From Dehalococcoidia bacterium (lineage in GTDB: Bacteria; Chloroflexota; Dehalococcoidia; Bin125), in the NCBI GenBank assembly GCA_022828105.1, contig JAJEJC010000008.1:124001-188000 (forward strand): DNA of 64,000 nt. The letters are read 5' to 3'. Positions 1-64,000 of the stretch are shown here, piece after piece. The notes under the pieces were generated by a model. That model was not told the DNA's origin. It made no database searches and was given only the letters and a program-made list of their open reading frames with translations. The translations under genes were made by a program, and so were the position numbers. Numbering within the stretch: the stretch's first letter is position 1; every line of letters begins with the position of its first letter.

Positions 1-640
1 GGATCTGCGCCTCCCTGTGACCTTCGGCGCGCAGGATCTGCGCCTGCTTCTCACCCTCGGCCTCAAGAATTGCCGCCTGCCGCTCACCCTCGGCGACGTT
101 GATCTGCGCATCGCGCGAACCCTCGGACTCGGTGATCTGCGCACGCCGCGTACGCTCCGCCGACATCTGGCGGGTCATCGCCTCGGCAATCGCGGGCGGC
201 GGCTCGATCTCGCGAATCTCCACGGCCGTGACCTTGACGCCCCAGCGATTGGTCACGTCGTCGAGCTTGACCTGCATCTGGTCGTTAATGTCGTCGCGGC
301 GCGAGAGCACCTCGTCCAGCGACAGTTCACCAATCACCGCGCGCAGCGTAGTGGTGGCGAGTTGGCGCGCCGCGCCGAGGTAGTCGCGCACCTCCAGCAC
401 CGTCCGCTCGGGATCCACCACGCGCAGGTAGACGACAAAGTCGACGTCGACTCCGGCGTTGTCGGCAGTGATGTTGCGCTGCGGCGGCACGTCGAAGTAT
501 TGCTCGCGCATGTCGACCTTGGTGCCGGCCTGGATGATCGGAATGATCCAGACGAGTCCCGGGCCCTTCATCCCCACGTAGCGGCCGAGCTGGAATTTGG
601 CGATGCTCTCGTAGTCGCGAACCATATTGAGGATGGCCAT
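1..640 (-). CDS. SPFH/Band 7 (slipin/stomatin-like) membrane protein, 3' part cut by window edge
   Basis: The visible 213 residues run from the start codon to the window edge. They begin with a short N terminus reading MAILNMVRDYESIAKFQLGR, then the SPFH core (GPGLVWIIPIIQAGTKVDMR; PQRNITADNAGVDVDFVVYL), and then the alanine/glutamate-rich coiled coil typical of slipins (repeated AEGERQA and AEGEKQA units). Family knowledge: such proteins oligomerise on the inner face of the membrane and are often partnered with an NfeD protein, which is not visible here. ATG at 640 is chosen because AGGAG lies about ten bases upstream. A TATACT hexamer at 693-698 (reverse strand) could be a -10 box, but no good -35 accompanies it. 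The C terminus lies outside the window. Confidence 0.9.
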   Translation of the reverse strand, partial: MAILNMVRDYESIAKFQLGRYVGMKGPGLVWIIPIIQAGTKVDMREQYFDVPPQRNITADNAGVDVDFVVYLRVVDPERTVLEVRDYLGAARQLATTTLRAVIGELSLDEVLSRRDDINDQMQVKLDDVTNRWGVKVTAVEIREIEPPPAIAEAMTRQMSAERTRRAQITESEGSRDAQINVAEGERQAAILEAEGEKQAQILRAEGHREAQI

Positions 641-772
641 CAGGAGACTCCTGTCTGAATCTGGGCTGGAGATCGGCGCCTGGATTGCAGCGAGTATACG
701 CAGATGGCGCGGGCAACTCTCCCGCCAATGTACAAAACGCTTGTCACGCAGGTCGGCGAATAAGCTGACCGC

Positions 773-1660
773 GTGACTGAACCACAACCCGACTGGCGAA
801 CTCGATTTGCGCGCAGCCGATGGGCCGGCATGCTCGAACTCTGCCGGCCCACGACAGGCGTCTGGCTGTTGGTTTCGTCGGCGCTGATGGTCGTTGCCGC
901 CACCCATGGCAGCGTGGAGTGGTCGCTGCCGATTCAGTACGGCGTCATGGTCGTCTGCTTCTCGTACTCGGCAGGAATCGTCAACAACATCCTCGACGCA
1001 GAGATCGACGGCCGCAGCAGGCTCTGGCGGCCGATTCCGGCCGGACTGATTACTGCTCGAGCTGCGTTGCCCGGCCTGGTCCTCTGGGTCGCGCTCGGCT
1101 CGACCGTCGGCTTCCTCGCCGATTGGCGGGTTGGCGTGATTGGCCTGGCAATGCTGGCTGCCGCGACCTTGCACAGCTACGCCTGGCGGGGCTCCGTGCT
1201 CGGCTTTGCGACGTTTGCCCTGGTCGGCGTGCTGTTGCCGGTCGGCGCGATCCAGGCAGTCGACACCGCCTTTCCCGACCAACACCTCTACTGGGTGGTG
1301 CCCGTCGGGGCGCTGGCCGGCATGGCGACGTTCTTCATCTACAAGCTGCCGCAGTTCGAGATGGATGACGAGGACGGCGCTCGCTCCATTTTGCACTGGC
1401 TCGGGATCGACATGGCCGTCCCGACTGCTTGGGCGATCGTGACCGCCGCGCTTGCCCTGGCAGCGGCGTCAATCAACATCTCGGGCGGCAACCTGGTCTG
1501 GCTGCTGGGACCGCTGCTCTACTTCATCCTCATGGGCCTGTTCTGCATCTGGATGATGATGCGCGGCGTGACCGAGTCCCGCCTGTTGACTCAGCGGGTC
1601 CTGGTCATGCCCATGCTGCCCGTGTTGATCATCTGTTGGCTCGGCGCGGCTGCGTCGTAG
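773..1660 (+). CDS. UbiA-family prenyltransferase (integral membrane)
   Basis: This 295-residue protein has about eight or nine hydrophobic segments. It carries the first aspartate-rich motif of the UbiA superfamily, N71-xxx-D75-xxx-D79 within NNILDAEIDGRSRLWRPIPA, and a second acidic cluster at residues 196-201 (FEMDDEDGA). Family members transfer a polyprenyl chain to an aromatic or other acceptor, for example in quinone, heme or chlorophyll-type lipid synthesis. The acceptor cannot be told from the sequence. The start is GTG at 773; an internal ATG at residue 20 is an alternative. It is divergent from the slipin gene, and a reductase follows 42 bases downstream, so the two may be co-transcribed. 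Confidence 0.85.
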   Translation: MTEPQPDWRTRFARSRWAGMLELCRPTTGVWLLVSSALMVVAATHGSVEWSLPIQYGVMVVCFSYSAGIVNNILDAEIDGRSRLWRPIPAGLITARAALPGLVLWVALGSTVGFLADWRVGVIGLAMLAAATLHSYAWRGSVLGFATFALVGVLLPVGAIQAVDTAFPDQHLYWVVPVGALAGMATFFIYKLPQFEMDDEDGARSILHWLGIDMAVPTAWAIVTAALALAAASINISGGNLVWLLGPLLYFILMGLFCIWMMMRGVTESRLLTQRVLVMPMLPVLIICWLGAAAS

Positions 1661-1702
1661 ACTGCGCGTGCATCCACAACCCGTAGCGAAACGAGCAGCA
1701 GC

Positions 1703-2164
1703 ATGTCCGATGTCTTCAGCGTTGACCCGAATCTCCCCGACTGGATCCGCGAGCACACCGAGCAATACCTGGGCTCGGGCGGGGCGGAAGGGCACATGTG
1801 GGATCGTCCCGACGGCTCGGGCGCTATTCCCTGTCTGCTGCTGGCCGCAAAGGGTCGGCGCTCGGGAGAGTGGCGGACGCTGCCGTTGATCTACGGGGAG
1901 TCGGATGGCGCGTATGTGATTGTCGCCAGCAAGGGCGGGGCCAGGAGCCATCCGGCCTGGTACCTCAACCTCGAAGCCAACCCCGAGGTCCAGCTGATGG
2001 TCGGCACAGAGCAGTTCGAGGCCACCGCGCGAACGGCAGAAGGCGCGGAGCGCGACAAGCTCTTCGCCCTGATGGCCAAGGACTTCGCGCCCTACCTCGA
2101 CTACGCCGTCCGGGCCGGCGGCGCGGGCAGGCAGATTCCGATCGTGGTGCTCGAGCGGAAGTAG
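1703..2164 (+). CDS. Nitroreductase/quinone reductase family protein, deazaflavin (F420)-dependent type
   Basis: This 153-residue protein matches the DDN/DUF385 family, whose members are small split-barrel enzymes that use reduced F420 to reduce quinones or nitro compounds. Typical features visible are the LPLIYGESDGAYVIVASKGG strand pair followed by SHPAWYLNLEANPEVQL, which forms part of the cofactor site. The start ATG at 1703 is followed by a tryptophan-containing amphipathic N terminus, usual for this family. It is the last rightward gene before the convergent trpS, with a palindromic repeat between the two stops. Its presence suggests that the organism makes F420. The physiological substrate is unknown. 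Confidence 0.85.
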   Translation: MSDVFSVDPNLPDWIREHTEQYLGSGGAEGHMWDRPDGSGAIPCLLLAAKGRRSGEWRTLPLIYGESDGAYVIVASKGGARSHPAWYLNLEANPEVQLMVGTEQFEATARTAEGAERDKLFALMAKDFAPYLDYAVRAGGAGRQIPIVVLERK

Positions 2165-2178
2165 CGCGCCAACCAGCG

Positions 2179-2232
2179 CCCCCCTCTGTCCCTTCGGGAC
2201 ATCTCCCCCCGCTTCGCGGGGAGAGAGGAGAG
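2179..2232. repeat. Tandem-hairpin repeat, family A copy 1
   Basis: A C-rich lead (CCCCCCTCT) precedes two adjacent perfect hairpins: GTCCC-TTC-GGGAC at 2188-2200 and CCCCGC-TTC-GCGGGG at 2207-2221, followed by GAGAGAGGAGAG. It sits between the convergent stops of the reductase gene and trpS. Related copies are at 5026, 12250 and 50511. It could act as a bidirectional terminator, although there is no U tract. Confidence 0.8.
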
Positions 2233-2234
2233 TG

Positions 2235-3233
2235 TTAGACGTTGACAACCTCGGGCAGGGAGGCCGGCAGGCCGACGGCGTCTTTGACGTCGGCGAGGAC
2301 TTCAGCGGCGATCACGCGGGCTCGGCGGGCGCCGTCGATCAGAATCTCGTCCACGGCGTCGGGATCGGCGGCCAGTTCCTCGCGGCGGGCGCGCATTGGG
2401 GCGAAGTAGTCGTTGACCGACTCACTGAGTTGCTTCTTACAGTCGACGCAGCCGATTTCGGCGCTGCGGCAAGCGGCCGCGATCTCGGGCTGCTTCTCCG
2501 GCCCGAAAAAGCCATGCAGGGAGAACACGTTGCAGACCTCCGGCCGGCCCGGGTCATCGCGGCGCACCCGCTGGGGATCAGTGATCGCGGTGCGGATCGC
2601 CTGAAAGGTCTCCTCGGGCGTCGCGGCGATGTCGACCGCGTTGCCGTACGACTTGGACATCTTGCGATTGTCGAAGCCCAGGACCATCGGCGCGCTGGTC
2701 AGCTCGGCCTCTGGCTCGGGAAAGGTGTCGCCGAAGATGTTGTTGAATCGGCGCACGATCTCGCGGGCAAGTTCGAGGTGTGGCAGTTGATCCTCGCCGA
2801 CCGGCACCTTGTTTGCGCGATAGAGCACGATGTCGGCCGTTTGCAGGACGGGATATCCGACCAGGCCGTAGTTCACGTTCTCGGGCTGCGACTTGGCTTT
2901 CTCCTTGAAGGTGGGCACGTTCATCAGCCGCCCGATCGGCGTGACCATCGAGAGCAGCAGGTGCAACTCGGAGATTTCCGGCACGTGGCTCTGCGCGTAG
3001 AGGATGGTCTCCTCGGGTCGAATCCCGGCGGCGAGCAGATCGAGCGCCGTCTCGCGGACGTGATCGCGAAGCTGTTCGGTCTCGGTCAGGGTCGTGAGCG
3101 AGTGCAGGTCGACGATCGAGTAGATGCACTCGTAGCGGTCCTGGAGCGCAACGAAGTTCTGGATTGCACCCAGGTAGTTCCCGATGTGCTGCCGGCCGGT
3201 CGCGCGGATTCCCGCGAACACGCGATCTTGCAT
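2235..3233 (-). CDS. trpS: Tryptophanyl-tRNA synthetase
   Basis: This class I aminoacyl-tRNA synthetase has 332 residues, the normal family length. The HIGH-type signature is H16-I-G-N19 within GRQHIGNYLGA. The KMSKS loop is at 191-195 (RKMSKSYGN). It charges tRNA-Trp in the cytoplasm. A GGAGGAG ribosome-binding site lies just upstream of ATG at 3233. The gene follows argS on the same strand with a 19-base gap, so the two synthetases are probably co-transcribed. Confidence 0.97.
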   Translation of the reverse strand: MQDRVFAGIRATGRQHIGNYLGAIQNFVALQDRYECIYSIVDLHSLTTLTETEQLRDHVRETALDLLAAGIRPEETILYAQSHVPEISELHLLLSMVTPIGRLMNVPTFKEKAKSQPENVNYGLVGYPVLQTADIVLYRANKVPVGEDQLPHLELAREIVRRFNNIFGDTFPEPEAELTSAPMVLGFDNRKMSKSYGNAVDIAATPEETFQAIRTAITDPQRVRRDDPGRPEVCNVFSLHGFFGPEKQPEIAAACRSAEIGCVDCKKQLSESVNDYFAPMRARREELAADPDAVDEILIDGARRARVIAAEVLADVKDAVGLPASLPEVVNV

Positions 3234-3252
3234 GGCTGACTCCTCCGTAGAG

Positions 3253-4935
3253 TTACATTTCGTCCGGCGCGTCGAGGCCGAGCATACGCAGCGTGGCGGC
3301 CAGCGCGGCCTGGGCCGCCTGAGTCAGCGTCAGCCGAGCGCCGGAGCGCTGCGGCTCCTCCGGCACGACGATCCGGCAGGTGTCGTAGAACTGGGTGAAG
3401 GCCTGGGCCAGGCTCTGCGCGTAGTAAGTCAGATGATGCGGCTCGCGCTTGAGCGCCATGTCCTCAACCAGCTCCGGCAGGCGCAGAATCTCGCCGATCA
3501 ACACGGCTTCCTGGTCGGCGGCGAGCAGGTCGAGATGGTCCGACGACGCTGCAAGCCCTGCTTCGGCGGCGGTGCGCATTACGCTCGCGCAGCGGGCGTG
3601 GGCGTACTTGACGTAGCTGGCAGGGTTCTGCCGCGGATCCGCCGACACGGCGGCGCTCAAGTCGAAGTCCATCTGCGCATCGGCCGAGCGCTGGAGCATG
3701 AAGAATCGCGCAGCGTCCGCGCCGACCTCCTCGATCAGCTCCCGCAGCGTCACAATCTCGCCGGTGCGCTTGGACATCCGCACGCGCTCGTCGCCGCGAC
3801 GCAGGTGGACGAGCTGGTAGAGCAGCACCTCCAGCGCCTCGCCGTCGCCGCCGACAGCGGAGACCGCCGCCTTGGTCCGTGCGACGTGGCCCTGATGGTC
3901 CGCGCCCCAGACGTCAATCACGGAGTCGAAGCCGCGGGAGATGAACTTGTCGTAGTGGTAGGCGACATCGGAGGCGAAATAGGTCGGCTCGCCCGAGGAG
4001 CGGATCAGGACGTTGTCCTTGTCTTCGCCGAGGTCCTCGGCACGGAACCAGACCGCGCCCTCTTTCTCGATCACATACGAGCCGTCGCGCAGCCGGTCCA
4101 TGGCGATGTCGTAGGTCGATTCGCCCTCGCCGGCGTCGTAGAGCGCGCTCTCTCGCTGCCAGTGGTTGAATTCAACCCGCAAGAGCGCCAGGTCCTCGCG
4201 GATCTGATCGACCATCAGTTGCAGGCCGCGCTCGGACAGATCCTCCGGCGGATCGTCGCTGCTTTCGAGCCAGCGCTCGCCCAACTCGGCCTTGAGCCGA
4301 GAGGCGAGGTCGATCATATAGGCGCCCTGGTAGCCGCCATCGGGCAGTGGCGCCTCGCGCCCGAACTGCTGCTGATAGCGAGCGAATAGGGTGCGTCCGA
4401 ACAGCCGGATCTGCGCCCCGGCGTCGTTGATGTAGTACTCACGCTCGACCTCGAATCCGGCTGCGTCGAGCACCGAGGCGAGCGCATCGCCCAGCACCGC
4501 GCCCCGTCCGTTGCCGACCTGCAAAGGGCCGGTCGGATTGGCGGAGACGAACTCAACCTGGACTCGGTGACCGGCGCCGACATCGGTCCGGCCCCAACCG
4601 TCGCCTGCCTCTGCCACCACGAGCAGTTGGCCGCGCTGCCACTCCGGATCGAGCTTGAGATTGATAAATCCGGGACGGGCGACGTCCACGTCGGCGATCG
4701 GCTCGGTGCGCAAGATGCGCTGCGCAATGACCGAGGCGACATCCATCGGCGGCATCCGCACTGCGCTGGACAGTCGCAGCGCGACGTTGCAGGCGTAGTC
4801 GCCGTGCTCCCGTTCCTTGGGCCGCTCGATGCGCAACTCGATTGGAGGGATCGGTGGCAGGGCGCCGTCGGCCTGGGCCAACTCCAGGGCGTTGCGGACT
4901 AGCTCTCCAACCAGCTCTCGCGTTGCGCGCGCCAT
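3253..4935 (-). CDS. argS: Arginyl-tRNA synthetase with altered HIGH motif
   Basis: This 560-residue class I synthetase has the expected layout: an N-terminal Add-1 domain, a catalytic domain with SANPTGP at 131-137, a KMSK-type loop at 386-390 (RMSKR), and a C-terminal DALR anticodon-binding domain containing ASYVKYAHAR. It charges tRNA-Arg. The HIGH signature reads Q139-V-G-N142 instead of the family's HVGN/HIGH. The first histidine is replaced by glutamine through a CAG codon. Downstream motifs are intact and the reading frame is unbroken, so the enzyme is probably functional. The gene precedes trpS and follows recG in the same direction. The start is ATG at 4935. Confidence 0.96.
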   Translation of the reverse strand: MARATRELVGELVRNALELAQADGALPPIPPIELRIERPKEREHGDYACNVALRLSSAVRMPPMDVASVIAQRILRTEPIADVDVARPGFINLKLDPEWQRGQLLVVAEAGDGWGRTDVGAGHRVQVEFVSANPTGPLQVGNGRGAVLGDALASVLDAAGFEVEREYYINDAGAQIRLFGRTLFARYQQQFGREAPLPDGGYQGAYMIDLASRLKAELGERWLESSDDPPEDLSERGLQLMVDQIREDLALLRVEFNHWQRESALYDAGEGESTYDIAMDRLRDGSYVIEKEGAVWFRAEDLGEDKDNVLIRSSGEPTYFASDVAYHYDKFISRGFDSVIDVWGADHQGHVARTKAAVSAVGGDGEALEVLLYQLVHLRRGDERVRMSKRTGEIVTLRELIEEVGADAARFFMLQRSADAQMDFDLSAAVSADPRQNPASYVKYAHARCASVMRTAAEAGLAASSDHLDLLAADQEAVLIGEILRLPELVEDMALKREPHHLTYYAQSLAQAFTQFYDTCRIVVPEEPQRSGARLTLTQAAQAALAATLRMLGLDAPDEM

Positions 4936-5025
4936 GATCTCGTTGCTTTCCTCAACTGTCAGATTGCCACTGTAAAGGTCGAACGGTCAAAGGATCAGGA
5001 TATCGGTCACTTGGGTGTGGGGCCG

Positions 5026-5080
5026 CCCCCCTCTGTCACTCCGTGACATCTCCCCCCGCTCCGCGGGGTGAGAGAAAGAG
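5026..5080. repeat. Tandem-hairpin repeat, family A copy 2
   Basis: The layout matches copy 1: CCCCCCTCT lead, hairpin GTCAC-TCC-GTGAC at 5035-5047, then CCCCGC-TCC-GCGGGG at 5054-5068 and a GAGAGAAAGAG tail. The first stem differs from copy 1 by a compensated pair (C-G replaced by A-T). It lies in the gap between the end of recG and the start of argS, both leftward. Confidence 0.8.
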
Positions 5081-5084
5081 TGGG

Positions 5085-7622
5085 CTAGTGCACGGCGGTT
5101 GCTCCGGCCACGTTGAGCTGCTCGGACTGCATGCGCAGCAGGCGATGCTCGGGCGAGCGCAGGTTGGGATCGTCATCGAGGATTCGATTCGCCCAGTTGC
5201 GGGCGAGGCTGAGCGATTCGTGGTCGGTCAGCCTGGCCACGCGCAACTCCGGCAGTCCCGACTGGCGTGTGCCGAAGTACTCGCCCGGACCGCGCATCTC
5301 CAGGTCGGCTTCGGCCAGTTCAAAGCCGTTGGACGTCTGCACCATCAGGTCGAGTCGGCGGCGGCTCTGCTCGACGCCGGTGTCCGAAATCAGGAAGCAG
5401 ATCGACTCGATGTCGCTGCGCCCGACACGGCCGCGCAACTGGTGGAGCTGGGCCAGGCCGAAGCGTTCCGCGCCCTCGACCGCCATGACCGTCGCCCGGG
5501 GCAGGTCGACGCCGACCTCGACCACAATCGTTGAGACCAGAACATCCGCCGCGCCGCTGGTCAGGTCTGCCATGACCGCGCGCTTCTCGTCGGACGACAT
5601 GCGGCCATGCAACAGTCGGACGCGCGGCGCGAGGTCACGCAGCGGTCCCGTGCGCAGGTACTCGTACTGTTCGGTCGCCGCTTCCGATTCCAGGCTCTCC
5701 GACTCTTCGACCAGCGGGCAGATGACGAACGACTGCCGACCCTTGCGCGCCTCCTCGCGGATGCGCGCATAGACGATCTCCTCGCGTAGCGAGGGTTCGA
5801 CCACCTGCGTGCGTACGCGCAGCCGTCCCGGTGGGAGTTCGTCGATCACCGAGGAATCGAGTTCGCCGTAGACCGTCAGCGCGAGCGTGCGCGGGATCGG
5901 CGTGGCGGTCATCACGAGCAGGTGCGGGCTGCGGCCCTTGCCTCGCAGCGCGTCTCGTTGCAGCACGCCGAAGCGATGCTGCTCGTCGACCACGACCAGG
6001 CCCAGATCGTTGAAGTTGGCGCTCTCCTGGATCAGCGCGTGGGTGCCGACGACGAGATCCAGCTCGCCCGACTCCATCATCTGGTGAATCTGCCGCTTGC
6101 GCGCGGCGCGGGCGCTGCCCGTGAGCAGCGCCATGCGCACCGGGCGGCCCAATGCCGGCGCGAGGTTGTAGTTGTGCCAGAGCGGTTCGCCGGCGTTCTG
6201 CTCTTCGCCCGCGAACAGCCGTTGAAACGTCTCGTAGTGCTGAGCGGCGAGCACCTCGGTCGGGGCCATCAGGACCGTCTGGTGTCCGGCGCGCACAGCC
6301 GCGAGCATCGCCGCGGCGGCGACCACCGTCTTGCCCGATCCGACATCGCCCTGCAACAGCCGGGCCATCGGTTCGCGGCGGAACATGTCGTTACGAATTT
6401 CGGTCAGAACGCGCTGCTGCGCTGCGGTCAGCTCGAAGGGCAGGGCGGCGATGAAGCGGTCGAGGAAATCGCCCGGCATCGGGATCGGCGGCGCGTCTGC
6501 GCGCAGCCGCGCCTCGCGCTTGCGGGAGAGCACGGCGAGTTGCACGGCGAGCAGTTCCTGGAACGCGATCCGCTGCTTCGCCTGATCGACATCCTCGAGC
6601 CGGTCCGGGAAATGGATAATCCGCAGCGCCTCGGCCTCGGAGATGAAGCCCTGTTCCTGCACGAGATAGGCGGGCAGCGACTCGGCCAGCATTGGCAAAT
6701 AGTCGCGCACCGCCGCGTGGGCCAGGCGTCGGATCGTGCGGTTGGGCAGGCCGCGCGTTTTCGGATAGACGGGCGAGAGTCGACCCACATGCACGGTGTC
6801 GTCGTTGGGATCGTCGAGCCGCTCCCACTCCGGGGATTCCATCTGCAGGTAACGTCCGCGGATGCCGACCTTGCCCGAGAGTCCCACGCGCATCCCCGGT
6901 TGCAGCGTGCGAGCCAGGTAGGGTTGCTGCCACCACCAGACGCGGATGCTGCCGCTGCCGTCGCTGACCACCGCCTCCGTTGCCTTGCGGCCGCCGCGCA
7001 AGTGCTTCACCTCGATGCTGACAATGGTGCCGACGATCGTCAGCTCGATGCCCTCCAGCGCCTCGGAAACCGTACGCACTTCGCGCCAGTCCAGGTACCT
7101 GAACGGCAAGTGCCAGAGCACGTCGTAGACCGAGTTGATGCCGAGCGAGGTGAGCGCGGACCGTGAAATCGGCGGAATCCGACCGAGCACGGAGAGATCG
7201 GAAGCAAGCGGATCCTGATCGTCGATTGCCGCCACGGCGCGTCGACGCGCCGAGCGCGATCGCGATGCCGGTTTGGCTGCTCGTTCTGCTCGTTCGCCGT
7301 CGGACTCCTCTTGCGCGCCGCTCTCTCGCTTGCGTCTTGTCCGAGGACTCTTGCCCGCCTGGGGTGCGGAGCCCGGAGTCAACGCGGCTCGCACCCTGCT
7401 CGCCCACTGCTCGCGTTCCTCCGGCGAGAGCGATGCGTAACCGTCCTGCGGCAGCGCGGCGACGATTCGCTTGAAGAACTGAACCTGTTCGCCCTCGTTC
7501 AGCACTCGGCGCAGGAACGCGTCGAGTCCGCCGCCAGTGACCGACGTGTTGCGATAACCCTGCTTGTCCTCCAGCGCCAGGATGCTCTGGAGCGTCTGCG
7601 TCGGTCGGCGCTGCGTCGTCAT
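5085..7622 (-). CDS. recG: ATP-dependent DNA helicase RecG
   Basis: RecG remodels stalled replication forks and Holliday junctions. The 845-residue product shows the wedge OB domain at about 190-255, Walker A G425-DVGSGKT-432, the DExH box DEQH at 546-549, motif III VMTATPIPRT, and the RecG-type end motif QLHQLRGRVGRS. The first 135 residues form an N-terminal extension containing a basic low-complexity stretch at about 90-130 (many R, K, S, A). ATG at 7622 is chosen because it follows the fakB stop by ten bases. The frame stays open upstream, but only inside fakB. The N-terminal extension is known in some long RecG proteins and its role is unclear. Confidence 0.95.
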   Translation of the reverse strand: MTTQRRPTQTLQSILALEDKQGYRNTSVTGGGLDAFLRRVLNEGEQVQFFKRIVAALPQDGYASLSPEEREQWASRVRAALTPGSAPQAGKSPRTRRKRESGAQEESDGERAERAAKPASRSRSARRRAVAAIDDQDPLASDLSVLGRIPPISRSALTSLGINSVYDVLWHLPFRYLDWREVRTVSEALEGIELTIVGTIVSIEVKHLRGGRKATEAVVSDGSGSIRVWWWQQPYLARTLQPGMRVGLSGKVGIRGRYLQMESPEWERLDDPNDDTVHVGRLSPVYPKTRGLPNRTIRRLAHAAVRDYLPMLAESLPAYLVQEQGFISEAEALRIIHFPDRLEDVDQAKQRIAFQELLAVQLAVLSRKREARLRADAPPIPMPGDFLDRFIAALPFELTAAQQRVLTEIRNDMFRREPMARLLQGDVGSGKTVVAAAAMLAAVRAGHQTVLMAPTEVLAAQHYETFQRLFAGEEQNAGEPLWHNYNLAPALGRPVRMALLTGSARAARKRQIHQMMESGELDLVVGTHALIQESANFNDLGLVVVDEQHRFGVLQRDALRGKGRSPHLLVMTATPIPRTLALTVYGELDSSVIDELPPGRLRVRTQVVEPSLREEIVYARIREEARKGRQSFVICPLVEESESLESEAATEQYEYLRTGPLRDLAPRVRLLHGRMSSDEKRAVMADLTSGAADVLVSTIVVEVGVDLPRATVMAVEGAERFGLAQLHQLRGRVGRSDIESICFLISDTGVEQSRRRLDLMVQTSNGFELAEADLEMRGPGEYFGTRQSGLPELRVARLTDHESLSLARNWANRILDDDPNLRSPEHRLLRMQSEQLNVAGATAVH

Positions 7623-7632
7623 GCGGCCATGG

Positions 7633-8481
7633 TCACGCCCTGCGACGCACGGCCGCGCCGACCGTGCCCGGGCCGATATGCGCGCCCAGCACCGGCGAGC
7701 TGAGGATGACGGGAACGTCGAGCCCGCCGCAGGATTCGGATACGCGCTGCGCCAGCGCCGTGGCATCGGACTCGGCGTTGCCGTGCATGATGGCGACACG
7801 CTCGGGCTCTCCGCCGGACATGATCTGCGCGTACAGGCGATCGATCGCCTTCTTCCGCGTGCGCGGCCGTTCGATGTCTTCCACTTCACCGTCGATCAGT
7901 TCAAGCAGCGGTCTCATCCGCAGCAGCTTGCCGGCGAGTTGCCTTGCGCGTCCAATCCGGCCACCCCGCAGCAGGTAGTCCAGCGTCTCCACGAACATGA
8001 TCACGCGGGTCCGCGAAGCGCTTTCGCGTGCCGCGTCGGCGGCGTCCGAGAGGCCGGCTCCGGCCTGGACTGCGGACAGCGCCGCCTCCGACGCCCACCC
8101 GACCGAGATTGAGGCCGACTCGGTGTCGACGAACTCCATCGGCGGCGGCTCGCTGAGCAACGAGCCTCCCTGGCGCGCCGAGTTGAGCGTGCCCGAGAGT
8201 TTGCCGCTGATATGCACGGAAATGACGCCCTCGGCGCCGGCGTCGATCAGTTCCTGGTAGGTGTCGCGGAACACGCCGGGCGCCGGCTGCGAGGTCGTCG
8301 GCAACACGCCGCCGTCGCTGAGCACCCGATCCATCCGCTGCCAGAAGTCGGGCTTGGAGAGCGTCAGGCCGTCCTCGAACACCTCGTCGCCAAAGTGCAG
8401 GTGCAACGGCACGACCGTGACGCCCTCGATCTCCCCCAGTTCGAGATCGGACGCCGAATCGGTCACGACGGCGATGTCCAT
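7633..8481 (-). CDS. DegV family fatty-acid-binding protein (FakB-like)
   Basis: This 282-residue protein has the DegV fold. It opens with MDIAVVTDSASDLE, contains the TSQPAPG and SGKLSGTLNSA segments that line the fatty-acid head-group pocket, and includes the LDYLLRGGRIGRA motif. In known systems FakB presents a fatty acid to FakA for phosphorylation to acyl phosphate, feeding phospholipid synthesis. The fakA homologue lies 60 bases upstream on the same strand, which supports that partnership. The ribosome-binding site AGGATGG precedes ATG at 8481. recG follows after a ten-base gap. Confidence 0.92.
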   Translation of the reverse strand: MDIAVVTDSASDLELGEIEGVTVVPLHLHFGDEVFEDGLTLSKPDFWQRMDRVLSDGGVLPTTSQPAPGVFRDTYQELIDAGAEGVISVHISGKLSGTLNSARQGGSLLSEPPPMEFVDTESASISVGWASEAALSAVQAGAGLSDAADAARESASRTRVIMFVETLDYLLRGGRIGRARQLAGKLLRMRPLLELIDGEVEDIERPRTRKKAIDRLYAQIMSGGEPERVAIMHGNAESDATALAQRVSESCGGLDVPVILSSPVLGAHIGPGTVGAAVRRRA

Positions 8482-8541
8482 ACATCCATCCTCACAATCC
8501 TGCAGCGCGATACTGCGCTATCAGTCCTGTTTGATCTGAAT

Positions 8542-10149
8542 CTACTCAAGCGCGAGCAACCACGGATAGTGCGGCTGACCGCCTCCAACCAGGTCGACTT
8601 CCAGCCCGGTCTCCGACTCGATTGCCTCCGCCATGGAATCGGCGCGTTCCTCGGACACGTCGGCGCCGAAGTAGAGCGTGAACAGTGACGCGCCCGACAA
8701 CGACTCCGCCATCCGGATCGCGAGCGAGCGAGCGACATCGTCAATGTCCGAACCGGCGCCGACGATCTCGCCGTCAAGCATGGCGAACGGCTGGCCTTCG
8801 GTGATCGGCGTGTCTCCCTCGAGCGTACGCGCGGCGAGGGTCACCCGACCGATCCGGACGGCTTGCATCGCCTCTTGCATCTCGGACACGACGTCTGCAA
8901 CCGGCACGCCACCAATCAGGGCGGTCAGGGCGGCGACGCCCTCGGCCTGACTGTCGTTGTGAATCACGTGCAGCCTCTGCGGCTCGTCGGCGGCGGCGGC
9001 GAGTTCGCCCGCTCGCTCGGCGGCCGGTGTCACGTTGTGACTGTTGGGCAGCACGATGACATCCCGGCCTTTGACCGACTCGGCGGCCGAGAACAACATC
9101 TCGACCGAGGGATTGTCAGCCGCGCCGCCGGAGACGATTGCCGCCGCGCCCAGCTCGGTGAACACGCGGACAAACCCGCTGCCCTGGGCGACGGCGACGA
9201 CCGCCGGATCGGACTGCGACTCGTGCGTCCGCGCCGCCTGGGCTCGCATGTCGACGGCGCGGAAGACGCGGATTCGGCCCGCCCGGTCTGCGGCGGCATA
9301 GGTGTCGGCGGGTTCGACGGTGTGAATGTGGATGCGCAGGTCGTCGCCGTCGGGCGCGAGCATGACGGTCTCGTCGTCTCCGGCGAGAATCTCGCGCAAG
9401 CCGTCAATGTCCTCGACGCCGGCGACGACGAGCTCGGTGCAGAAGCCGTTGAAGTCGCCGTCCGAGTCGAGCCGGCGGGCCAGCCAGCCGGGATCAATCG
9501 CGCCCAGCTCGGCGGGCACGTCGGGAATCGGCTCTCCGGCCAGCGCCCCGGCCATGCCGCGCAGCATGAACTCCAGCCCGCGCGCGCCGGCGTCGACGAC
9601 GCCGGCGTCCTTCAGGACCGGGTTCTGTTCGGGCGTGTACTCGACCGACTCATAGGCGGCGTCGACGGCGATCTGCATCTGCTGCGCGGGATTGCCCTGT
9701 GCCGACTCGACCGCGCTGGCAGTGTCGGAGGCGACCGAGATCATGGTGCCGTCGCGCGGCTCGGCGACGGCGTTGCGTGCGGCGGCGGCGGCAGCGGCAA
9801 ACGCCGCAGCGAGCGATGCGCCGCCGTCGCTATCGAGTCCGGAGGCGAAGCCGCGCAGCCACTGCGCTCCGATCACGCCTGAGCTGCCGCGTCCGCCGAG
9901 CAGCGCGGCGGAGGCGGCCGCGGCCGCGATCTCGTGCGCACTCGCGTCGGCGTCGGCCTCCTCGACCGCCTGGCTGGCGGCGGCGAGCGTGCGGCCCAGG
10001 TTTGCGCCGGTGTCGCCGTCGGGCACGGGAAAGACGTTGATCTGGTTGAGCGCCTCGCGGTGTAACGCGACCCAGCCGGCGGCGCCCTGGATCATCCGGC
10101 GCACCTGCGCGCCGCTGAGCGCGGAGAGCGAATCGGCGGCCTGGGTCAT
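8542..10149 (-). CDS. fakA: DAK2/DhaL-domain fatty acid kinase (FakA/YloV-like)
   Basis: This 535-residue protein has an N-terminal DhaL ATP-binding domain with the magnesium-binding motif PDGDTGAN at 43-50 and a GGRGSSGVIGAQ loop near residue 90. A central linker and a C-terminal DegV-like YloV domain follow. This three-part architecture is that of FakA, which phosphorylates FakB-bound fatty acids. The protein is unusually rich in alanine. The adjacent DegV gene makes a fatty-acid kinase pair the best reading. The start is ATG at 10149 with AGGGGA upstream. It is divergent from rpmB. Confidence 0.92.
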   Translation of the reverse strand: MTQAADSLSALSGAQVRRMIQGAAGWVALHREALNQINVFPVPDGDTGANLGRTLAAASQAVEEADADASAHEIAAAAASAALLGGRGSSGVIGAQWLRGFASGLDSDGGASLAAAFAAAAAAARNAVAEPRDGTMISVASDTASAVESAQGNPAQQMQIAVDAAYESVEYTPEQNPVLKDAGVVDAGARGLEFMLRGMAGALAGEPIPDVPAELGAIDPGWLARRLDSDGDFNGFCTELVVAGVEDIDGLREILAGDDETVMLAPDGDDLRIHIHTVEPADTYAAADRAGRIRVFRAVDMRAQAARTHESQSDPAVVAVAQGSGFVRVFTELGAAAIVSGGAADNPSVEMLFSAAESVKGRDVIVLPNSHNVTPAAERAGELAAAADEPQRLHVIHNDSQAEGVAALTALIGGVPVADVVSEMQEAMQAVRIGRVTLAARTLEGDTPITEGQPFAMLDGEIVGAGSDIDDVARSLAIRMAESLSGASLFTLYFGADVSEERADSMAEAIESETGLEVDLVGGGQPHYPWLLALE

Positions 10150-10214
10150 CTGTAGTGTCCCCTATAGAGCGCCGCGTCTGCAGTTGTATTGACACCGGCG
10201 CTGGTTCAGAGTGC

Positions 10215-10223
10215 TGGTATGAT
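10215..10223 (+). promoter_or_regulatory. Putative extended -10 promoter element for rpmB
   Basis: TGG followed by TATGAT (10218-10223) forms an extended -10 element about 67 bases upstream of the rpmB start. A TTGACA at 10189-10194 is nearby but lies 23 bases away, too far for a standard -35 box. The call rests on sequence resemblance only. Confidence 0.35.
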
Positions 10224-10289
10224 ACCTGCCACGTGCCGGCGAACGCCGCGTTCGCCGCGTGTGCGGATCACGGATTGAGGACGGTTCCG

Positions 10290-10505
10290 ATGGCCGGCAA
10301 ATGCGACCTCTGCCCCAAGCGGACCACGTTTGGCCGGAACATCCGTCACAAGCACTCGGGCCGTTGGAAGCGCAAGGCTCCGCGCACATCTCGTACGTTC
10401 AAGCCAAACATTCACCGTCACAAAGTGACGGTTGACGGGAAGACGCAACGGCTTAACGTGTGCACCGCTTGCTTGCGCACGATGATGAAGCGGCTCGCCG
10501 CCTGA
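10290..10505 (+). CDS. rpmB: 50S ribosomal protein L28 (zinc-binding form)
   Basis: The product is 71 residues and starts MAGKCDLCPKR. Two CxxC knuckles, C5/C8 and C58/C61, mark the zinc-ribbon (C+) version of L28. The middle carries the usual basic segments FGRNIRHKHSGRWKRKAPR and KPNIHRHKV. ATG at 10290 is preceded by GAGG. The frame is open further upstream, but that part has no L28 character. It is a monocistronic-looking gene between the divergent fakA and the RRM gene. Confidence 0.96.
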   Translation: MAGKCDLCPKRTTFGRNIRHKHSGRWKRKAPRTSRTFKPNIHRHKVTVDGKTQRLNVCTACLRTMMKRLAA

Positions 10506-10654
10506 TTTGTCGCATCGCATGATTGACATCCCCCACACGGAGATCGGAAGACCGCACGCCTGAGAGCCAGAGCAGCGGACGAAGCGTCCGCCCCTGACTA
10601 CCTGACCGAGACTCAACCGAGCGCTCACGCGCCGCCAGACCGAGACCGAGGAAT

Positions 10655-11068
10655 ATGAGAATCTACGTTGGGAACCTGCCGTTCCGCACCAACTCCGAGG
10701 AACTTCGCGACCTGTTCGCCGAACACGGCGAAGTTCGCGATTGCGTCATTCCCGTCGACCGCGACAGCGGCCGATCGCGAGGCTTCGGCTTCGTCGACAT
10801 GGACGACGACGAGGCCCGTACGGCGATCACCGCCCTGGACGGCTACGACATGGATGGTCGTCAACTGCGGGTCAACGAAGCACGGCCGCGCGGCGGCGGC
10901 GGGGGATACCGTGGCGGCGGCGGTTACCGCGAGGAACGCGGCGGCTATCGCGAAGAGCGCAGCGGCGGCGGCTACCGCGAGGAACGCGGCGGTGGCGGCT
11001 ACCGCGAACCGCGCCACGACGATCGCGGCTCGCGCGACAGCTACGCCGACCGAGGACGCCGCTACTAG
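10655..11068 (+). CDS. Glycine-rich RRM RNA-binding protein
   Basis: This 137-residue protein has one RNA recognition motif over residues 1-80. RNP2 is IYVGNL at 3-8 and RNP1 is RGFGFVDM at 42-49. The C-terminal tail of about 57 residues consists of GGGGYREERGG-type repeats rich in glycine, arginine and tyrosine, resembling RGG boxes. Such small RRM proteins occur in cyanobacteria, Chloroflexota and other bacteria and are often cold-induced RNA chaperones. That role is inferred for this one. The tail repeats make the 3' half of the gene internally repetitive at DNA level, so copy number may vary between strains. Confidence 0.9.
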   Translation: MRIYVGNLPFRTNSEELRDLFAEHGEVRDCVIPVDRDSGRSRGFGFVDMDDDEARTAITALDGYDMDGRQLRVNEARPRGGGGGYRGGGGYREERGGYREERSGGGYREERGGGGYREPRHDDRGSRDSYADRGRRY

Positions 11069-11110
11069 CTGCGCCGCCGACCCGGCGCCGGTCTTCCTGC
11101 GACGGATGTC

Positions 11111-12244
11111 ATGACTTCACACGTCCGGATCCGGTCCGTCGGATTCGGACGTGACGCGACGCCGTTCATCGACGTCTTGTGGCGCGTGTACGCCGGCGAT
11201 CCGCACTGGATCCCCACGCTGCGCCGCGTGCAACGCGAGCGGCTCGATCCCGCGCACACGCCGTTCCTGCGATACGGTCAGGCGCAGCTCTTTCTCGCCG
11301 AGCGCGACGGCGTACCGGTCGGCCGCATCTCCGCGCAGATCAACCCGCTGCACGACGAGAAATGGCAGGAAGCGGCCGGCTTTTTCGGTCACTTCGACTG
11401 CGCCAACGACCCGGAGGCGGCCGCGGCGCTGTTCAAGGCCGCCGAGCAGTGGCTCAGGCAGCGTGGGGCTCGGTTCTGCCGAGGTCCGTTCAGCTTCACG
11501 ATCAACGACGAGTCCGGCTGCCTGGTCGAGGGGTTCGACACGCCGCCAATGATTGCGATGCCGCACGGCCGTCGCTGGTTCCCGGAGCTGATCGAGGCCA
11601 ACGGTTACGAGAAAGCCAAGGATCTCTGGGCCTATCACTATCCCGTTGACGCCCCGCTCGGCGACCGCCGCCAGCGTGCCTGGGAGCGCATCCACGAGCA
11701 TCCGCGAGTCCACGTGCGGCCGTTTGACCGGCGCAACTTCCAGCGCGATGTACGGATCGCGGCCGATATCTTCAACGAGGCCTGGGTCGAAAACTGGGGC
11801 TCGGTGCCGATCACCGAGGAAGAGGCCGATCGGCTCGCCTCCGACCTCGCTCAGTTCGCCGACCCGAGCCTGACCGCGTTCGTGGAGATTGACGGCGATC
11901 CTGCCGCCATGGTGATTTCGATTCCCAATCTCAACGAGTGCGCGCGCGACATCGACGGGCGACTGTTCCCGTTCGGCTGGGCCAAGCTGCTCTGGAGACT
12001 GAAGAGGCGCCCCGAGAGCGGACGGGTGATGCTGCTCGGCGTGCGGCAGAAGTGGCGCACGCGGGAGTTCGCGCAACTCGGCCTGATGCTCACCGCCGAG
12101 GTCCACGTGCGCGGCGCGGCCAAGGGCTATCGCTGGGCCGAACTGGGTTGGGTGCTCGAAGACAACCACCTGCTCAATCACGCGCTGCGACGGACCGACG
12201 CCGAGGTCTACAAGGTCTACCGCGTGTACGAGAAAGCGCTCTGA
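11111..12244 (+). CDS. GNAT-superfamily N-acetyltransferase-like protein
   Basis: This 377-residue protein opens with VLWRVYAGDPHWIPTL and contains GRISAQINPLHDEKW and FFGHFDCANDP, a pattern I associate with the large YghO-like GNAT proteins. The C-terminal half (RTREFAQLGLMLTAEVHVRG; AELGWVLEDNHLLNH) looks like a second acyltransferase-like unit. The substrate is unknown. There is no membrane segment or signal peptide. ATG at 11111 is used. It is convergent with rpe, and a family A palindromic repeat separates the two stops. Confidence 0.75.
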   Translation: MTSHVRIRSVGFGRDATPFIDVLWRVYAGDPHWIPTLRRVQRERLDPAHTPFLRYGQAQLFLAERDGVPVGRISAQINPLHDEKWQEAAGFFGHFDCANDPEAAAALFKAAEQWLRQRGARFCRGPFSFTINDESGCLVEGFDTPPMIAMPHGRRWFPELIEANGYEKAKDLWAYHYPVDAPLGDRRQRAWERIHEHPRVHVRPFDRRNFQRDVRIAADIFNEAWVENWGSVPITEEEADRLASDLAQFADPSLTAFVEIDGDPAAMVISIPNLNECARDIDGRLFPFGWAKLLWRLKRRPESGRVMLLGVRQKWRTREFAQLGLMLTAEVHVRGAAKGYRWAELGWVLEDNHLLNHALRRTDAEVYKVYRVYEKAL

Positions 12245-12249
12245 GCGAG

Positions 12250-12296
12250 CCCCCCGCTGCCTTCGGCATCTCCCCCCGCTCTGCGGGGGGAGAGAT
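12250..12296. repeat. Tandem-hairpin repeat, family A copy 3
   Basis: A CCCCCC lead, a shorter first hairpin TGCC-TTC-GGCA at 12258-12268, and a longer second hairpin CCCCCCGC-TCT-GCGGGGGG at 12272-12290, then AGAGAT. It lies between the convergent GNAT and rpe stops. Both stems differ from other copies yet remain fully paired. Confidence 0.8.
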
Positions 12297-12304
12297 GACA
12301 GTGC

Positions 12305-12988
12305 TCAGTCGCGAGTCAATGCTCGTCGCAGGCGTGTCACCGCCTCCGACACGGACTCCCGGTCGTTGTAGACCGCCGAGCCGGCCACGAGCCAGTCGGC
12401 GCCTGCGGCGACGATCTCTGCGATCGTCGATTCATTGACGCCGCCGTCGACCGCCACGCGCGCGTCGTCGCGCCCACAGGCATCCAGCATCTCGCGAGCC
12501 CGGCGGATTCGGCTGAGCGATTCAGGGATAAAGCGCTGGCCTCCCCAGCCGGGATTGACGCTCATGATCTGCACCCGGCCGCAGATCGGCAGCACCGCCT
12601 CGATCTCGCTGAGCGGCGTGCCCGGATTGAGCGTGATCCCGGCCTCGACGCCGCGTTCGCTGATCCGCTGCAGCAACCGGTGCGGATGCCGCGTGGTCTC
12701 CACGTGGATCGTCACGCAATCAACGCCGGCGTCGATGAACTCGTCAATCTGGTCTTCGGGATGCTCGACCATCAGGTGCGCCTCGATCGGCAAGGCCGTG
12801 AGTCCGCGGACGGCCGAGGCCATCTGCCCGCCGAAGGTGATCGGCGGGACGAAGTTGCCGTCCATCACGTCGAGCGAGATCCAGTCCACGCCGGCTGCTT
12901 CCGCCTCGGCGATCTGATCCGCCAGGCGCGTCCAGTCGGCGTTCAGAATCGACGGCGCAATCTGGACGTGCTGGACGGGCCGGGTCAT
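12305..12988 (-). CDS. rpe: Ribulose-phosphate 3-epimerase
   Basis: This 227-residue TIM-barrel enzyme interconverts ribulose 5-phosphate and xylulose 5-phosphate in the pentose phosphate or Calvin pathways. Family signatures are visible: APSILNADWTRLADQI near the N terminus, WISLDVMDGNFVPPITFG with metal and catalytic residues, EAHLMVEHPE, IMSVNPGWGGQRFI, and VDGGVNESTI. ATG at 12988 overlaps the argH stop by four bases (ATGA), so translation is probably coupled. It is the last gene of the argD-argG-argH run. Confidence 0.96.
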   Translation of the reverse strand: MTRPVQHVQIAPSILNADWTRLADQIAEAEAAGVDWISLDVMDGNFVPPITFGGQMASAVRGLTALPIEAHLMVEHPEDQIDEFIDAGVDCVTIHVETTRHPHRLLQRISERGVEAGITLNPGTPLSEIEAVLPICGRVQIMSVNPGWGGQRFIPESLSRIRRAREMLDACGRDDARVAVDGGVNESTIAEIVAAGADWLVAGSAVYNDRESVSEAVTRLRRALTRD

Positions 12989-14505
12989 TCTCGTGCCCGC
13001 TGTCGTGCGGCGGCGCGGCGCTGCGCGCGGTTGAGGCCGGTCTCCGGCGTGGACTCGGGCGTGACCTTCGCGGTCGCGGCGTCCGGATTGGCAGGTTGGA
13101 GTTGGAGACGCTGCTTGGCCGCTTCCAGGGCGGCGGACACCTGCTTCGGCGAGGTCCCGCCCAGCACGTCGCGCGACTCCAGTGCGAACTGCACGGTCAT
13201 TCCGACGGCGTCCGATTCGAACGCGGGGTGTTCGGAGCGTAGATCGTCGAGGCTCAAATCGGGCAAGCCGCAGCCGCGTTGCTCGCAAAGCTTGACCAGC
13301 CGCCCCACGACGCCGTGCGCCTCGCGGAATGGCACGCCGGCCCGGGTGAGGTAGTCGGCATAGTCGGTGGCCAGGATGAACGGATCGTCATCGACCATCG
13401 CGCGGGCGCGCTCGCCGTGTACGCCCGCCGTCAACAGCGCGCGCGCGAGCACGTGCAACGTGCCGATCAGCGTCTCGGCGGTGTCGAACAGGCCGGACTT
13501 GTCCTCCTGCAGGTCGCGGTTGTAGGCGAGCGGCAGTCCCTTGAGCATCGTCAAGAGGCCGGTCAGATGTCCGACCACCTTGCCGCTGCGTCCGCGCGCC
13601 AGTTCGGCGATGTCGGGATTGCGCTTCTGCGGCATGATCGACGAACCGGTCGTGAAGGCGTCGGCGAACTGCAGCAGGGCGAACTCGGCCGAGCTCCAGA
13701 GGATCACGTCCTCGCAGAGTCGCGACACGTTGACCATGCAGATTGCCGCATTGGCCAGATACTCAGCGATGTAATCGCGCGAGGAAACGGCGTCCATGCT
13801 GTTGCGCGAGACCGACTCGAAGCCGAGTTCGTCGGCCACGGCCTGGCGATCGAGCGGATACGCCGCGCCGGCGAGCGCGGCGCTGCCGAGCGGCATGATG
13901 TCGGCGCGTGCGAACGAATCGACCAGCCGCTCGGCGTCGCGGTCCATCATCTCCAGGTAGGCGAGCAGGTGATGCGCGAACAGCACCGGCTGGGCGCGCT
14001 GCAGATGCGTGTAGCCGGGCAGGTAGACGTCGAGCGAACGCTCGGCCAGTTCGATCAGCGAGGCCTGCAGGCCACGGACCGCGCCGACCGACTGGACGAT
14101 CGCGTCGCGGACAAACATCCGCGTGTCCAGCGCGACCTGGTCGTTGCGCGAACGCGCGGTATGCAGGCGGCCGGCGGCGTCGGCGCCGATGATCTGCCCC
14201 AGCCGGGCCTCGACGTGGGTATGGATGTCCTCAAGCTCGTGATTGATCTCGAAGCCGCCCGATTCGATCTCCGACTCGACCTGATCAAGGCCCTCGAGGA
14301 TGCGCCCCGCGTCGACGACGTCGATGATGCCCTGCGCAGCGAGCATCCGCGCGTGCGCGCGCGAACCTGCGATGTCGTGGTGGAAGAGCAGCAGGTCGGT
14401 CTGGATTGAGGACGTGTAGGCCTGGACCAGGGCGTCGGGCGCTTCCTCGAAGCGACCGCCCCAGAGCCGCTGATCTTCTGATTCAGAGCGTTCGGCGTCA
14501 ACCAT
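12985..14505 (-). CDS. argH: Argininosuccinate lyase
   Basis: This 506-residue enzyme catalyses the last arginine step, splitting argininosuccinate into arginine and fumarate. It is a homotetramer of the fumarase/aspartase superfamily. The start reads LWGGRFEEAPD, HTARSRNDQ provides active-site residues, and the signature loop GSSIMPQKRNPD is complete. About 40 extra residues at the C terminus (rich in A, T, P, Q, R) extend beyond the usual length near 460-470. It sits downstream of argG and a small hypothetical gene and overlaps rpe by four bases. Confidence 0.97.
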   Translation of the reverse strand: MVDAERSESEDQRLWGGRFEEAPDALVQAYTSSIQTDLLLFHHDIAGSRAHARMLAAQGIIDVVDAGRILEGLDQVESEIESGGFEINHELEDIHTHVEARLGQIIGADAAGRLHTARSRNDQVALDTRMFVRDAIVQSVGAVRGLQASLIELAERSLDVYLPGYTHLQRAQPVLFAHHLLAYLEMMDRDAERLVDSFARADIMPLGSAALAGAAYPLDRQAVADELGFESVSRNSMDAVSSRDYIAEYLANAAICMVNVSRLCEDVILWSSAEFALLQFADAFTTGSSIMPQKRNPDIAELARGRSGKVVGHLTGLLTMLKGLPLAYNRDLQEDKSGLFDTAETLIGTLHVLARALLTAGVHGERARAMVDDDPFILATDYADYLTRAGVPFREAHGVVGRLVKLCEQRGCGLPDLSLDDLRSEHPAFESDAVGMTVQFALESRDVLGGTSPKQVSAALEAAKQRLQLQPANPDAATAKVTPESTPETGLNRAQRRAAARQRARE

Positions 14506-14515
14506 CCGCCGCCTG

Positions 14516-14875
14516 CTATTCGTCTGAGGGCAGCTTGGTCAGCCCCGCCGCGCCGATGGCGCTGTCGATCTCGTCGGCAGAAAGGTCGCGCGCGCGGATC
14601 GTTTGGATCGCCGGCGGTTCGATCCCCGACCCGATCTGCGCCCGATAGCGTGCGTCGCCGAGGAAGCGGATCAGCGCCTGGACCTCGCCGTCGGAAAGCG
14701 GGCCGCAGGCGGACTCGAAGGCCTGCCTGGCATCGAGCGCCAGGTACATGGCGCATTCAAGCGTGGCGTGGCCGGGACGCCTGATGGCGAAGTCGGCGGC
14801 GTCGGGACCGCCGGCCGTCGGTACCGCCGACTCATACTCGACTGCGATCTCGATGTCTCCGGCGTTGGTCGTCAT
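14516..14875 (-). CDS. Hypothetical 119-residue protein inside the arg operon
   Basis: I do not recognise this protein. ATG at 14875 is preceded by AGGA nine bases upstream. The product is acidic and soluble-looking, with PGHATLECAMYLALDARQAF and LSDGEVQALIRFLGDARYRA helical segments and no membrane span. The ORF stays open upstream into argG, but that part has no independent support. The position between argG and argH, with a 10-base gap to argH and a 46-base gap to argG, implies co-transcription with arginine genes. The role is unknown. Confidence 0.65.
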   Translation of the reverse strand: MTTNAGDIEIAVEYESAVPTAGGPDAADFAIRRPGHATLECAMYLALDARQAFESACGPLSDGEVQALIRFLGDARYRAQIGSGIEPPAIQTIRARDLSADEIDSAIGAAGLTKLPSDE

Positions 14876-14921
14876 CGCTGCCGTCCTGTCTGACCTATCT
14901 GAGCGCCCGGTACTCTCTCCG

Positions 14922-16175
14922 TTATCCCGTTCGTCCCGATGATACGTCCAGGACGCCGCCCGGTTGCTTGAGCAGTTGCTTCTCGGCCTGCACGCGAACC
15001 GGCAGACCGAAGATGTCGATAAAGCCGACGGCCGAGGTCTGGTCGTAGACATCGCCCTCGTCGTAGGTCGCCAGCGAGTACTGGTAGAGGCTGTTGGGGC
15101 TCTCGACGCCGACGGCCACGCACTGGCCCTTGTACAGCTTGAGCCGCGCCGTGCCGCTCACGTGCCGCTGCATCGAGGCGGTGAAGGCGGCCAGGTCCTG
15201 GTGTACGCCGGTGAACCAGAGCCCGTCGTAGATCAGGTCGGCGTAGTCCTGCATCAGCCGATGCTTGAGCCGGATCTGCGACTTCGACAGGGTCAGCGTT
15301 TCCAGCGCCTGGTGAGCGATGCGCAGCGTCGTCGCCGCCGGCGCTTCGTAGACCTCACGCGACTTGATCCCGACCAGGCGGTCCTCCACCATGTCGATCC
15401 GTCCGACGCCGTTGGCGCCGGCGACATCGTGCACGCGGCTGATCAACGTGACCGGATCGAGCGCCTCGCCGTCGAGCGTGACCGGTCGGCCGCGCTCGAA
15501 TCCGACTTCGATGTAGGTCGGCTCGTTCGGCGCGGACTCCGGGTTGACGGTCCATTCCCAGACGTTGTCGGGGGGCTCGGTCCAGGGGTCCTCGAGCGGG
15601 CCCGCCTCGATCGAGCGTCCCCAGAGGTTTTCGTCCGTCGAGTACTGCTTGTCGACGCTGACCGTGATCGGGATGTCGTGCGCCTTGGCATAGACAATCT
15701 CGGACTCGCGGGTCGTCAGTTCCCACTCGCGAACCGGCGCCAGGATGCGCAGGTCGGGCGCGAGCGCCTGGACCGACACATCGAAGCGAACCTGGTCGTT
15801 GCCCTTGCCCGTGCAGCCGTGCGCGACGGCGGTCGCGTTGTGCGCTCGGGCGACGTCGACCAGCGCCTTGGCAATCAACGGACGCGCCAGCGCGGTCGCG
15901 AGCGGGTAGCGGCCCTCGTAGAGCGCTCCCGCCATCAGGGCCGGGAAACAGAAGGAACCGGCGAAGTCCTCGCGCAAATCGAGCATCTCGAAGCCGACCG
16001 CGCCGGCGGCAAAGGCTCGGGACTCGAGGTCTTCGTCGGCCTCGAGGTAACCCATGTCGGCGGTCATGCAGATTACGTCCCAGCCGCGTTCGGTCAGCCA
16101 ACGCGTGACGACCGAGGTATCCAGCCCGCCCGAATATGCCAACACCACCCGCTTGTCTTCAGTTCGTCTTGGCAC
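14922..16175 (-). CDS. argG: Argininosuccinate synthase
   Basis: This enzyme ligates citrulline and aspartate with ATP. The N terminus carries the PP-loop AYSGGLDTSV. Further signatures are VAHGCTGKGNDQVRFD and the SVDKQYSTDENLWGRSIEAG block that binds substrate. The product is about 417 residues from the GTG at 16175, preferred because GGGAG lies five bases upstream. An ATG eight codons further upstream (16199) is the alternative. It lies 39 bases downstream of argD in the same direction. Confidence 0.96.
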   Translation of the reverse strand: MPRRTEDKRVVLAYSGGLDTSVVTRWLTERGWDVICMTADMGYLEADEDLESRAFAAGAVGFEMLDLREDFAGSFCFPALMAGALYEGRYPLATALARPLIAKALVDVARAHNATAVAHGCTGKGNDQVRFDVSVQALAPDLRILAPVREWELTTRESEIVYAKAHDIPITVSVDKQYSTDENLWGRSIEAGPLEDPWTEPPDNVWEWTVNPESAPNEPTYIEVGFERGRPVTLDGEALDPVTLISRVHDVAGANGVGRIDMVEDRLVGIKSREVYEAPAATTLRIAHQALETLTLSKSQIRLKHRLMQDYADLIYDGLWFTGVHQDLAAFTASMQRHVSGTARLKLYKGQCVAVGVESPNSLYQYSLATYDEGDVYDQTSAVGFIDIFGLPVRVQAEKQLLKQPGGVLDVSSGRTG

Positions 16176-16214
16176 CCGCGTCTCCCAACTGCTTCGCATC
16201 CGGCGGTGGATGGG

Positions 16215-17399
16215 TTATTCGGCGATCGACCCCAGTGCGTCGTCGATGATGTCGATCGCTTGGTTGATCTCTTGTTCCGAGATTGTCAGCGGCGGCACCA
16301 GGCGCAGCACGTTCGGCTTGACCACGTTGCAGAGCAATCCGCGTTCGCGAATCGCCGCGACCAGCGCCGGTCCAACGTCGGCGCTGAGTTCGACCGCGAC
16401 CAGCAGTCCCTTGCCGCGCACGTGATCGATCAGCGGATGCCGATCCTCGAGCGCGCGAATGCCCGACATGAGCTGGTCGCCCCGCTCAGCCGCCTGCGAG
16501 GGAATGTCTTCTTCGGTGATCACGCGCAGCGTTTCCAGCGCGACCGACGTGGTAAACGGCTGTCCGCCGAACGTCGTGCCGTGGTCGCCGGCCTCGAGGA
16601 TGTCGCCGCGTTCGTTGGCGACGATCGCGCCGATCGGCACGCCGCTGCCCAGACCCTTGGCCAGCGCCATCACGTCGGGTTGCACATCCTCGTGCTGCCA
16701 GGCGAAGAGCTTGCCGGTGCGACCGATGCCGGTCTGAACCTCGTCGAACATGAGCAGCAGGTCGTGCTCATCGCAGATCTCGCGCAACGCAACAAGGTAG
16801 CCGTCGTCGGCGACATTGACGCCGCCTTCACCCTGCAAGGGCTCGACCAGGATCGCGGCGGTCTGCGAGCCAACAGCGGCGCGCACGGCGTCGACGTCGT
16901 TGAAGGGCACGTGGCGGAATCCGTCCAACGGACCGAACGGTTCGCGGTAGCGCGGATTGCCCGAGGCGTTAACCGAGGCCAGCGTGCGGCCGTGGAAGGC
17001 CTCATCCATGACGATGATCTCGTTCGCTCCGCCGCGCCGAGTCTGGCCCCACTTGCGGCCGATCTTGATCGCGCCTTCCGTCGCCTCGGCGCCGCTGTTG
17101 CAGAAGAATATGCGGGTCATGCCCGACTGCTCGAGGATCAGGTCGGCGAGGTCGAGCTGGGGAATCGTGTAGAAGTAGTTCGAGACGTGCAGCAACGTCT
17201 CGGCCTGGTTGCGGATCGCCTCGACGATGCGCGGGTGGCAGTGACCGAGGTTGTCTGCGGCGATTCCGGCGACGAAGTCGAGGTATTCGTTGCCTTCGTC
17301 GTCCCAGACCCTGGACCCCTCGCCGCGCACCAGCGTGACCGGCAATCGACCCGCCGACATCATGAAGACGGCGGATTCGCGCTCAGCAGTTGTGGGCAT
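16215..17399 (-). CDS. argD: Acetylornithine aminotransferase
   Basis: This class III PLP aminotransferase of 394 residues converts N-acetylglutamate semialdehyde to N-acetylornithine. Visible signatures are FFCNSGAEATEGAIKIGRKW, MDEAFHGRTLASVNASGN, MFDEVQTGIGRTGKLFAWQH and the PLP lysine in MALAKGLGSGVPIGA. ATG at 17399 follows GGAG seven bases upstream. It begins the argD-argG-hyp-argH-rpe run. The 127-base gap upstream contains an inverted repeat but no clear -35/-10 pair. Confidence 0.96.
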   Translation of the reverse strand: MPTTAERESAVFMMSAGRLPVTLVRGEGSRVWDDEGNEYLDFVAGIAADNLGHCHPRIVEAIRNQAETLLHVSNYFYTIPQLDLADLILEQSGMTRIFFCNSGAEATEGAIKIGRKWGQTRRGGANEIIVMDEAFHGRTLASVNASGNPRYREPFGPLDGFRHVPFNDVDAVRAAVGSQTAAILVEPLQGEGGVNVADDGYLVALREICDEHDLLLMFDEVQTGIGRTGKLFAWQHEDVQPDVMALAKGLGSGVPIGAIVANERGDILEAGDHGTTFGGQPFTTSVALETLRVITEEDIPSQAAERGDQLMSGIRALEDRHPLIDHVRGKGLLVAVELSADVGPALVAAIRERGLLCNVVKPNVLRLVPPLTISEQEINQAIDIIDDALGSIAE

Positions 17400-17491
17400 G
17401 GTCAAATCTCCGGAAACGCCAACAGGCAGGGGCGGTCCAATCCAGATTACGCGAGGCGTACACGCCCGTCTATGTAGTCTGTGGCGCTTGC

Positions 17492-17520
17492 CAGTCCCGC
17501 CCTCCCCAGGGGGAGGACTG
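17492..17520. terminator. Inverted repeat after the UPF0182 gene, possible terminator
   Basis: CCTCCCC (17501-17507) pairs with GGGGAGG (17510-17516), extended by CAGT at 17492 with ACTG at 17517 around an internal bulge. It lies seven bases past the UPF0182 stop and upstream of argD. There is no U tract, so a Rho-independent role is uncertain. Confidence 0.45.
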
Positions 17521-17526
17521 CTGGAT

Positions 17527-20500
17527 TCACTCCGCCGCGGCCAGGCGCTCGAGAATTGCGCCGAGCCGATCGATTGCTTCGCCGTAGCCGGCCCAGTCGC
17601 CTTCGCGCTGACTCGCCAGGGCTTCCTCGAAGGCCTCCTGAGCTTGCGCGGCCAGTTCAGCCGCGTCGTCGGACAGCTCTAGCGGCTCGCTTGGCTCCGA
17701 CAGTTCCTGCTGCGTTTCTTCCTCGGCAGCGGGCGTGGGAGCGGGCTCATTCGTCACAACCTGGCCGGACGAATCGCCGAGGAAGGACAGGCCGCGCGCG
17801 GCCCGGTTGCCCAGCGCCACCTCAACAGCGCCCACGAACGTGTCCTCAAACGCAATCGTGTCGCCATTGACCACGATGACGCCCTTGAGCTGCGGATAGC
17901 GCCCGGTCTCCGCCTGTAGATAGATCGGTTCGACGTAGACGTAGGAATCGCCGACCGGGATAAACAGCAGGTTGCCGCGGATCACCTCAGAGCCCTGCTG
18001 TCCCAACAGCGTGAACTGCTGGGACACGGCGACATCCTGGTCGATTCGGTTCTCAATCTGTTTGGGTCCGTCCACGTTCTTGTTCGCCGGGAAGCGGAAC
18101 GCGAACAGCTTGCCGTAGTTCTCGCCATCCGAACGACCGGCCATCCAGGCGATGGAATTGAGCCTGTTTCTTGGCGTGAACGGCAAGATCAGCAGGAACT
18201 CAGGCTCGGCCTGGTCGGGTAGACGCAAGGTGACGTAGTACGGTTCGACCGCAATCTCCTGCTGGCGCAACAGCTCCTGCGGGATCGCCCAGAGGTCTTC
18301 ACGGTTGAACAGGCCGCGAGCCGACTCGATGTGGTAGGTCAGGTACTGGTCGGCCTGGATCTGGAAGTAGTCCTGTGGATAGCGCCAGTGATCCTGGAGG
18401 TCGGCAGGGAATTCCTCCGCCGGCTTGAACAACTCTGGGAAGATGTCGGCCCAGACCTGGATGATCGGATCGCTCTCGTCAACGATGTACAGATCGACCG
18501 ACCCGTCGTAGGCGTCGATCACCGCTTTGACCGAATTGCGCACGTAGTTGTAGCCGAAGCTGTGTGGTTGCGAGTAGGGATAGCGGTCCGTGACCGTGTA
18601 CGCATCCTGGATCCAGTAGAGGTTGCCGTCTTCACTGACCACGATGTACGGGTCGGCGTCGAGCCGCAGGAATGGCGCGAGTTCGTTGACGCGCTCCTGG
18701 ATCAGCCGGCGGAACAGAATGCGGCTTTCGCCGTCGACCGAACCCGAGATCAGGATGTTGGCATCGCCGAACGACCAGGCGAAGGCAAGCCGCCGGAAGA
18801 ATCCTCCCAGTTCGATCCCGCCCTCGCCCGAGTAGCGGGTGGTCGCCTGATCGGCAACCCCGTCCGACTCCTCGCCGCTGAGCGGATAGTCGAACTCCTC
18901 GGTTTCGCTGTTGGCGATGATGTAGGCGTCGGTGACTTCGCCGTAGTAGATGCGCGGCTCGTCGATCTGCAAAGCCAGCGGGCCGGACGATGTCTCCTCG
19001 ATGATCTCCGGGGGAATGTTGGAGACCCAGAAGTCGGGTTCGCCGGCCGGCGACACCTCATCGACCGGCGTCATCACGACGCCGAAGCCATGGGTGAACT
19101 GCAGCCGCCGGTTGACCCAGCCCTGCTGGGTCGATTGCAGATTGGCCTGCGACAGCTCACGCGCCGCGAGGAAGACCTGGCGTTCTTCGCCGCCCACGTT
19201 GTAGCGGTCGACATCGACATCAGGGAAGACATAGAGCGGGCGGATCGTCTGAATCGTGTTCAGCGTGTCATTGAGCGGGCGATGGTCCCAGAGCCGCACA
19301 TTGCGCAGGGCTTCGGGATTCTGCTCGCGGTCCGCCTCGGCGACGAAGTCGCCGGCCGGAAACTCTCGCTCTTCAATTCGATCCAGTGCGAAGGCGGAAC
19401 GGGTCGCGGCGATGTTTCGCTCGATGTACGGCGTTTCGCGTTGCAGTTCGTTCGGTTCGACGGTGAATCGCTGAATCGCGGCGGGCAGGATCGCTGCACC
19501 GACGATCGAGACGAGAATCAGCACCGTGATTGAGCCGATCGGGAAACGCAGCCGCTCGTGGAAGGGCCAGGACAGCACGCCAAGGATGACCAGTACGCCC
19601 GCGACCATTTTGACGATCTGGACCGGCGAGCGGATGTTGTCGTCGGTGTAGGTCGCGCCGAATACGAATCCGCCCGGGTTGAGCGCGAGTTCAAAGCGCG
19701 CCAGCCAGTAACTCCAGACGAAGAGACCCATGACCACCGCGATCGTGATCGCGATGTGCAAGCGCACGGCCAGGGTCGAGCGGGCGTTGCCGCGATGCAT
19801 CATCAGGCGCGCGCCATAGGTGGCGGCGGTCGTCAGCATCGTCATGATCGCCAGGCCGGTCGCCCAGCCCTTCATGAATTGCAGCGCCTCGAGTTCGAAG
19901 ATGTAGAAGCCCAGGTCGCGACCGAACTGCGGATCGGTCTCGCCGAAGGGCTTCGCGTTCAGATACTGAAGGATCAACTCCCACTGACCGGCGGCAACCG
20001 AGCCGAAGATGATCGCGAGCAGGATCATGGCGACGGCGGCGATGATGTGGATCACCCGCACCAGCCGCGCATCGTCAATCGGGGGCGTGGTCGCGTCAAC
20101 CGGCATGCGCCAGGCGACCAGGTAACTCCCGCCCAGCACCACCAGCGAAATCGCCGCGCCGGCGGCGAACAACCAGAGCTGGGTCACAATCCGGAGATCA
20201 AAGACACCCTGGTAGCCGACGCCGCCGAACCAGAGTCGATCGACATAGATGTCGATGCCAATGTTGAGCAGGATCAGCAGAACGAGCAGCGCGACGCCGG
20301 CGACCACGATGCGCGGCCAGGTGCGCCCGCCGCCGCCTGATTGGCCCTCCGCGGCCGTGTAGGGGGGCGGCTCTTCGTCGCCGAATCCGCCGCCCAGTCC
20401 TTCACGGAACACCGGAGGCGGCGGCCCGAGCTGGCCCGAGCGGCCTTCATCCGAAGGCGGAACCTCCTGCGGACCGTCGCCGCCGTTGCGCCATCCACCC

Positions 20501-20550
20501 TGCGAGCGGTGAATCCATCCGGTCCAGGACTGCAGCGACGGTAACGTCAT
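17527..20550 (-). CDS. UPF0182 family large membrane protein
   Basis: This 1007-residue protein matches UPF0182/COG1615. It has a proline/glycine-rich cytoplasmic N terminus, about seven membrane helices over roughly residues 80-370, then a large extracytoplasmic domain beginning near YIERNIAATRSAFALDRIEERE, with LPFTPRNRLNSIAWMAGRSDG near its end and an acidic, Q/E/A-rich C terminus. Function is not established for the family. ATG at 20550 overlaps the argB stop by four bases (ATGA), which selects this start over longer upstream ones and suggests translational coupling to argB. Confidence 0.92.
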   Translation of the reverse strand: MTLPSLQSWTGWIHRSQGGWRNGGDGPQEVPPSDEGRSGQLGPPPPVFREGLGGGFGDEEPPPYTAAEGQSGGGGRTWPRIVVAGVALLVLLILLNIGIDIYVDRLWFGGVGYQGVFDLRIVTQLWLFAAGAAISLVVLGGSYLVAWRMPVDATTPPIDDARLVRVIHIIAAVAMILLAIIFGSVAAGQWELILQYLNAKPFGETDPQFGRDLGFYIFELEALQFMKGWATGLAIMTMLTTAATYGARLMMHRGNARSTLAVRLHIAITIAVVMGLFVWSYWLARFELALNPGGFVFGATYTDDNIRSPVQIVKMVAGVLVILGVLSWPFHERLRFPIGSITVLILVSIVGAAILPAAIQRFTVEPNELQRETPYIERNIAATRSAFALDRIEEREFPAGDFVAEADREQNPEALRNVRLWDHRPLNDTLNTIQTIRPLYVFPDVDVDRYNVGGEERQVFLAARELSQANLQSTQQGWVNRRLQFTHGFGVVMTPVDEVSPAGEPDFWVSNIPPEIIEETSSGPLALQIDEPRIYYGEVTDAYIIANSETEEFDYPLSGEESDGVADQATTRYSGEGGIELGGFFRRLAFAWSFGDANILISGSVDGESRILFRRLIQERVNELAPFLRLDADPYIVVSEDGNLYWIQDAYTVTDRYPYSQPHSFGYNYVRNSVKAVIDAYDGSVDLYIVDESDPIIQVWADIFPELFKPAEEFPADLQDHWRYPQDYFQIQADQYLTYHIESARGLFNREDLWAIPQELLRQQEIAVEPYYVTLRLPDQAEPEFLLILPFTPRNRLNSIAWMAGRSDGENYGKLFAFRFPANKNVDGPKQIENRIDQDVAVSQQFTLLGQQGSEVIRGNLLFIPVGDSYVYVEPIYLQAETGRYPQLKGVIVVNGDTIAFEDTFVGAVEVALGNRAARGLSFLGDSSGQVVTNEPAPTPAAEEETQQELSEPSEPLELSDDAAELAAQAQEAFEEALASQREGDWAGYGEAIDRLGAILERLAAAE

Positions 20551-21326
20551 GCCAGCGCCGTTCCAATGGACGCGCCGGCAACGACTCGTCGTACGACTTG
20601 AGGTTCCGTGCCGTCCACGATTCGCACCCTGACGCCGCTGCGATGCGCCGATCGACCGGAACGCAGCTTGGGCAGCATGCCGCCGGCGATCGCGCCGGAC
20701 TCGATCAGGCGCTCCTCGCGCGCCGCATCCAGACAATCGATGCCGCGACCATCGCCGTCTCGCACCTGCGCGACGTCGGTCAGATAGATCAGCGTCGATG
20801 CGCCGAGCGCGGCAGCGACTGCGCCGGCTGCGGTGTCGGCGTTGATGTTCAGCGTCGTAGACAGATCGTGGGCGAGTCCGACCGGCGCCAACACCGGCAG
20901 CAGGCCGGCGTCGAGCAGCTTGCGCAGCGTCGCCGGGTTGCAGTGCGGATTCTCGCCGACCAGACCGAGTCGATCGGAGATCTGCGAACAGAGCGTCCCG
21001 CCGTCAGCGCCGCTGATACCGACCGCCTGAGCGCCGTGTTGCTGCAGCTGCCGTGTCAGCTCCTTGTTGATCAGACCGCTCAACACGGCAACCACGACTT
21101 CCAGCGATTCAGGCGTGGTCGAGCGCAATCCGTCCACCCAGGCTGCTTCAGCGCCCAGACGCCGCTGCCAGTTGGTCACGGCCGCGCCGCCGCCATGCAC
21201 AATCACCACCTGCCGCCCGTCGCGCTGCAGCTCGGCGCAATCCGCGAGCGACGTGTCGTGCTCGCCCAGGGTTGATCCGCCGATTTTGACGACGATTGGA
21301 CCGCCCTCGTTGGTCGTCGCATTCAT
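20547..21326 (-). CDS. argB: Acetylglutamate kinase
   Basis: This amino-acid-kinase-fold enzyme of 259 residues phosphorylates N-acetylglutamate, the second arginine step. Key motifs are VVKIGGSTL at the ATP lysine, VIVHGGGAAVTNWQ for substrate binding, LNINADTAAGAVAAALGA, and the closing GGMLPKLRSG. ATG at 21326 is used. A second ATG seven codons upstream (21347) has a good AGGA and is possible. The gene is divergent from a membrane molybdoenzyme and overlaps UPF0182 by four bases. Confidence 0.94.
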   Translation of the reverse strand: MNATTNEGGPIVVKIGGSTLGEHDTSLADCAELQRDGRQVVIVHGGGAAVTNWQRRLGAEAAWVDGLRSTTPESLEVVVAVLSGLINKELTRQLQQHGAQAVGISGADGGTLCSQISDRLGLVGENPHCNPATLRKLLDAGLLPVLAPVGLAHDLSTTLNINADTAAGAVAAALGASTLIYLTDVAQVRDGDGRGIDCLDAAREERLIESGAIAGGMLPKLRSGRSAHRSGVRVRIVDGTEPQVVRRVVAGASIGTALA

Positions 21327-21410
21327 GGCAGTCAGCCTATCCCACATCTCGTTCCTGCGTCGGTGGCTGCGTCGACGCGTGCGGAGTCGCAAACCCGGTA
21401 CCGTCGCGCT

Positions 21411-22451
21411 ATGAGCGCCCGCACGACCAACCACGCCATTCTGTTCCTGCTCAGCTTCGAGTTGCTGTCCGGCTTGATCTCGTTCACGATTGGCCGACCC
21501 GGCGGCGAGTGGGTGTTCTGGCTGCACGGCATTGCCGGATTCTCGCTGGTGGGACTCGTGATCTGGAAGTACCGCATCGTGCTGCGCTCCTTCCGTCGAC
21601 GCGGCGTCGTCGCCGAAACGGTTGGTTCGATCCTGCTCGCCTTGCTCTTCGTCGGCGTTCTCACGACCGGCACACTATGGGCGATACTCGGCCGCGGCAG
21701 CATTGATATCCCCGGATACGGCAACATGCGGCTGCTGGTAATCCACACGACGCTGGGACTGGCGCTCACGATCCCGCTGATCGTTCACGCTGCGCTGCGC
21801 TGGCCCCGGCGGGTCAGTCGGCGAGACTTCACCTGCCGACGCGCCGCGCTGCGGCTGTTCCTCGTCGGGTTCGCCGGATTCGCGCTCTGGCAGGGCGCGT
21901 CGGCCGCCGCGCCGGTGGCCGGCAAGCGTCCGCGATTCACCGGCTCCCGGGAGGAGGCCAGTGGTCAGGGCAACGCGCACCCGGTCACGCAATGGCTGTT
22001 CGACAGCCGCCAGCGCATCGATGCCGACAAGTGGCGATTGAGCATCCACGGCGAAGTCGCGCAGCCCGCCCGACTGGGACTCGACGAGATCGACACCATG
22101 GCCCGACATCGCTCCACGGCGACACTCGACTGCACCGGCGGCTGGTTCACTGTCCAGGACTGGAGCGGACTGCGCCTCTCTGACCTGCTCGAATTCGTCG
22201 GTCCGAATCAGGAGGCAGAGAGCGTTGTAATCGAATCGGTGACTGGATTCAACCGCCGTTTTTCGATCGATGACGCCAACAAGCTGCAGCTGGCGACCCA
22301 CATCTCCGGCGAACCGCTGTCGGCGGGTCACGGCTATCCGCTGCGCCTGGTCGCACCCGGGCATCGCGGATACAACTGGGTCAAGTGGGTGACGAGGATC
22401 GAGGTCAGCAGCAAGCCGTCATGGTGGCAATCGCCGCTGCCGCTGCAGTAG
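21411..22451 (+). CDS. Membrane-anchored molybdopterin (sulfite-oxidase-fold) oxidoreductase
   Basis: This 346-residue fusion has four N-terminal helices over residues 8-130 with histidines H39, H112 and H126. H112 and H126 lie 14 apart on one helix, as heme-b ligands often do. Next comes a twin-arginine-like stretch (SRRDFTCRRAALRLF) leading a fifth hydrophobic segment, then the catalytic domain. C241 in LDCTGGWFTVQDWSG fits the molybdenum-ligand cysteine. GHGYPLRLVAPGHRGYNWVKW is the usual cofactor-site segment. By analogy with MsrPQ it may accept electrons from quinol through its own membrane part. The substrate is unknown. ATG at 21411. Confidence 0.85.
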   Translation: MSARTTNHAILFLLSFELLSGLISFTIGRPGGEWVFWLHGIAGFSLVGLVIWKYRIVLRSFRRRGVVAETVGSILLALLFVGVLTTGTLWAILGRGSIDIPGYGNMRLLVIHTTLGLALTIPLIVHAALRWPRRVSRRDFTCRRAALRLFLVGFAGFALWQGASAAAPVAGKRPRFTGSREEASGQGNAHPVTQWLFDSRQRIDADKWRLSIHGEVAQPARLGLDEIDTMARHRSTATLDCTGGWFTVQDWSGLRLSDLLEFVGPNQEAESVVIESVTGFNRRFSIDDANKLQLATHISGEPLSAGHGYPLRLVAPGHRGYNWVKWVTRIEVSSKPSWWQSPLPLQ

Positions 22452-22465
22452 CCGTCAGTCGACGC

Positions 22466-22720
22466 TCAGACTGTCCTGACCGACGTGATTCTGATCGATT
22501 CGTCGTCCAGCAGGAGTTCGTACCTGAGCCGAATGGCACCGTTCTCCAACTCGCGAAGGTCAACGCCTGTTGCGGTCGGATGGGAGACAAGCCGACCGTT
22601 CTGCCATCGGTCGTGACGAAAACTGCCCACCAACTGGCGCGCCAGGACGTACAGGATGGTACCCCTGTGTTCCTGCATCTCGAGCTTGGCCTGATCAGTC
22701 CACTCGACTGTGAAGGGCAT
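22466..22720 (-). CDS. Small RelE/ParE-like protein, possible toxin
   Basis: The 84-residue product starts MPFTVEWTDQAKLEMQEHRG and ends with a beta-rich RLRYELLLDDESIRITSVRTV. The size and the alternating helix-strand pattern resemble RelE/ParE-type ribonuclease toxins, but I see no diagnostic catalytic set, so this is a suggestion only. Its start overlaps the preceding small gene by 26 bases and lacks a good ribosome-binding site, implying coupled translation. It ends 14 bases from the convergent molybdoenzyme stop. Confidence 0.55.
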   Translation of the reverse strand: MPFTVEWTDQAKLEMQEHRGTILYVLARQLVGSFRHDRWQNGRLVSHPTATGVDLRELENGAIRLRYELLLDDESIRITSVRTV

Positions 22721-23051
22721 GTTGCGCCGCGCGCAAGTGGTTGAAGATGGCTAGTTCCTCCTGGCTGGGCATTCCGAGCGATGCCGCCAGCTCTTCACGA
22801 TCCGTGCCGAGCTGGTCAACAATCTCCTGATCGCTGAGCCCAGTTGCGTCAAGAAGCTCATGCGGAGTCTGGCCGCTTTCAAGCACGAAGTAACGGTCGT
22901 CCGTAAGACCGTCGTCGCGCGCGTCGTGCTCGTCGATCAGCCGCTGAATCTCGGCACAGGTATCGGCGTCATACCACGCGTCATCAATCCGCACCGGCGG
23001 AAGCTTCGATGGCTCCTGGCCCGGCCGCCGCCAGACTTGTCGCGTCGTCAT
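22695..23051 (-). CDS. Hypothetical 118-residue protein, possible antitoxin partner
   Basis: I do not recognise it. It is acidic, with a basic N terminus (TTRQVWRRPG). A C-terminal helical part reads TPHELLDATGLSDQEIVDQL, continuing with an aspartate/glutamate-rich helix, and could be a small HTH or a toxin-binding region. ATG at 23051 is preceded by AGGAGAGG. It lies 33 bases after argJ on the same strand, so it may be expressed from the argCJ transcript. The overlap with the downstream RelE-like ORF resembles a type II toxin-antitoxin layout. Confidence 0.6.
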   Translation of the reverse strand: MTTRQVWRRPGQEPSKLPPVRIDDAWYDADTCAEIQRLIDEHDARDDGLTDDRYFVLESGQTPHELLDATGLSDQEIVDQLGTDREELAASLGMPSQEELAIFNHLRAAQHALHSRVD

Positions 23052-23084
23052 CAACCTCTCCTCGTTACCACGATATGAGATCCG

Positions 23085-24314
23085 CTACGTCACGTAGTCG
23101 GCGTTGAAGCGGACGTACTCCTCGGTCAGATCGCAGCCCCAGGCGGTCGCCTCCGACTGGCCCTGGCCAAGGTCCATGCGTAGGAAGACTTCCTCGCCCT
23201 GCGTCTTGGCCGAGGCTTCTTCCTCAGGCACGCCGGTGGCCGTGCCGTCGAAGACGCAGAGGTCGGAGATCCAGATCTTGACCCTGTCAAGGTCGTAGGG
23301 GACGCCGGCGCGACCAGCCGCCATCAGGATCCGGCCCCAATTGGGGTCGTACTTACTCAGCGCCGCCTTGAGCAACGGCGAAACGACCACCGTCCGGGCG
23401 ACATCTCGGGCGTCCTCCCACGATTTCGCGCCCGAGACCGTCATCGCGAGCCGCTTGGTCGCGCCCTCGCCGTCGCGGGCGATCATCTTGGCCAACGGGA
23501 TCGACGCCGCATCCAACGCGTCGCAGAAGACATCCAGCGACTCTCCCGACAGCGTCTCGCCGCCCGCAGCGCCGTTGGCCAGGATGACGGCTGAGTCGTT
23601 GGTTGAGGTATCGCCGTCGACCGTGACCATGTTAATCGAGCGATCCATTGCGTGCCGGAACGCCGCATCGAGGTCGGTTGCGGCAACCGGAGCGTCGGTG
23701 GTGAAGAAGGCCAGCATCGTCGCCATGTCGGGATGGATCATGCCGGCGCCCTTGGCGCAGCCGCCGATCGTGTAGCTGATCCCGTTCGCCTCAAATGTCG
23801 CGACCGACTCTTTCTGGAACGTATCGGTGGTCATGATTGAACGGGCAAAGTCCTCGCCGCCGTCCGTCGCCGGCGCAAGTTGCGGGATCGCCTCGCGAAG
23901 CAGGTCCATCGGCAAGTAGTGACCGATGATCCCGGTCGAGTTGACGAAGACATCCTCCGCCTCGCAACCGAGCAGGGACGCGGCGAGCTGCGTCATTTCG
24001 CGAGCGTCGGCCAGGCCCTGCACCCCCGTGGCGCAGTTGGCGTTACCGGAGTTGACGACCGCCGCTCGAAGCGTTCCGTTCGCGCAATTCGCCTTGCTGA
24101 TGTGAACCGGAGCGGCGGTCGACTGGTTCTGCGTAAAGACGGCAGCCGCGGTCGCGGGCCGGACCGAGACCAGCAGCGCCAGATCAGGCAGGCCCGATTC
24201 CTTGATTCCGGCGGTAAAGCCGCAGGCCGAGAACCCTTGCGGCCTCGTGACCGCGCCCTCCGCACTGGGATCGGCGCTCAATGCGTCGTGTGTCGTGGCT
24301 GAAGCCGTGGTCAT
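23085..24314 (-). CDS. argJ: Bifunctional ornithine acetyltransferase / N-acetylglutamate synthase
   Basis: This 409-residue ArgJ protein recycles the acetyl group from acetylornithine to glutamate and can also use acetyl-CoA. The self-cleavage and nucleophile motif is VTVDGDTSTNDS, where the precursor is cut before the threonine to give alpha and beta chains. Other signatures are VVNSGNANCATG, FVNSTGIIG, GGCAKGAGMIHPDMATML and DPNWGRILMAAGRAG. ATG at 24314 overlaps the argC stop by four bases (ATGA). Presence of ArgJ implies the cyclic arginine pathway. Confidence 0.96.
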   Translation of the reverse strand: MTTASATTHDALSADPSAEGAVTRPQGFSACGFTAGIKESGLPDLALLVSVRPATAAAVFTQNQSTAAPVHISKANCANGTLRAAVVNSGNANCATGVQGLADAREMTQLAASLLGCEAEDVFVNSTGIIGHYLPMDLLREAIPQLAPATDGGEDFARSIMTTDTFQKESVATFEANGISYTIGGCAKGAGMIHPDMATMLAFFTTDAPVAATDLDAAFRHAMDRSINMVTVDGDTSTNDSAVILANGAAGGETLSGESLDVFCDALDAASIPLAKMIARDGEGATKRLAMTVSGAKSWEDARDVARTVVVSPLLKAALSKYDPNWGRILMAAGRAGVPYDLDRVKIWISDLCVFDGTATGVPEEEASAKTQGEEVFLRMDLGQGQSEATAWGCDLTEEYVRFNADYVT

Positions 24315-25384
24315 GGGTACACGCCGATCTTGCTGAGACCTAGTTCCTCGGGCAGGCCGAACATCAGGTTGAGGCACTGGACCGCGCCACCGGCCGTGCC
24401 CTTGACCAGGTTGTCAATCGCGCTGATCACCATGACCTCGTTGGTCATCGGATCAACCATCGGATAGACGATGCAGGCATTGGAGCCGAGCGTCTGTTTG
24501 GTCGAGGGCGCGGACGGCGCGACGTGCACGAAGGGCTCGTCGGCGTAGTAGGACTCATACACATCGCGCAGCGCTTCCGCGCGTTCCTCCGGGATTTCCG
24601 GCAGCGCCCCGTCCGAGATCGACGGGTAACAGGTCGCCAGGATGCCGCGCGTCATCGGCACGAGATGCGGCACGAACGTGACGTTTAACTCTGACTCGCT
24701 CTCTGCCGACTGTTGCAGCGTGGAAAGCTCCTGCACCATTTCGGGCTGATGACGATGCCCCGACAGGCCATAGGCCGAGAAGTTGGAATCGACCTCGGAG
24801 AAATGCGAGGTCAGCTTGAGCGCGCGTCCCGCGCCGGAAACTCCGGACTTGGCGTCGACGACCGTGCGGCCTTCCAGCCATCCTCGGGCCGCGAGCGGCG
24901 CGAGGGCAAGGATTGTCGTCGTCGGATAACAACCCGGCACCGCGATCAGCCGTGATTCGGCGATCGCCTCGCGATGCAGCTCGGGCAGGCCGTAGACCGA
25001 CTCCGGCAACAGATGCGGCGCGGGGTGTTCGCCGTACCACTGCTCATAGACCTCCTCGTCGTAGAGGCGGAAGTCGGCCGAGGCGTCGATGACCGGGACG
25101 CCCTGTTCGATGAACGGGGTCAATCGCTCGGCGGCGGCCGCGTGCGGCAGACCCGAGAAAATCACATCGACCTCGCCCTCGACCTCGGCCACGATTGGCA
25201 GATCGACCGACCAGAGGTGGGGAAACACCTCGGGCAGACGCTTGCCTACCTCGGAACGTCCGGTCACGCAGACGATCTCGACGGCGGGGTGCTGCGCCAG
25301 CAGACGCGCCAGCTCGGCGCCGACGTAGCCGGTCACGTTGATGATCGCTGCCCGGATCGGCGATCCGGATGCCGAGGTGCTCAC
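24311..25384 (-). CDS. argC: N-acetyl-gamma-glutamyl-phosphate reductase
   Basis: This NADPH-dependent reductase carries out the third arginine step. The nucleotide-binding start reads AAIINVTGYVGAELARLL, the catalytic cysteine is in the VPGCYPTTTIL segment, and SGVSGAGRALK and HRHQPEM are typical. The start is uncertain because no ATG is available: GTG at 25384 with GGA upstream is preferred, TTG at 25396 is possible. A TATATT hexamer lies at 25422-25427 on the reverse strand, without a convincing -35. It heads the argC-argJ unit and is divergent from a CoA-transferase. Confidence 0.94.
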   Translation of the reverse strand: MSTSASGSPIRAAIINVTGYVGAELARLLAQHPAVEIVCVTGRSEVGKRLPEVFPHLWSVDLPIVAEVEGEVDVIFSGLPHAAAAERLTPFIEQGVPVIDASADFRLYDEEVYEQWYGEHPAPHLLPESVYGLPELHREAIAESRLIAVPGCYPTTTILALAPLAARGWLEGRTVVDAKSGVSGAGRALKLTSHFSEVDSNFSAYGLSGHRHQPEMVQELSTLQQSAESESELNVTFVPHLVPMTRGILATCYPSISDGALPEIPEERAEALRDVYESYYADEPFVHVAPSAPSTKQTLGSNACIVYPMVDPMTNEVMVISAIDNLVKGTAGGAVQCLNLMFGLPEELGLSKIGVYP

Positions 25385-25468
25385 GACAGAGTCCAATCCA
25401 CTGAGCCACTAAGAGAAGCCGAATATACACCCATCCGCTATCCCCCCACCTGTCGTACCTTACTGGGT

Positions 25469-26668
25469 ATGTCCCCGACAACGCCCGCCGCGTTGAGCCC
25501 ATATCGCGCCCTCGATCTGACCGCCGAGATCGGCAGTCTCTCGACGATGGTGCTGGCCGGACTCGGCGTTGACGTGATCCGCGTCGAACCGCCCGGCGGT
25601 CACCCCACGCGGAAACGCGGACCAATGCTGCGAGAGGACGAGGCTTCGTCCCTGTACTGGGCGCAGAAGAACGCCGGCAAGCGCTCGGTCACGCTCGATC
25701 TGGAGGACGAAGCCGACCGCGAGCGCCTGCGCGCGCTGAGCGAAACGGCCGACTTCCTCTTTGAGTCGGACGCGCCCGGCGCGATGACTGCTCGCGGAAT
25801 CGGATACCGCGATCTGATCGAGCGGGCGCCGCGACTGATCTACGTCTCGATCACGCCGTTCGGACAGACGGGGCCGAAGTCGACGTGGGCCGCCTCGGAC
25901 CTGATCGGTCATGTGTCGGGCGGACTGAGTTCACTGGTCGGAGAGCCCGATCGCGCGCCGCTGCGACCGTCGGTCGAGCAGGCTTACAACATCACGGCCC
26001 TGAATGCCGGATCGGCGGCGCTGATCGCGCTGCATGCCCGACACCTGACCGGACGCGGACAGCACGTGGACGTGTCGATGCAGGCAGCGATGGCGAACAC
26101 CCTGGGCAATGCCCGCTTGTACTACGAGATGGATGGCATCATCACCCAGCGCGCCGGCGGCGCGCGCGCATTCGCCGACCGCGCGACGCGAATCATCTAT
26201 CCCTGCGCCGATGGTTATGTCGCGTTTGTGCGCATTCCTGCCTCGATGAAGGCGCTGCATCGCTGGATGGCGGCTGAGGGCGGCGAGCCACGGTTCGACG
26301 CCGACAAGTGGGCCGGCATGTCAATCGCCGGCAACGTCCTGCCGAACGACGATGAGGTCACCGAGTTGGAGTCGGAGATCGAATCGTTCTTCGCTGCCCG
26401 GGGCGCGCAATCGTTGTACGAATCGGGACAACACCACGGCGTGATGATCTGTCCGGTCAATACGATGCAAGACATTGTCGACAGCCCCCAGCTCGCCGAA
26501 CGCGGCTTCTTCGACGAGGTGGACGATCCCGCACTCGGCCGCTTGCGGGTGCCGGGAGCCCCGCTCAAGATGTCGGCGACTCCCTGGCAATCGCGACCCG
26601 CTCCCACGCCCGGTCAAGACCAGGACCAGGTCCTGGCCGCCGCAACAGACATCACACAAGGAGCCTGA
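25469..26668 (+). CDS. CaiB/BaiF-type CoA-transferase
   Basis: This 399-residue family III CoA-transferase moves CoA between carboxylic acids. Typical features are YRALDLTAEIGSLSTMVLAG with DVIRVEPPGG at the N terminus, AQKNAGKRSVTLDL, TPFGQTGP, and an aspartate in the ASDLIGHVSGG segment, which aligns by eye with the catalytic Asp. ATG at 25469 starts it. An enoyl-CoA hydratase follows two bases after the stop and a second CoA-transferase after that, so the three form an operon for degrading an unidentified acid through its CoA ester. Confidence 0.9.
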   Translation: MSPTTPAALSPYRALDLTAEIGSLSTMVLAGLGVDVIRVEPPGGHPTRKRGPMLREDEASSLYWAQKNAGKRSVTLDLEDEADRERLRALSETADFLFESDAPGAMTARGIGYRDLIERAPRLIYVSITPFGQTGPKSTWAASDLIGHVSGGLSSLVGEPDRAPLRPSVEQAYNITALNAGSAALIALHARHLTGRGQHVDVSMQAAMANTLGNARLYYEMDGIITQRAGGARAFADRATRIIYPCADGYVAFVRIPASMKALHRWMAAEGGEPRFDADKWAGMSIAGNVLPNDDEVTELESEIESFFAARGAQSLYESGQHHGVMICPVNTMQDIVDSPQLAERGFFDEVDDPALGRLRVPGAPLKMSATPWQSRPAPTPGQDQDQVLAAATDITQGA

Positions 26669-26670
26669 CC

Positions 26671-27462
26671 ATGAGCGACGACCACCTGTTGATCGAACGT
26701 AGGGGCAACGGCGTCGTGCTGGCGACGCTGAATCGGCCCGAAGTGCTGAACGCGCTCTCCAACCGGATTCGCGACGGCCTGCGCGAGATGGTCGCCGACC
26801 TGCGCGCCGATCCGGATGTCCGCGCGCTGGTGATCACCGGCGCCGGCCGGGGGTTCTGCTCCGGCGCAGACCTCTCCAATCGTGACGAACGGGTCGCGGC
26901 CGAGGCGGAACCCGGCCTGGCCTCGACCGAGCTTCGCTACGGGTTCGCCGCCGAGCTGCAACAGCTCGAGATTCCCGTCATCGCCGCCGTCAACGGAGCC
27001 GCCGCCGGCGCCGGATTCGCCATCGCCCTCGCCTGCGACCTGCGCCTGATGTCCGACCGGGCGCGATTCCACCCGGGCTTCCTCAAGATCGGGCTTGGCC
27101 CTGACTGGGCCGCCTCCTGGACTCTGACTCGTCTGGCCGGCCACTCCCGCGCGCTGGAGGCCTTCTGGCTCTCCGATCCGATCGACGCGGAACAGGCTCT
27201 GCAGATGGGGATCGCCAACCGGGTGATCCCCCACGACGAACTCATGCCGGAAGCGCTGGCGCTCGCCGATCGTCTGGCCCAGAACGCGCCCTGGGCGATG
27301 GCGTTGACCAAGCGCGCCATCTACGCCGCGCTGAACAACGACGCCACCCAACAAGCCCAGCTTGAAGAACTCAACCAGGCCTGGCTGCGCAACTCGCTCG
27401 ACGCCAGAGAGGGCGCCCGCTCCTTCGTCGAAAAGCGCTCCCCGCAGTTCCAGAAGCGCTAG
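26671..27462 (+). CDS. Enoyl-CoA hydratase/isomerase family protein (PaaG-like)
   Basis: This 263-residue crotonase-fold protein has the acyl-CoA oxyanion-hole segments ALVITGAGRGFCSGADL and AAVNGAAAGAGFAIALACDL. The usual catalytic glutamates of hydratases are not seen. The segment reads FLKIGLGPDWAASWTLTRLA, with an Asp at the place used by PaaG-type isomerases, so isomerase-type chemistry is more likely than simple hydration. GGAG precedes ATG at 26671. It sits between two CoA-transferase genes with gaps of 2 and 14 bases. Confidence 0.88.
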   Translation: MSDDHLLIERRGNGVVLATLNRPEVLNALSNRIRDGLREMVADLRADPDVRALVITGAGRGFCSGADLSNRDERVAAEAEPGLASTELRYGFAAELQQLEIPVIAAVNGAAAGAGFAIALACDLRLMSDRARFHPGFLKIGLGPDWAASWTLTRLAGHSRALEAFWLSDPIDAEQALQMGIANRVIPHDELMPEALALADRLAQNAPWAMALTKRAIYAALNNDATQQAQLEELNQAWLRNSLDAREGARSFVEKRSPQFQKR

Positions 27463-27476
27463 GCCGAGCTCGCGCG

Positions 27477-28721
27477 ATGACCAGCAACGACGTTCCCGGC
27501 GCTCATGTGTTTGACGGCGTCCGCATCGCCGACTTCGCCTGGGTCGGCGTGGGACCCAACGCGACGATGCAGATGGCCTTTCACGGCGCGGAGGTGATCC
27601 GCGTCGAATCCTCCAACCGGCCCGACACCTTCCGCAACGGCGGTCCGCGGCCGCCCGGGGTCAACAACCTCGACGCCTCGGCCTACTTCGCCAAGTTCAA
27701 TCGTGGCAAGCGCTCGGCGGCGATCAATCTTGCGCATCCACGCGGCGCGGAAGTCGCCAGGCGACTGATCGCCACGGCCGACATTGTGACCGAGTCGTTC
27801 GCGCCCGGATTCATGCAGCGCATCGGCCTGAGCTACGAGGAAGTGCGCAAGATCAAATCCGACGTGATCATGTGCTCGATGTCGATGGAGGGTCAGACCG
27901 GCCCGCACGCCAAGTTCCGCGGCTTCGGACTGACCCTGCAAGCGACGGCCGGCGTGACCGGTGTCACCGGCTGGCCGGACCGCAGTCCGGTCGGTACCGG
28001 CGTCGCCTACACCGACTGGGTCGCAACCCACCTAGGGATCATCGGCATTCTCTCCGCGCTCGATCATCGCCGACGCACCGGCGAGGGACAGTACATCGAC
28101 CTCTCGCAGTTCGAAGCCTCAACGCTCGTGCTCGATGCCGGCGTGATCGACGCCGCCAACACGGGACGAGTCGCTCGGCCGCTGGGCAACCGCGACCTGC
28201 GCCACGCCCCGCACGGCGTCTATCCCTGCGCCGACGACCACACTGGCAGCGACCGCTGGGTCGCGATTGCGATCACGAGCGACGACCAGTGGCGCCGCCT
28301 GGCGCTGATTGTGGACCGGCAGGACTGGCTGGAGTCCGACGAACTCTGCCACGCCGCCGGCCGGTTGGCCGCGCAGGAAGCCCTGGATGAAGGCGTCGCC
28401 CGCTGGACTTCGACCCAGACTGTCGGCGAGGTCGAGCAGATGCTCCAGGCCGTCGGCATCCCCACCCACCGAGCCTCAAACGTCCGCGACGCGCACAACG
28501 ACCCGCAGCTCGCCCACCGCAACCACTGGTGGCGCAGCGATCACCCGGTGATCGGCGAGATGTCCTACGAGAGCCCGGCATGGCGGCTCAGTGACACCCC
28601 GCCGCCGATGCCGCGCCGCTCCCCGCTGCTGGGCGAAGACTCCGAGTACGTCTACCGCGAACTCTGCGGCTACTCCGAGCAAGAGTTCCAGCAGCTCATC
28701 GTCGACGGCGTCGTCGAATAG
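27477..28721 (+). CDS. CaiB/BaiF-type CoA-transferase lacking the expected aspartate
   Basis: This 414-residue family III CoA-transferase shows VFDGVRIADFAWVGVGPNA, AEVIRVESSNRPD, FNRGKRSAAINL and SMSMEGQTGP. Where relatives carry the nucleophilic Asp (D-xxx-QA-xx-G), this protein reads GFGLTLQATAGVTG, so Gly appears to replace Asp. That is an alignment by eye and needs checking. If true, it may be a non-catalytic or differently acting member. It is third in the operon and ends two bases before the convergent D-aminoacylase stop. Confidence 0.85.
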   Translation: MTSNDVPGAHVFDGVRIADFAWVGVGPNATMQMAFHGAEVIRVESSNRPDTFRNGGPRPPGVNNLDASAYFAKFNRGKRSAAINLAHPRGAEVARRLIATADIVTESFAPGFMQRIGLSYEEVRKIKSDVIMCSMSMEGQTGPHAKFRGFGLTLQATAGVTGVTGWPDRSPVGTGVAYTDWVATHLGIIGILSALDHRRRTGEGQYIDLSQFEASTLVLDAGVIDAANTGRVARPLGNRDLRHAPHGVYPCADDHTGSDRWVAIAITSDDQWRRLALIVDRQDWLESDELCHAAGRLAAQEALDEGVARWTSTQTVGEVEQMLQAVGIPTHRASNVRDAHNDPQLAHRNHWWRSDHPVIGEMSYESPAWRLSDTPPPMPRRSPLLGEDSEYVYRELCGYSEQEFQQLIVDGVVE

Positions 28722-28722
28722 C

Positions 28723-30306
28723 TCAGGGCAGCGATCGTCCCGCCAGCGCGCCGGTCGGCGTGCCGCCGTCGACCGCCAGTTGGCCGTTGACCAGTACGTA
28801 GGGAATGCCGGCCGGCGGGGTGCGCGGATCGTTGAAATCGGCCGTGTCGATCACCGTGTCGGCGTTGAAGACGACGAGGTCGGCGAACTTGCCCTCGGCC
28901 ACGACGCCCCGATCCGTCAGCCCGAAGCGGCTCGCCGGCAGCGAGGTCATGCCGCGCACGATGTGTTCCAGCAAGACCCCGCTGCGCCGCCGCAGCCGGC
29001 CCACGATCTTGGGGAACGTGCCGTAGGCGCGAGGATGCGGAATGCCCTCGTCGAACGGGATCCCGTCCGAGCCGACCATGTAGTCGTCGCGCGAGAGCAG
29101 CGCGATCACGTCCGCCTCGAGCTGCCGCACGACCGACGCGCTGGCCAGCATCCCGTCGCGGAAGCCGCAGTGCAACCCCGACTCGCGCATCACCTTGAGC
29201 GTCATCTCCGAGACCGACATGCCGAGCATCCGGGCCGCGTCGGCGAACGAAACGCCTTCAAGCTGCTTCAGATGTTCCGCGCCGATCCAGGTCCAGGTCG
29301 CGCTGTCGCTGCGGCCGGGAAAGAGATTCTCCAGCGAGTCGACCAGGCGGTCGCGCCAGGCCGGATCGCCGAGACGCTCGATCAGGCGGTCGATCCCGCC
29401 GATATGGCACTCGCCGCGCAGGAAGTAGCCGGGTACCGTCGCGGCGGCGGCGTAGGGATAGCACTCGAGCGTGACATCGACCCCGTCCGCCTTGGCCCGG
29501 TCAACCTCCGCCATGATCGAATCAATATCGCCTGCGTTGCTCGGAAACGTGCGGTAGTGCGAGATGTGCACCTTGACCCCGCTGCGCCTGCCGATGTTCA
29601 TCGCCTCGACAATGCCCGAACCGTCCGGCGCGCGGTCGTCGTTGTGATTGCGGATGTGGGTCACATAGACGCCGTCGTATCGCGCGACGACCTTGTTCAG
29701 CGCCACCAGCTCGTCGGTCGTCGAGTAGGAGTTGGGATAGTACGACAGCCCGGTCGAGAATCCGGTCGCGCCCTGTTCCATCGCTTCGGCGACCATCCGC
29801 TCGGCCTTCGCCAGACCCGCGCCTTCGAGCGGAACATCCTCGAAGCCGACGCTCTCCAGCCGCACCGGACCGTGCGGGGCCTGCACGGCGACGTTGCAGC
29901 CCTTGCCGTCGTAGTGCCAGCGGAAGGCGGCCATCGTCGACATGTCCAGTCCGCTCGGCGGCGGACCGTACAGACCGGCGATGTAGCGGCCGTAGGACTC
30001 CAGATTCTCCGCCGAGAGCAGCGCGTAGGAGAGTCCGTCCTGGGTGATGAACTCGGTCGTCACGCCCTGCGCGAGGCCGTGGACATGAACCGGATCGCGC
30101 AAGAGGACGCCGTCGGAGTGTGCGTGCGTGTCGATGAATCCGGGGGATACCGTCAGGCCCACAGCGTCGATCTCGCGCTCCGCCGACAGTCCCGACAGAT
30201 CGCCGACCGCGCTGATCCGATCGCCCTCGATCGCCACGTCTGCGGCAATCGCGGGCGACCCCGTTCCGTCGACCACGGCGCCCCCGCGAAGCAACAGATC
30301 AGCCAT
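28723..30306 (-). CDS. N-acyl-D-amino-acid deacylase-like amidohydrolase
   Basis: The 527-residue product belongs to the D-aminoacylase branch of the amidohydrolases. H61 and H63 of DTHAHSD start the metal site. GFSTGLSYYPNSYS, YVTHIRNHND and VKVHISHYRT supply later ligands. SDGIPFDEGIPHPRAYGTF near the C terminus is characteristic and contains the catalytic Asp. It removes acyl groups from D-amino acids or a related N-acyl compound in the cytoplasm. ATG at 30306 overlaps the CotH gene end by eight bases, so the two are probably one transcript. Confidence 0.88.
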   Translation of the reverse strand: MADLLLRGGAVVDGTGSPAIAADVAIEGDRISAVGDLSGLSAEREIDAVGLTVSPGFIDTHAHSDGVLLRDPVHVHGLAQGVTTEFITQDGLSYALLSAENLESYGRYIAGLYGPPPSGLDMSTMAAFRWHYDGKGCNVAVQAPHGPVRLESVGFEDVPLEGAGLAKAERMVAEAMEQGATGFSTGLSYYPNSYSTTDELVALNKVVARYDGVYVTHIRNHNDDRAPDGSGIVEAMNIGRRSGVKVHISHYRTFPSNAGDIDSIMAEVDRAKADGVDVTLECYPYAAAATVPGYFLRGECHIGGIDRLIERLGDPAWRDRLVDSLENLFPGRSDSATWTWIGAEHLKQLEGVSFADAARMLGMSVSEMTLKVMRESGLHCGFRDGMLASASVVRQLEADVIALLSRDDYMVGSDGIPFDEGIPHPRAYGTFPKIVGRLRRRSGVLLEHIVRGMTSLPASRFGLTDRGVVAEGKFADLVVFNADTVIDTADFNDPRTPPAGIPYVLVNGQLAVDGGTPTGALAGRSLP

Positions 30307-31684
30307 CGCCCGGAACCTCCCCGCTCGCGTCCCAGTCCTCGATCTTGGCGTCAATGTACTCCCATCGAGCGTCGATCTCTCCGTACAGCATCTTGACCGC
30401 CGCCCGCCAGGTTCGCTCGCCGGGGCCGTGTTCGTCGGCGGTCACATGCTCTGCGATCAGCGCGGCCAGGCGATCCACCCGTTCGTGCATCGCGTCCAGC
30501 GAGATCGTCTCCCGCATCAGGCTGCGAGAGGCCTCGATGTAGCGCTCCCAGCCTTGCGTGACCAGGGCCTGAAGGACGGGATCACAATGCGGCGCGCGCG
30601 CATCCAGATCCCAGAACACCTTGCGCGTGCGGCAACTGCGCTGCAGTTCGTCCCAATCGGGCATCTGGTAGAACGTACGAATCGGACTGACGCCGCGCCA
30701 GGAGTGCTCCACATCCCATGGAATCAGGGTGAACCCGCCTGAAATGCCGTCCTGGTACCAGAAGTAGTTGTGATTGAGGCATTCCGGCACGCAGTACCAG
30801 GCGACGATGCCGTCCCAGTTGTCGGTCAGCCGATCGGCGGCCAGGTAGCGGAAGATGTCGTCGGGTTCCTGCAACTGTTCCAGCAGGATGTCGTAGCGCG
30901 CTTCGTTCGACGCGGCCGCGTTGACCGCCTCCGAGAAGTCCTCGATCCCGCTCGGGTCGAGCGGTCCGCGCGCGATGGCGTCGGTCAGCGTCTCCTGGAA
31001 CGCCCAGAGCGTGTCGACGTTGCCCGGCCAGATCTCCTTGTAGAGCACGCCGCGCCCGCGATCACGGAAGCGGTCGGCAATGAACACGTCGTCGATGTCC
31101 TCGGTCAACGTGAACAGCCCCAGCGGCTCGCCGTTCAACTCCAGCCGCGCGTACACGGAACGCGGCGCGACGACCCCTGCGTCGCGAAACACTTCATACG
31201 TGAGGATCTCGCGCATCTGCGCCTCGTCGCCGTTCATCGCGTGGAAGTTGAGCCGCTTCAGTCCTTCGTAGCGCAGCGACGGATCGTACTCATCGAACCT
31301 CAACTTCCAGGACAGCTTGGGGCAGACCTGGCGGCCGTCGACGAAACACGCGCGCAGCACGCCGAAGAACCCCTTGTAGCGCACGCCGATTGGATCGAAT
31401 CGCTCGCCGTCAATCTCCACCGCGCCCTGCACGTAGACCTCGGCCGTCGGATTGGCGTTGAGCGCGGCCGCCTCTGCCTCGCCCAGCAGGATGTTGAAGG
31501 TCCGCACCGTCGCGATGTCGAAGACGACGTTGCGTGGATCGCTGCGCTGTTGGTCGACGCCGATCGTGGACGCTGCGGCGCGGGGCGGATCTCGCGGCGG
31601 GCGAGACTCGCCGCTGACGGCAAGCACGACGGCGAAAACGATCACGGCGCCCGCCAGCGTCGCGGCCAGGATCATCCGGCGCAT
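30299..31684 (-). CDS. CotH kinase family protein, membrane-anchored or secreted
   Basis: This 461-residue protein starts with a signal anchor (MILAATLAGAVIVFAVVLAV) and continues into a CotH domain. Typical segments are GVRYKGFFG, KLSWKLRFDEYDPSLRYEGL, LNFHAMNGDEAQMRE, LGLFTLTEDIDDVFI and IPWDVEHSW. CotH proteins are atypical kinases; spore-coat CotH phosphorylates coat proteins. Here the target is unknown and likely at the cell surface. The gene is divergent from VTC-domain and DUF4956 genes, a trio that I know recurs together in diverse bacteria. Confidence 0.88.
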   Translation of the reverse strand: MRRMILAATLAGAVIVFAVVLAVSGESRPPRDPPRAAASTIGVDQQRSDPRNVVFDIATVRTFNILLGEAEAAALNANPTAEVYVQGAVEIDGERFDPIGVRYKGFFGVLRACFVDGRQVCPKLSWKLRFDEYDPSLRYEGLKRLNFHAMNGDEAQMREILTYEVFRDAGVVAPRSVYARLELNGEPLGLFTLTEDIDDVFIADRFRDRGRGVLYKEIWPGNVDTLWAFQETLTDAIARGPLDPSGIEDFSEAVNAAASNEARYDILLEQLQEPDDIFRYLAADRLTDNWDGIVAWYCVPECLNHNYFWYQDGISGGFTLIPWDVEHSWRGVSPIRTFYQMPDWDELQRSCRTRKVFWDLDARAPHCDPVLQALVTQGWERYIEASRSLMRETISLDAMHERVDRLAALIAEHVTADEHGPGERTWRAAVKMLYGEIDARWEYIDAKIEDWDASGEVPGDG

Positions 31685-31736
31685 CGTGTCCCCTCTCCCA
31701 TCTGGGCCAACGTTAACGACCGATTAGTCTGGCGGC

Positions 31737-32468
31737 ATGACAAATGCCCTCGACCAGGAAGTCCGGACTCAGCCCGCGCGGCCGAGCGACCGCGAAGAAC
31801 GCAAGTACCCGCTTCCGATGGCTCGGGCGAGTCTGCTGACCGCCTGGCTCGATGCGCGACTATCCCGCGACCCTCAATACCCCGCAGGCATCGTCACCAG
31901 TTGCTACTACGACGCGCCCCAACTCGACGCCTACCAGGAGTCTGCGGACGGCGAGTTGCGCAAGCGGAAACTGCGCCTGCGCTGGTACGGCGAACCGATC
32001 GACCCCTACGCCGGCGTCTGGCTGGAGATCAAATCGCGCGACGGCCTGCGTTCGTTCAAACAGCGGCATCGCTACCCGATCTCCGGCGCGGCCAATCCGC
32101 TCGGCATCGTGATTCCCCGCCGCGAGGACCTTGCGGCCTGGCTCTCCGAGCTGTCCCTGACCATCGGCGAGCCGCTCGATCCGACGATCGAGCCGACGGC
32201 GCTGGTGCGCTACAACCGGATTCGCTGGCAATCGAGCGACCGTCAGGTTCGAGCCGCGCTCGATACCGATGTCCGCGCCGCCACGCCGTCGGGTGCTCCA
32301 ATCTGGCTGCCGATCGCGGACGGCTCAGTGCTGGAGTTGAAGTCCGCCGGCGAACTGCCGCCGCAACTGTCGCAGCTTGGCCGGCTCGGCCTGCGCCGCG
32401 CCGCGCACTCCAAGTACGCCCTCGCCGTCGAACGCCTCTACGGCGGCGAGCGGCCCAAGACGCGTTAG
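31737..32468 (+). CDS. VTC domain-containing protein (polyphosphate-polymerase-like)
   Basis: The 243-residue product is essentially one VTC/CYTH-like tunnel domain: REERKYPL at the N terminus, VTSCYYDAPQLDAY, a basic KRKLRLRWYG strand, VWLEIKSRDG and LELKSAGELP. In eukaryotes this domain polymerises polyphosphate from ATP at a membrane. Bacterial homologues are less well defined. Basic and acidic tunnel residues alternate as expected. DUF4956 follows after 24 bases, and CotH is divergent 52 bases away, consistent with a surface or polyphosphate-linked module. Confidence 0.88.
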   Translation: MTNALDQEVRTQPARPSDREERKYPLPMARASLLTAWLDARLSRDPQYPAGIVTSCYYDAPQLDAYQESADGELRKRKLRLRWYGEPIDPYAGVWLEIKSRDGLRSFKQRHRYPISGAANPLGIVIPRREDLAAWLSELSLTIGEPLDPTIEPTALVRYNRIRWQSSDRQVRAALDTDVRAATPSGAPIWLPIADGSVLELKSAGELPPQLSQLGRLGLRRAAHSKYALAVERLYGGERPKTR

Positions 32469-32492
32469 CGATCGATCAGCCTGGAGACACAG

Positions 32493-33182
32493 ATGCCAAT
32501 TGTCATGATCGAATGGCCCGACATCCTCGGCCCGACTTCGGAGATCGTGCTGGAGGAGTATCTCTTTGCCATGCTCGTGTCGCTGGCCGCATCGGTCGCG
32601 ACGTATGCGCTGTACGTGCTGTTCTACCGCGACTGGCAGCGCGGCGCCGGCATCCACCGCGTCTTCCTGCTTGCCGGCCCGGCGATCACGCTGCTGTTCA
32701 TCGCCATCCAGTGGTCGCTGCCGCTCTCGCTCGGTCTGCTCGGCGCGCTCTCCTTCGTCCGCTTCCGCACGCCGATCAAGGATCCGGCCGAGATCGGCTA
32801 CCTGCTGGTCATCATCGCGTCATCGATCGGCGCGGCAACCTACAACTACGAACTGGTCGGCATCCTCTTCGCCATCGTCGCCGCGGTCCTGGTCGCGCAG
32901 CGCATCTTCTCGAGCACAGGGCTCAGCGGATTCGCCGCGGGCTCGCGAGACCTGATCATCACCATGCCCGCCGACGACTACGTCCAGCACGAGGCCGCCG
33001 TGCTCGCCTTCCTGCAGACCAATCTCAGGGGCTTCAGGATCGCATCGACCACCCAAAACGCCGGAACCGCCAGCCTGCACGCAACCTTCCGCCGCTCAAG
33101 GTTCGCCGACCGCTGGGCCGAGTTCCGTCAGGAGCTCGAATCCACCGTCGCCCCAGCCTCAGTCGATCTCTACGTCGGCTAA
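32493..33182 (+). CDS. DUF4956 domain-containing membrane protein
   Basis: This 229-residue protein has about four membrane helices in its first 140 residues, the family hallmark LGALSFVRFRTPIKDPAEIG between helices, and a soluble C-terminal domain with alpha/beta character. Function is unknown, but the family co-occurs with VTC and CotH genes. GGAG lies upstream of ATG at 32493. The stop is followed after 12 bases by the selenocysteine tRNA gene on the same strand, so read-through transcription into the tRNA is likely. Confidence 0.88.
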   Translation: MPIVMIEWPDILGPTSEIVLEEYLFAMLVSLAASVATYALYVLFYRDWQRGAGIHRVFLLAGPAITLLFIAIQWSLPLSLGLLGALSFVRFRTPIKDPAEIGYLLVIIASSIGAATYNYELVGILFAIVAAVLVAQRIFSSTGLSGFAAGSRDLIITMPADDYVQHEAAVLAFLQTNLRGFRIASTTQNAGTASLHATFRRSRFADRWAEFRQELESTVAPASVDLYVG

Positions 33183-33194
33183 GCTCTCCACCAC

Positions 33195-33292
33195 GGGAGC
33201 GGAAGGGGACCGGTGTCCTCCACAGTCTTCAAAACTGATGCGGGGCGGCCCGCGCCGTCTCGGGTGGGTTCGACTCCCATGCGCTCCCGCCA
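33195..33292 (+). tRNA. selC: tRNA-Sec (selenocysteine), anticodon UCA
   Basis: The acceptor stem GGGAGCG pairs with CGCTCCC, followed by discriminator G and an encoded CCA (33290-33292). The anticodon loop is CTTCAAA with anticodon TCA. A long variable arm GGGGCGGC-CCGC-GCCGTCTC forms eight pairs including two G-U. The T arm is GTGGG-TTCGACT-CCCAT, as in Escherichia coli selC. The eighth acceptor pair of the usual 8+5 form is G-G here. Total length 98 bases including CCA. This shows that the genome decodes UGA as selenocysteine, directly relevant to the UGA-containing gene at 47642-49150. Confidence 0.93.
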
Positions 33293-33315
33293 GGCCTGAA
33301 TACACCGAGCGTTCA

Positions 33316-33336
33316 GTTCCTGCTTCACGCAGGAAC
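33316..33336. repeat. Hairpin repeat, family B copy 1
   Basis: GTTCCTGC (33316-33323), loop TTCAC, GCAGGAAC (33329-33336), an eight-pair perfect stem, preceded by CA and followed by CCGTTCTCC. A sister copy at 56744-56764 shares loop and flanks while two stem pairs have changed on both sides. Confidence 0.75.
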
Positions 33337-33406
33337 CCGTTCTCCCACGCCGAGCGCAGGTCCCACCCGCTCCCTCTGTAGACCTCCGGCAAGTCCAGCC
33401 AAAGTC

Positions 33407-33426
33407 GGCCCCGCGCAGGCGGGGCC
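33407..33426 (+). terminator. GC-rich stem-loop, possible terminator for the DUF4956/tRNA-Sec transcript
   Basis: GGCCCCGC (33407-33414) pairs with GCGGGGCC (33419-33426) around GCAG. It lies 115 bases past the tRNA. No U tract follows (ATTCGCC), so the role is tentative. Confidence 0.4.
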
Positions 33427-33799
33427 ATTCGCCGCCTGCACAACACTCGACCTCACTCCCCCTTGACTCCCGCGCGGCAACTCAGCACACTTGTCCTATC
33501 TGTGACTGCCATGCGAATCGAGCGCCGCCATCCCCACCCCGGCCGTCTTCACTCCGATTGCTCCCGACTGCACCCCACGCAAACCTCGCCTGGAACCTTC
33601 CGTTTCTGTCCCAAATTGTCCCCAAAACTGGCATTTCACCGCCAAGACCACTCCGAAAGTGAGCAAAATTGATCGCCTCGATCGCACGATCTCCCGCAAA
33701 ACACTGGGTTTCCGCACAAATCGGCCCGCTCAGAAAAAAATCGCCGGGAAGCGACCGCTTCGGCCCCGTCATCGCACCACCGCCGCCATCCGGCCGGCC

Positions 33800-34915
33800 C
33801 TAGAACGCGTCGATTACCGCTTGGGCAAACTCTTCGGTGCTGGCCGAGCCGCCCTGATCGGGAGTGAGCCGCTCGCCCGCCTCGTAGACCGCGTCGATCG
33901 CCGCTTCGAGGCTCGACGCCTGATCGTGGTGGCCCAGGTGATGCAGCATCATCACCGCCGAGAGCATCGTCGCGGTGGGATTGATCCGGTGCATCCCGGC
34001 GATGTCGGGCGCGGTGCCGTGGACCGACTCGAAGTAAGCCCAGTCCTCACCGAAGCAGCCCGACGGCGCCAACCCCAGCCCACCGATCGTGCCTGCCCCC
34101 TCGTCGGAGAAAATGTCGCCGTAGAGGTTCGGCAGCAAGACCACATCGAGGTCGTGCGGCGAGGCGACGAGGCGGCGGGCGAAATCGTCGGCGATGAACG
34201 ACTCGAACTCGATGTCCGAGTAACCGGAGGCGACTTCGGCGGCGATCTCGACGAACCAGCCGTCCGTGCGGGCCAGCACGTTGGTCTTCGCCGAACAGGT
34301 CAGCTTGCCCGGATAACCCTCGGCCTTGCGCTGCTGCGCCAGCCGGCAGGCGAAATGGGCGACGCGCTCGACGTTGGCGCGCGTGAAGTACTTGATCGCG
34401 TAACGGCCCTCGGCCTCGGCGAAGTGGCTGAATCCGCCCGGCACCTGCGTTCGCGAAACGCCGCCGAAGCGCGGACGGTCGGCCAGACCCGACGCCGCGA
34501 CCTCCGACAGATCGCCCTCGATCCCGGCGTACAGGTCTTCCAGATTCTCGCGCACGATGATGTAGTCGATGCCCTCCGGCTGCGCCATCGGCGAGCGGAA
34601 ACCGGGCCGCCACTTGATCGGGCGCACGTTGGCGAACGTCTGCTTGCCCCAGCGGAAGTAGCCCACGCCGGGCGTCTGACCGTTGGTCGACCCGAACAGC
34701 ACGGTGTCGCAGCGTTCGGCCGTGTCGATCACCAGTTGCGTGCCCTCTTCGCGCGACATCTGCGTCGCGAATTCGGCCCCGTCGGGCAAGACCTCAAAGG
34801 CGATCGGCAGCTCCATCGCCTGCAGCACGGTCATCGAGGCGTGCACCGCCTCGGGCGCGGCATCGTCGCCGGGCAGCACGCCCACGCTCGCCTGCGCATC
34901 GGATGAAGTGGCCAT
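33800..34915 (-). CDS. Isocitrate/isopropylmalate dehydrogenase family protein
   Basis: This 371-residue beta-decarboxylating dehydrogenase shows GVLPGDDAAPEAV at the N terminus, VRENLEDLYAGIEG (substrate loop), CSAKTNVL, the metal-site segment LLPNLYGDIFSDEGAGTIGG, and ESVHGTAPDIAG. It oxidises a 2-hydroxy acid with NAD(P). Isocitrate, isopropylmalate or tartrate cannot be told apart by eye, because the usual isopropylmalate loop is not seen. ATG at 34915 lies two bases after the stop of the upstream membrane Mrr-like gene, so they are co-transcribed. Confidence 0.88.
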   Translation of the reverse strand: MATSSDAQASVGVLPGDDAAPEAVHASMTVLQAMELPIAFEVLPDGAEFATQMSREEGTQLVIDTAERCDTVLFGSTNGQTPGVGYFRWGKQTFANVRPIKWRPGFRSPMAQPEGIDYIIVRENLEDLYAGIEGDLSEVAASGLADRPRFGGVSRTQVPGGFSHFAEAEGRYAIKYFTRANVERVAHFACRLAQQRKAEGYPGKLTCSAKTNVLARTDGWFVEIAAEVASGYSDIEFESFIADDFARRLVASPHDLDVVLLPNLYGDIFSDEGAGTIGGLGLAPSGCFGEDWAYFESVHGTAPDIAGMHRINPTATMLSAVMMLHHLGHHDQASSLEAAIDAVYEAGERLTPDQGGSASTEEFAQAVIDAF

Positions 34916-34917
34916 GA

Positions 34918-35691
34918 TCAGTCGTCCTCCCGGGTCAGGTAGCTCGACTCCAGCGAGCGGAACCATGCCTCGTCCACCGCCGCGACTCGGCCCAGCTCGT
35001 CGAGGATCAGGCCAAGGCCCTGGCGCTGCATCAGGTCGATCAACTCGTCGCCGTCGATCAGCCGCGCCCCGCCCTCCGATGACTCCGCCTCGTTGCGCGC
35101 CGAGGCCGAGAAATCGCCGTTGGTCACGTAGAGACCCTCGTAGTCCTCTTCGTCCATCCGTTCATGCAGGTCGCGGATCTGGTTCGCGCCCAGCGACCCG
35201 AACGAGCGGCGGAAGATGACGTACACGCCGACCCCGTCCGGACCCTCGGAGTCGTGACTCGTGGCGACGCACTCGACCGCTCCGTCGAACGACGTCCGTT
35301 GCACCTGCACATCGGAGAGCCCCATCGCCGACAGGAATTCAAGCGTGAAGCGCTGGAACGCGTCCGCGCCCAGGTTGCGGATCGCCGAGTCGACCCGCGA
35401 GCGCCACTCGAACTCACTCATCAAGGGCGCATCGCTCGGATCGGCCTCAATCTCGACACGACCTTCGACCAGGTGCTCGTCTTCAGCCGCCCGCTGCTCC
35501 GCCTCACGGCGTTGCCGCCCGCGCCGCATCGTCCGCCAGCCGAGATAGAGCATGGCCAGCACCAACGGAGCAAACTGCACCCAGGCAGGCGCCGTCTCCC
35601 CTTCCTCAACCCCCGCAATCCGCGCAAAGATCGCCCCGCCAATCATCAAGATCAGCAAAGCAACCAGGACATCAACCAGAACAGATCGCAT
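34918..35691 (-). CDS. Membrane-anchored Mrr-like restriction-endonuclease-fold protein, active site altered
   Basis: This 257-residue protein begins with two hydrophobic segments (SVLVDVLVALLILMIGG and APLVLAMLYLGW), then a charged linker, then an Mrr-like domain: FQRFTLEFLSAMGLSDVQV, GLYVTNGDFSASARNEAE and ARLIDGDELIDLM. In active Mrr enzymes the core reads D-G-G-x-D followed by Q-x-K. Here it reads FDGAVEC and YVIFRRS, so the second acidic residue is Glu and the Q-x-K pair is lost. It may be an inactive DNA-binding or sensor protein. ATG at 35691 is preferred; GTG at 35700 is possible. It is a non-obvious partner for the dehydrogenase behind it. Confidence 0.7.
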   Translation of the reverse strand: MRSVLVDVLVALLILMIGGAIFARIAGVEEGETAPAWVQFAPLVLAMLYLGWRTMRRGRQRREAEQRAAEDEHLVEGRVEIEADPSDAPLMSEFEWRSRVDSAIRNLGADAFQRFTLEFLSAMGLSDVQVQRTSFDGAVECVATSHDSEGPDGVGVYVIFRRSFGSLGANQIRDLHERMDEEDYEGLYVTNGDFSASARNEAESSEGGARLIDGDELIDLMQRQGLGLILDELGRVAAVDEAWFRSLESSYLTREDD

Positions 35692-35731
35692 GTTGTTCAC
35701 CGGATCAGACGATCGCCTTCACCACCGCAGA

Positions 35732-37150
35732 CTACCCGCCCAATCGATCTTGGAGGTCGGGGGCGGGTCGGAAGACGAACTTCTTGCCCGAACGCTGGCG
35801 CTGGAGATAGCCCCGCTCAGTCAGATCCTGGAGGTCGGCGCGCGCGGCCCAATACGAGACCCGGTGCTCGTTCTGCTGCTGGGCAATGGTGAAGATGCGG
35901 TTGGGCTGATCGAGGGCGCTGTGCAGAATCGCCAACTGACGCTCCGTGAAGCCCGACTCCCCCAACCGCTCCAACAGTTCTCGCATCGCCGCGGCTTGCT
36001 GCTGCAGGTCTTCGCCGAGCTGGTTGACGGCCTGCTGCATGATCTCGAGCTGATGCAGCAGGAAGTGGGTGACGTCGTTGTTGTCCGCGGTCACAAACTG
36101 ATAGGCGCGCGAGTACTGCGCCGGCGCTTGCAGCAGGAAGTGGGAGATGGGCAAGTACGGAGCAAGCCACCAGCCGGACCGCAGCAACGACCAGTAAAAC
36201 AGCGCCCGCGCCGTGCGACCGTTGCCATCCACGAAGGGGTGGTCATATCCGATCATGAAGTGCAGCAGGATCGCGCGCACCAGCGGATGGATGAACTCGT
36301 CACCTGCATCCGGATCGGCAAACTCGCAGATACGCCGCACCCGATCGGGCAGCTCATCGGCCGGAGGCGGTCGGTGGACCACCTCTTGGCTCGTAGAAAC
36401 GACGTAAACGCGCGCCTCGCCGGGCTGCTGCAAGCGGCCTTCATCACGTTCACTGTGCATCGTCCCGGCGGTCACGATCCGATGCAGTCCCAGAATGTGC
36501 TCCGGATCGACCGGCTCATCGCTCGCCGCCCATTCCTCGACGGTCTGCATCGCGGCGAAGTTGTTGGCGATCATGCGCTCGCTCTTGTCGCGCGGCGCAC
36601 GACCGTCGTTGAGCATCTCGCGGGCCAGTTGGCGGCTCGTGTTGGCGCCCTCGAGACGACTCGACTGGATGGACTCCTCCATCAGACCGCGCTGCAGCCA
36701 TCGCCGCCGCGCTGCATTGGTCATCAGGGTCTCGTTGGCGAGGATGTGCTCGCGCTGCACTTGATCCAACCGATTGAGCAGCCCCAGCAGCGGGGGGACG
36801 TAGCAATACCAAAACGGCTGCCCGCCCCGCCCCAGCAGCGGCAGCGTGCGAGCCGCCGCGCGTCGCGCCATTGCCATGCCGAACCAATGCAGACGCACAC
36901 TGACGCCGTCCGGCGGCTGTCGGTAGCGCACTTCGTCCCAGGGCAGATACCGTCCCTGGCTGTCAAGCGGATCGGCATTGGCGAGCAACGCGACCTGCTG
37001 ATCGGCGTTGAGCGCGATGAATTCAGCGGAAAGCGCGGCCTGCGACGGCGCATTCTGAGGAAGCGTCATGCGGCGGAGCCCTGCCACTGCCGGTTTGCTC
37101 ACGGTTTCTGTGAAACCAATAGTAGCGGGATCCGGAGACCAACGGGACAC
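35732..37150 (-). CDS. Fic family protein (AMP-transferase type) with N-terminal inhibitory motif
   Basis: This 472-residue Fic protein carries the catalytic motif HPFVDGNGR at 304-312, which transfers AMP or another nucleotide to a target hydroxyl. The antitoxin-like inhibitory helix motif S/T-xxx-E-G is present upstream as S163-SRLE167-G168, marking a class II, self-inhibited Fic. An N-terminal domain of about 130 residues and a C-terminal winged-helix-like region (FTERQLAILHSALDQPNRIF) are typical of Fic/DUF4172 regulators. The start could be GTG at 37150 or ATG at 37069. A palindrome with repeats lies upstream. Confidence 0.9.
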   Translation of the reverse strand: MSRWSPDPATIGFTETVSKPAVAGLRRMTLPQNAPSQAALSAEFIALNADQQVALLANADPLDSQGRYLPWDEVRYRQPPDGVSVRLHWFGMAMARRAAARTLPLLGRGGQPFWYCYVPPLLGLLNRLDQVQREHILANETLMTNAARRRWLQRGLMEESIQSSRLEGANTSRQLAREMLNDGRAPRDKSERMIANNFAAMQTVEEWAASDEPVDPEHILGLHRIVTAGTMHSERDEGRLQQPGEARVYVVSTSQEVVHRPPPADELPDRVRRICEFADPDAGDEFIHPLVRAILLHFMIGYDHPFVDGNGRTARALFYWSLLRSGWWLAPYLPISHFLLQAPAQYSRAYQFVTADNNDVTHFLLHQLEIMQQAVNQLGEDLQQQAAAMRELLERLGESGFTERQLAILHSALDQPNRIFTIAQQQNEHRVSYWAARADLQDLTERGYLQRQRSGKKFVFRPAPDLQDRLGG

Positions 37151-37174
37151 GCAGTGTCGGGAGCTATCATCTTG

Positions 37175-37198
37175 CTATCGGTTTCTATCGTTCCGATA
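37175..37198. promoter_or_regulatory. Palindrome and direct repeats upstream of the leftward Fic gene
   Basis: TATCG-TTC-CGATA at 37186-37198 is a perfect inverted repeat. CTATCG recurs at 37175-37180, giving two direct copies eleven bases apart. It lies 25-48 bases upstream of the GTG start of the Fic gene and is a plausible operator, possibly for autoregulation by the protein's own winged helix. Confidence 0.4.
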
Positions 37199-37276
37199 AC
37201 AAGCCGCCGGCCGGCATCCGCCTCGAACCGGGGGTCAAGTGTCAGTTTGAAGTCAATCTCGTTGACTTCGACACCT

Positions 37277-38413
37277 CTACACCGGCAGCGCGTTGACGTC
37301 GATGTTGTAGAGCTTTTGCACGTTGCCCCAGACCATCTTGTCGACGTCCTCCTGGGGGACGCCTTCCATGATCTCGTCGAGGATGGAGTGCGAATTCGGC
37401 CAGATCGCGTCGTGGTGCGGGTAGTCGTTGCCCCAGAGCAGGTTGTCGACCCCGATGCCCTCGCGCGTCTGCACGCCGATCGCGTCGTCCTCGAAGGTGA
37501 CGTTGAAATTGCGGTGGAAGTACTCCGAGGGCAGCATCTCCAGCTCGGGCGTGCGGTCGACGGCGCGGGCGCGGTAGTAGGCGTGATCCCAGCGCTCGAG
37601 CGTGTGCGCAATCCAGCCGGTCTCCCACTCGGCCATCACGAACTTGAGGTTCGGGTGCCGTTCGCAAACGCCCGAGGTGACAAGGTTGGAGATCGTGTTC
37701 CAGGCGGCCGCGTGGGCGAGCGTGTAGCTGACGACCTCGTCCCACTCCTTGGGCAGACCCATGCCCGGCTCGGCGCCGCAGAAAATGTGCATCGTCAGCG
37801 GCAGGCCGACCTCTTCGGCCGCCGTCCAGAACGGCTCGTAGTACGAGTCCGAGTAGGGCTTGTCCTTGGGCGCGGTACAGGGAATCGCGAGACCCTTGAT
37901 GCCCATCTTCGCGCAGCGCTCGAGTTCGGCAATCCCGGTCTCAACATCGCGCAGCGTCAGGCAGCCGACGCCGATCAGCCGCTCGGGCGCGTGCGAGCAG
38001 TAGTCGCGGATCCAGTCGTTGTGGCGCTGGAAGACGGCGTTGACGACCTCCGTGTCGTCGACCATATAGGTCAGCATGTTGATCGAGGGATACATCACCT
38101 CGCCGACCACGCCGTCCTGGTCCTGTTCGGCCAGCCGCGCGACGGGGTCCTTGACGCCCGGATTGATCAGGTCCCAGCCGCGCTGCATCTTTTCCTTGGT
38201 CTCGGGCAGGTTGAGGTTTGCTCCGGCGATGCCCAGCCGGCCGACCAGCATGGCGAAGTCGATCGTGGGCCAGGCCAGGTAGACGCCCTCGCGGCCCTTC
38301 CAGCCGTCCACCACGCGCGGCGCGCGGTCGCCGTACTTCTCCACCAGACCCTCGAACACCTCGGGCCCCTCGACCACGTGGGAATCGCAGGAATAGACAA
38401 TCTCGCTGACCAT
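37277..38413 (-). CDS. Amidohydrolase-2 family metal-dependent hydrolase
   Basis: This 378-residue TIM-barrel hydrolase opens with YSCDSHVVEGPEVF, a variant of the D-x-H metal motif. It contains VMYPSINMLTYMVDD, LPLTMHIFCGAEPG (metal histidine), FVMAEWETGWIAHTLERWD and WGNDYPHHDAIWPNSH (metal Asp). Members decarboxylate or hydrolyse aromatic and related acids, as in ACMSD and gamma-resorcylate decarboxylase. The substrate is unknown. ATG at 38413 is used. The frame remains open upstream, but only antisense to the nuclease gene. Confidence 0.9.
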   Translation of the reverse strand: MVSEIVYSCDSHVVEGPEVFEGLVEKYGDRAPRVVDGWKGREGVYLAWPTIDFAMLVGRLGIAGANLNLPETKEKMQRGWDLINPGVKDPVARLAEQDQDGVVGEVMYPSINMLTYMVDDTEVVNAVFQRHNDWIRDYCSHAPERLIGVGCLTLRDVETGIAELERCAKMGIKGLAIPCTAPKDKPYSDSYYEPFWTAAEEVGLPLTMHIFCGAEPGMGLPKEWDEVVSYTLAHAAAWNTISNLVTSGVCERHPNLKFVMAEWETGWIAHTLERWDHAYYRARAVDRTPELEMLPSEYFHRNFNVTFEDDAIGVQTREGIGVDNLLWGNDYPHHDAIWPNSHSILDEIMEGVPQEDVDKMVWGNVQKLYNIDVNALPV

Positions 38414-38512
38414 TGGGACACGTCCTCTCGCTGTCGCGATCAGGATAGAGCGCAGAGTAGGCTGGCGTCTGATCGGCAAGCCGGCTGAGCGTGTCGGAGC
38501 GTGGCAGGGCCC

Positions 38513-39553
38513 ATGAATCGACGCAACATCGGTCTCGGCCTCGTCGCGCTGGTCGTGCTCGCTGTCCTCGCCGGAGTCGTCACCAACGACGAATCGAATC
38601 GTCCGGCGGAACAGCAGATCGTCCAGGACCAGACGCAGGATCAGGCACAGGATCGCACCCAGGAGCAAGCGGTCGATCCCCAGCCGCAGCCCGAGGTCGC
38701 CCGGCCCGAACTGCAACCGCAGTCGAAACCGGTCGACGGGGAACAGGCTCAGGCAGAGGCCGATCCCTACGAAGTCCTGCTCGCCCGGTTGACCATCGCG
38801 CCCGAATCCGACTTCGGTATCGGCTACGACCGCGACGACTATCCAACCTGGAACCTGACAGACCGTCCCGGCTGCAATGTGCGAGAACTGGTCCTGATCG
38901 CCGAGGCCAGTTCGATCTCGGAGGTCGACCAGGACTGCAGGCCGCTGGATGGCATCTGGCTCTCCTGGTACGACGACAACGCGTTCGGCAATCCCTCCGA
39001 GCTCGATGTCGACCACATGGTGCCGCTGGCCGAAGCGCACTACTCGGGCGCGGCGCGCTGGAGTGCGGAACGCAAGCGGGCCTTCGCCAACGACTTCGAC
39101 CTCCCCGCCGCGTTGACCGCCGTATCCAGGTCCAGCAATCGCACCAAGCTCGCCGCCGATCCGGCCGAGTGGCGGCCACCCCGACGCGCCGCCTGGTGCC
39201 AGTACGCGCACGACTGGATCGCGGTCAAACTCAAATGGTCGCTGACCGCCGACCGCGCCGAGGTCGACTCGCTGCGGGACATGCTCCAGACCTGCCCCGC
39301 CGACTACGAGCGCCCGCCGGAGTATCCCGATCGACGCCCCACGGTCGTCTTCGTCGAGGATCAGCCTCAGCAGGACGACCCGGACTCAGGCGATCCAGAA
39401 ACCCCCGTCGGCGGCTACGCCTCCTGCGAAGACGCCGAGGCGGCCGGCATCGAGCGGCAGCAAGGCTCCGAGGGAACGGGAAGAGGATTCCCGGCCGAAC
39501 TGGTTCCCTCCGCCGGCGATGGAGACAGCGACGGCGTCGTATGCGAGCAATAG
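38513..39553 (+). CDS. Secreted HNH (DUF1524-type) nuclease with C-terminal Excalibur domain
   Basis: This 346-residue protein has a signal anchor ([18 protein letters not shown]), a linker of about 60 residues very rich in Q, D, E and P, then an HNH-type nuclease domain with [32 protein letters not shown] and [11 protein letters not shown]. The end is an Excalibur calcium-binding domain with [11 protein letters not shown] and the loop [11 protein letters not shown]. This architecture suggests an extracellular calcium-dependent DNase for nutrient uptake or defence. ATG at 38513; GTG at 38501 is an alternative. It is divergent from the amidohydrolase. Confidence 0.9.
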
Positions 39554-39570
39554 CGCCTGTCGCCTCGCTC

Positions 39571-40623
39571 CTACAGCTCCAGCGGTATCCCCATCTCCGA
39601 CGACAGATCCCGCAAGTCCTGCAGCGTCGACGACGGATACACGACGTGACCGGCCGCGATCCGTTCCTCGTACGCCCTCTGCTCGATCTCGCCGGGCGCG
39701 AACACCTCAGCAACGTCGGGCAACGGGTCGGCCGACTTGACCTGCTCGACCATCGAATCGACCTTCTCGGCGAACTCGTCCGCGTCGCCGAAGATCTCGG
39801 GATCGATCACGAGCAGGAACTGACCGCGTTTGCCGATGTTGACGTCCCTGGAGTGATAGCCGCCCGGGAGAGCGCCGGCCAGCAGGTTCATGAACATGCT
39901 CAGCCCTACGCCCTTGTACGCCGCGACCGCGCCCAACGCCGGGATGATGCCCGACATGGCCGCTTCCGGATCGGTCGTCGGCAGGCCCTCGATGTCGAGG
40001 AAGCCCCAATCCTCGGGTATCTCGCGGCCTTCCGCCCTGGCCCGCATGACCTTGCCCAGCGCGACCGGCGTCAGCGCCATGTCGAGCACGACCGGCGGTC
40101 CCGACGCGCGCGGCGCTGCGAACGCCATCGGATTGTTGCCCGAAATGCGGGTTCTCGCGCCGAACGGGGCGATGTTGGGCACGCTGGTCGTCGTACAGAA
40201 CGAGACGAAGCCCTCGGCCGCGGCCATCATCGGATAGAACGCGCCCATGCCCCAGTCGTTCGAGTTGCGCAGCGTGCCCAGCGCCAGACCGGTCTCCCTC
40301 GCCTTGGCGATCGTGCGTTCCATCGTCCTGGCGACGATCAACTGGCCAATCCCACCGTCGCCGTCGACGACGTGCGAGATCGGCGTCTCCTTGAGCACCT
40401 CAAGACTCGGCGTCGGGTTGTAGCGGCCCGCCTGCAGGTGTCCCGCGTACCAGCCGAGCCGCTGGAAGCCGTGCGTATCGACGCCGCGCAGGTCGGCGGT
40501 CAGTTGGATCTCGACGGTGAACGCGGCGTCGTCGGAGGGCACGCCGCAGGCCTCGTAGACCGCCCGACCGAAGACGCGCAGCGGCTCAAGCGGGACAACT
40601 TCGGTCGCATCCTGGTCGGCCAT
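39571..40623 (-). CDS. Malate/L-lactate/ureidoglycolate dehydrogenase family protein
   Basis: This 350-residue member of the YlbC/Ldh_2 family uses NAD(P) with a distinctive fold. Seen features are DLRGVDTHGFQRL near the N terminus (with the catalytic His), GLALGTLRNSNDWGMGAFYP, SGNNPMAFAAPRA, VVLDMALTPVALGKV and YKGVGLSMFMNLLAGALPG. It reduces or oxidises a 2-oxo/2-hydroxy acid; the substrate is undetermined. ATG at 40623 overlaps the stop of the upstream cupin by one base (TGATG), so the two are translationally coupled and may act on the same compound. Confidence 0.9.
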   Translation of the reverse strand: MADQDATEVVPLEPLRVFGRAVYEACGVPSDDAAFTVEIQLTADLRGVDTHGFQRLGWYAGHLQAGRYNPTPSLEVLKETPISHVVDGDGGIGQLIVARTMERTIAKARETGLALGTLRNSNDWGMGAFYPMMAAAEGFVSFCTTTSVPNIAPFGARTRISGNNPMAFAAPRASGPPVVLDMALTPVALGKVMRARAEGREIPEDWGFLDIEGLPTTDPEAAMSGIIPALGAVAAYKGVGLSMFMNLLAGALPGGYHSRDVNIGKRGQFLLVIDPEIFGDADEFAEKVDSMVEQVKSADPLPDVAEVFAPGEIEQRAYEERIAAGHVVYPSSTLQDLRDLSSEMGIPLEL

Positions 40624-41108
40624 CAGCCTGCATCCCCGCCAGTGGAGTCGAGCAGTCCGCCGTCCGACATCCCGCGCGCCACGCCCGTGGTCTGCGCGGC
40701 ACAGACGATGAACTCCAGGTCTTCCGGACCCTTGCTGTAGATCTGGTGCGCGATGTCCGCCGGGAAGAAGAGGAAATCGCCCGCCGTCGCCGTCGTCCGC
40801 CACGGGCCGCAGTCGATCTCGGCGTTGCCCCTGAGGAAGTAGTAGACCTTCTCGATGTCCTCGTGGATGTGCCGCACGTTGGTCTCGCCGACCGGCAGCA
40901 CGTTGTAGAGCACGAACTGGAACGACGACTCGAAGCGACCTTCGGCCGTCGTGAACATCCGCCGCGCATGGATGTTGCGGCCCACGCTGACCGGCACATC
41001 CGCCATCGGCTTGACCACGAAACGGGAGTCGTCGGGCGGCGCAATCGGATCCCCCTCAAGCTCCGGAGCCACCGGCGGCATGTTCCGTTCAGGCGTCTGC
41101 TGGGTCAT
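40623..41108 (-). CDS. Cupin domain-containing protein
   Basis: This 161-residue single-domain cupin has the metal motif 1 variant ETNVRHIHEDIEKVYYFLRG and the second motif TAGDFLFFPADIAHQIYS. Such proteins bind a metal and act as small dioxygenases, isomerases or sensors. A GGAGGA ribosome-binding site precedes ATG at 41108. The stop overlaps the start of the dehydrogenase gene, suggesting joint catabolic use. Confidence 0.88.
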   Translation of the reverse strand: MTQQTPERNMPPVAPELEGDPIAPPDDSRFVVKPMADVPVSVGRNIHARRMFTTAEGRFESSFQFVLYNVLPVGETNVRHIHEDIEKVYYFLRGNAEIDCGPWRTTATAGDFLFFPADIAHQIYSKGPEDLEFIVCAAQTTGVARGMSDGGLLDSTGGDAG

Positions 41109-41183
41109 CGAGTCCTCCTCAGCGGTTGATCCAGGTCGCAGGATAGACAGGGGCCTCGGCCCACTCCTCGTTGAGCAGTCCGG

Positions 41184-41864
41184 TCAGAACGGCAGGCCGA
41201 TGGCTTTGGTCAGGAACGCCATCCACTCGCGGGTCTCGCGGAACCGCTGGATGGAGTATTCGACGAAGTCGGGGGCGGTGACATCCTCGACATCGAGGTA
41301 GTGCGTGATGATGAAGTGCTTGCGCTTGATGTCCTCGATCAGCGGGTGGTCGGCGGTGTAGCCGCGTGGCGGACGCTTGAGGCTGTCTCCGTGTCCGCCC
41401 AGCATCCAGTCTCCGGACTCGGTCAGCTTCTTGATCTCCAGCCAGTCGCGGGGATGTTCGTCGATCGCGCGGCGGTAGGCGGCGAGGGCGTCGCGGTCGG
41501 GCATGTAGCTGCCGACGCCGATGAAGCAGTCGTCGGGGGCGATGTGGACGTAGTAGCCGGGCGCGTGGACGTCCTTGCCCGACTCGTGGCGGAACTGGAT
41601 GCCGACGTTGGTCTTGTAGGGCGACTTGTCGCGCGAGAAGCGGACATCGCGGTAGATCCGCATCAGCGAGCCGCCCAGTTTGCGGTCGGAGGCCGTCATG
41701 TGCGGCGAGATGTCGGCCAGCGGTCCCGAGACGGCGCGGATGTAGTCGAGCGCTGGTTCGCGCAACACGGACTCGTAGTCGTCCTTGTGCGCGTTGAACC
41801 ACTCGCGGTCGTTGTGGCCGGCCAGCTCGACCAGGTAATCGATCATGCGCTCGCTGAAGACCAT
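41184..41864 (-). CDS. DUF2461 family protein
   Basis: This 226-residue protein matches DUF2461 (TIGR02453). Conserved pieces include LAGHNDREWFNAHKDDYE, SLMRIYRDVRFSRDKSPYKTN, APGYYVHIAPDDCFIGVG and the C-terminal LTKAIGLPF. No catalytic function is known to me. It sits 25 bases downstream of an MFS exporter gene on the same strand and is likely co-transcribed with it. Confidence 0.9.
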   Translation of the reverse strand: MVFSERMIDYLVELAGHNDREWFNAHKDDYESVLREPALDYIRAVSGPLADISPHMTASDRKLGGSLMRIYRDVRFSRDKSPYKTNVGIQFRHESGKDVHAPGYYVHIAPDDCFIGVGSYMPDRDALAAYRRAIDEHPRDWLEIKKLTESGDWMLGGHGDSLKRPPRGYTADHPLIEDIKRKHFIITHYLDVEDVTAPDFVEYSIQRFRETREWMAFLTKAIGLPF

Positions 41865-41889
41865 GGCTGTTCCCGTTCCGATTCGCTTC

Positions 41890-43155
41890 TCAACTCCCGA
41901 GGCTATCGGGCGCGTGATCGGGGGCGCGGTAGCGGCTGATTGACCGCCAGAGCAGGCCGATCAGCAAGGTTGCGCCGAGGCCGATCGCACCGCCGAGAAA
42001 ATAGGTGTTGTCGACGCCGATCTCCTCACCCCAGAAGCCGACCCAGATGATGCCGATGTTATTGGCGGTTTGCGCCATCAGCACCATCACCGAGAACGCG
42101 CGTCCGCGCATTTCGTCGGGTGTAGTGAGGTGGACGGTGACCTGTCGGACAGCGACGGTCACCGCGTCGGCCGCTCCGAGCATCGCGATCACGATCATCC
42201 CGACCCAGAGCCAGGGCGCCGCGCCCAGCGCGAACAACAACGCCGCATAGAAGGCCGAGGCCGCCAGGACCATGATCCCCTTGGCTCGGTAGTTGACGAG
42301 GAACAGGGCGAGCAGCATCCCGCAGGCCGAGCCGACCGCGTTGACCGTCCCCAATGCTCCGGCCGCGCCGACGCCGGCCATGAACAGGCCGGTCGCCAAC
42401 AGCGGCAGGATTTCGCGGTAGTAGGAGATCACGGTGATACCCCAGTCGAGGATGAACAGACCCGGCAGGATTGGATGACGCACAACGTATCGGGCGCCCT
42501 CGATCACCATGCGCAGGGTCGACTGCTGGGTCGTCACCGCTCGTGCCGTGGTCCGAATCAGAGTCGGCATGAACGCCGAGACCGCGGAGAAGCCGGCCGC
42601 CACCCAGAGCATGCCGACGGCGTCGAGTCCGATCGCCAGCGCGGTCACGATCAGCCCGCCCAGGATCCAGCCGCTCATCTGCGTACTGGTGTCGAGCGTC
42701 ACGGCGGTGCTCAGATAGCGCGACGGCACGACGCGCGGCGTGATCGTCGCTCGGGCCGGCTGGACGAACGTGGCCAGCCCGCCCAGCGCGCCCAGGGCGA
42801 CCCAGGCCATCCAGAACTCCAGCACGTCGACCGTCGCGGCGGCGGCGACGAGCAGCAGGATCGCCAGCACGAGCGTGTTGCCGACAGCCATCAGCCAACG
42901 GCGGTCGAAGCGGTCGGCCAGTACGCAGCCGTAGAGGACGGCCAGGGCCTGGATTGGCAGCTGCACCGCGCCGATGATCGCGACCTCGGTGAAGGACTCG
43001 GCGCCGGTCTGATCGAGGAACCACTGGGGGATCGCGATGAAGCGGATCTGCTGGGCGATGATCATGCAGAGCGCCGCGATCCAGAGCACGCGATAGTCGC
43101 GAATCGCGAATAGACTGCGCAGGGGTGGCCGAGAGAGGGCGGGACGCTCGCTCAT
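41890..43155 (-). CDS. MFS transporter (EntS-like exporter type)
   Basis: This 421-residue protein has about twelve hydrophobic helices and the MFS loop motif CVLADRFDRRWLM between helices 2 and 3. ARATITPRVVPSRYLSTAV and the C-terminal half with TTPDEMRGRAFSVMVL match the EntS/MFS_3 exporters. The substrate is unknown. The gene is divergent from the luciferase-like oxidoreductase with a 110-base gap and is followed by DUF2461. Confidence 0.9.
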   Translation of the reverse strand: MSERPALSRPPLRSLFAIRDYRVLWIAALCMIIAQQIRFIAIPQWFLDQTGAESFTEVAIIGAVQLPIQALAVLYGCVLADRFDRRWLMAVGNTLVLAILLLVAAAATVDVLEFWMAWVALGALGGLATFVQPARATITPRVVPSRYLSTAVTLDTSTQMSGWILGGLIVTALAIGLDAVGMLWVAAGFSAVSAFMPTLIRTTARAVTTQQSTLRMVIEGARYVVRHPILPGLFILDWGITVISYYREILPLLATGLFMAGVGAAGALGTVNAVGSACGMLLALFLVNYRAKGIMVLAASAFYAALLFALGAAPWLWVGMIVIAMLGAADAVTVAVRQVTVHLTTPDEMRGRAFSVMVLMAQTANNIGIIWVGFWGEEIGVDNTYFLGGAIGLGATLLIGLLWRSISRYRAPDHAPDSLGS

Positions 43156-43265
43156 GCCGAGCGCCGCCGCTCGGCTTGCTCGTCAGTCATACTGTTCGGC
43201 GAACATGTCCGCATGAGGCGCATATCTGCGCAGGGTATCGCCGTTCGGCGCAACGGGAGGTCCAC

Positions 43266-44150
43266 ATGAAGGTCGGCATCTACCTGCCCCAGATCGGCGG
43301 CGCAGCGAGTCCCGAGCAGGTCGCTCGCGTGGCCCGTTCGGTCGAGTTGAACGGATACGACTCGCTCTGGACGCTGGACCACGTCGTGCTGCGGCCCGAC
43401 CAGGGTTCGGACTACCCCTACTCGGAGGACGGCCGCTTCCTCGTGCCGGCCGAGGCGCCGATGCTGGAACCGCTGACCCTGCTGACCTATGCCGCCGCGG
43501 TGACCGAGCGGGTCGAGCTGGGCACGGCCGTGCTGGTCGCGCCCATGCGCGCGCCCGTACTGCACGCCAAAGTCATGGCGACGCTCGATCACCTCGCCGG
43601 CGGGCGGCTGATCCTCGGCGCCGGCGTCGGATGGTGGAAGAAAGAGTTCGAGGCGCTCTCGATGCCCTTCGACCGCCGCGGCGCGCGCATGGACGAATAC
43701 CTCCAGGTCTTGCGAGACCTGTGGGAGAACGAGGTCGGCTCGTTCGAGGGCGAGTTCTACAACACCGCCGGCTGGTATTGCCGGCCGCAGCCCCCGCGCC
43801 GGGTGCCGATCCTGCTGGGCGGCAACAATCCGCGTCAGTTGCGCCGCGCGGGGCGTTTCGCCGACGGCTACCTGGCCAATCCGGCCATGCTCGACACGCT
43901 AGACGAGGATTGGGCGCTGGTCCGCTCGGAGGCCGAGGCCCACGGCCGCGACGCCTCACAGCTCCAGCTGATGATCAACCGGATCACGGTGCTCGCCGAG
44001 GACACAGTCGACGAGGCGGCAGGGACGTTGGCCGAGATCAAGTCGCGAGGCTTCGACCACGCGATCGCCAACCTGCATCCCGCCGCCGACGCCGAGGCGG
44101 TCCTGGCTGAGTTTGCCGCCCGACATCTGCAGGCCCTGCAGGAGGGCTGA
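43266..44150 (+). CDS. LLM class flavin/F420-dependent oxidoreductase
   Basis: This 294-residue luciferase-like monooxygenase fold protein starts MKVGIYLPQIGG. It carries YDSLWTLDHVVL, TERVELGTAVLVAP, MATLDHLAGGRLILGAGVGWW (the flavin/F420 site) and VPILLGGNNPRQLRRAGRFADG. This arrangement is that of TIGR03619-type probable F420-dependent enzymes. Together with the DDN-type protein at 1703 it suggests F420 use. GGGAGG precedes ATG at 43266. The frame is open upstream but unsupported. Confidence 0.9.
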   Translation: MKVGIYLPQIGGAASPEQVARVARSVELNGYDSLWTLDHVVLRPDQGSDYPYSEDGRFLVPAEAPMLEPLTLLTYAAAVTERVELGTAVLVAPMRAPVLHAKVMATLDHLAGGRLILGAGVGWWKKEFEALSMPFDRRGARMDEYLQVLRDLWENEVGSFEGEFYNTAGWYCRPQPPRRVPILLGGNNPRQLRRAGRFADGYLANPAMLDTLDEDWALVRSEAEAHGRDASQLQLMINRITVLAEDTVDEAAGTLAEIKSRGFDHAIANLHPAADAEAVLAEFAARHLQALQEG

Positions 44151-44184
44151 GGGGGCTAATCTGTGTTTCGATTTCGTGCCGAAG

Positions 44185-44337
44185 TTGGAATAGTCGCCCA
44201 GCCTAGTCTCGGACTTGAAACAGGGCTGGGCGTTATCCAAGGATTACCTGAGATTTGGAATAGTCGAGCGGTTTCTTCAGAGTTCTTGAATAGCGATTTA
44301 CCTGTGCCAAAGAGCAACCTGTCGATTTGAATAGCGA
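44185..44337. repeat. Four spaced copies of a GAATAG-centred 12-mer upstream of a Fic gene
   Basis: TTGGAATAGTCG occurs at 44185-44196 and 44255-44266, CTTGAATAGCGA at 44285-44296 and TTTGAATAGCGA at 44326-44337, all on the top strand. The 290-base gap between the LLM gene and the Fic gene is AT-richer than its surroundings. The copies could be operators or transcription-factor sites for the Fic gene. Confidence 0.6.
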
Positions 44338-44439
44338 CTAGGCAGATCCCGATCTCTTTCATTGGCCCGACATCTTATCATGCATATGGTGATATTCTTT
44401 AATAGCTCAAGGTCGAGTTCAAACCGGAGACACGGACTC

Positions 44440-45597
44440 ATGAAACGATCGGCCACTGGAGTGCTGGTTCCCACAGTGTTCGAGGGCATCTCTGTAGAGG
44501 CATTCTTGCCCGAGCCGCTGCCACCAGTCCCTCCTCTAGACACGGATCAGCTCAACGATCTTGAGGTGACCGCTGCCCTGGCAGTTGGTCGCCTGGATTC
44601 AGTTTCTACGTTGCTGCCCGACGCAAACCTGTTTATCTACTCGTTCGTCAGGCGAGAAGCGGTCCTGTCGTCGCAGATTGAAGGAACGCGTTCTTCGATC
44701 TCGGACCTGCTGCTGTTCGAATTGGATGCCCCCCCTGGAGTCCCCATTGATGACGTTCGGGAAGTCTCAAACCACGTTGAGGCCCTTGACTTCGCAATGG
44801 CCGCGATTCGCAGGGGCAGTGAAATCGACGCAGATCTTCTGTGCCAGGCACATGGGATTCTGCTCGACTCAACTCGTGGTAGCGACAAAGAACCCGGCAA
44901 ACTGCGCGACAAGCTGAACTGGATCAACGGCCGCCATCCCGCAGATGCCGAATACGTACCGCCTCCTCCCGAAAATGTCAGACGCTGCATGGAAGATCTC
45001 TGCGCGTTCATCAATGCTGATGGCGGACCGCATGCGCTCGTCCGAGCCGGAATGGCTCACGCACAATTCGAGACCGTCCACCCGTTCCTCGACGGAAACG
45101 GCAGAGTGGGCCGACTCCTGATCTCCCTGATCCTCAGCAACGCTGGAGTGCTGACTGAGCCATTGCTCTACCTCAGCCTCTACATGAAGCAAAATCGAAG
45201 CACCTACTACTACCTGCTGAATGAAGTCAGACACCAAGGGGAGTGGGAAGCCTGGCTGAGATTCTTCCTTGAGGGAGTTCGCTCGACGGCAGAGGTCGCG
45301 GTGGACATGGCTCAACGTCTGGCAAGTCTCATCGCGCATGATCGAGGCCGCATTCAGAGCATCCTTTCCTACAACGCAGCCGTTCAAGCCGTTCACCATT
45401 CCCTCTCGCAACGTCCCATTCATTCAATCCGCGGTCTTGCCGAAATGAGCGGCCTGTCGTGGCCGACTGCGGCTTCGGCCGTCGAGAGGCTTGTTGAGCT
45501 GGGAGTTGCCCGCGAGATTACCGGTAGGCGACGAGGGAGGCTCTATTCCTACGACAAGTACATCGAGATCCTGAACGAGGGAGCCGAACCCTTGTAG
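44440..45597 (+). CDS. Fic family protein with winged-helix C terminus, likely acquired
   Basis: This 385-residue Fic protein has catalytic motif HPFLDGNGR at 214-222 and the inhibitory motif S77-SQIE81-G82 within AVLSSQIEGTRSS, hence class II and self-inhibited. The C-terminal part (HSIRGLAEMSGLSWPTAASA) is a winged helix-turn-helix, suggesting DNA binding. GGAGA lies upstream of ATG at 44440; upstream in-frame starts are weaker. Codon use and base composition are visibly less GC-rich than in neighbours, consistent with horizontal transfer. It shares design but not close sequence with the Fic gene at 35732. Confidence 0.9.
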   Translation: MKRSATGVLVPTVFEGISVEAFLPEPLPPVPPLDTDQLNDLEVTAALAVGRLDSVSTLLPDANLFIYSFVRREAVLSSQIEGTRSSISDLLLFELDAPPGVPIDDVREVSNHVEALDFAMAAIRRGSEIDADLLCQAHGILLDSTRGSDKEPGKLRDKLNWINGRHPADAEYVPPPPENVRRCMEDLCAFINADGGPHALVRAGMAHAQFETVHPFLDGNGRVGRLLISLILSNAGVLTEPLLYLSLYMKQNRSTYYYLLNEVRHQGEWEAWLRFFLEGVRSTAEVAVDMAQRLASLIAHDRGRIQSILSYNAAVQAVHHSLSQRPIHSIRGLAEMSGLSWPTAASAVERLVELGVAREITGRRRGRLYSYDKYIEILNEGAEPL

Positions 45598-45642
45598 CAG
45601 GCTCACCGGTAAGCTGACCCGGAAAGTGCAGAGGAGACAACG

Positions 45643-46410
45643 ATGGGCGACACCGTCACCTACGAACGCTCGGGGCGCATTGCCACGATCACCTATAACC
45701 GGCCCGAGGCGCTGAACGCGATCAACCACGAATTGCGCTCCGACCTCAACGCCGCCTGGGAAGAGTTCCGCAACGACGACGAGGCGTGGGTCGGGATCGT
45801 CACCGGCGCGGGCCGCGCGTTCTCGGCCGGGGCCGACCTGCGCTCGCCTGCGCCGCCTGAGGAACACACCTTCTGGGAGGTGCCCTCGCTGACCTCGCTT
45901 GAGTCGGGCATGGAGGTCTGGAAGCCGACGATCGCCGCCGTCAACGGTTATGCGCTGGGCTTCGGTCTGACGCTCGTCACCGCCTGCGATTTCGTGATCG
46001 CCTCCGACCGCGCCCAGTTCGGGTTCCCCGAGGTCCAGATTGGCGTGCCCACGATTCAGGGCGCGATCCGCATGCCCAAGCGGATCGCCTGGCACTATGC
46101 GATGGAGCTGCTGCTGATCGGCGACCGCGTCGACGCCTGGCGAGCCAAGGAGATGGGCCTGGTCTGGGAGATTGTTCCGCACGACGACCTCATGCAGGCA
46201 GCGCAGAATCTCGCCCAGCGCCTGTGTAAGGGCGCGCCGCTGGCCGTCCGCGCGACCAAGGAGGTCTCGCACCGCGGTCAGGAGCTGCCATTCGTCCAGG
46301 CGATCCGCTTCGGCGAGACCATGCGGCGGGTCGCCCGCGAGACGGCTGACGCCAAGGAGGGTCCGCAAGCCTTCCGCGAGAAGCGCCCGCCGAGCTGGGG
46401 CGCCCATTGA
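45643..46410 (+). CDS. Enoyl-CoA hydratase/isomerase family protein
   Basis: This 255-residue crotonase-fold enzyme has GIVTGAGRAFSAGADLRSP and AAVNGYALGFGLTLVTACDF for the oxyanion hole. FGFPEVQIGVPT supplies the first catalytic-type glutamate. It hydrates or isomerises an enoyl-CoA. ATG at 45643 has GGAGACAACG upstream. Its stop overlaps the ATG of the next gene (TGATG), coupling it to an imidazolonepropionase-like amidohydrolase. Confidence 0.9.
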   Translation: MGDTVTYERSGRIATITYNRPEALNAINHELRSDLNAAWEEFRNDDEAWVGIVTGAGRAFSAGADLRSPAPPEEHTFWEVPSLTSLESGMEVWKPTIAAVNGYALGFGLTLVTACDFVIASDRAQFGFPEVQIGVPTIQGAIRMPKRIAWHYAMELLLIGDRVDAWRAKEMGLVWEIVPHDDLMQAAQNLAQRLCKGAPLAVRATKEVSHRGQELPFVQAIRFGETMRRVARETADAKEGPQAFREKRPPSWGAH

Positions 46411-47645
46411 TGGCGGACGCCGAGCGTCGCTTCTACCGTGCAGCTCGCGTCGCCAATGCGGCGATGGACGACTGGCTGCCCGACCATGCGGTGGGCGTCG
46501 CGGGTGGCAAGATCATCGACGTGCTGCCCGCGGCCGACGCGCCGGTAGCGGAGACGTTCGACCTCGGCGACGTCTCTCTGCTGCCCGGACTCGTCGAGGG
46601 GCACACGCACATCCCCTGTCCGCCCCGCGTGGATGCCTTCGACATCATCTCGCAGGAGCCCGACGCGCCGGCGCTGATGCGTGCGGCGCACGCCGTCGGT
46701 CTGGCGCTGCGCAGTGGGATCACAACGATGCGCGACCTGGGATCGAAGAACGAGGTCGTCTTCGCGGTGCGCGAGGCGATTGCGTCGCGCGTGATTCCCG
46801 GACCGCGGCTGCTGGCCGCGGGCGCGCCGATCACGCGGACGATGGATCACTGCTGGTTCTGGGGCGGCGAGGCCGACTCGCCCGAGGCTGTTCGGGCGAT
46901 GGCTCAGGCCCACGTCGACCAGGGGGCGGACGTGCTCAAGGTGATGGCATCGGGCGGGAACTTCACCCCGACCTCGAATCCGCGTGACCGACAATATCCG
47001 CCTGAAACGATCCGCGAAATCGTCGAGGCCGGCAAATCCACCGGCATCGACGTCGCCGCTCACACGCATGCCGCCGAGGGCATCCGCGCCGCGGTTGAGG
47101 GCGGCGTCAGACACTTGATTCACTGTCGCTGGCTGTCTGCCAATCCAGAGGAGGGGTTCAGTTACGAGCCTGAACTCGCGCAGCGGATCGCCGACGAAGG
47201 CATCTGGGTCAACCCGACGATCGGGCTGGGGCTGCTGGCGTCGGAGGCGCGTGAGCGGGGCGACGCGGCGCCGCGGCGCAATCCCAACCTGCAGGGCCCG
47301 TCGCCGCGTGAGCAGGGACTGGAGATTCTGCGCGACATGCGCGATCGGGGCGCCCGCTTTACGTCGGGACTCGATATGGGCATGGCCTACGCCGACTTCA
47401 ACCGCGCCCCGGCCGAAGCCTGGGCCTTCGTCCAGGACGTTGGGCTCACTGAGTGGCAGGCGCTGCGAATCATGACCTGCGACACGGCGAACGCGATCGG
47501 CGTCGGCAGTCAGGTCGGCAAACTCGTCAGAGGCTACGACGCCGACCTTGCCGCCTTTTCCGGAGATCCTGCTGGGAATATTCGCGACCTTGACCGCCCG
47601 ACGTTCGTCATGCAGGGTGGCCGCGTAATCGTTGACGCGACCTAG
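46410..47645 (+). CDS. Imidazolonepropionase-like amidohydrolase family protein
   Basis: This 411-residue metal-dependent hydrolase carries LLPGLVEGHTHIPCP (HxH), GVDVLKVMASGG-like segment ADVLKVMASGGNFTP with the carbamylatable lysine, VAAHTHAAEGIRAAVEGG, HLIHCRWLS, and the final Asp in TSGLDMGMAYADF. Members remove N-terminal dipeptides or hydrolyse cyclic amides; the substrate is unknown. It overlaps the preceding enoyl-CoA hydratase by one base. Its TAG stop overlaps the TAG stop of the convergent selenoprotein gene within CCTAGG. Confidence 0.88.
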   Translation: MADAERRFYRAARVANAAMDDWLPDHAVGVAGGKIIDVLPAADAPVAETFDLGDVSLLPGLVEGHTHIPCPPRVDAFDIISQEPDAPALMRAAHAVGLALRSGITTMRDLGSKNEVVFAVREAIASRVIPGPRLLAAGAPITRTMDHCWFWGGEADSPEAVRAMAQAHVDQGADVLKVMASGGNFTPTSNPRDRQYPPETIREIVEAGKSTGIDVAAHTHAAEGIRAAVEGGVRHLIHCRWLSANPEEGFSYEPELAQRIADEGIWVNPTIGLGLLASEARERGDAAPRRNPNLQGPSPREQGLEILRDMRDRGARFTSGLDMGMAYADFNRAPAEAWAFVQDVGLTEWQALRIMTCDTANAIGVGSQVGKLVRGYDADLAAFSGDPAGNIRDLDRPTFVMQGGRVIVDAT

Positions 47646-49150
47646 GGAAACGTCAGCACAATCTCGCGACCCTGCCGCGACTCCAGGTCGAGATGCACAA
47701 TGCGGTGATTGTTCGTGTCGGCGACTAGCAGCGACCTGCCTGGGCCGTGAGTCAGACCGCCCGGTTCGTCGAGTTGGAGGTCGCCGAAGCTGCCGATTGC
47801 GTCTCCGTGGCCTCCGACCAGCGTGTTGACATTCTCCGTCAGCGGGAAGACCTGCTTGATCTTGTGGTTGAAGGTGTCGGCGACGTAGAGCTCGTCGCCG
47901 ACGCGTGCGACATCGAGCGGATGCTGCAGCTTGGCCACTGAGCGGCTGCCGTCGGCGTCGCCGAAATGGAAGAGTCCACCCTGGCCGGTCTTGCCGATGA
48001 AGGTGGTCGTCCGGCCGTCGGGATCCCAGCTGATCTCGCGTACGCCGCTGGACTCGGAGTCGGCAAATGCCAGCCCGCTCGGACCCGGCGACAGACCGGA
48101 GACCTGGGCCAGCTCCGACTGCATGCGCGGACCGTCGACGATGCCTTCGCGTCCCGAACCGCCCCAGGGCCCGACATAGGAGCCGTCGCCGGCGGCGGCG
48201 CCCAGGGGCATCCGCCAGATCTGATGGATGCCGGCCATGGCGATGTAGAGATCGCCCTCGTGCACCGCGACATCCCAGGGCGAACTGAGGGCCGTTCGAG
48301 TGGCCGGCTCGCCGGCGGGCATCATCCGCGCCTGCTCACCGGTCCCGGCAATCGTCGCGACGCTGCCGTCGCGCAAGTCGATCCGGCGCACTGCGTGATT
48401 CTCGTTGTCAGCGACAAAGACGAAATTGCCGTAGACCTCGACGCCCTGCGGCTGGTTGAACTGCGCCACGTCCGCCGACCCGTCGCGGAAGCCCGCCTCG
48501 GAACCGCCAACCACCTGCGACACGTTGCCCTCGAGGTCGGAGACGATGATTCGATCGTTGTTGCTGTCCGAAACGACCAGCCGTCCGGAGGCCTCGTCCC
48601 AGGCGACCTTGCCGGGGAACGAGAGGGCGCTGTCGCGGCCGTTCTCGCGGACCAGTCCGAGATCGCGGCGGGTGAGGACCGACTCGGCCTCGTACTCGGC
48701 CAGCCAGCCGTCGATCAAGGGCGCGGCCATGTCCTCGGTCAGCTCGCCCTCGTGGATGCCGATCACATTGCCGCGCGGGTCGATGAAGTAGAGCGTCGGC
48801 CAGGCGCGCGCGCCGAAGGTCTGCCAGTAGCTGAAGTCGGCGTCGTTGAGCACCGGATGCTCAATCCGCAGGCGCAGGATGGCCTGGCGCAGATTCTCGG
48901 TCTCTCGTTCGGTGGGGAACTTGGGCGAGTGGACCGAGACGACCTGCAATGTGTCGGCGTAGCGTCGTTCCAGCTTCCGCAACTGCGGAAGCACGTGCAG
49001 ACAGTTGATTCAAGCGTAGGTCCAAAAGTGCAGGATCAGCAGGCGGCCCCGGAAGTCATCCATGGACATCTCGCGGCCGGTGTTCAGCCAGGTCATCCCG
49101 GCTGGCACGGCGGGCGCGGGGGTCTGTCCGAATGCTCGTGAAGTGGTCAT
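47642..49150 (-). CDS. NHLRC2-like thioredoxin/NHL-repeat protein with in-frame UGA read as selenocysteine
   Basis: One continuous frame of 502 codons is interrupted only by TGA at 49012-49010, codon 47. Residues 1-160 are a thioredoxin-like domain and the rest an NHL-repeat beta-propeller, the NHLRC2 layout. At the redox site, family members read TYCCINC followed by HVLPxL. Here the sequence is HFWTYA-U47-IN-C50-LHVLPQL, so UGA falls exactly on the first cysteine of the CxxC pair. Homology continues on both sides of the UGA, which argues against a true stop. A stem-loop suited as SECIS follows, and tRNA-Sec is encoded at 33195. A start after the UGA would delete the active site. ATG at 49150 is used. 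The protein is probably a thiol oxidoreductase; its partner is unknown. Confidence 0.85.
48973..48992 (-). promoter_or_regulatory. Putative bacterial SECIS element
   Basis: In mRNA sense, 17 bases after the UGA, GCUUCCGC pairs perfectly with GCGGAAGC around loop AGUU. The loop begins 26 bases past UGA and has G as second loop base followed by U. This fits the bacterial SECIS consensus as I know it (apical loop roughly 16-37 bases from UGA, G among its first two bases). Confidence 0.7.
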
Positions 49151-49178
49151 CGAGGAGCTCGTTTCCTGTCCTTGCAGA

Positions 49179-50594
49179 CTAGCGCCCGGACGCGACCAGC
49201 TTGAGTATTGGGCCGCGGAAGACCAGCACGTAGATCTCGCCCTCACGGTCGACCGCGAACGATGCGATTGGCGCGCCCAGGTCCAATCCTGTCTCGATCA
49301 CCTCGCCGTCATCGATACTCCAGATCGCTCCGGCGCAGTAGTCGGCGAAGATGTAGCGGCCCTGCAGTCCTGGTATAGCGCTGCCTCGATAGACGACGCC
49401 TCCGGTGACCGAGCAGCCCATCGGATGCGGATAGTCGGCGACCGGCGGGACAGACCCCGGGAGGTCGGCGCAGGCTTGTTCGGAGGCGAAGCATGAGTCG
49501 CCCTCGAACACATTCCAGCCGTGGTTCTCGCCCGCGCGGACGAGAGCGATCTCCTCGAAGCGGTCCTGACCCACGTCGCCGACCCAGAGGTCGCCCGTCT
49601 CGCGGTCGAACGCCATCCGCCAGGGATTGCGCAGTCCGAAGACCCAGATCTCCGGCCGGAATCCGGCTCTGCCGAGGAAGGGATTGTCGGTCGGGATCCG
49701 GTAGGGCCTCGCGGCCGTGCTCTCACGCACATCGATGCGGATGATGCTGCCCAGCAGGGTTTCCGTGTTCTGACCGTGGCCAAGCGGATCGTTGGCCGCG
49801 CCGCCGTCGCCCAGGCCCAGGTAGAGCATTCCGTCGGGACCAAAGCGGACTGCGCCGCCGTTGTGATTGGCGTAGGGCTGGTCGACTTCGATGATGATCA
49901 GCTCGGAGCCGGGACGCGCTGCGCCATCGAGCATCTCGAATCGCGACAGCCGCGACACGTCTGTCCCGTTTGGCGAGTAGTAGACGTAGAGGTACGGATC
50001 GTCGGGAAATCGTGGATCGAGCGCCATGCTGAGCAGCCCGCGCTCGCCGGCGAACACCACCGCTTCGGTCAGATCGAGGACGCCGAACTGCTGGACTTCG
50101 CCCTCCTCCTCGACGTACCGCGTGATTGATCCACGCTGCTCGGCGACGAGGAAGGAGCCGTCGGGCATGGACAGCATCTCGATCGGCTGCTCGAACTGGC
50201 GGGCGCCCAGAATCGGTTCTGTTGCGAGCGCCCCGAAACCATCGTCCTCCTGCGCCGGCTCTTGAGGCTGCTGCGTGGAAGCGTCCTGGCCCTGTTGCGG
50301 CTGGGCCTGTGCTTCGGACTGCGCCGCGTCGACTTGCGACTCCTGTGCTTCGGCTGCAGGAGATTCAGATACGGGCTGCTCTGACTGTGCTTGCTCCACC
50401 GTCTGTTGGCGCTCCGCGTTGCTCGGTGGCGGGGTTGGCGGCTGATCGTCGCTGCAGGCGGCGGTGACTAGCAGGGCGGCTGCAACAACGAGGGCGCAGA
50501 GAGCGGGGAGCCCCCCTCCGTCACTTCGTGACACCTCCCCCCGCTTCGCGGAGGGAGGGATATCGGGGCGCGCGGCGCTATGGGGCTGGTTCAT
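49179..50594 (-). CDS. PQQ-dependent sugar (sorbosone/glucose) dehydrogenase-like lipoprotein
   Basis: The mature part is a soluble-glucose-dehydrogenase-type six-blade propeller: QPIEMLSMPDGSFLVAEQ, GERGLLSMALDPRFPDDPY, HNGGAVRFGPDGMLYLGLGD, FGLRNPWRMAFDRETGDLW and YIFADYCAGAIWSI. It follows a lipoprotein signal (LCALVVAAALLVTAAC) and a Q/E/A-rich linker of about 75 residues. It should oxidise sugars or similar alcohols outside the cytoplasm. The first 30 codons run through a family A palindromic repeat. Two starts are possible: ATG at 50594, overlapping the upstream gene by 17 bases, or GTG at 50534 within the repeat. Confidence 0.87.
   Translation of the reverse strand: MNQPHSAARPDIPPSAKRGEVSRSDGGGLPALCALVVAAALLVTAACSDDQPPTPPPSNAERQQTVEQAQSEQPVSESPAAEAQESQVDAAQSEAQAQPQQGQDASTQQPQEPAQEDDGFGALATEPILGARQFEQPIEMLSMPDGSFLVAEQRGSITRYVEEEGEVQQFGVLDLTEAVVFAGERGLLSMALDPRFPDDPYLYVYYSPNGTDVSRLSRFEMLDGAARPGSELIIIEVDQPYANHNGGAVRFGPDGMLYLGLGDGGAANDPLGHGQNTETLLGSIIRIDVRESTAARPYRIPTDNPFLGRAGFRPEIWVFGLRNPWRMAFDRETGDLWVGDVGQDRFEEIALVRAGENHGWNVFEGDSCFASEQACADLPGSVPPVADYPHPMGCSVTGGVVYRGSAIPGLQGRYIFADYCAGAIWSIDDGEVIETGLDLGAPIASFAVDREGEIYVLVFRGPILKLVASGR
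50511..50560. repeat. Tandem-hairpin repeat, family A copy 4, inside a coding region
   Basis: CCCCCCTCC lead, hairpin GTCAC-TTC-GTGAC at 50520-50532, then CCGC-TTC-GCGG at 50541-50551, extended by CCTCCC/GGGAGG around one mismatch. Unlike the other copies it lies at the 5' end of a gene and is translated as PPSAKRGEVSRSDGGG. Confidence 0.8.
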
Positions 50595-50997
50595 AGCGGA
50601 GCAGAGTGGTCTCGGATCCGGGGATGTCCTCGAACACCGGGCGGACTCTCATGCCCACGCTGATCTTGTCTTCGTCCACGTTGACCAGGGTCGAGGTCAG
50701 GCGCGGACCCTCATCGAGTTCGACCACGGCGATGATTTGCGGCTCGTCGCCGGCGAAGTCGGGCGCGGTTGGGCGGCGGGCGATGGTGTAGGTGTAGAGC
50801 GTGCCCTCGCCCGAGATGTCGCGCCACTCGAGATCGTCGGCCAGCGTCAGTGGCGCGTGCGAGCGGGGATAGAAGACCCACGTATCGCTCGAAGGCGAGT
50901 ATTGGATGCGCACCTTGCGCTCGCGCAGGCCGTCCCAGAAGGGCCGCGTGCGGTCGATCGGCGTGGGCACCGGACGCTGAGGAGTGTCGGCTGCCAT
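50578..50997 (-). CDS. OB-fold (DUF35-type) protein lacking zinc-ribbon cysteines
   Basis: This 139-residue protein matches the DUF35 partners of thiolases: TRPFWDGLRERKVRIQYSP, then an OB domain with GEGTLYTYTIARRPTAPDF and ISVGMRVRPVFEDI. In most relatives a CxxC...CxxC zinc ribbon stands between; here the corresponding segment YSPSSDTWVFYPRSHAP has no cysteine. It overlaps the thiolase stop by one base (TAATG) and presumably forms a complex with it, as in steroid side-chain and hydroxymethylglutaryl thiolase systems. Confidence 0.87.
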   Translation of the reverse strand: MAADTPQRPVPTPIDRTRPFWDGLRERKVRIQYSPSSDTWVFYPRSHAPLTLADDLEWRDISGEGTLYTYTIARRPTAPDFAGDEPQIIAVVELDEGPRLTSTLVNVDEDKISVGMRVRPVFEDIPGSETTLLRYEPAP

Positions 50998-52196
50998 TAG
51001 TCACCCTCCAGGATCAACGCGACCTGCTCGGACATCAGACCGCCGTTGCCGGTGATGAAGGCGACATCGGCGTCGCGCACCTGGTGATCCCCGCCGCGGC
51101 GCATCACCTGGCGCGCGCCCTCGGTAATGTGCGACATCCCGCCGGCCAGTCCGGCCTGACCGAAGCCGAGCTGTCCGCCATGCGTGTTGCAGGGGAAGTC
51201 GCCCCGGAACGACAGGTCGTGCTCGCGGACAAATGGCTGACCTTCGCCGCGCGGACAGAATCCGGCGTCCTCGATCGTCATCAGGACGGTGATCGTGTAG
51301 CAGTCGTAGACCGAGATCAGGTCGACTTCGTCGCGCGAGCGTCCGGCCATGTCGAATGCCTGGTCGGCGGCCGGGATCAGCGCGGTCGAGAGCAGGTCCT
51401 TGGCATAGGTGGGCGTCTTGTGCAGCACGCGCTCGCCGAAGCCGGAGATCCAGGCGGGGCGGTGCTTCGAGCGGCGGGCGACGTCCTTGCCCGCGACGAC
51501 AATCGCCGCGCCGCCTGAGCAGGGCATCACGATTTCGAGCATGTGGATGGGATCGGCGATCATCGGCGAGTTGAGCACGTCCTCGACCGTGATCGGCACG
51601 TTGTGGAAGACGGCCGGCGGGTTGTGGTTGGCGGAGACCCGCTGGTCGACGGCGATCTTGGCCAGCGCCTCGGGGTCGTAGCCGTACTCGGCGCCGTACT
51701 TCATCGCGATCTGGGCGTAGCCGCAGTTTTGGGCGACGTTCCCGTAAGGAATGTCGAACTCGGCCTGCGGCGATCCGTAGTTGGCCGACGACGCGCCGTA
51801 GCGCCAACTGCTCGGTCCGCTGGGCGGATTCGGCGGCCTCGGTGAGGGCCACGAGGGGGCGGCAATCACGACGACGTTGCAGAGGCCGAGCTCAATGGCG
51901 GCAGCGGCGCGCCAGACCATCGCCGCGCAGGAGGCCCCACCGAGGTCGACGACCTCGGCGAAGTTGACCTGGATGCCGAGATACTCGGTGATTGTGGAAG
52001 GGACGAAGGAGTCGGACTCGCGGATATTGGTGGCGCAGATGCCGTCGACCTCGGAGGGGTCGATGCCGGCGTCGTCCAGGGCCTCGCGAGTGAGTTGGGC
52101 CCACTGTTCGAGGGTGAAGATGGGCGGCGCGGTGGGTCGGCGTTCGGGCTTCCACTCGGCGATACCGACGATCGCTGCTTCGCCTCTGAGTCCCAT
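50997..52196 (-). CDS. Thiolase family protein (SCP2-like acetyl-CoA acetyltransferase type)
   Basis: This 399-residue thiolase-fold protein has the nucleophile-region LGGASCAAMVW, DEVDLISVYDCYTITVL, and the C-terminal NTHGGQLGFGQAGLAGGMSH with the catalytic His-Gly. It resembles SCP-x/lipid-transfer thiolases that cleave or condense 3-ketoacyl-CoA, often aldolase-like with a DUF35 partner. That partner is encoded next with a one-base overlap. ATG at 52196 starts it. Substrate is not inferable. Confidence 0.9.
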   Translation of the reverse strand: MGLRGEAAIVGIAEWKPERRPTAPPIFTLEQWAQLTREALDDAGIDPSEVDGICATNIRESDSFVPSTITEYLGIQVNFAEVVDLGGASCAAMVWRAAAAIELGLCNVVVIAAPSWPSPRPPNPPSGPSSWRYGASSANYGSPQAEFDIPYGNVAQNCGYAQIAMKYGAEYGYDPEALAKIAVDQRVSANHNPPAVFHNVPITVEDVLNSPMIADPIHMLEIVMPCSGGAAIVVAGKDVARRSKHRPAWISGFGERVLHKTPTYAKDLLSTALIPAADQAFDMAGRSRDEVDLISVYDCYTITVLMTIEDAGFCPRGEGQPFVREHDLSFRGDFPCNTHGGQLGFGQAGLAGGMSHITEGARQVMRRGGDHQVRDADVAFITGNGGLMSEQVALILEGD

Positions 52197-52246
52197 GATC
52201 TGCTCCTGTTCCTGGTCGTAGGCAGTGTACGTCGCGTTTGCCTGCG

Positions 52247-54193
52247 CTACGGCGCAGAACAGTGCGGAAAAATCGAGACCGCGACGTGAGAACTATCGGC
52301 GAGCCACTGCAGCCGGTGGCACCCGGTGATGCGGTAGGTCGAACGCAAACGGCCACTTGTGTCGTAGATGCGAACCAGATGCGTATCGGACCAATCGTGG
52401 GGCCAGTCTTCGGCTCTTGTCACGGTGGCAACACGTTCACCGTCAGGCGACCAGTATCGGGAATAGCCAGGTAGGTCTGGTATCGGAATCTCTTGCGGTC
52501 GATAGGAGTGCATGCTCCCGATGTACCAATGTTCACGGGTCGCAAAGCGAAACTGTCTGCCGTCCGGAAGCCACTCGAAGGCCCAGCCGGCACGCGCGCC
52601 CAGTACTTCGCCCTGGTCGGTGAGGATCAAGCCGACACCGTTGGTCATAGCGATCATGCGGTCGCCAAGCGGCGAGATCCGCAGCCAGCGGTCGGCAGGG
52701 ACCGGTCTGAACCCTGGCCACGGTTCGCCTTCGAGCGTCAGTCGCCGCACAACGTACTCGCTTGGGCGACCGTCTGGGGCAGACAACACATAGATTGATT
52801 GGCCATCGGGATGAAACTCCGCGGCATCGTAGATTGGCTGCCTGCCGGATTCCTCGTCGAAGAGCGATATCCGTTCGTCCCGATCCAGGCGGTACAGCCA
52901 GAACTCTCCAGCCTCATGGCCAGGTTCTGCTTGCTCCGGGATTCCCCAGTCGCGAAAGACAATGGCCCGACCATCGAGCGACCAGCGCGCCTGCGCCGAC
53001 AGATACCTCCCTCGACCGCATTGGCAATATAGAAATGCGCGGCCAATCTCGGTCGCACTACCATTGGGCTCAACAAGAGTGAGCCTGAATCCCGGCTCAA
53101 GCCCGAATCCTGAATCTTCGCTGCGGTCCCGGTCCATCACCAGTACGCGCCCGCCGACGGGCGCCACCAGGATGTCGCCGCCGGCCCCTTTGTACAAGGA
53201 TGTGAGCTCGTCCGTTTCGGATCTGTAACGCTTAAGTTTCGGCCCGTCAGGATCGCTGTAGTCCTGAAACACCAGACTCCCATCCTCAGGGTCGAAGCTC
53301 CACGTTTCGCTCTGCCAATCGTCGTGGACGGCAACGGGGAGTCGCCTTGGCTGTGCGCTGAGATCGACGGGGAGCAACCACAATCCATAGCTGTGAATGA
53401 CTGGCGCGCCGTAGTTGACGGGGTCATGCTCCACATCCGTGATCGGAGTCCAGCCGCGCCGGATCGCGAATCCGTCCGAGTCGGAGCATGGCTCTCCAGT
53501 TGGCCGGACGAACAACCACTGCCCATCAGGACTACGACCGGCAACCTCTAGCTGAACGCCCTCGTTCAATGCGCAATTCGCGGAGGAGAAATCGGGTGAT
53601 CTGTGAATCGCTGCATTGCCACCTGTGGTGGTCACACGCTGCGCGTCAGGCAACTGAAGCCTAGGCAGGCCCGCGAGATCGTCCTCCGTCAGTTGCAACC
53701 CGTTGGCCGTGACCCAGCCGCGAACGCCGTTCGGATCCTCTGCCATCAGCCACCTGCTGCCCTCGCCATGCGGAAACAGCGGGCCGCGACCAACGATGGT
53801 CATTTCCTGGCCAGGATGACGGATCGCAAGAACCGGCGATCGTTGGCTCGGGAGCGCATACAGGTTGACCGAGGGCATGCGATTCGGAACTACGATGTGG
53901 AGCACGCTCGGTTGCGGTCGCGTAGCCACCGTCTCCAGAACGGCAGCGACCACCTGCTTGTCTTCCAAGACATCGGCTCGCGCTTTCTTGGAATGCGACT
54001 CTGGAAGTTCAGGAGCTGCGACCACGTTGACTGGCGCACTCTGCGATTGCTGCTGTTTCGGAGCGACAGGGATCGCGTCGGCACAACCAACGACCAAAGT
54101 CACGAACAACAACAACGCAATTGCAGCCGCACTCACACTGCCGCGTCCACATAGTTTGCTGACGGTGAAGGACGAGGAGATCTCGATTCTCAT
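52247..54193 (-). CDS. Secreted lipoprotein with SH3-like and WD40/TolB-like propeller domains
   Basis: The 648-residue product has a lipoprotein signal (AIALLLFVTLVVGC), a Q/S-rich linker, then bacterial SH3-like segments near residues 105-240 (NLYALPSQRSPVL; AIHRSPDFSSANC), and a TolB-like propeller with repeated S-L/P-D-G/E motifs (ARWSLDGRAIVF; AEFHPDGQSIYVL; RYWSPDGERVATV). Function is unknown; it is probably a cell-surface binding or sensing protein. The gene is somewhat less GC-rich than its neighbours. It lies between the thiolase and the tandem CoA-transferase, all leftward. Confidence 0.8.
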   Translation of the reverse strand: MRIEISSSFTVSKLCGRGSVSAAAIALLLFVTLVVGCADAIPVAPKQQQSQSAPVNVVAAPELPESHSKKARADVLEDKQVVAAVLETVATRPQPSVLHIVVPNRMPSVNLYALPSQRSPVLAIRHPGQEMTIVGRGPLFPHGEGSRWLMAEDPNGVRGWVTANGLQLTEDDLAGLPRLQLPDAQRVTTTGGNAAIHRSPDFSSANCALNEGVQLEVAGRSPDGQWLFVRPTGEPCSDSDGFAIRRGWTPITDVEHDPVNYGAPVIHSYGLWLLPVDLSAQPRRLPVAVHDDWQSETWSFDPEDGSLVFQDYSDPDGPKLKRYRSETDELTSLYKGAGGDILVAPVGGRVLVMDRDRSEDSGFGLEPGFRLTLVEPNGSATEIGRAFLYCQCGRGRYLSAQARWSLDGRAIVFRDWGIPEQAEPGHEAGEFWLYRLDRDERISLFDEESGRQPIYDAAEFHPDGQSIYVLSAPDGRPSEYVVRRLTLEGEPWPGFRPVPADRWLRISPLGDRMIAMTNGVGLILTDQGEVLGARAGWAFEWLPDGRQFRFATREHWYIGSMHSYRPQEIPIPDLPGYSRYWSPDGERVATVTRAEDWPHDWSDTHLVRIYDTSGRLRSTYRITGCHRLQWLADSSHVAVSIFPHCSAP

Positions 54194-54235
54194 ACCGACA
54201 AAACGTCGCCAACGACACGGAAGTTCCAGGTTCGG

Positions 54236-56641
54236 CTACGCCAGCTCGACCGGCTCCGACCAGACGACTCCTTCCGACCTGAGGCGCTCGATGTCTCCGC
54301 CTCGGCCGACTTCGGCGAGGATCTCGTCGGTCTCTTGACCGGCGAGGACGCCGGGGCCGTAGTCGTCGCGGCCTCCGGCCATCGTGGTTAGCGGACCCCA
54401 GCGGCGGATGTCGCCGAGGCGACGGTGATTCGCCAGCGGATTGAAGCCGTTGGCGAGGACGTGCTCGTCGTGAGCGAAGAAGTCGCCGACCGAGCCCGCG
54501 TCGACCTGTACACAGCCGACGCCGACGGCCGTCAGCCGTTGTTCCCATTCAGCGGCGGGCGACTGGGCGAATACCTCTGCGATGGCCTCGGTCATCGCGG
54601 CTTCGTCGTCGGCGCTCTGGTCGGAGAGCTGCGGCGCGGCTTCGGCGCAGAAGGCTTCCCACTCCTCGCAGGTCGGCGCGGCGAAGAAGACCCAGCCCTC
54701 CGACGCTTCGTAGAGCCGATACCAGGGCGCGGTGCCGTAGAGCTCGCCATCGACCTGGCGGCGCGGCGGCTTGCCCTCGTACTGGAGGAAGTCGTCGCTG
54801 TTGGCGTACGCGTTGGCGGTCAGCATGTTGACGTAGATCTCCTGGCCGACGCCGTAGCGGCGCTGCGCGTAGAGACCGAGCAGCGTCGCCGAGGCGACCA
54901 GCAGGCCGGTGTTGGGATCGGGATTGGCCTCGTTGGCGCGCATCAGTTGGCGCGATGCCTCGCGGATCTCATCGATCGTCTCGCAGCCGGCGGGCGGCAT
55001 CGCCGAGCCGGCCTGGAAGAGCGCGCCGCCGATCACCGCGCCGGGAATCGGGTGCGCCGAGGGTCGCCGCGCGCCCGGCGCGTCGGGACCGTAGCCGTTG
55101 GCCGAGACCCAGACGATCTCGGGATTGATCGCTCTGGCCGTTTCGTAGCCGATGCCCAGGCGGTCGGGGACGCCCGGTCGGTAGTTGTGCACGATCGCGT
55201 CGGACTTGCCGATCAGGTCGGCGACGATCGCCTGGCCTTGCTCGGACTTGAGGTCGATGCAGATCGATTCCTTGGCGGCGTTGGTCTTGGAGGCGAGCAG
55301 ACCGCGCAGGGGTCCACCGCCCATGCCTCGGAAGGGATCGCCGCCGATCGGCTCGACCTTGATCACGCGCGCGCCGAGGTCGGCCAGCATCGAGACGCCG
55401 ATCGGGGTGGCGATGATCGTCGCGAACTCCAGCACCGTGAAGCCGTCCAACGGCTTGCCTGACGGCGCGGCTCCGTTCGGCGAGGTCATCATCGGCGCGT
55501 CGCCGTTACGCGAGGTCCAGGCGAAGCCGTTTGCTTCCCCAATCGACGGAGCGGGACGCGCGATGTCGGCGGGAGTTTCGCGCAGGTGCGCGATGGCGCC
55601 TACCTGCTTGACCGGGCCCAGTTCAGGGTCCTCCAGCGTGATCGTGTCGCCGTTGGCGGCCATGTCGAGGTTGTCGACGGCGTCGTGGGTCGGCGTGAAC
55701 GGCTCGGCGGCGACGTTGCCCTGGGCGCGGAAGATCTCCATCCACTCGTCGCAGGTCTTCTCCTGCATCCGCTCGAGGATGCGGTCGCGCATCTCCTCGG
55801 TCGCCTCGGGCGTCCACTCGGCCTGACCGCCCTGCCACTGCTCCTCGGCGAACAGCAGGGTCAGGTCGGCGGCGTCCATGAAGGCGTAGAAGAGGTGCTC
55901 GAGCAGGTTGCCGAGCTGGATCCAACGGCCGTCGCGGGTCATCACCGGGTGATAGTTCAGCGTCGGCATGCCGCCGCCGATGTTGAAGAGCTGCGGGTAC
56001 GTCTCGGGGTCGCGCTCGGAGAGTTGCGTGAGCATCAACTGGAGCAGGTCGAACGGCATCAGACCCTGCAGCAGCGAGGTCTCGACGATCTGACCGCGAC
56101 CGCAGCGCTGGCGCTCGATCAGTGCGGCGAGGATGCCCTGGACTGCGCCCTGCGACGCGCCGTGCGCGCCGACCGGCACGGCGGCGAAGCCCGGACCCTC
56201 GCGCAGCCGCTGACCGGCGAAGGACATCATCCGGCCCGACTTGGCCGCGGCCAGCGCCTCATAGGCGGGATACTCCGCGTACGGTCCCGTCGATCCGAAG
56301 CCGGTGATCGAGCAGAAGACTGCGGCTTCGTTCAGCGCGCGGATGTCGGCGTACTCCAGCCGCCGAACCCTGGCCTGGGCCGGTGAGTCGGTCGAGACTA
56401 CGACATCCGTCTCGCGGATCAACGCCTCCAGCCGCGACCGCTCCGAGGCGATGTCCAGTTCCAGCGAGCGCTTGCCGCGCAGCCACATCGGGGCCGCCGC
56501 CAGCGAGCGCCAGGGGTCGCCGCCGGCCGGCTCGACCTTGACCACCTCAGCGCCAAAGTCGGCCAGGACCATGGTCGCGACGCCGCCAACCGCTCCGGTC
56601 GACAGGTCGAGCACGCGGGTATCGGTCAGCGGTGGCGCCAT
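54236..56641 (-). CDS. Tandem (fused) CaiB/BaiF CoA-transferase, two family III domains
   Basis: The 801-residue chain contains two complete CoA-transferase units. The first runs from residue 1 to about 375 (RVLDLSTGAVGGVATMVLADFG; AEVVKVEPAGGDPW). The second runs from about 395 to the end (FTVLEFATIIATPIGVSMLADLG; VIKVEPIGGDPFRG). The units are joined by a short linker. At the usual Asp nucleophile the first unit reads AYEALAAAKSG (Glu) and the second AHPIPGAVIGG (no acidic residue), by my alignment, so catalysis may differ from classical members. Fused forms are known in this family. ATG at 56641. Confidence 0.88.
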   Translation of the reverse strand: MAPPLTDTRVLDLSTGAVGGVATMVLADFGAEVVKVEPAGGDPWRSLAAAPMWLRGKRSLELDIASERSRLEALIRETDVVVSTDSPAQARVRRLEYADIRALNEAAVFCSITGFGSTGPYAEYPAYEALAAAKSGRMMSFAGQRLREGPGFAAVPVGAHGASQGAVQGILAALIERQRCGRGQIVETSLLQGLMPFDLLQLMLTQLSERDPETYPQLFNIGGGMPTLNYHPVMTRDGRWIQLGNLLEHLFYAFMDAADLTLLFAEEQWQGGQAEWTPEATEEMRDRILERMQEKTCDEWMEIFRAQGNVAAEPFTPTHDAVDNLDMAANGDTITLEDPELGPVKQVGAIAHLRETPADIARPAPSIGEANGFAWTSRNGDAPMMTSPNGAAPSGKPLDGFTVLEFATIIATPIGVSMLADLGARVIKVEPIGGDPFRGMGGGPLRGLLASKTNAAKESICIDLKSEQGQAIVADLIGKSDAIVHNYRPGVPDRLGIGYETARAINPEIVWVSANGYGPDAPGARRPSAHPIPGAVIGGALFQAGSAMPPAGCETIDEIREASRQLMRANEANPDPNTGLLVASATLLGLYAQRRYGVGQEIYVNMLTANAYANSDDFLQYEGKPPRRQVDGELYGTAPWYRLYEASEGWVFFAAPTCEEWEAFCAEAAPQLSDQSADDEAAMTEAIAEVFAQSPAAEWEQRLTAVGVGCVQVDAGSVGDFFAHDEHVLANGFNPLANHRRLGDIRRWGPLTTMAGGRDDYGPGVLAGQETDEILAEVGRGGDIERLRSEGVVWSEPVELA

Positions 56642-56743
56642 GGTGAAATCCTCAAGAGCAGCAGATACGAAGCCGAGTATATGCGCCGACCGCAGCCCGC
56701 CCCCGTCGCCCGTCCCAACGCGCCGAAGCCAACCCCACCCCCA

Positions 56744-56764
56744 GTCCCCGCTTCACGCGGGGAC
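56744..56764. repeat. Hairpin repeat, family B copy 2
   Basis: GTCCCCGC (56744-56751), loop TTCAC, GCGGGGAC (56757-56764). Preceded by CA and followed by CCGCTCCC, matching copy 1 in loop and flanks. It lies 18 bases past the end of the type III res gene and could serve as its terminator. Confidence 0.75.
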
Positions 56765-56782
56765 CCGCTCCCGTTCAGAGCT

Positions 56783-59359
56783 TCATGAACTCTTCAGCGC
56801 CTGCTCAACGACGTCGAACGTGTTCTTGTCAAAGACCAGCTTGAACGTCCCTTCAAGTGGCCCGTTCTCCACGACCATCTCGCCAAAGTTCGGGGCGTCT
56901 TGCTTGAAGTCCGTCGCCTGATTGAACGCCCCTTCGAGCAGCTGCAACACGCGCTCCTTGTACTTCGTGTCCTCGGAATCGACCAAGTGGTCGCCTTTGG
57001 TCTCGAAGACCAGCAGATGCGGGCTGTCGCTACTATCCACGGCCATGGCGATGAAGTCCGGCCAGATGCGCTCCGCGTTCCAACCCCGCAAGTAGTACTC
57101 GCCGCGTTGCCGGACGCCAACGCGGTGCCACCATGAGAGCGCCTTCTGTTCATCCAGATAGCGGGCGAAGCGCTTCTCCAGTACGGTGTCGAAGTGCTCC
57201 TCAATGACCGGAGTAAAGAGCGACAATTGCAGCTGCCTCCCAAGCCCGCGTTGAAGCTCATGGGCGTCCGCAGGAATCGGCACCGAGTATGGCTTGGCGC
57301 TGACTCGGTGAGACGGCAGTTTCGCTCGAAGCGAAAAACTGATCTGGCCATCAGCCAGCTTCTGTTTGAATGCGCGCTCGGACTGGACTTCAATCTGCCT
57401 GCGCACCTCACTGCGAAGTAGGTCAACCAGAGTCAATCGTTGGCGATAGATCTGCTCGTCGCTCTGATCTGCTTCTCGCGGTTGGTCAATGGCTTCCGAG
57501 GCGACCCGCGCTGCCTGCCAAGGATTAGGAATCAGATCGCCCAACCGACGCGCATACCAGGACAGGCTCGGCGTTACGTCAATGGGTAGCTCAGCCTCAG
57601 AGGACTCTGAGTAGACGGTGCCTTCCTCGCCTACGTCCACCGTGCCGAACTCGACGACGGGCTTCTGAGGCATTGAACTCTGCACGTTCGCGACGCGAAT
57701 GCCGTCCCAGTTGATCTCGGGCAGAATGTGCTGCCGATAGTCGAGCTCAATCCAGCGATTGCCCTCGCTGTGGAGAACCCGAGGCAGACATATCTCCTTG
57801 TCTTCGAAGATGTCGCGGCGACGGAACTCCACCTCGGTCAGCTCCGATGTGTCGCCGTGGACGTCATCAAGCAGGTCGCCCATGCCTTCCTGTTCAAGGC
57901 CGTTCTTCACGTGCTTCATCGCTTCGCTGACGGAGGTTTCGGTGCAGTAGACGTAGCACTGGTCGAGCGACTCAACCTCGGTGCGTCTCGCCTCCGGTTG
58001 GCGCATTACTCGACCGACAAGCTGGGTGATCGCCTGTTTCGACTGCGTGTTGTCGAGCACGACGAGCAGATAGGCGAACGAGCAATCCCAGCCTTCCATC
58101 AGCGCCGCCTTGGTGATGATCCAGCGGATCGGCGAGTACGGGGACATCAGGTCAACACCGGTGATTTCATCAACGTACGCCGATTTGACCGCGATCTGGT
58201 CCGACGGAACGCCGAGCTGCTCCAGTTGCGCCCGGGCATCTTCTGCGTGAATGTTCTCTTTGCCTAGCTGTTCCTTGCCTGTGCTTTGCACGCGCACGAC
58301 GGCTATCGGGCGGATGTAGCGTCCGCTGTTCTCAAGGAATCGCTCAGCGTCTCGCTCCAGGACCTCCAACTCATTGACCGCAAGAGCGAGCGTTGCATGC
58401 CAGTCCGCGTTGCTCGTTGTCCGCACCTGGATTGGCAGCTTGATCATCTCTTCGCGCTTGAGCGCTGGACCGCCAACGTTGACCAGCAGATTACTGATTG
58501 CCGGATGCGGTGTCGCCGTCAGTTCGATCATCATGCTCGGATTGAAGCGGCTGATCCTGCGAACGAACTCCTGCTCCCCCGCCTCCGACTTGCCGTACGC
58601 CTTATGCGCTTCGTCCAGCACCACGACTGGGCGCGTGAGTTTGAACACGTTGGACAGGCTTGCGTGAATCAGCGCCCCGCCATCGGGTGGATCGAGGTCT
58701 CGATGCGCCTGGCGCAACTGCTGCATACGCCACAGATTGTCGTCCTCCGGGAAGAACGATGGGTAGCGCCCTGAGTTCCGAAACATGCGCAAGAATTCCT
58801 TGTTCTTCTTGCGGTTCGCGCCTTGCAGCGAGATCAGCATGACGCACAAGTAGTGCTGGACATCTTGCTTGGTGAAGGGATCGTCCTTCTCCAGCACCTT
58901 GACCTTGCCGCCGCTCGCCAGCTCGAGCATCTGCCGGTAGGGATGCTCCTTGTTCCAGAGCGCAGCCTTGGTTTGCGCATAGATCGCCTTAGACGGCACG
59001 AACCAGAGCACCAGGCCGTTCTGCTGATGCAGCCGCTCCAGCGCGGCGACGCCGAGCAGCGTCTTGCCACCGCCGGTCGGGACCTTGAAGCAGATGTGCG
59101 GAATCGGGCGTCCGGCTCCGTCCGTCCGTGGGACATACTCGCCGGTGGTAGGTGGCAAGTAGCCAGCGTCGTGCAGTTTGTTCCAGGTTGTACGCGGGTA
59201 ATCCCGAGTTGCGGCGATCGCCTCCGGCGGCAGCGCTTGAAGCATGTCCTCCGCAGCGTCGGCGGCCGCTCGCGCCTCACGAAGTTCATTGAGCCAGCGA
59301 GTGAACGCGTCGAGGGCCTGTTCCTGGTACTCCTTTAGTTCCAGCATCGGATTCGCCAC
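56783..59359 (-). CDS. res: Type III restriction enzyme Res subunit
   Basis: This 858-residue SF2 helicase-nuclease has Walker A VPTGGGKT at 93-100, DEAH at 249-252, motif III ELTATPHP, and motif VI QLVGRVMRQPEAR. Near the C terminus the PD-(D/E)xK nuclease reads WPDFIAMAVDSSDSPHLLVF then ETKGDHL. It needs the Mod subunit for DNA recognition and cuts after ATP-driven movement. The GTG at 59359 directly follows the mod stop (TGA then GTG); ATG at 59347 is an alternative. If mod is OFF, the Res protein alone should be inactive. Confidence 0.93.
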   Translation of the reverse strand: MANPMLELKEYQEQALDAFTRWLNELREARAAADAAEDMLQALPPEAIAATRDYPRTTWNKLHDAGYLPPTTGEYVPRTDGAGRPIPHICFKVPTGGGKTLLGVAALERLHQQNGLVLWFVPSKAIYAQTKAALWNKEHPYRQMLELASGGKVKVLEKDDPFTKQDVQHYLCVMLISLQGANRKKNKEFLRMFRNSGRYPSFFPEDDNLWRMQQLRQAHRDLDPPDGGALIHASLSNVFKLTRPVVVLDEAHKAYGKSEAGEQEFVRRISRFNPSMMIELTATPHPAISNLLVNVGGPALKREEMIKLPIQVRTTSNADWHATLALAVNELEVLERDAERFLENSGRYIRPIAVVRVQSTGKEQLGKENIHAEDARAQLEQLGVPSDQIAVKSAYVDEITGVDLMSPYSPIRWIITKAALMEGWDCSFAYLLVVLDNTQSKQAITQLVGRVMRQPEARRTEVESLDQCYVYCTETSVSEAMKHVKNGLEQEGMGDLLDDVHGDTSELTEVEFRRRDIFEDKEICLPRVLHSEGNRWIELDYRQHILPEINWDGIRVANVQSSMPQKPVVEFGTVDVGEEGTVYSESSEAELPIDVTPSLSWYARRLGDLIPNPWQAARVASEAIDQPREADQSDEQIYRQRLTLVDLLRSEVRRQIEVQSERAFKQKLADGQISFSLRAKLPSHRVSAKPYSVPIPADAHELQRGLGRQLQLSLFTPVIEEHFDTVLEKRFARYLDEQKALSWWHRVGVRQRGEYYLRGWNAERIWPDFIAMAVDSSDSPHLLVFETKGDHLVDSEDTKYKERVLQLLEGAFNQATDFKQDAPNFGEMVVENGPLEGTFKLVFDKNTFDVVEQALKSS

Positions 59360-61014
59360 TCAGCCGTTCCGGTGCAGTTCGAAAGGAAGCTGGCAGAACG
59401 TAATCCCGTGCGGCGTCAAATCGCGCTGGCTCATGTACTTGCCCGCGGCAAAGACGATCGCAGGCCGCTCGCGCTCGGAGATCCGCTTGGCCAACTCAGC
59501 CGAGAACATCGCGTCGTTTCCGCGCAGCCAGTCGGCCTCGGGACGGTAGAGCAGGTAGTAATCGGTCTCCTCGTCGGTATGGAACGGCTCACCGTCGGGC
59601 GGCTGCAGCGTTGGCGTGCTGACCGACTTGCCGACAGCGGTGTGCAACAGATGGGCCGCAAGGTCCGCGTAGGAGGGAAGAGACTCTCCACTCAGCAACT
59701 GGTCGGCGTCGATTGGATCACCAAGCGTGCAGTAGGTGAATGAACCGCCGAGCCCTTCGCGCAGAGCGGCGTCCTTGGCATCGGGCACACCGTCAATGAC
59801 GCGACGTACGCGTTCGGCAGTAATCGTGTCTGCGTAGTCCTCGCACTCGACGAGGATAAACCTGCGGTTGCCGCCATCCTCGGCGTTGAGGGCAAGCACA
59901 GCGTGAGCGGTTGTACCACTGCCGGCGAAGGAATCAAGCACGATAGAATCACCGTGCGCAGCCATCCGCAACATGCGTTCAACCAGTTTTGTTGGCTTTG
60001 GTGTGTCGAAGTCCGCCGGTCCACCGAATATCTGGGTCAATTCATCGGAGGCGTCGCGGTTCTGCGGGAACTTCTCGTGTTTGTCAGTCTCCCAAATGCT
60101 CGGCCAAGTGAGGCCCTGTCTGATGTCTTTGAGGAATCGTTTCCGCTGAGGCGGACCATTGCCATCATGTCCGAACATGATGTCACCGCTAATGATCATC
60201 TCGTGGACTCGTTCTGCGTTATGGACCCAGTTGCGGTTGGTTGGCGGGAAGTGCTCAACATCAGTCTTGGGATTTCGAATTCCGTAGTACAGAGAGTCAA
60301 CCCACCGTCCACCCCGCGTGTTACCATGCATCTGTTGCAATCGCCACGGCCCTCTCGGATCGTCGTCTGGATTCGAGAACGAGGAGTCGCTCTCTGTTCG
60401 TGGTCTCAGGTGTATGTTCTGCTCTGTCCCGTAGATTAAAATGTATTCGTGGATATCACCGATTCGTCGATCGGGGGGTGGCCCGCCGCGCTTCTTCCAC
60501 GACACGGTGCAAATGTGATGCTCGCGGCCCCATATCTCATTCATAATCTGCTGTAAGTGATACAGCTCAGTGTCATCTATCGAGATGAAGATCACTCCAT
60601 CGTCAGCCAGCAATTCCCGAAGCAGGTGCAGCCGCGGCCACATCATGCTAAGCCACTTATCGTGGCGCTCCAAGTCTTCATCGTCGACCGGTTTGTTCTG
60701 TGCCATCCATTCCTGCATCAGTGGGCTGTTTACGTTGTCGTTGTATTGCCAGCCTTCATTGCCAGTGTTGTAAGGAGGGTCAATGTAGATGCAATCCACC
60801 CGTCCGGCGTATCGCGGCAGGAGCGCCTTGAGCGCGTGCAAGTTGTCCCCATGGATGATCAGATTGTCGTCAGCGTCGAGTGTCTGGGAGTCGTACGGAC
60901 GATCAGAGTGGGGGGGGGGGCAGATTTCGAAGCGTCAGGCACCAGGGACCGGACGGGCACGGTCAGGTGGTGCGCGTAGATGTGCTGCTTGCCTTTGAAC
61001 TCCAGCGTCGGCAC
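59360..61014 (-). CDS. mod: Type III DNA methyltransferase Mod subunit, out of frame at an 11-G tract (phase-OFF)
   Basis: The body (in frame from about 60900 to the stop at 59360) is a beta-class N6-adenine methyltransferase. It reads LIIHGDNLHALKALLPRYAG, catalytic IDPPYNTGNEGWQYN, a variable target-recognition region, then the AdoMet site LDSFAGSGTTAHAVL. The family N terminus is found in another frame: GTG at 61014 reads VPTLEFKGKQHIYAHHLTVP, continuing to SLVPDASKS at a run of eleven C (sense strand). With 11 bases the frame ends after about 51 codons. With 9 or 12 it joins the body as SAPP-HSDRPYDSQTL. AGGGGGG precedes the GTG. The gene is AT-richer than the genome around it, suggesting transfer. 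An assembly error in the run is the main alternative. Confidence 0.85.
60910..60920. repeat. Poly-G tract (11 G) in the 5' part of mod
   Basis: Eleven consecutive G on the top strand, C in the coding sense, about 95 bases downstream of the GTG start. Tracts of this kind change length by slipped-strand mispairing and switch genes on and off. Confidence 0.9.
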
Positions 61015-61095
61015 TTCGGTTGTCCCCCCTAGCGTTCGGAGTCGTCAGGATAGGCCAGAATCACGGAATGCCTCAAGCGGCTGGGCGAACCGCAC

Positions 61096-63075
61096 CTACT
61101 CCGGCTGCTGCGGGAGCCAGCGGGTGTCCCATTCGGGAGCGAAGCTGAGGGCGCCGAGGTCGGTGTGGTCGGCGCGGTCGTAGGTGCGAATCTCCTCGTC
61201 GCTGAGCAGGTGGATTTGCTCGCCGATGGGGATTGCGCGGCGCGCTTCTCCGTGGACTCTGAGCGTCGACTCGTGGGTCAGGCCCTCGGCGGTTACGCGC
61301 ACGCCGAAGAATGCGCCGTCGTGGTCCTGACGCAGCCGCCAGTCGTTGGGGCCGACGGGAATCCAGGCGACGCCGTCCCGGTAGCGGAATGCGCGGTGGT
61401 CGGTTTCGACCGGGCTGAAGGCGTCGTCGCCCAGCGGCAGCACGGTGAGCAGGGTCGGATTAGCGGGGTCGGAGACGTCGAACAGCGACGCCTGCAGCCC
61501 GCGCTCCCAGCCGGTCTCGGGATCGGCGTCGCGTCCGATGCCCAGCAGCAGTCCGCCGCTGAGGGGATGCAGGTACTTCGAGAAGCCCGGGATCTTCAGT
61601 TCGCCGAGCGTCTGCGGGTTGGTCGGGTCGAAGAGGTCGAGGACGTAGAGCGGATCCGTCAGCCGGAAGGTGACGACGTAGCCGACAGGGCCGGCGAAGC
61701 GGACCGATTTGATCTCCTCGGTCACGCCGAGTCCGCTGACCAGGCCGACCTGCTCTAGCGATCCCTGGTCGCCTTCGCCGACGGCCTCGAGCACAAAGAC
61801 GTTGCTGACCGTGGGCCAGCGGTCCTGGATCGTGGTGGCGACGCGCAGGTAGCCGTCGTGCTCGGACATCGACCACTGCGACAGGAGCTGTCCGCGCACC
61901 GCGCCGCTGCCGAAGTAGCTCGGCTGCAGCGGGTCGGAGATGTCGAAGCGATGAATCAGCGTGTTCCGCCAGCGGCCGTCGGGCGTGGCCAGGTAGAGCG
62001 AACCGATCGAGGCGTAGACCGTCGGCTGGTCGCTCATCACGCCGACGCTGCCGCGCTCGGCGATGCCAGCCGCCAGGTCGAAGGAGAGCATGTAGTTGAC
62101 GCCCTGTTGCCAGAGCGGCGCGTCGGAGCCGTCGGGCGCGAAGGTCTGCCGGCAGTCCAGCGCGTAGTCGATCTCGTCCTCGTTGGACTCGTAATCGAAC
62201 AACCAGGACTGCGGATGCCACAGTCCGAGCTGGCTGTGCTCGATGACGGCCTCGTTGTACGCCTGCGCGTCGCGCTCCGCGTTGCGCTCCCAGCCGAAGT
62301 CCCAGGGTCCGACCCAATGGTGGTACGACTGGTGCCGCATCACGACGCGCGCCGCGCCGTCGACCAGTCGCGCCGAGACGAACTGTCCATCGAGGTTCAG
62401 CTCGCGCAGCAGTCGCGGCGAGGCGGCATTGTCGATGTCGATCTCCAGGATTTCGGACTGCGGCCGAATCCGTTCCGGGACCCACGACGGCCGGGCAATG
62501 TCGCCGACTTCGGGGATGAACCGCGACACGGCGTCCTCGAGCTGTCGGACGACGATCGCCTTGCCGGCGCCAATCAGCAGTTCCTGGCGATGGGCCCAGT
62601 CCTGGAACTCGAGCCGTCCGACTTCCACCGGCGGCCCATCCTCGGCAAGCTCAGCGATCAGCAGCGATTGCGGGCGCAGCACGTAGAGATACGCGCCGTC
62701 GGTCTTGACGATGTCCGATTCGTCGACGCCGCGCTCCTGGACGTTGGTGCCGGTCTCGGAGGTTTCGCCCTCGTCGGCAGGCGCGGAGGCCTCCGTCGTA
62801 CTGGCGGAGTCGCCTGCTGCTACGTCCTCGGCCGCCTCTTCCTCGGCCTCCCACTCCGGCTCGCCGACTTCCTCGTAGTAGCGCTCCTGCGTCTGCGAGC
62901 GGCGCGCCTGGTCCTGGTAATGGGTCAGGAGTTCGCCGCAGGACGCGAAACCGCGCAGCGGCCGCGCCTGCGCGGACCCGGTGAAGACGATCAGGTTGGC
63001 CGCGATCAACGCGACGGCAAGGATCGGCGTCGCGAGCAGCAGCCAGCGTCGGCGGGAGATCGGGAAGCGTGACAC
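61096..63075 (-). CDS. Secreted beta-propeller domain protein (pfam Beta_propel type)
   Basis: This 659-residue protein has an N-terminal signal/anchor (RRWLLLATPILAVALIAANLIVF) and an acidic, A/E/S-rich linker. The family entry motif GTNVQERGVDESDIVKTDGA leads the propeller. Repeats such as LEIDIDNAASPRLLREL, HRFDISDPLQPSYFG, YVLDLFDPTNPQTLGEL and SLFDVSDPANPTLLTVL are propeller blades. Homologues are found in archaea and several bacteria; function is unknown. The start is GTG at 63075. The linker resembles those of the other secreted proteins in this window. Confidence 0.88.
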   Translation of the reverse strand: MSRFPISRRRWLLLATPILAVALIAANLIVFTGSAQARPLRGFASCGELLTHYQDQARRSQTQERYYEEVGEPEWEAEEEAAEDVAAGDSASTTEASAPADEGETSETGTNVQERGVDESDIVKTDGAYLYVLRPQSLLIAELAEDGPPVEVGRLEFQDWAHRQELLIGAGKAIVVRQLEDAVSRFIPEVGDIARPSWVPERIRPQSEILEIDIDNAASPRLLRELNLDGQFVSARLVDGAARVVMRHQSYHHWVGPWDFGWERNAERDAQAYNEAVIEHSQLGLWHPQSWLFDYESNEDEIDYALDCRQTFAPDGSDAPLWQQGVNYMLSFDLAAGIAERGSVGVMSDQPTVYASIGSLYLATPDGRWRNTLIHRFDISDPLQPSYFGSGAVRGQLLSQWSMSEHDGYLRVATTIQDRWPTVSNVFVLEAVGEGDQGSLEQVGLVSGLGVTEEIKSVRFAGPVGYVVTFRLTDPLYVLDLFDPTNPQTLGELKIPGFSKYLHPLSGGLLLGIGRDADPETGWERGLQASLFDVSDPANPTLLTVLPLGDDAFSPVETDHRAFRYRDGVAWIPVGPNDWRLRQDHDGAFFGVRVTAEGLTHESTLRVHGEARRAIPIGEQIHLLSDEEIRTYDRADHTDLGALSFAPEWDTRWLPQQPE

Positions 63076-63154
63076 ACGCGGCTCCGTTCCAAGAGAGAGC
63101 GATTGTCGCTCACTCTAGGATGACGAAGCCCCGCGCGAGTTTGTTCCCTGCGGG

Positions 63155-64000
<846 letters not shown>

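Follow-up and report, generated by a model that had tools for sequence, protein, structure and literature searches.

We analysed a 64,000-nucleotide stretch (the window) of a Dehalococcoidia metagenome-assembled genome. ARAGORN called a single tRNA gene in it, tRNA-SeC(tca), and this gene, selC, lies directly downstream of genes for a VTC-domain protein and a DUF4956 protein. Approximately 14.4 kb farther downstream, on the opposite strand, is a gene interrupted by an in-frame UGA (Table 1). In its product, NHL repeats come after a thioredoxin-like domain. Genomes, contigs and loci are referred to by our own handles (G, C and L numbers) where they have to be told apart.

Table 1. Positions of the features discussed, in window coordinates except for the peroxiredoxin gene (genome:contig:position).
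Feature	Position	Strand	Basis
VTC-domain protein, syntenic neighbour	31737..32468	+	Pfam PF09359
DUF4956 protein, syntenic neighbour, stop 12 nt upstream of selC	32493..33182	+	Pfam PF16316, 33.5 bits, cut-off 30.6
selC, tRNA-Sec (UCA) with encoded CCA	33195..33292	+	ARAGORN; RF01852, 70.3 bits
G8, 5' partner in non-canonical acceptor pair 8	33202	+	sequence comparison
Anticodon TCA (from tRNA position 35)	33229..33231	+	ARAGORN
Variable arm, 8 bp and 6-nt loop	33241..33262	+	8/8 pairs standard, two of them G-U
G66, 3' partner in non-canonical acceptor pair 8	33281	+	sequence comparison
Thioredoxin-NHL protein (NHLRC2/SOQ1-like), predicted selenoprotein, 502 aa	47642..49150	-	Pfam Thioredoxin_8 and NHL; UGA conserved
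Candidate bacterial SECIS hairpin, 8-bp stem, AGUU loop	48973..48992	-	fold; pair conservation
In-frame UGA, predicted Sec, motif AUINC	49010..49012	-	conservation in relatives
Peroxiredoxin (L183), predicted Sec at the peroxidatic position, motif FTGGUT	G000:C9:26415-26876	+	PF00578

The selC gene and its neighbourhood

Over 33195-33288, the tRNA gene scores 70.3 bits (E 2.4e-12) with the Rfam model of bacterial tRNA-Sec (RF01852), whose cut-off is 47 bits. Among the 150 of 404 first-look candidates scored in the 2.74-Mb assembly, which is 97% complete, no other match exceeds this cut-off. The cut-off alone is unspecific, as the model also scores other kinds of tRNA and 5/14 control genomes exceed it. 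The matches listed for 100 relatives split into two groups, at 61.8 bits or more and at 52.6 bits or less, and the window selC falls in the upper group. Matches in relatives and elsewhere in the phylum were scored under stricter filters, which lose weak matches. A first-pass annotation of this DNA had described a tRNA-Sec with a UCA anticodon and an 8-bp variable arm, starting 12 bases past the DUF4956 stop. Both the identity and the spacing are confirmed (the DUF4956 open reading frame, stop included, ends at 33182). The covariance-model score lies above the threshold, and a reading of the locus as a pseudogene is not borne out.

The tRNA has seven standard acceptor pairs followed by G8-G66, and five standard pairs in the T-stem; residue 73 is G, and the CCA end is encoded in the gene. 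Its acceptor/T helix has the 8+5 spacing with 12 standard pairs, the eighth pair being G-G. The D-stem is 6 bp long with a 4-nt loop, and the anticodon stem has four standard pairs and an A-A fifth pair. The minimum-energy fold predicted from the sequence alone is not the cloverleaf, and it is just slightly better than those of shuffled sequences (z -1.62, 13/200 shuffles). By all signs, the window selC is an ordinary tRNA-Sec gene and is probably functional.

The order VTC-DUF4956-selC was found in all 12 of the other stretches read from the genus. Nine of these have a gap of 12-28 nt before selC, and no sigma-70-like promoter was found in 31650-33850 (0.2 expected by chance; the scan is uninformative), so that selC might be transcribed by read-through. 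These observations would fit a functional tie, in which selC and the VTC-DUF4956 pair are co-regulated or belong to one system. However, the genes are approximately 1 kb apart in the other three genus members and approximately 2.4 kb apart in G017, which belongs to another genus of the family. The stretches read around selC in G015, G016 and G018, the last of which covers just 0.86 kb upstream, showed neither gene. The linkage of selC and DUF4956 that was to be checked in relatives therefore holds throughout the genus stretches read, is loose in G017 and was unseen in the other three. A functional link is unsupported outside the genus, and we consider it very unlikely. The linkage is genus-level synteny and does not amount to evidence for a common function.

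Four terminator-like sites in 31650-33850 all lie on the strand opposite selC. A CotH gene (-) adjoins the VTC and DUF4956 genes (+) within 30299-33182, and the three are kept together in the genus. On the other side of selC, a gene for a Fic-domain protein (35732-37150, -) lies near an Mrr-type nuclease-like gene (34918-35700).

Selenocysteine machinery and UGA-containing genes

Profile searches showed that the genome encodes SelA, SelB and SelD, which serve the synthesis and delivery of selenocysteine. SelA scored 429.9 bits (contig C4). SelB, of 622 aa, scored 349.9 bits with its neighbours in frame and 350.1 bits with the NCBIfam selB model (contig C9). SelD scored 353.5 bits (contig C4) and has one in-frame TGA, in the motif GGUGSK. 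All three genes sit on contigs other than that of selC. The earlier remark that no other Sec genes are nearby is correct for selA, selB and selD; it fails for the conserved-UGA gene approximately 14.4 kb downstream.

We looked for the same components in a set of 100 genomes, counted by hand, that comprised this genome, the rest of its genus and family, and further genomes from the class. In sixty, a tRNA-Sec scoring 60 bits or more was accompanied by a SelD above the cut-off; four had only the tRNA-Sec, six had only SelD, and 30 had neither. The genomes with selC and no SelD, or with a TGA-containing SelD and no selC, include fairly complete ones (G017, 94%; G045, 96%). Within the genus, selC was not seen in 2 of 15 genomes, G003 (89% complete) and G012 (88%), both of which retain UGA genes.

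A TGA was present in SelD in 65 of the 66 genomes with a SelD above the cut-off. When 41 SelD loci were scanned for the motif, 39 had a stop at the catalytic site, one (G049) had Cys, and one (G016) was unmatched by the patterns. Four loci (L122-L125) had been missed by the first motif pattern; on rescanning, three showed the stop and L123 was again unmatched. G049 (L126, contig C75) is the only one of the 66 genomes with a TGA-less SelD match, having Cys instead, and it is without a tRNA-Sec of at least 60 bits. In 4 of 14 SelD sequences from the genus, a stem reads GGCGCA/UGCGCC in place of GGCUCA/UGAGCC, which by eye is a compensatory exchange.

Our check for UGA in this genome covered SelA, SelB, SelD and three Pfam families, far from a whole selenoproteome. 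The molybdopterin family PF00384, in which a Sec-containing formate dehydrogenase would fall, had three matches, none with a UGA, and PF10262 (SelW-like proteins) had one match, also with no UGA. Two of the ten PF00578 matches contain a UGA, and these are a peroxiredoxin and the thioredoxin-NHL gene. The peroxiredoxin UGA is present in all 13 genus genomes searched and in three more distant members of the class. Within the matched stretch, two of the 13 contain a TAG in addition, and one contains another TGA.

These findings support, at the level of genomic evidence, the earlier claim that UGA is recoded in this lineage: selA, selB, selC and selD are present, together with three UGA-interrupted genes that are conserved in relatives. 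The further claim that the whole genome needs UGA-aware gene calling is overstated. UGA is also an ordinary stop, with TGA ending 3 of 10 open reading frames checked in the window, and a handful of genes would be truncated. With standard gene prediction, SelD, the thioredoxin-NHL gene and the peroxiredoxin would each be expected to come out cut short at the UGA.

Among solved structures, the thioredoxin-NHL protein matches SOQ1 with an E of 2.9e-102 and human NHLRC2 with an E of 4.7e-99. Its alignment with 6gc1 extends over residues 60-541 of the query and covers both domains. The UGA is kept in 15/15 genus genomes and in four of five further genomes of the family; the fifth gave no match. Eighteen of these 19 loci were read, and every one has the sequence A-stop-INC. 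Four distant homologues (L248, L249, L250 and L253) read GCINC or CCINC, with Cys at the Sec position, and three of the four come from genomes that bear selC (G070, G093 and G043). Since the Cys form occurs even in distant genomes with selC, Sec at this position appears to be a trait of the family and not of the class. In 12/12 family genomes with both genes on one contig, selC and the thioredoxin-NHL gene are 12-20 kb apart. This proximity is conserved gene order, and it does not demonstrate a shared function.

We found a candidate SECIS hairpin, GCUUCCGC-AGUU-GCGGAAGC, on the 3' side of the thioredoxin-NHL UGA, with its loop 26-29 nt downstream of the UGA. Its predicted fold in the window has a z of -1.59 (16/200 shuffles). 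Across the 18 loci, the inner seven pairs are kept in 123/126 cells and an inner pair is broken in three; the outermost pair is lost in 8/18 loci. The Pro, Gln, Leu and Arg residues at +8 to +11 are each encoded by one and the same codon in 18/18 loci, the Leu codon being TTG, whereas the Leu at +13 is never TTG. Mean codon diversity from +6 to +12 is 0.128, compared to 0.328 elsewhere in the gene, a value reached in 1084 of 100000 random draws. The stretch immediately upstream of the UGA is equally conserved in its codons. Given this frequency of random draws and the equal conservation before the UGA, the statistical case for the SECIS is moderate.

We found no report of a Sec form of NHLRC2/SOQ1 in the open-licence literature searched, and the term 'NHL' is absent from the selenoproteome reviews PMC13188914 and PMC9312934, as far as their available text goes. 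A generic entry in the accessible part of PMC13188914, 'Redoxin family protein, UxxC', might already cover the thioredoxin-NHL protein under another name. The protein is possibly an unreported, predicted Sec form of the NHLRC2/SOQ1 family.

The eighth acceptor pair across Chloroflexota

The first-pass annotation had singled out the G-G pair at position 8 of the acceptor stem as a departure from the standard 8+5 stem. We read this pair in 131 tRNA-Sec sequences, 68 from the class and 63 from other classes of Chloroflexota. The class sample consisted of 64 of the 66 listed matches of at least 60 bits, plus four further class sequences; one listed match in G095 and the second one in G078 were left unread. 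For the other classes, we hand-picked sequences among the matches listed so as to spread over families, and one locus (L136) was left unused. Two genomes have two tRNA-Sec matches above 60 bits, G038 (L162 and L163, both on contig C68) and G078 (contigs C34 and C9).

Seven sequences were dropped from the pair counts, leaving 124. Five of them, all from the class (G085, G099, G151, G159 and G189), were dropped by family and look by eye like bulged 7/5 tRNAs. The other two (G223 and G256) had fewer than six of seven canonical pairs at positions 1-7, a rule that slightly lowers the number of non-canonical pairs 1-7 reported here.

We found that mismatches are concentrated at pair 8. Acceptor pairs 1-7 are non-canonical in 1/868 cells (pair 6 in 1/124, pairs 1-5 and 7 in none), compared to 75/124 for pair 8. 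In the class, 47/63 sequences have a pair-8 mismatch (42 G-G, 3 G-A, 1 A-G and 1 U-C), as do 28/61 in the other classes (16 G-G, 5 U-C, 4 G-A, 2 A-G and 1 A-A). Counted by family, the mismatch is present in 24 of 35 in the class sample and in 19 of 41 elsewhere. This spread over families shows that it does not go back to a single recent event, although related sequences are not independent. The G-G pair is real, and it is no peculiarity of this tRNA: most sequences of the class sample have a non-canonical pair 8, and it is common in the sample from other classes, which makes it a feature of the lineage.

In the T-stem only pair 10 deviates (8/124), and both G49-Y65 (93 G-U, 31 G-C) and G73 are kept in 124/124. 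The fifth anticodon-stem pair is non-canonical in 31/124 sequences and in all 13 of those from the genus (12 A-A, one C-U). An alternative 9/4 fold, with A9 pairing to U65, was rejected because positions 9 and 65 are canonical in only 76/124 sequences, compared to 124/124 for 49 and 65; the 8/5 fold was kept.

A mismatched acceptor pair together with a non-standard anticodon-stem pair might also mark a decaying pseudogene or a sequencing error, the more so as this acceptor pair is important in E. coli, according to the part of PMC9976931 available. However, G-G is found in 13/13 tRNA-Sec genes read from the genus and recurs in many families, the other seven acceptor pairs, the T-stem, G73 and CCA are intact, and selA, selB, selD and UGA genes accompany the tRNA. 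Conservation across independent genomes leads us to reject decay or error, to which we assign a negligible probability.

Another reading takes the tRNA for a 7/5 or allo-tRNA type without Sec, such as a serine or cysteine suppressor. With pair 8 open, just seven acceptor pairs form. The accessible text of PMC5330540 describes 7/5 tRNA-Sec from several lineages, among them Clostridiales, some Proteobacteria and Dehalogenimonas, a relative within the class. Allo-tRNAs have 12-bp domains and come in 8/4 and 9/3 types, as covered in the portion of PMC7609411 available. Against this reading stand the eight residues, not seven, between the T-stem and G73, the UCA anticodon and the co-occurrence with a UGA-containing SelD. 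The T-stem of four or three pairs that an 8/4 or 9/3 allo-tRNA would have is not found here, where all five T-stem pairs are standard. We regard this reading as very unlikely.

Proposed selenocysteine decoding and comparison with known systems

Based on these results we suggest, with a probability of about 0.95, that the tRNA gene is the single selC of a complete bacterial Sec system in this Dehalococcoidia genome, and that its eighth acceptor pair is a mismatch typical of the lineage. The anatomy of the tRNA, the presence of selA, selB and selD, and the conserved UGAs at catalytic positions are direct observations. For charging, conversion and decoding we infer the steps of the known bacterial pathway. 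By analogy, SerRS would load serine onto the tRNA-Sec, and SelA would convert Ser-tRNA to Sec-tRNA with selenophosphate supplied by SelD. SelB would then bring the Sec-tRNA to UGA codons that have a SECIS hairpin on their 3' side, in a few redox genes that presumably include SelD, the peroxiredoxin and the thioredoxin-NHL gene of the window. The acceptor/T helix retains its 8+5 spacing and has a G-G step where the two stems join.

In E. coli, C7-G66, G49.U65 and C50-G64 are reported in a review to be elements for recognition by SelB and rejection by EF-Tu (PMC9976931, in the part available). The E. coli side of our comparison is taken from the literature, and our survey covers Chloroflexota. 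As only 19/124 of the sequences sampled have C-G at pair 8, the E. coli C7-G66 element is not general in the Chloroflexota sampled. No published report of a pair-8 mismatch in Chloroflexota tRNA-Sec was found in the open-licence literature searched. We infer that recognition by SelB and rejection by EF-Tu in Chloroflexota would be independent of C7-G66, and may depend instead on helix length, on G49-Y65 and perhaps on the mismatch itself.

A broader proposal, which we offer tentatively and hold to be doubtful, is that pair 8 in Chloroflexota has been freed from pairing, is mostly purine-purine and replaces C7-G66 in the discrimination between SelB and EF-Tu, and that NHLRC2/SOQ1-type proteins have a Sec form. 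If this were true, the SelB of the phylum would read the acceptor/T junction differently, and the Sec form would be a natural clue that the puzzling motif of NHLRC2/SOQ1 is redox-active. A Sec in the CxxC motif speaks for a redox function, at any rate among the bacterial relatives of NHLRC2/SOQ1 described here.

The selC gene itself is a standard component of Sec decoding, and what is of interest is the widespread pair-8 mismatch and the predicted Sec form of an NHLRC2/SOQ1 relative. In much of the phylum, a tRNA-Sec acceptor position is under different rules at the very place where work in E. coli put an EF-Tu rejection element. With the pair-8 survey, the way in which SelB and EF-Tu discriminate between tRNAs can be tested by comparison.

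Compared to bacterial tRNA-Sec of the 8/5 type (selC, RF01852), the tRNA of the window shares the UCA anticodon, G73, CCA, the long variable arm, the 8+5 spacing, the 6-bp D-stem with a 4-nt loop, and G49-U65. It differs in pair 8, which is G-G and not a Watson-Crick pair (C7-G66 in E. coli), and in the A-A fifth pair of the anticodon stem. It resembles the 7/5 tRNA-Sec (PMC5330540, as far as available) in its seven standard acceptor pairs and in occurring in Dehalococcoidia. However, where the 7/5 form has seven residues from the T-stem to G73 and usually a bulge, the tRNA of the window has eight residues and a 1x1 mismatch.

The predicted selenoproteins compare in a similar way with known families. 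SelD and the peroxiredoxin, whose families are both in the 2026 selenoprotein list (PMC13188914, in the part available), have the predicted Sec at the known catalytic position, with nothing notable that is different. The thioredoxin-NHL protein has the same architecture as NHLRC2 and SOQ1, a thioredoxin-like domain and then NHL repeats, with its motif at the position of CCINC. In contrast to CCINC of NHLRC2, this motif is AUINC: a UGA codon takes the place of the first Cys of the CxxC, and it is preceded by Ala where NHLRC2 has Cys.
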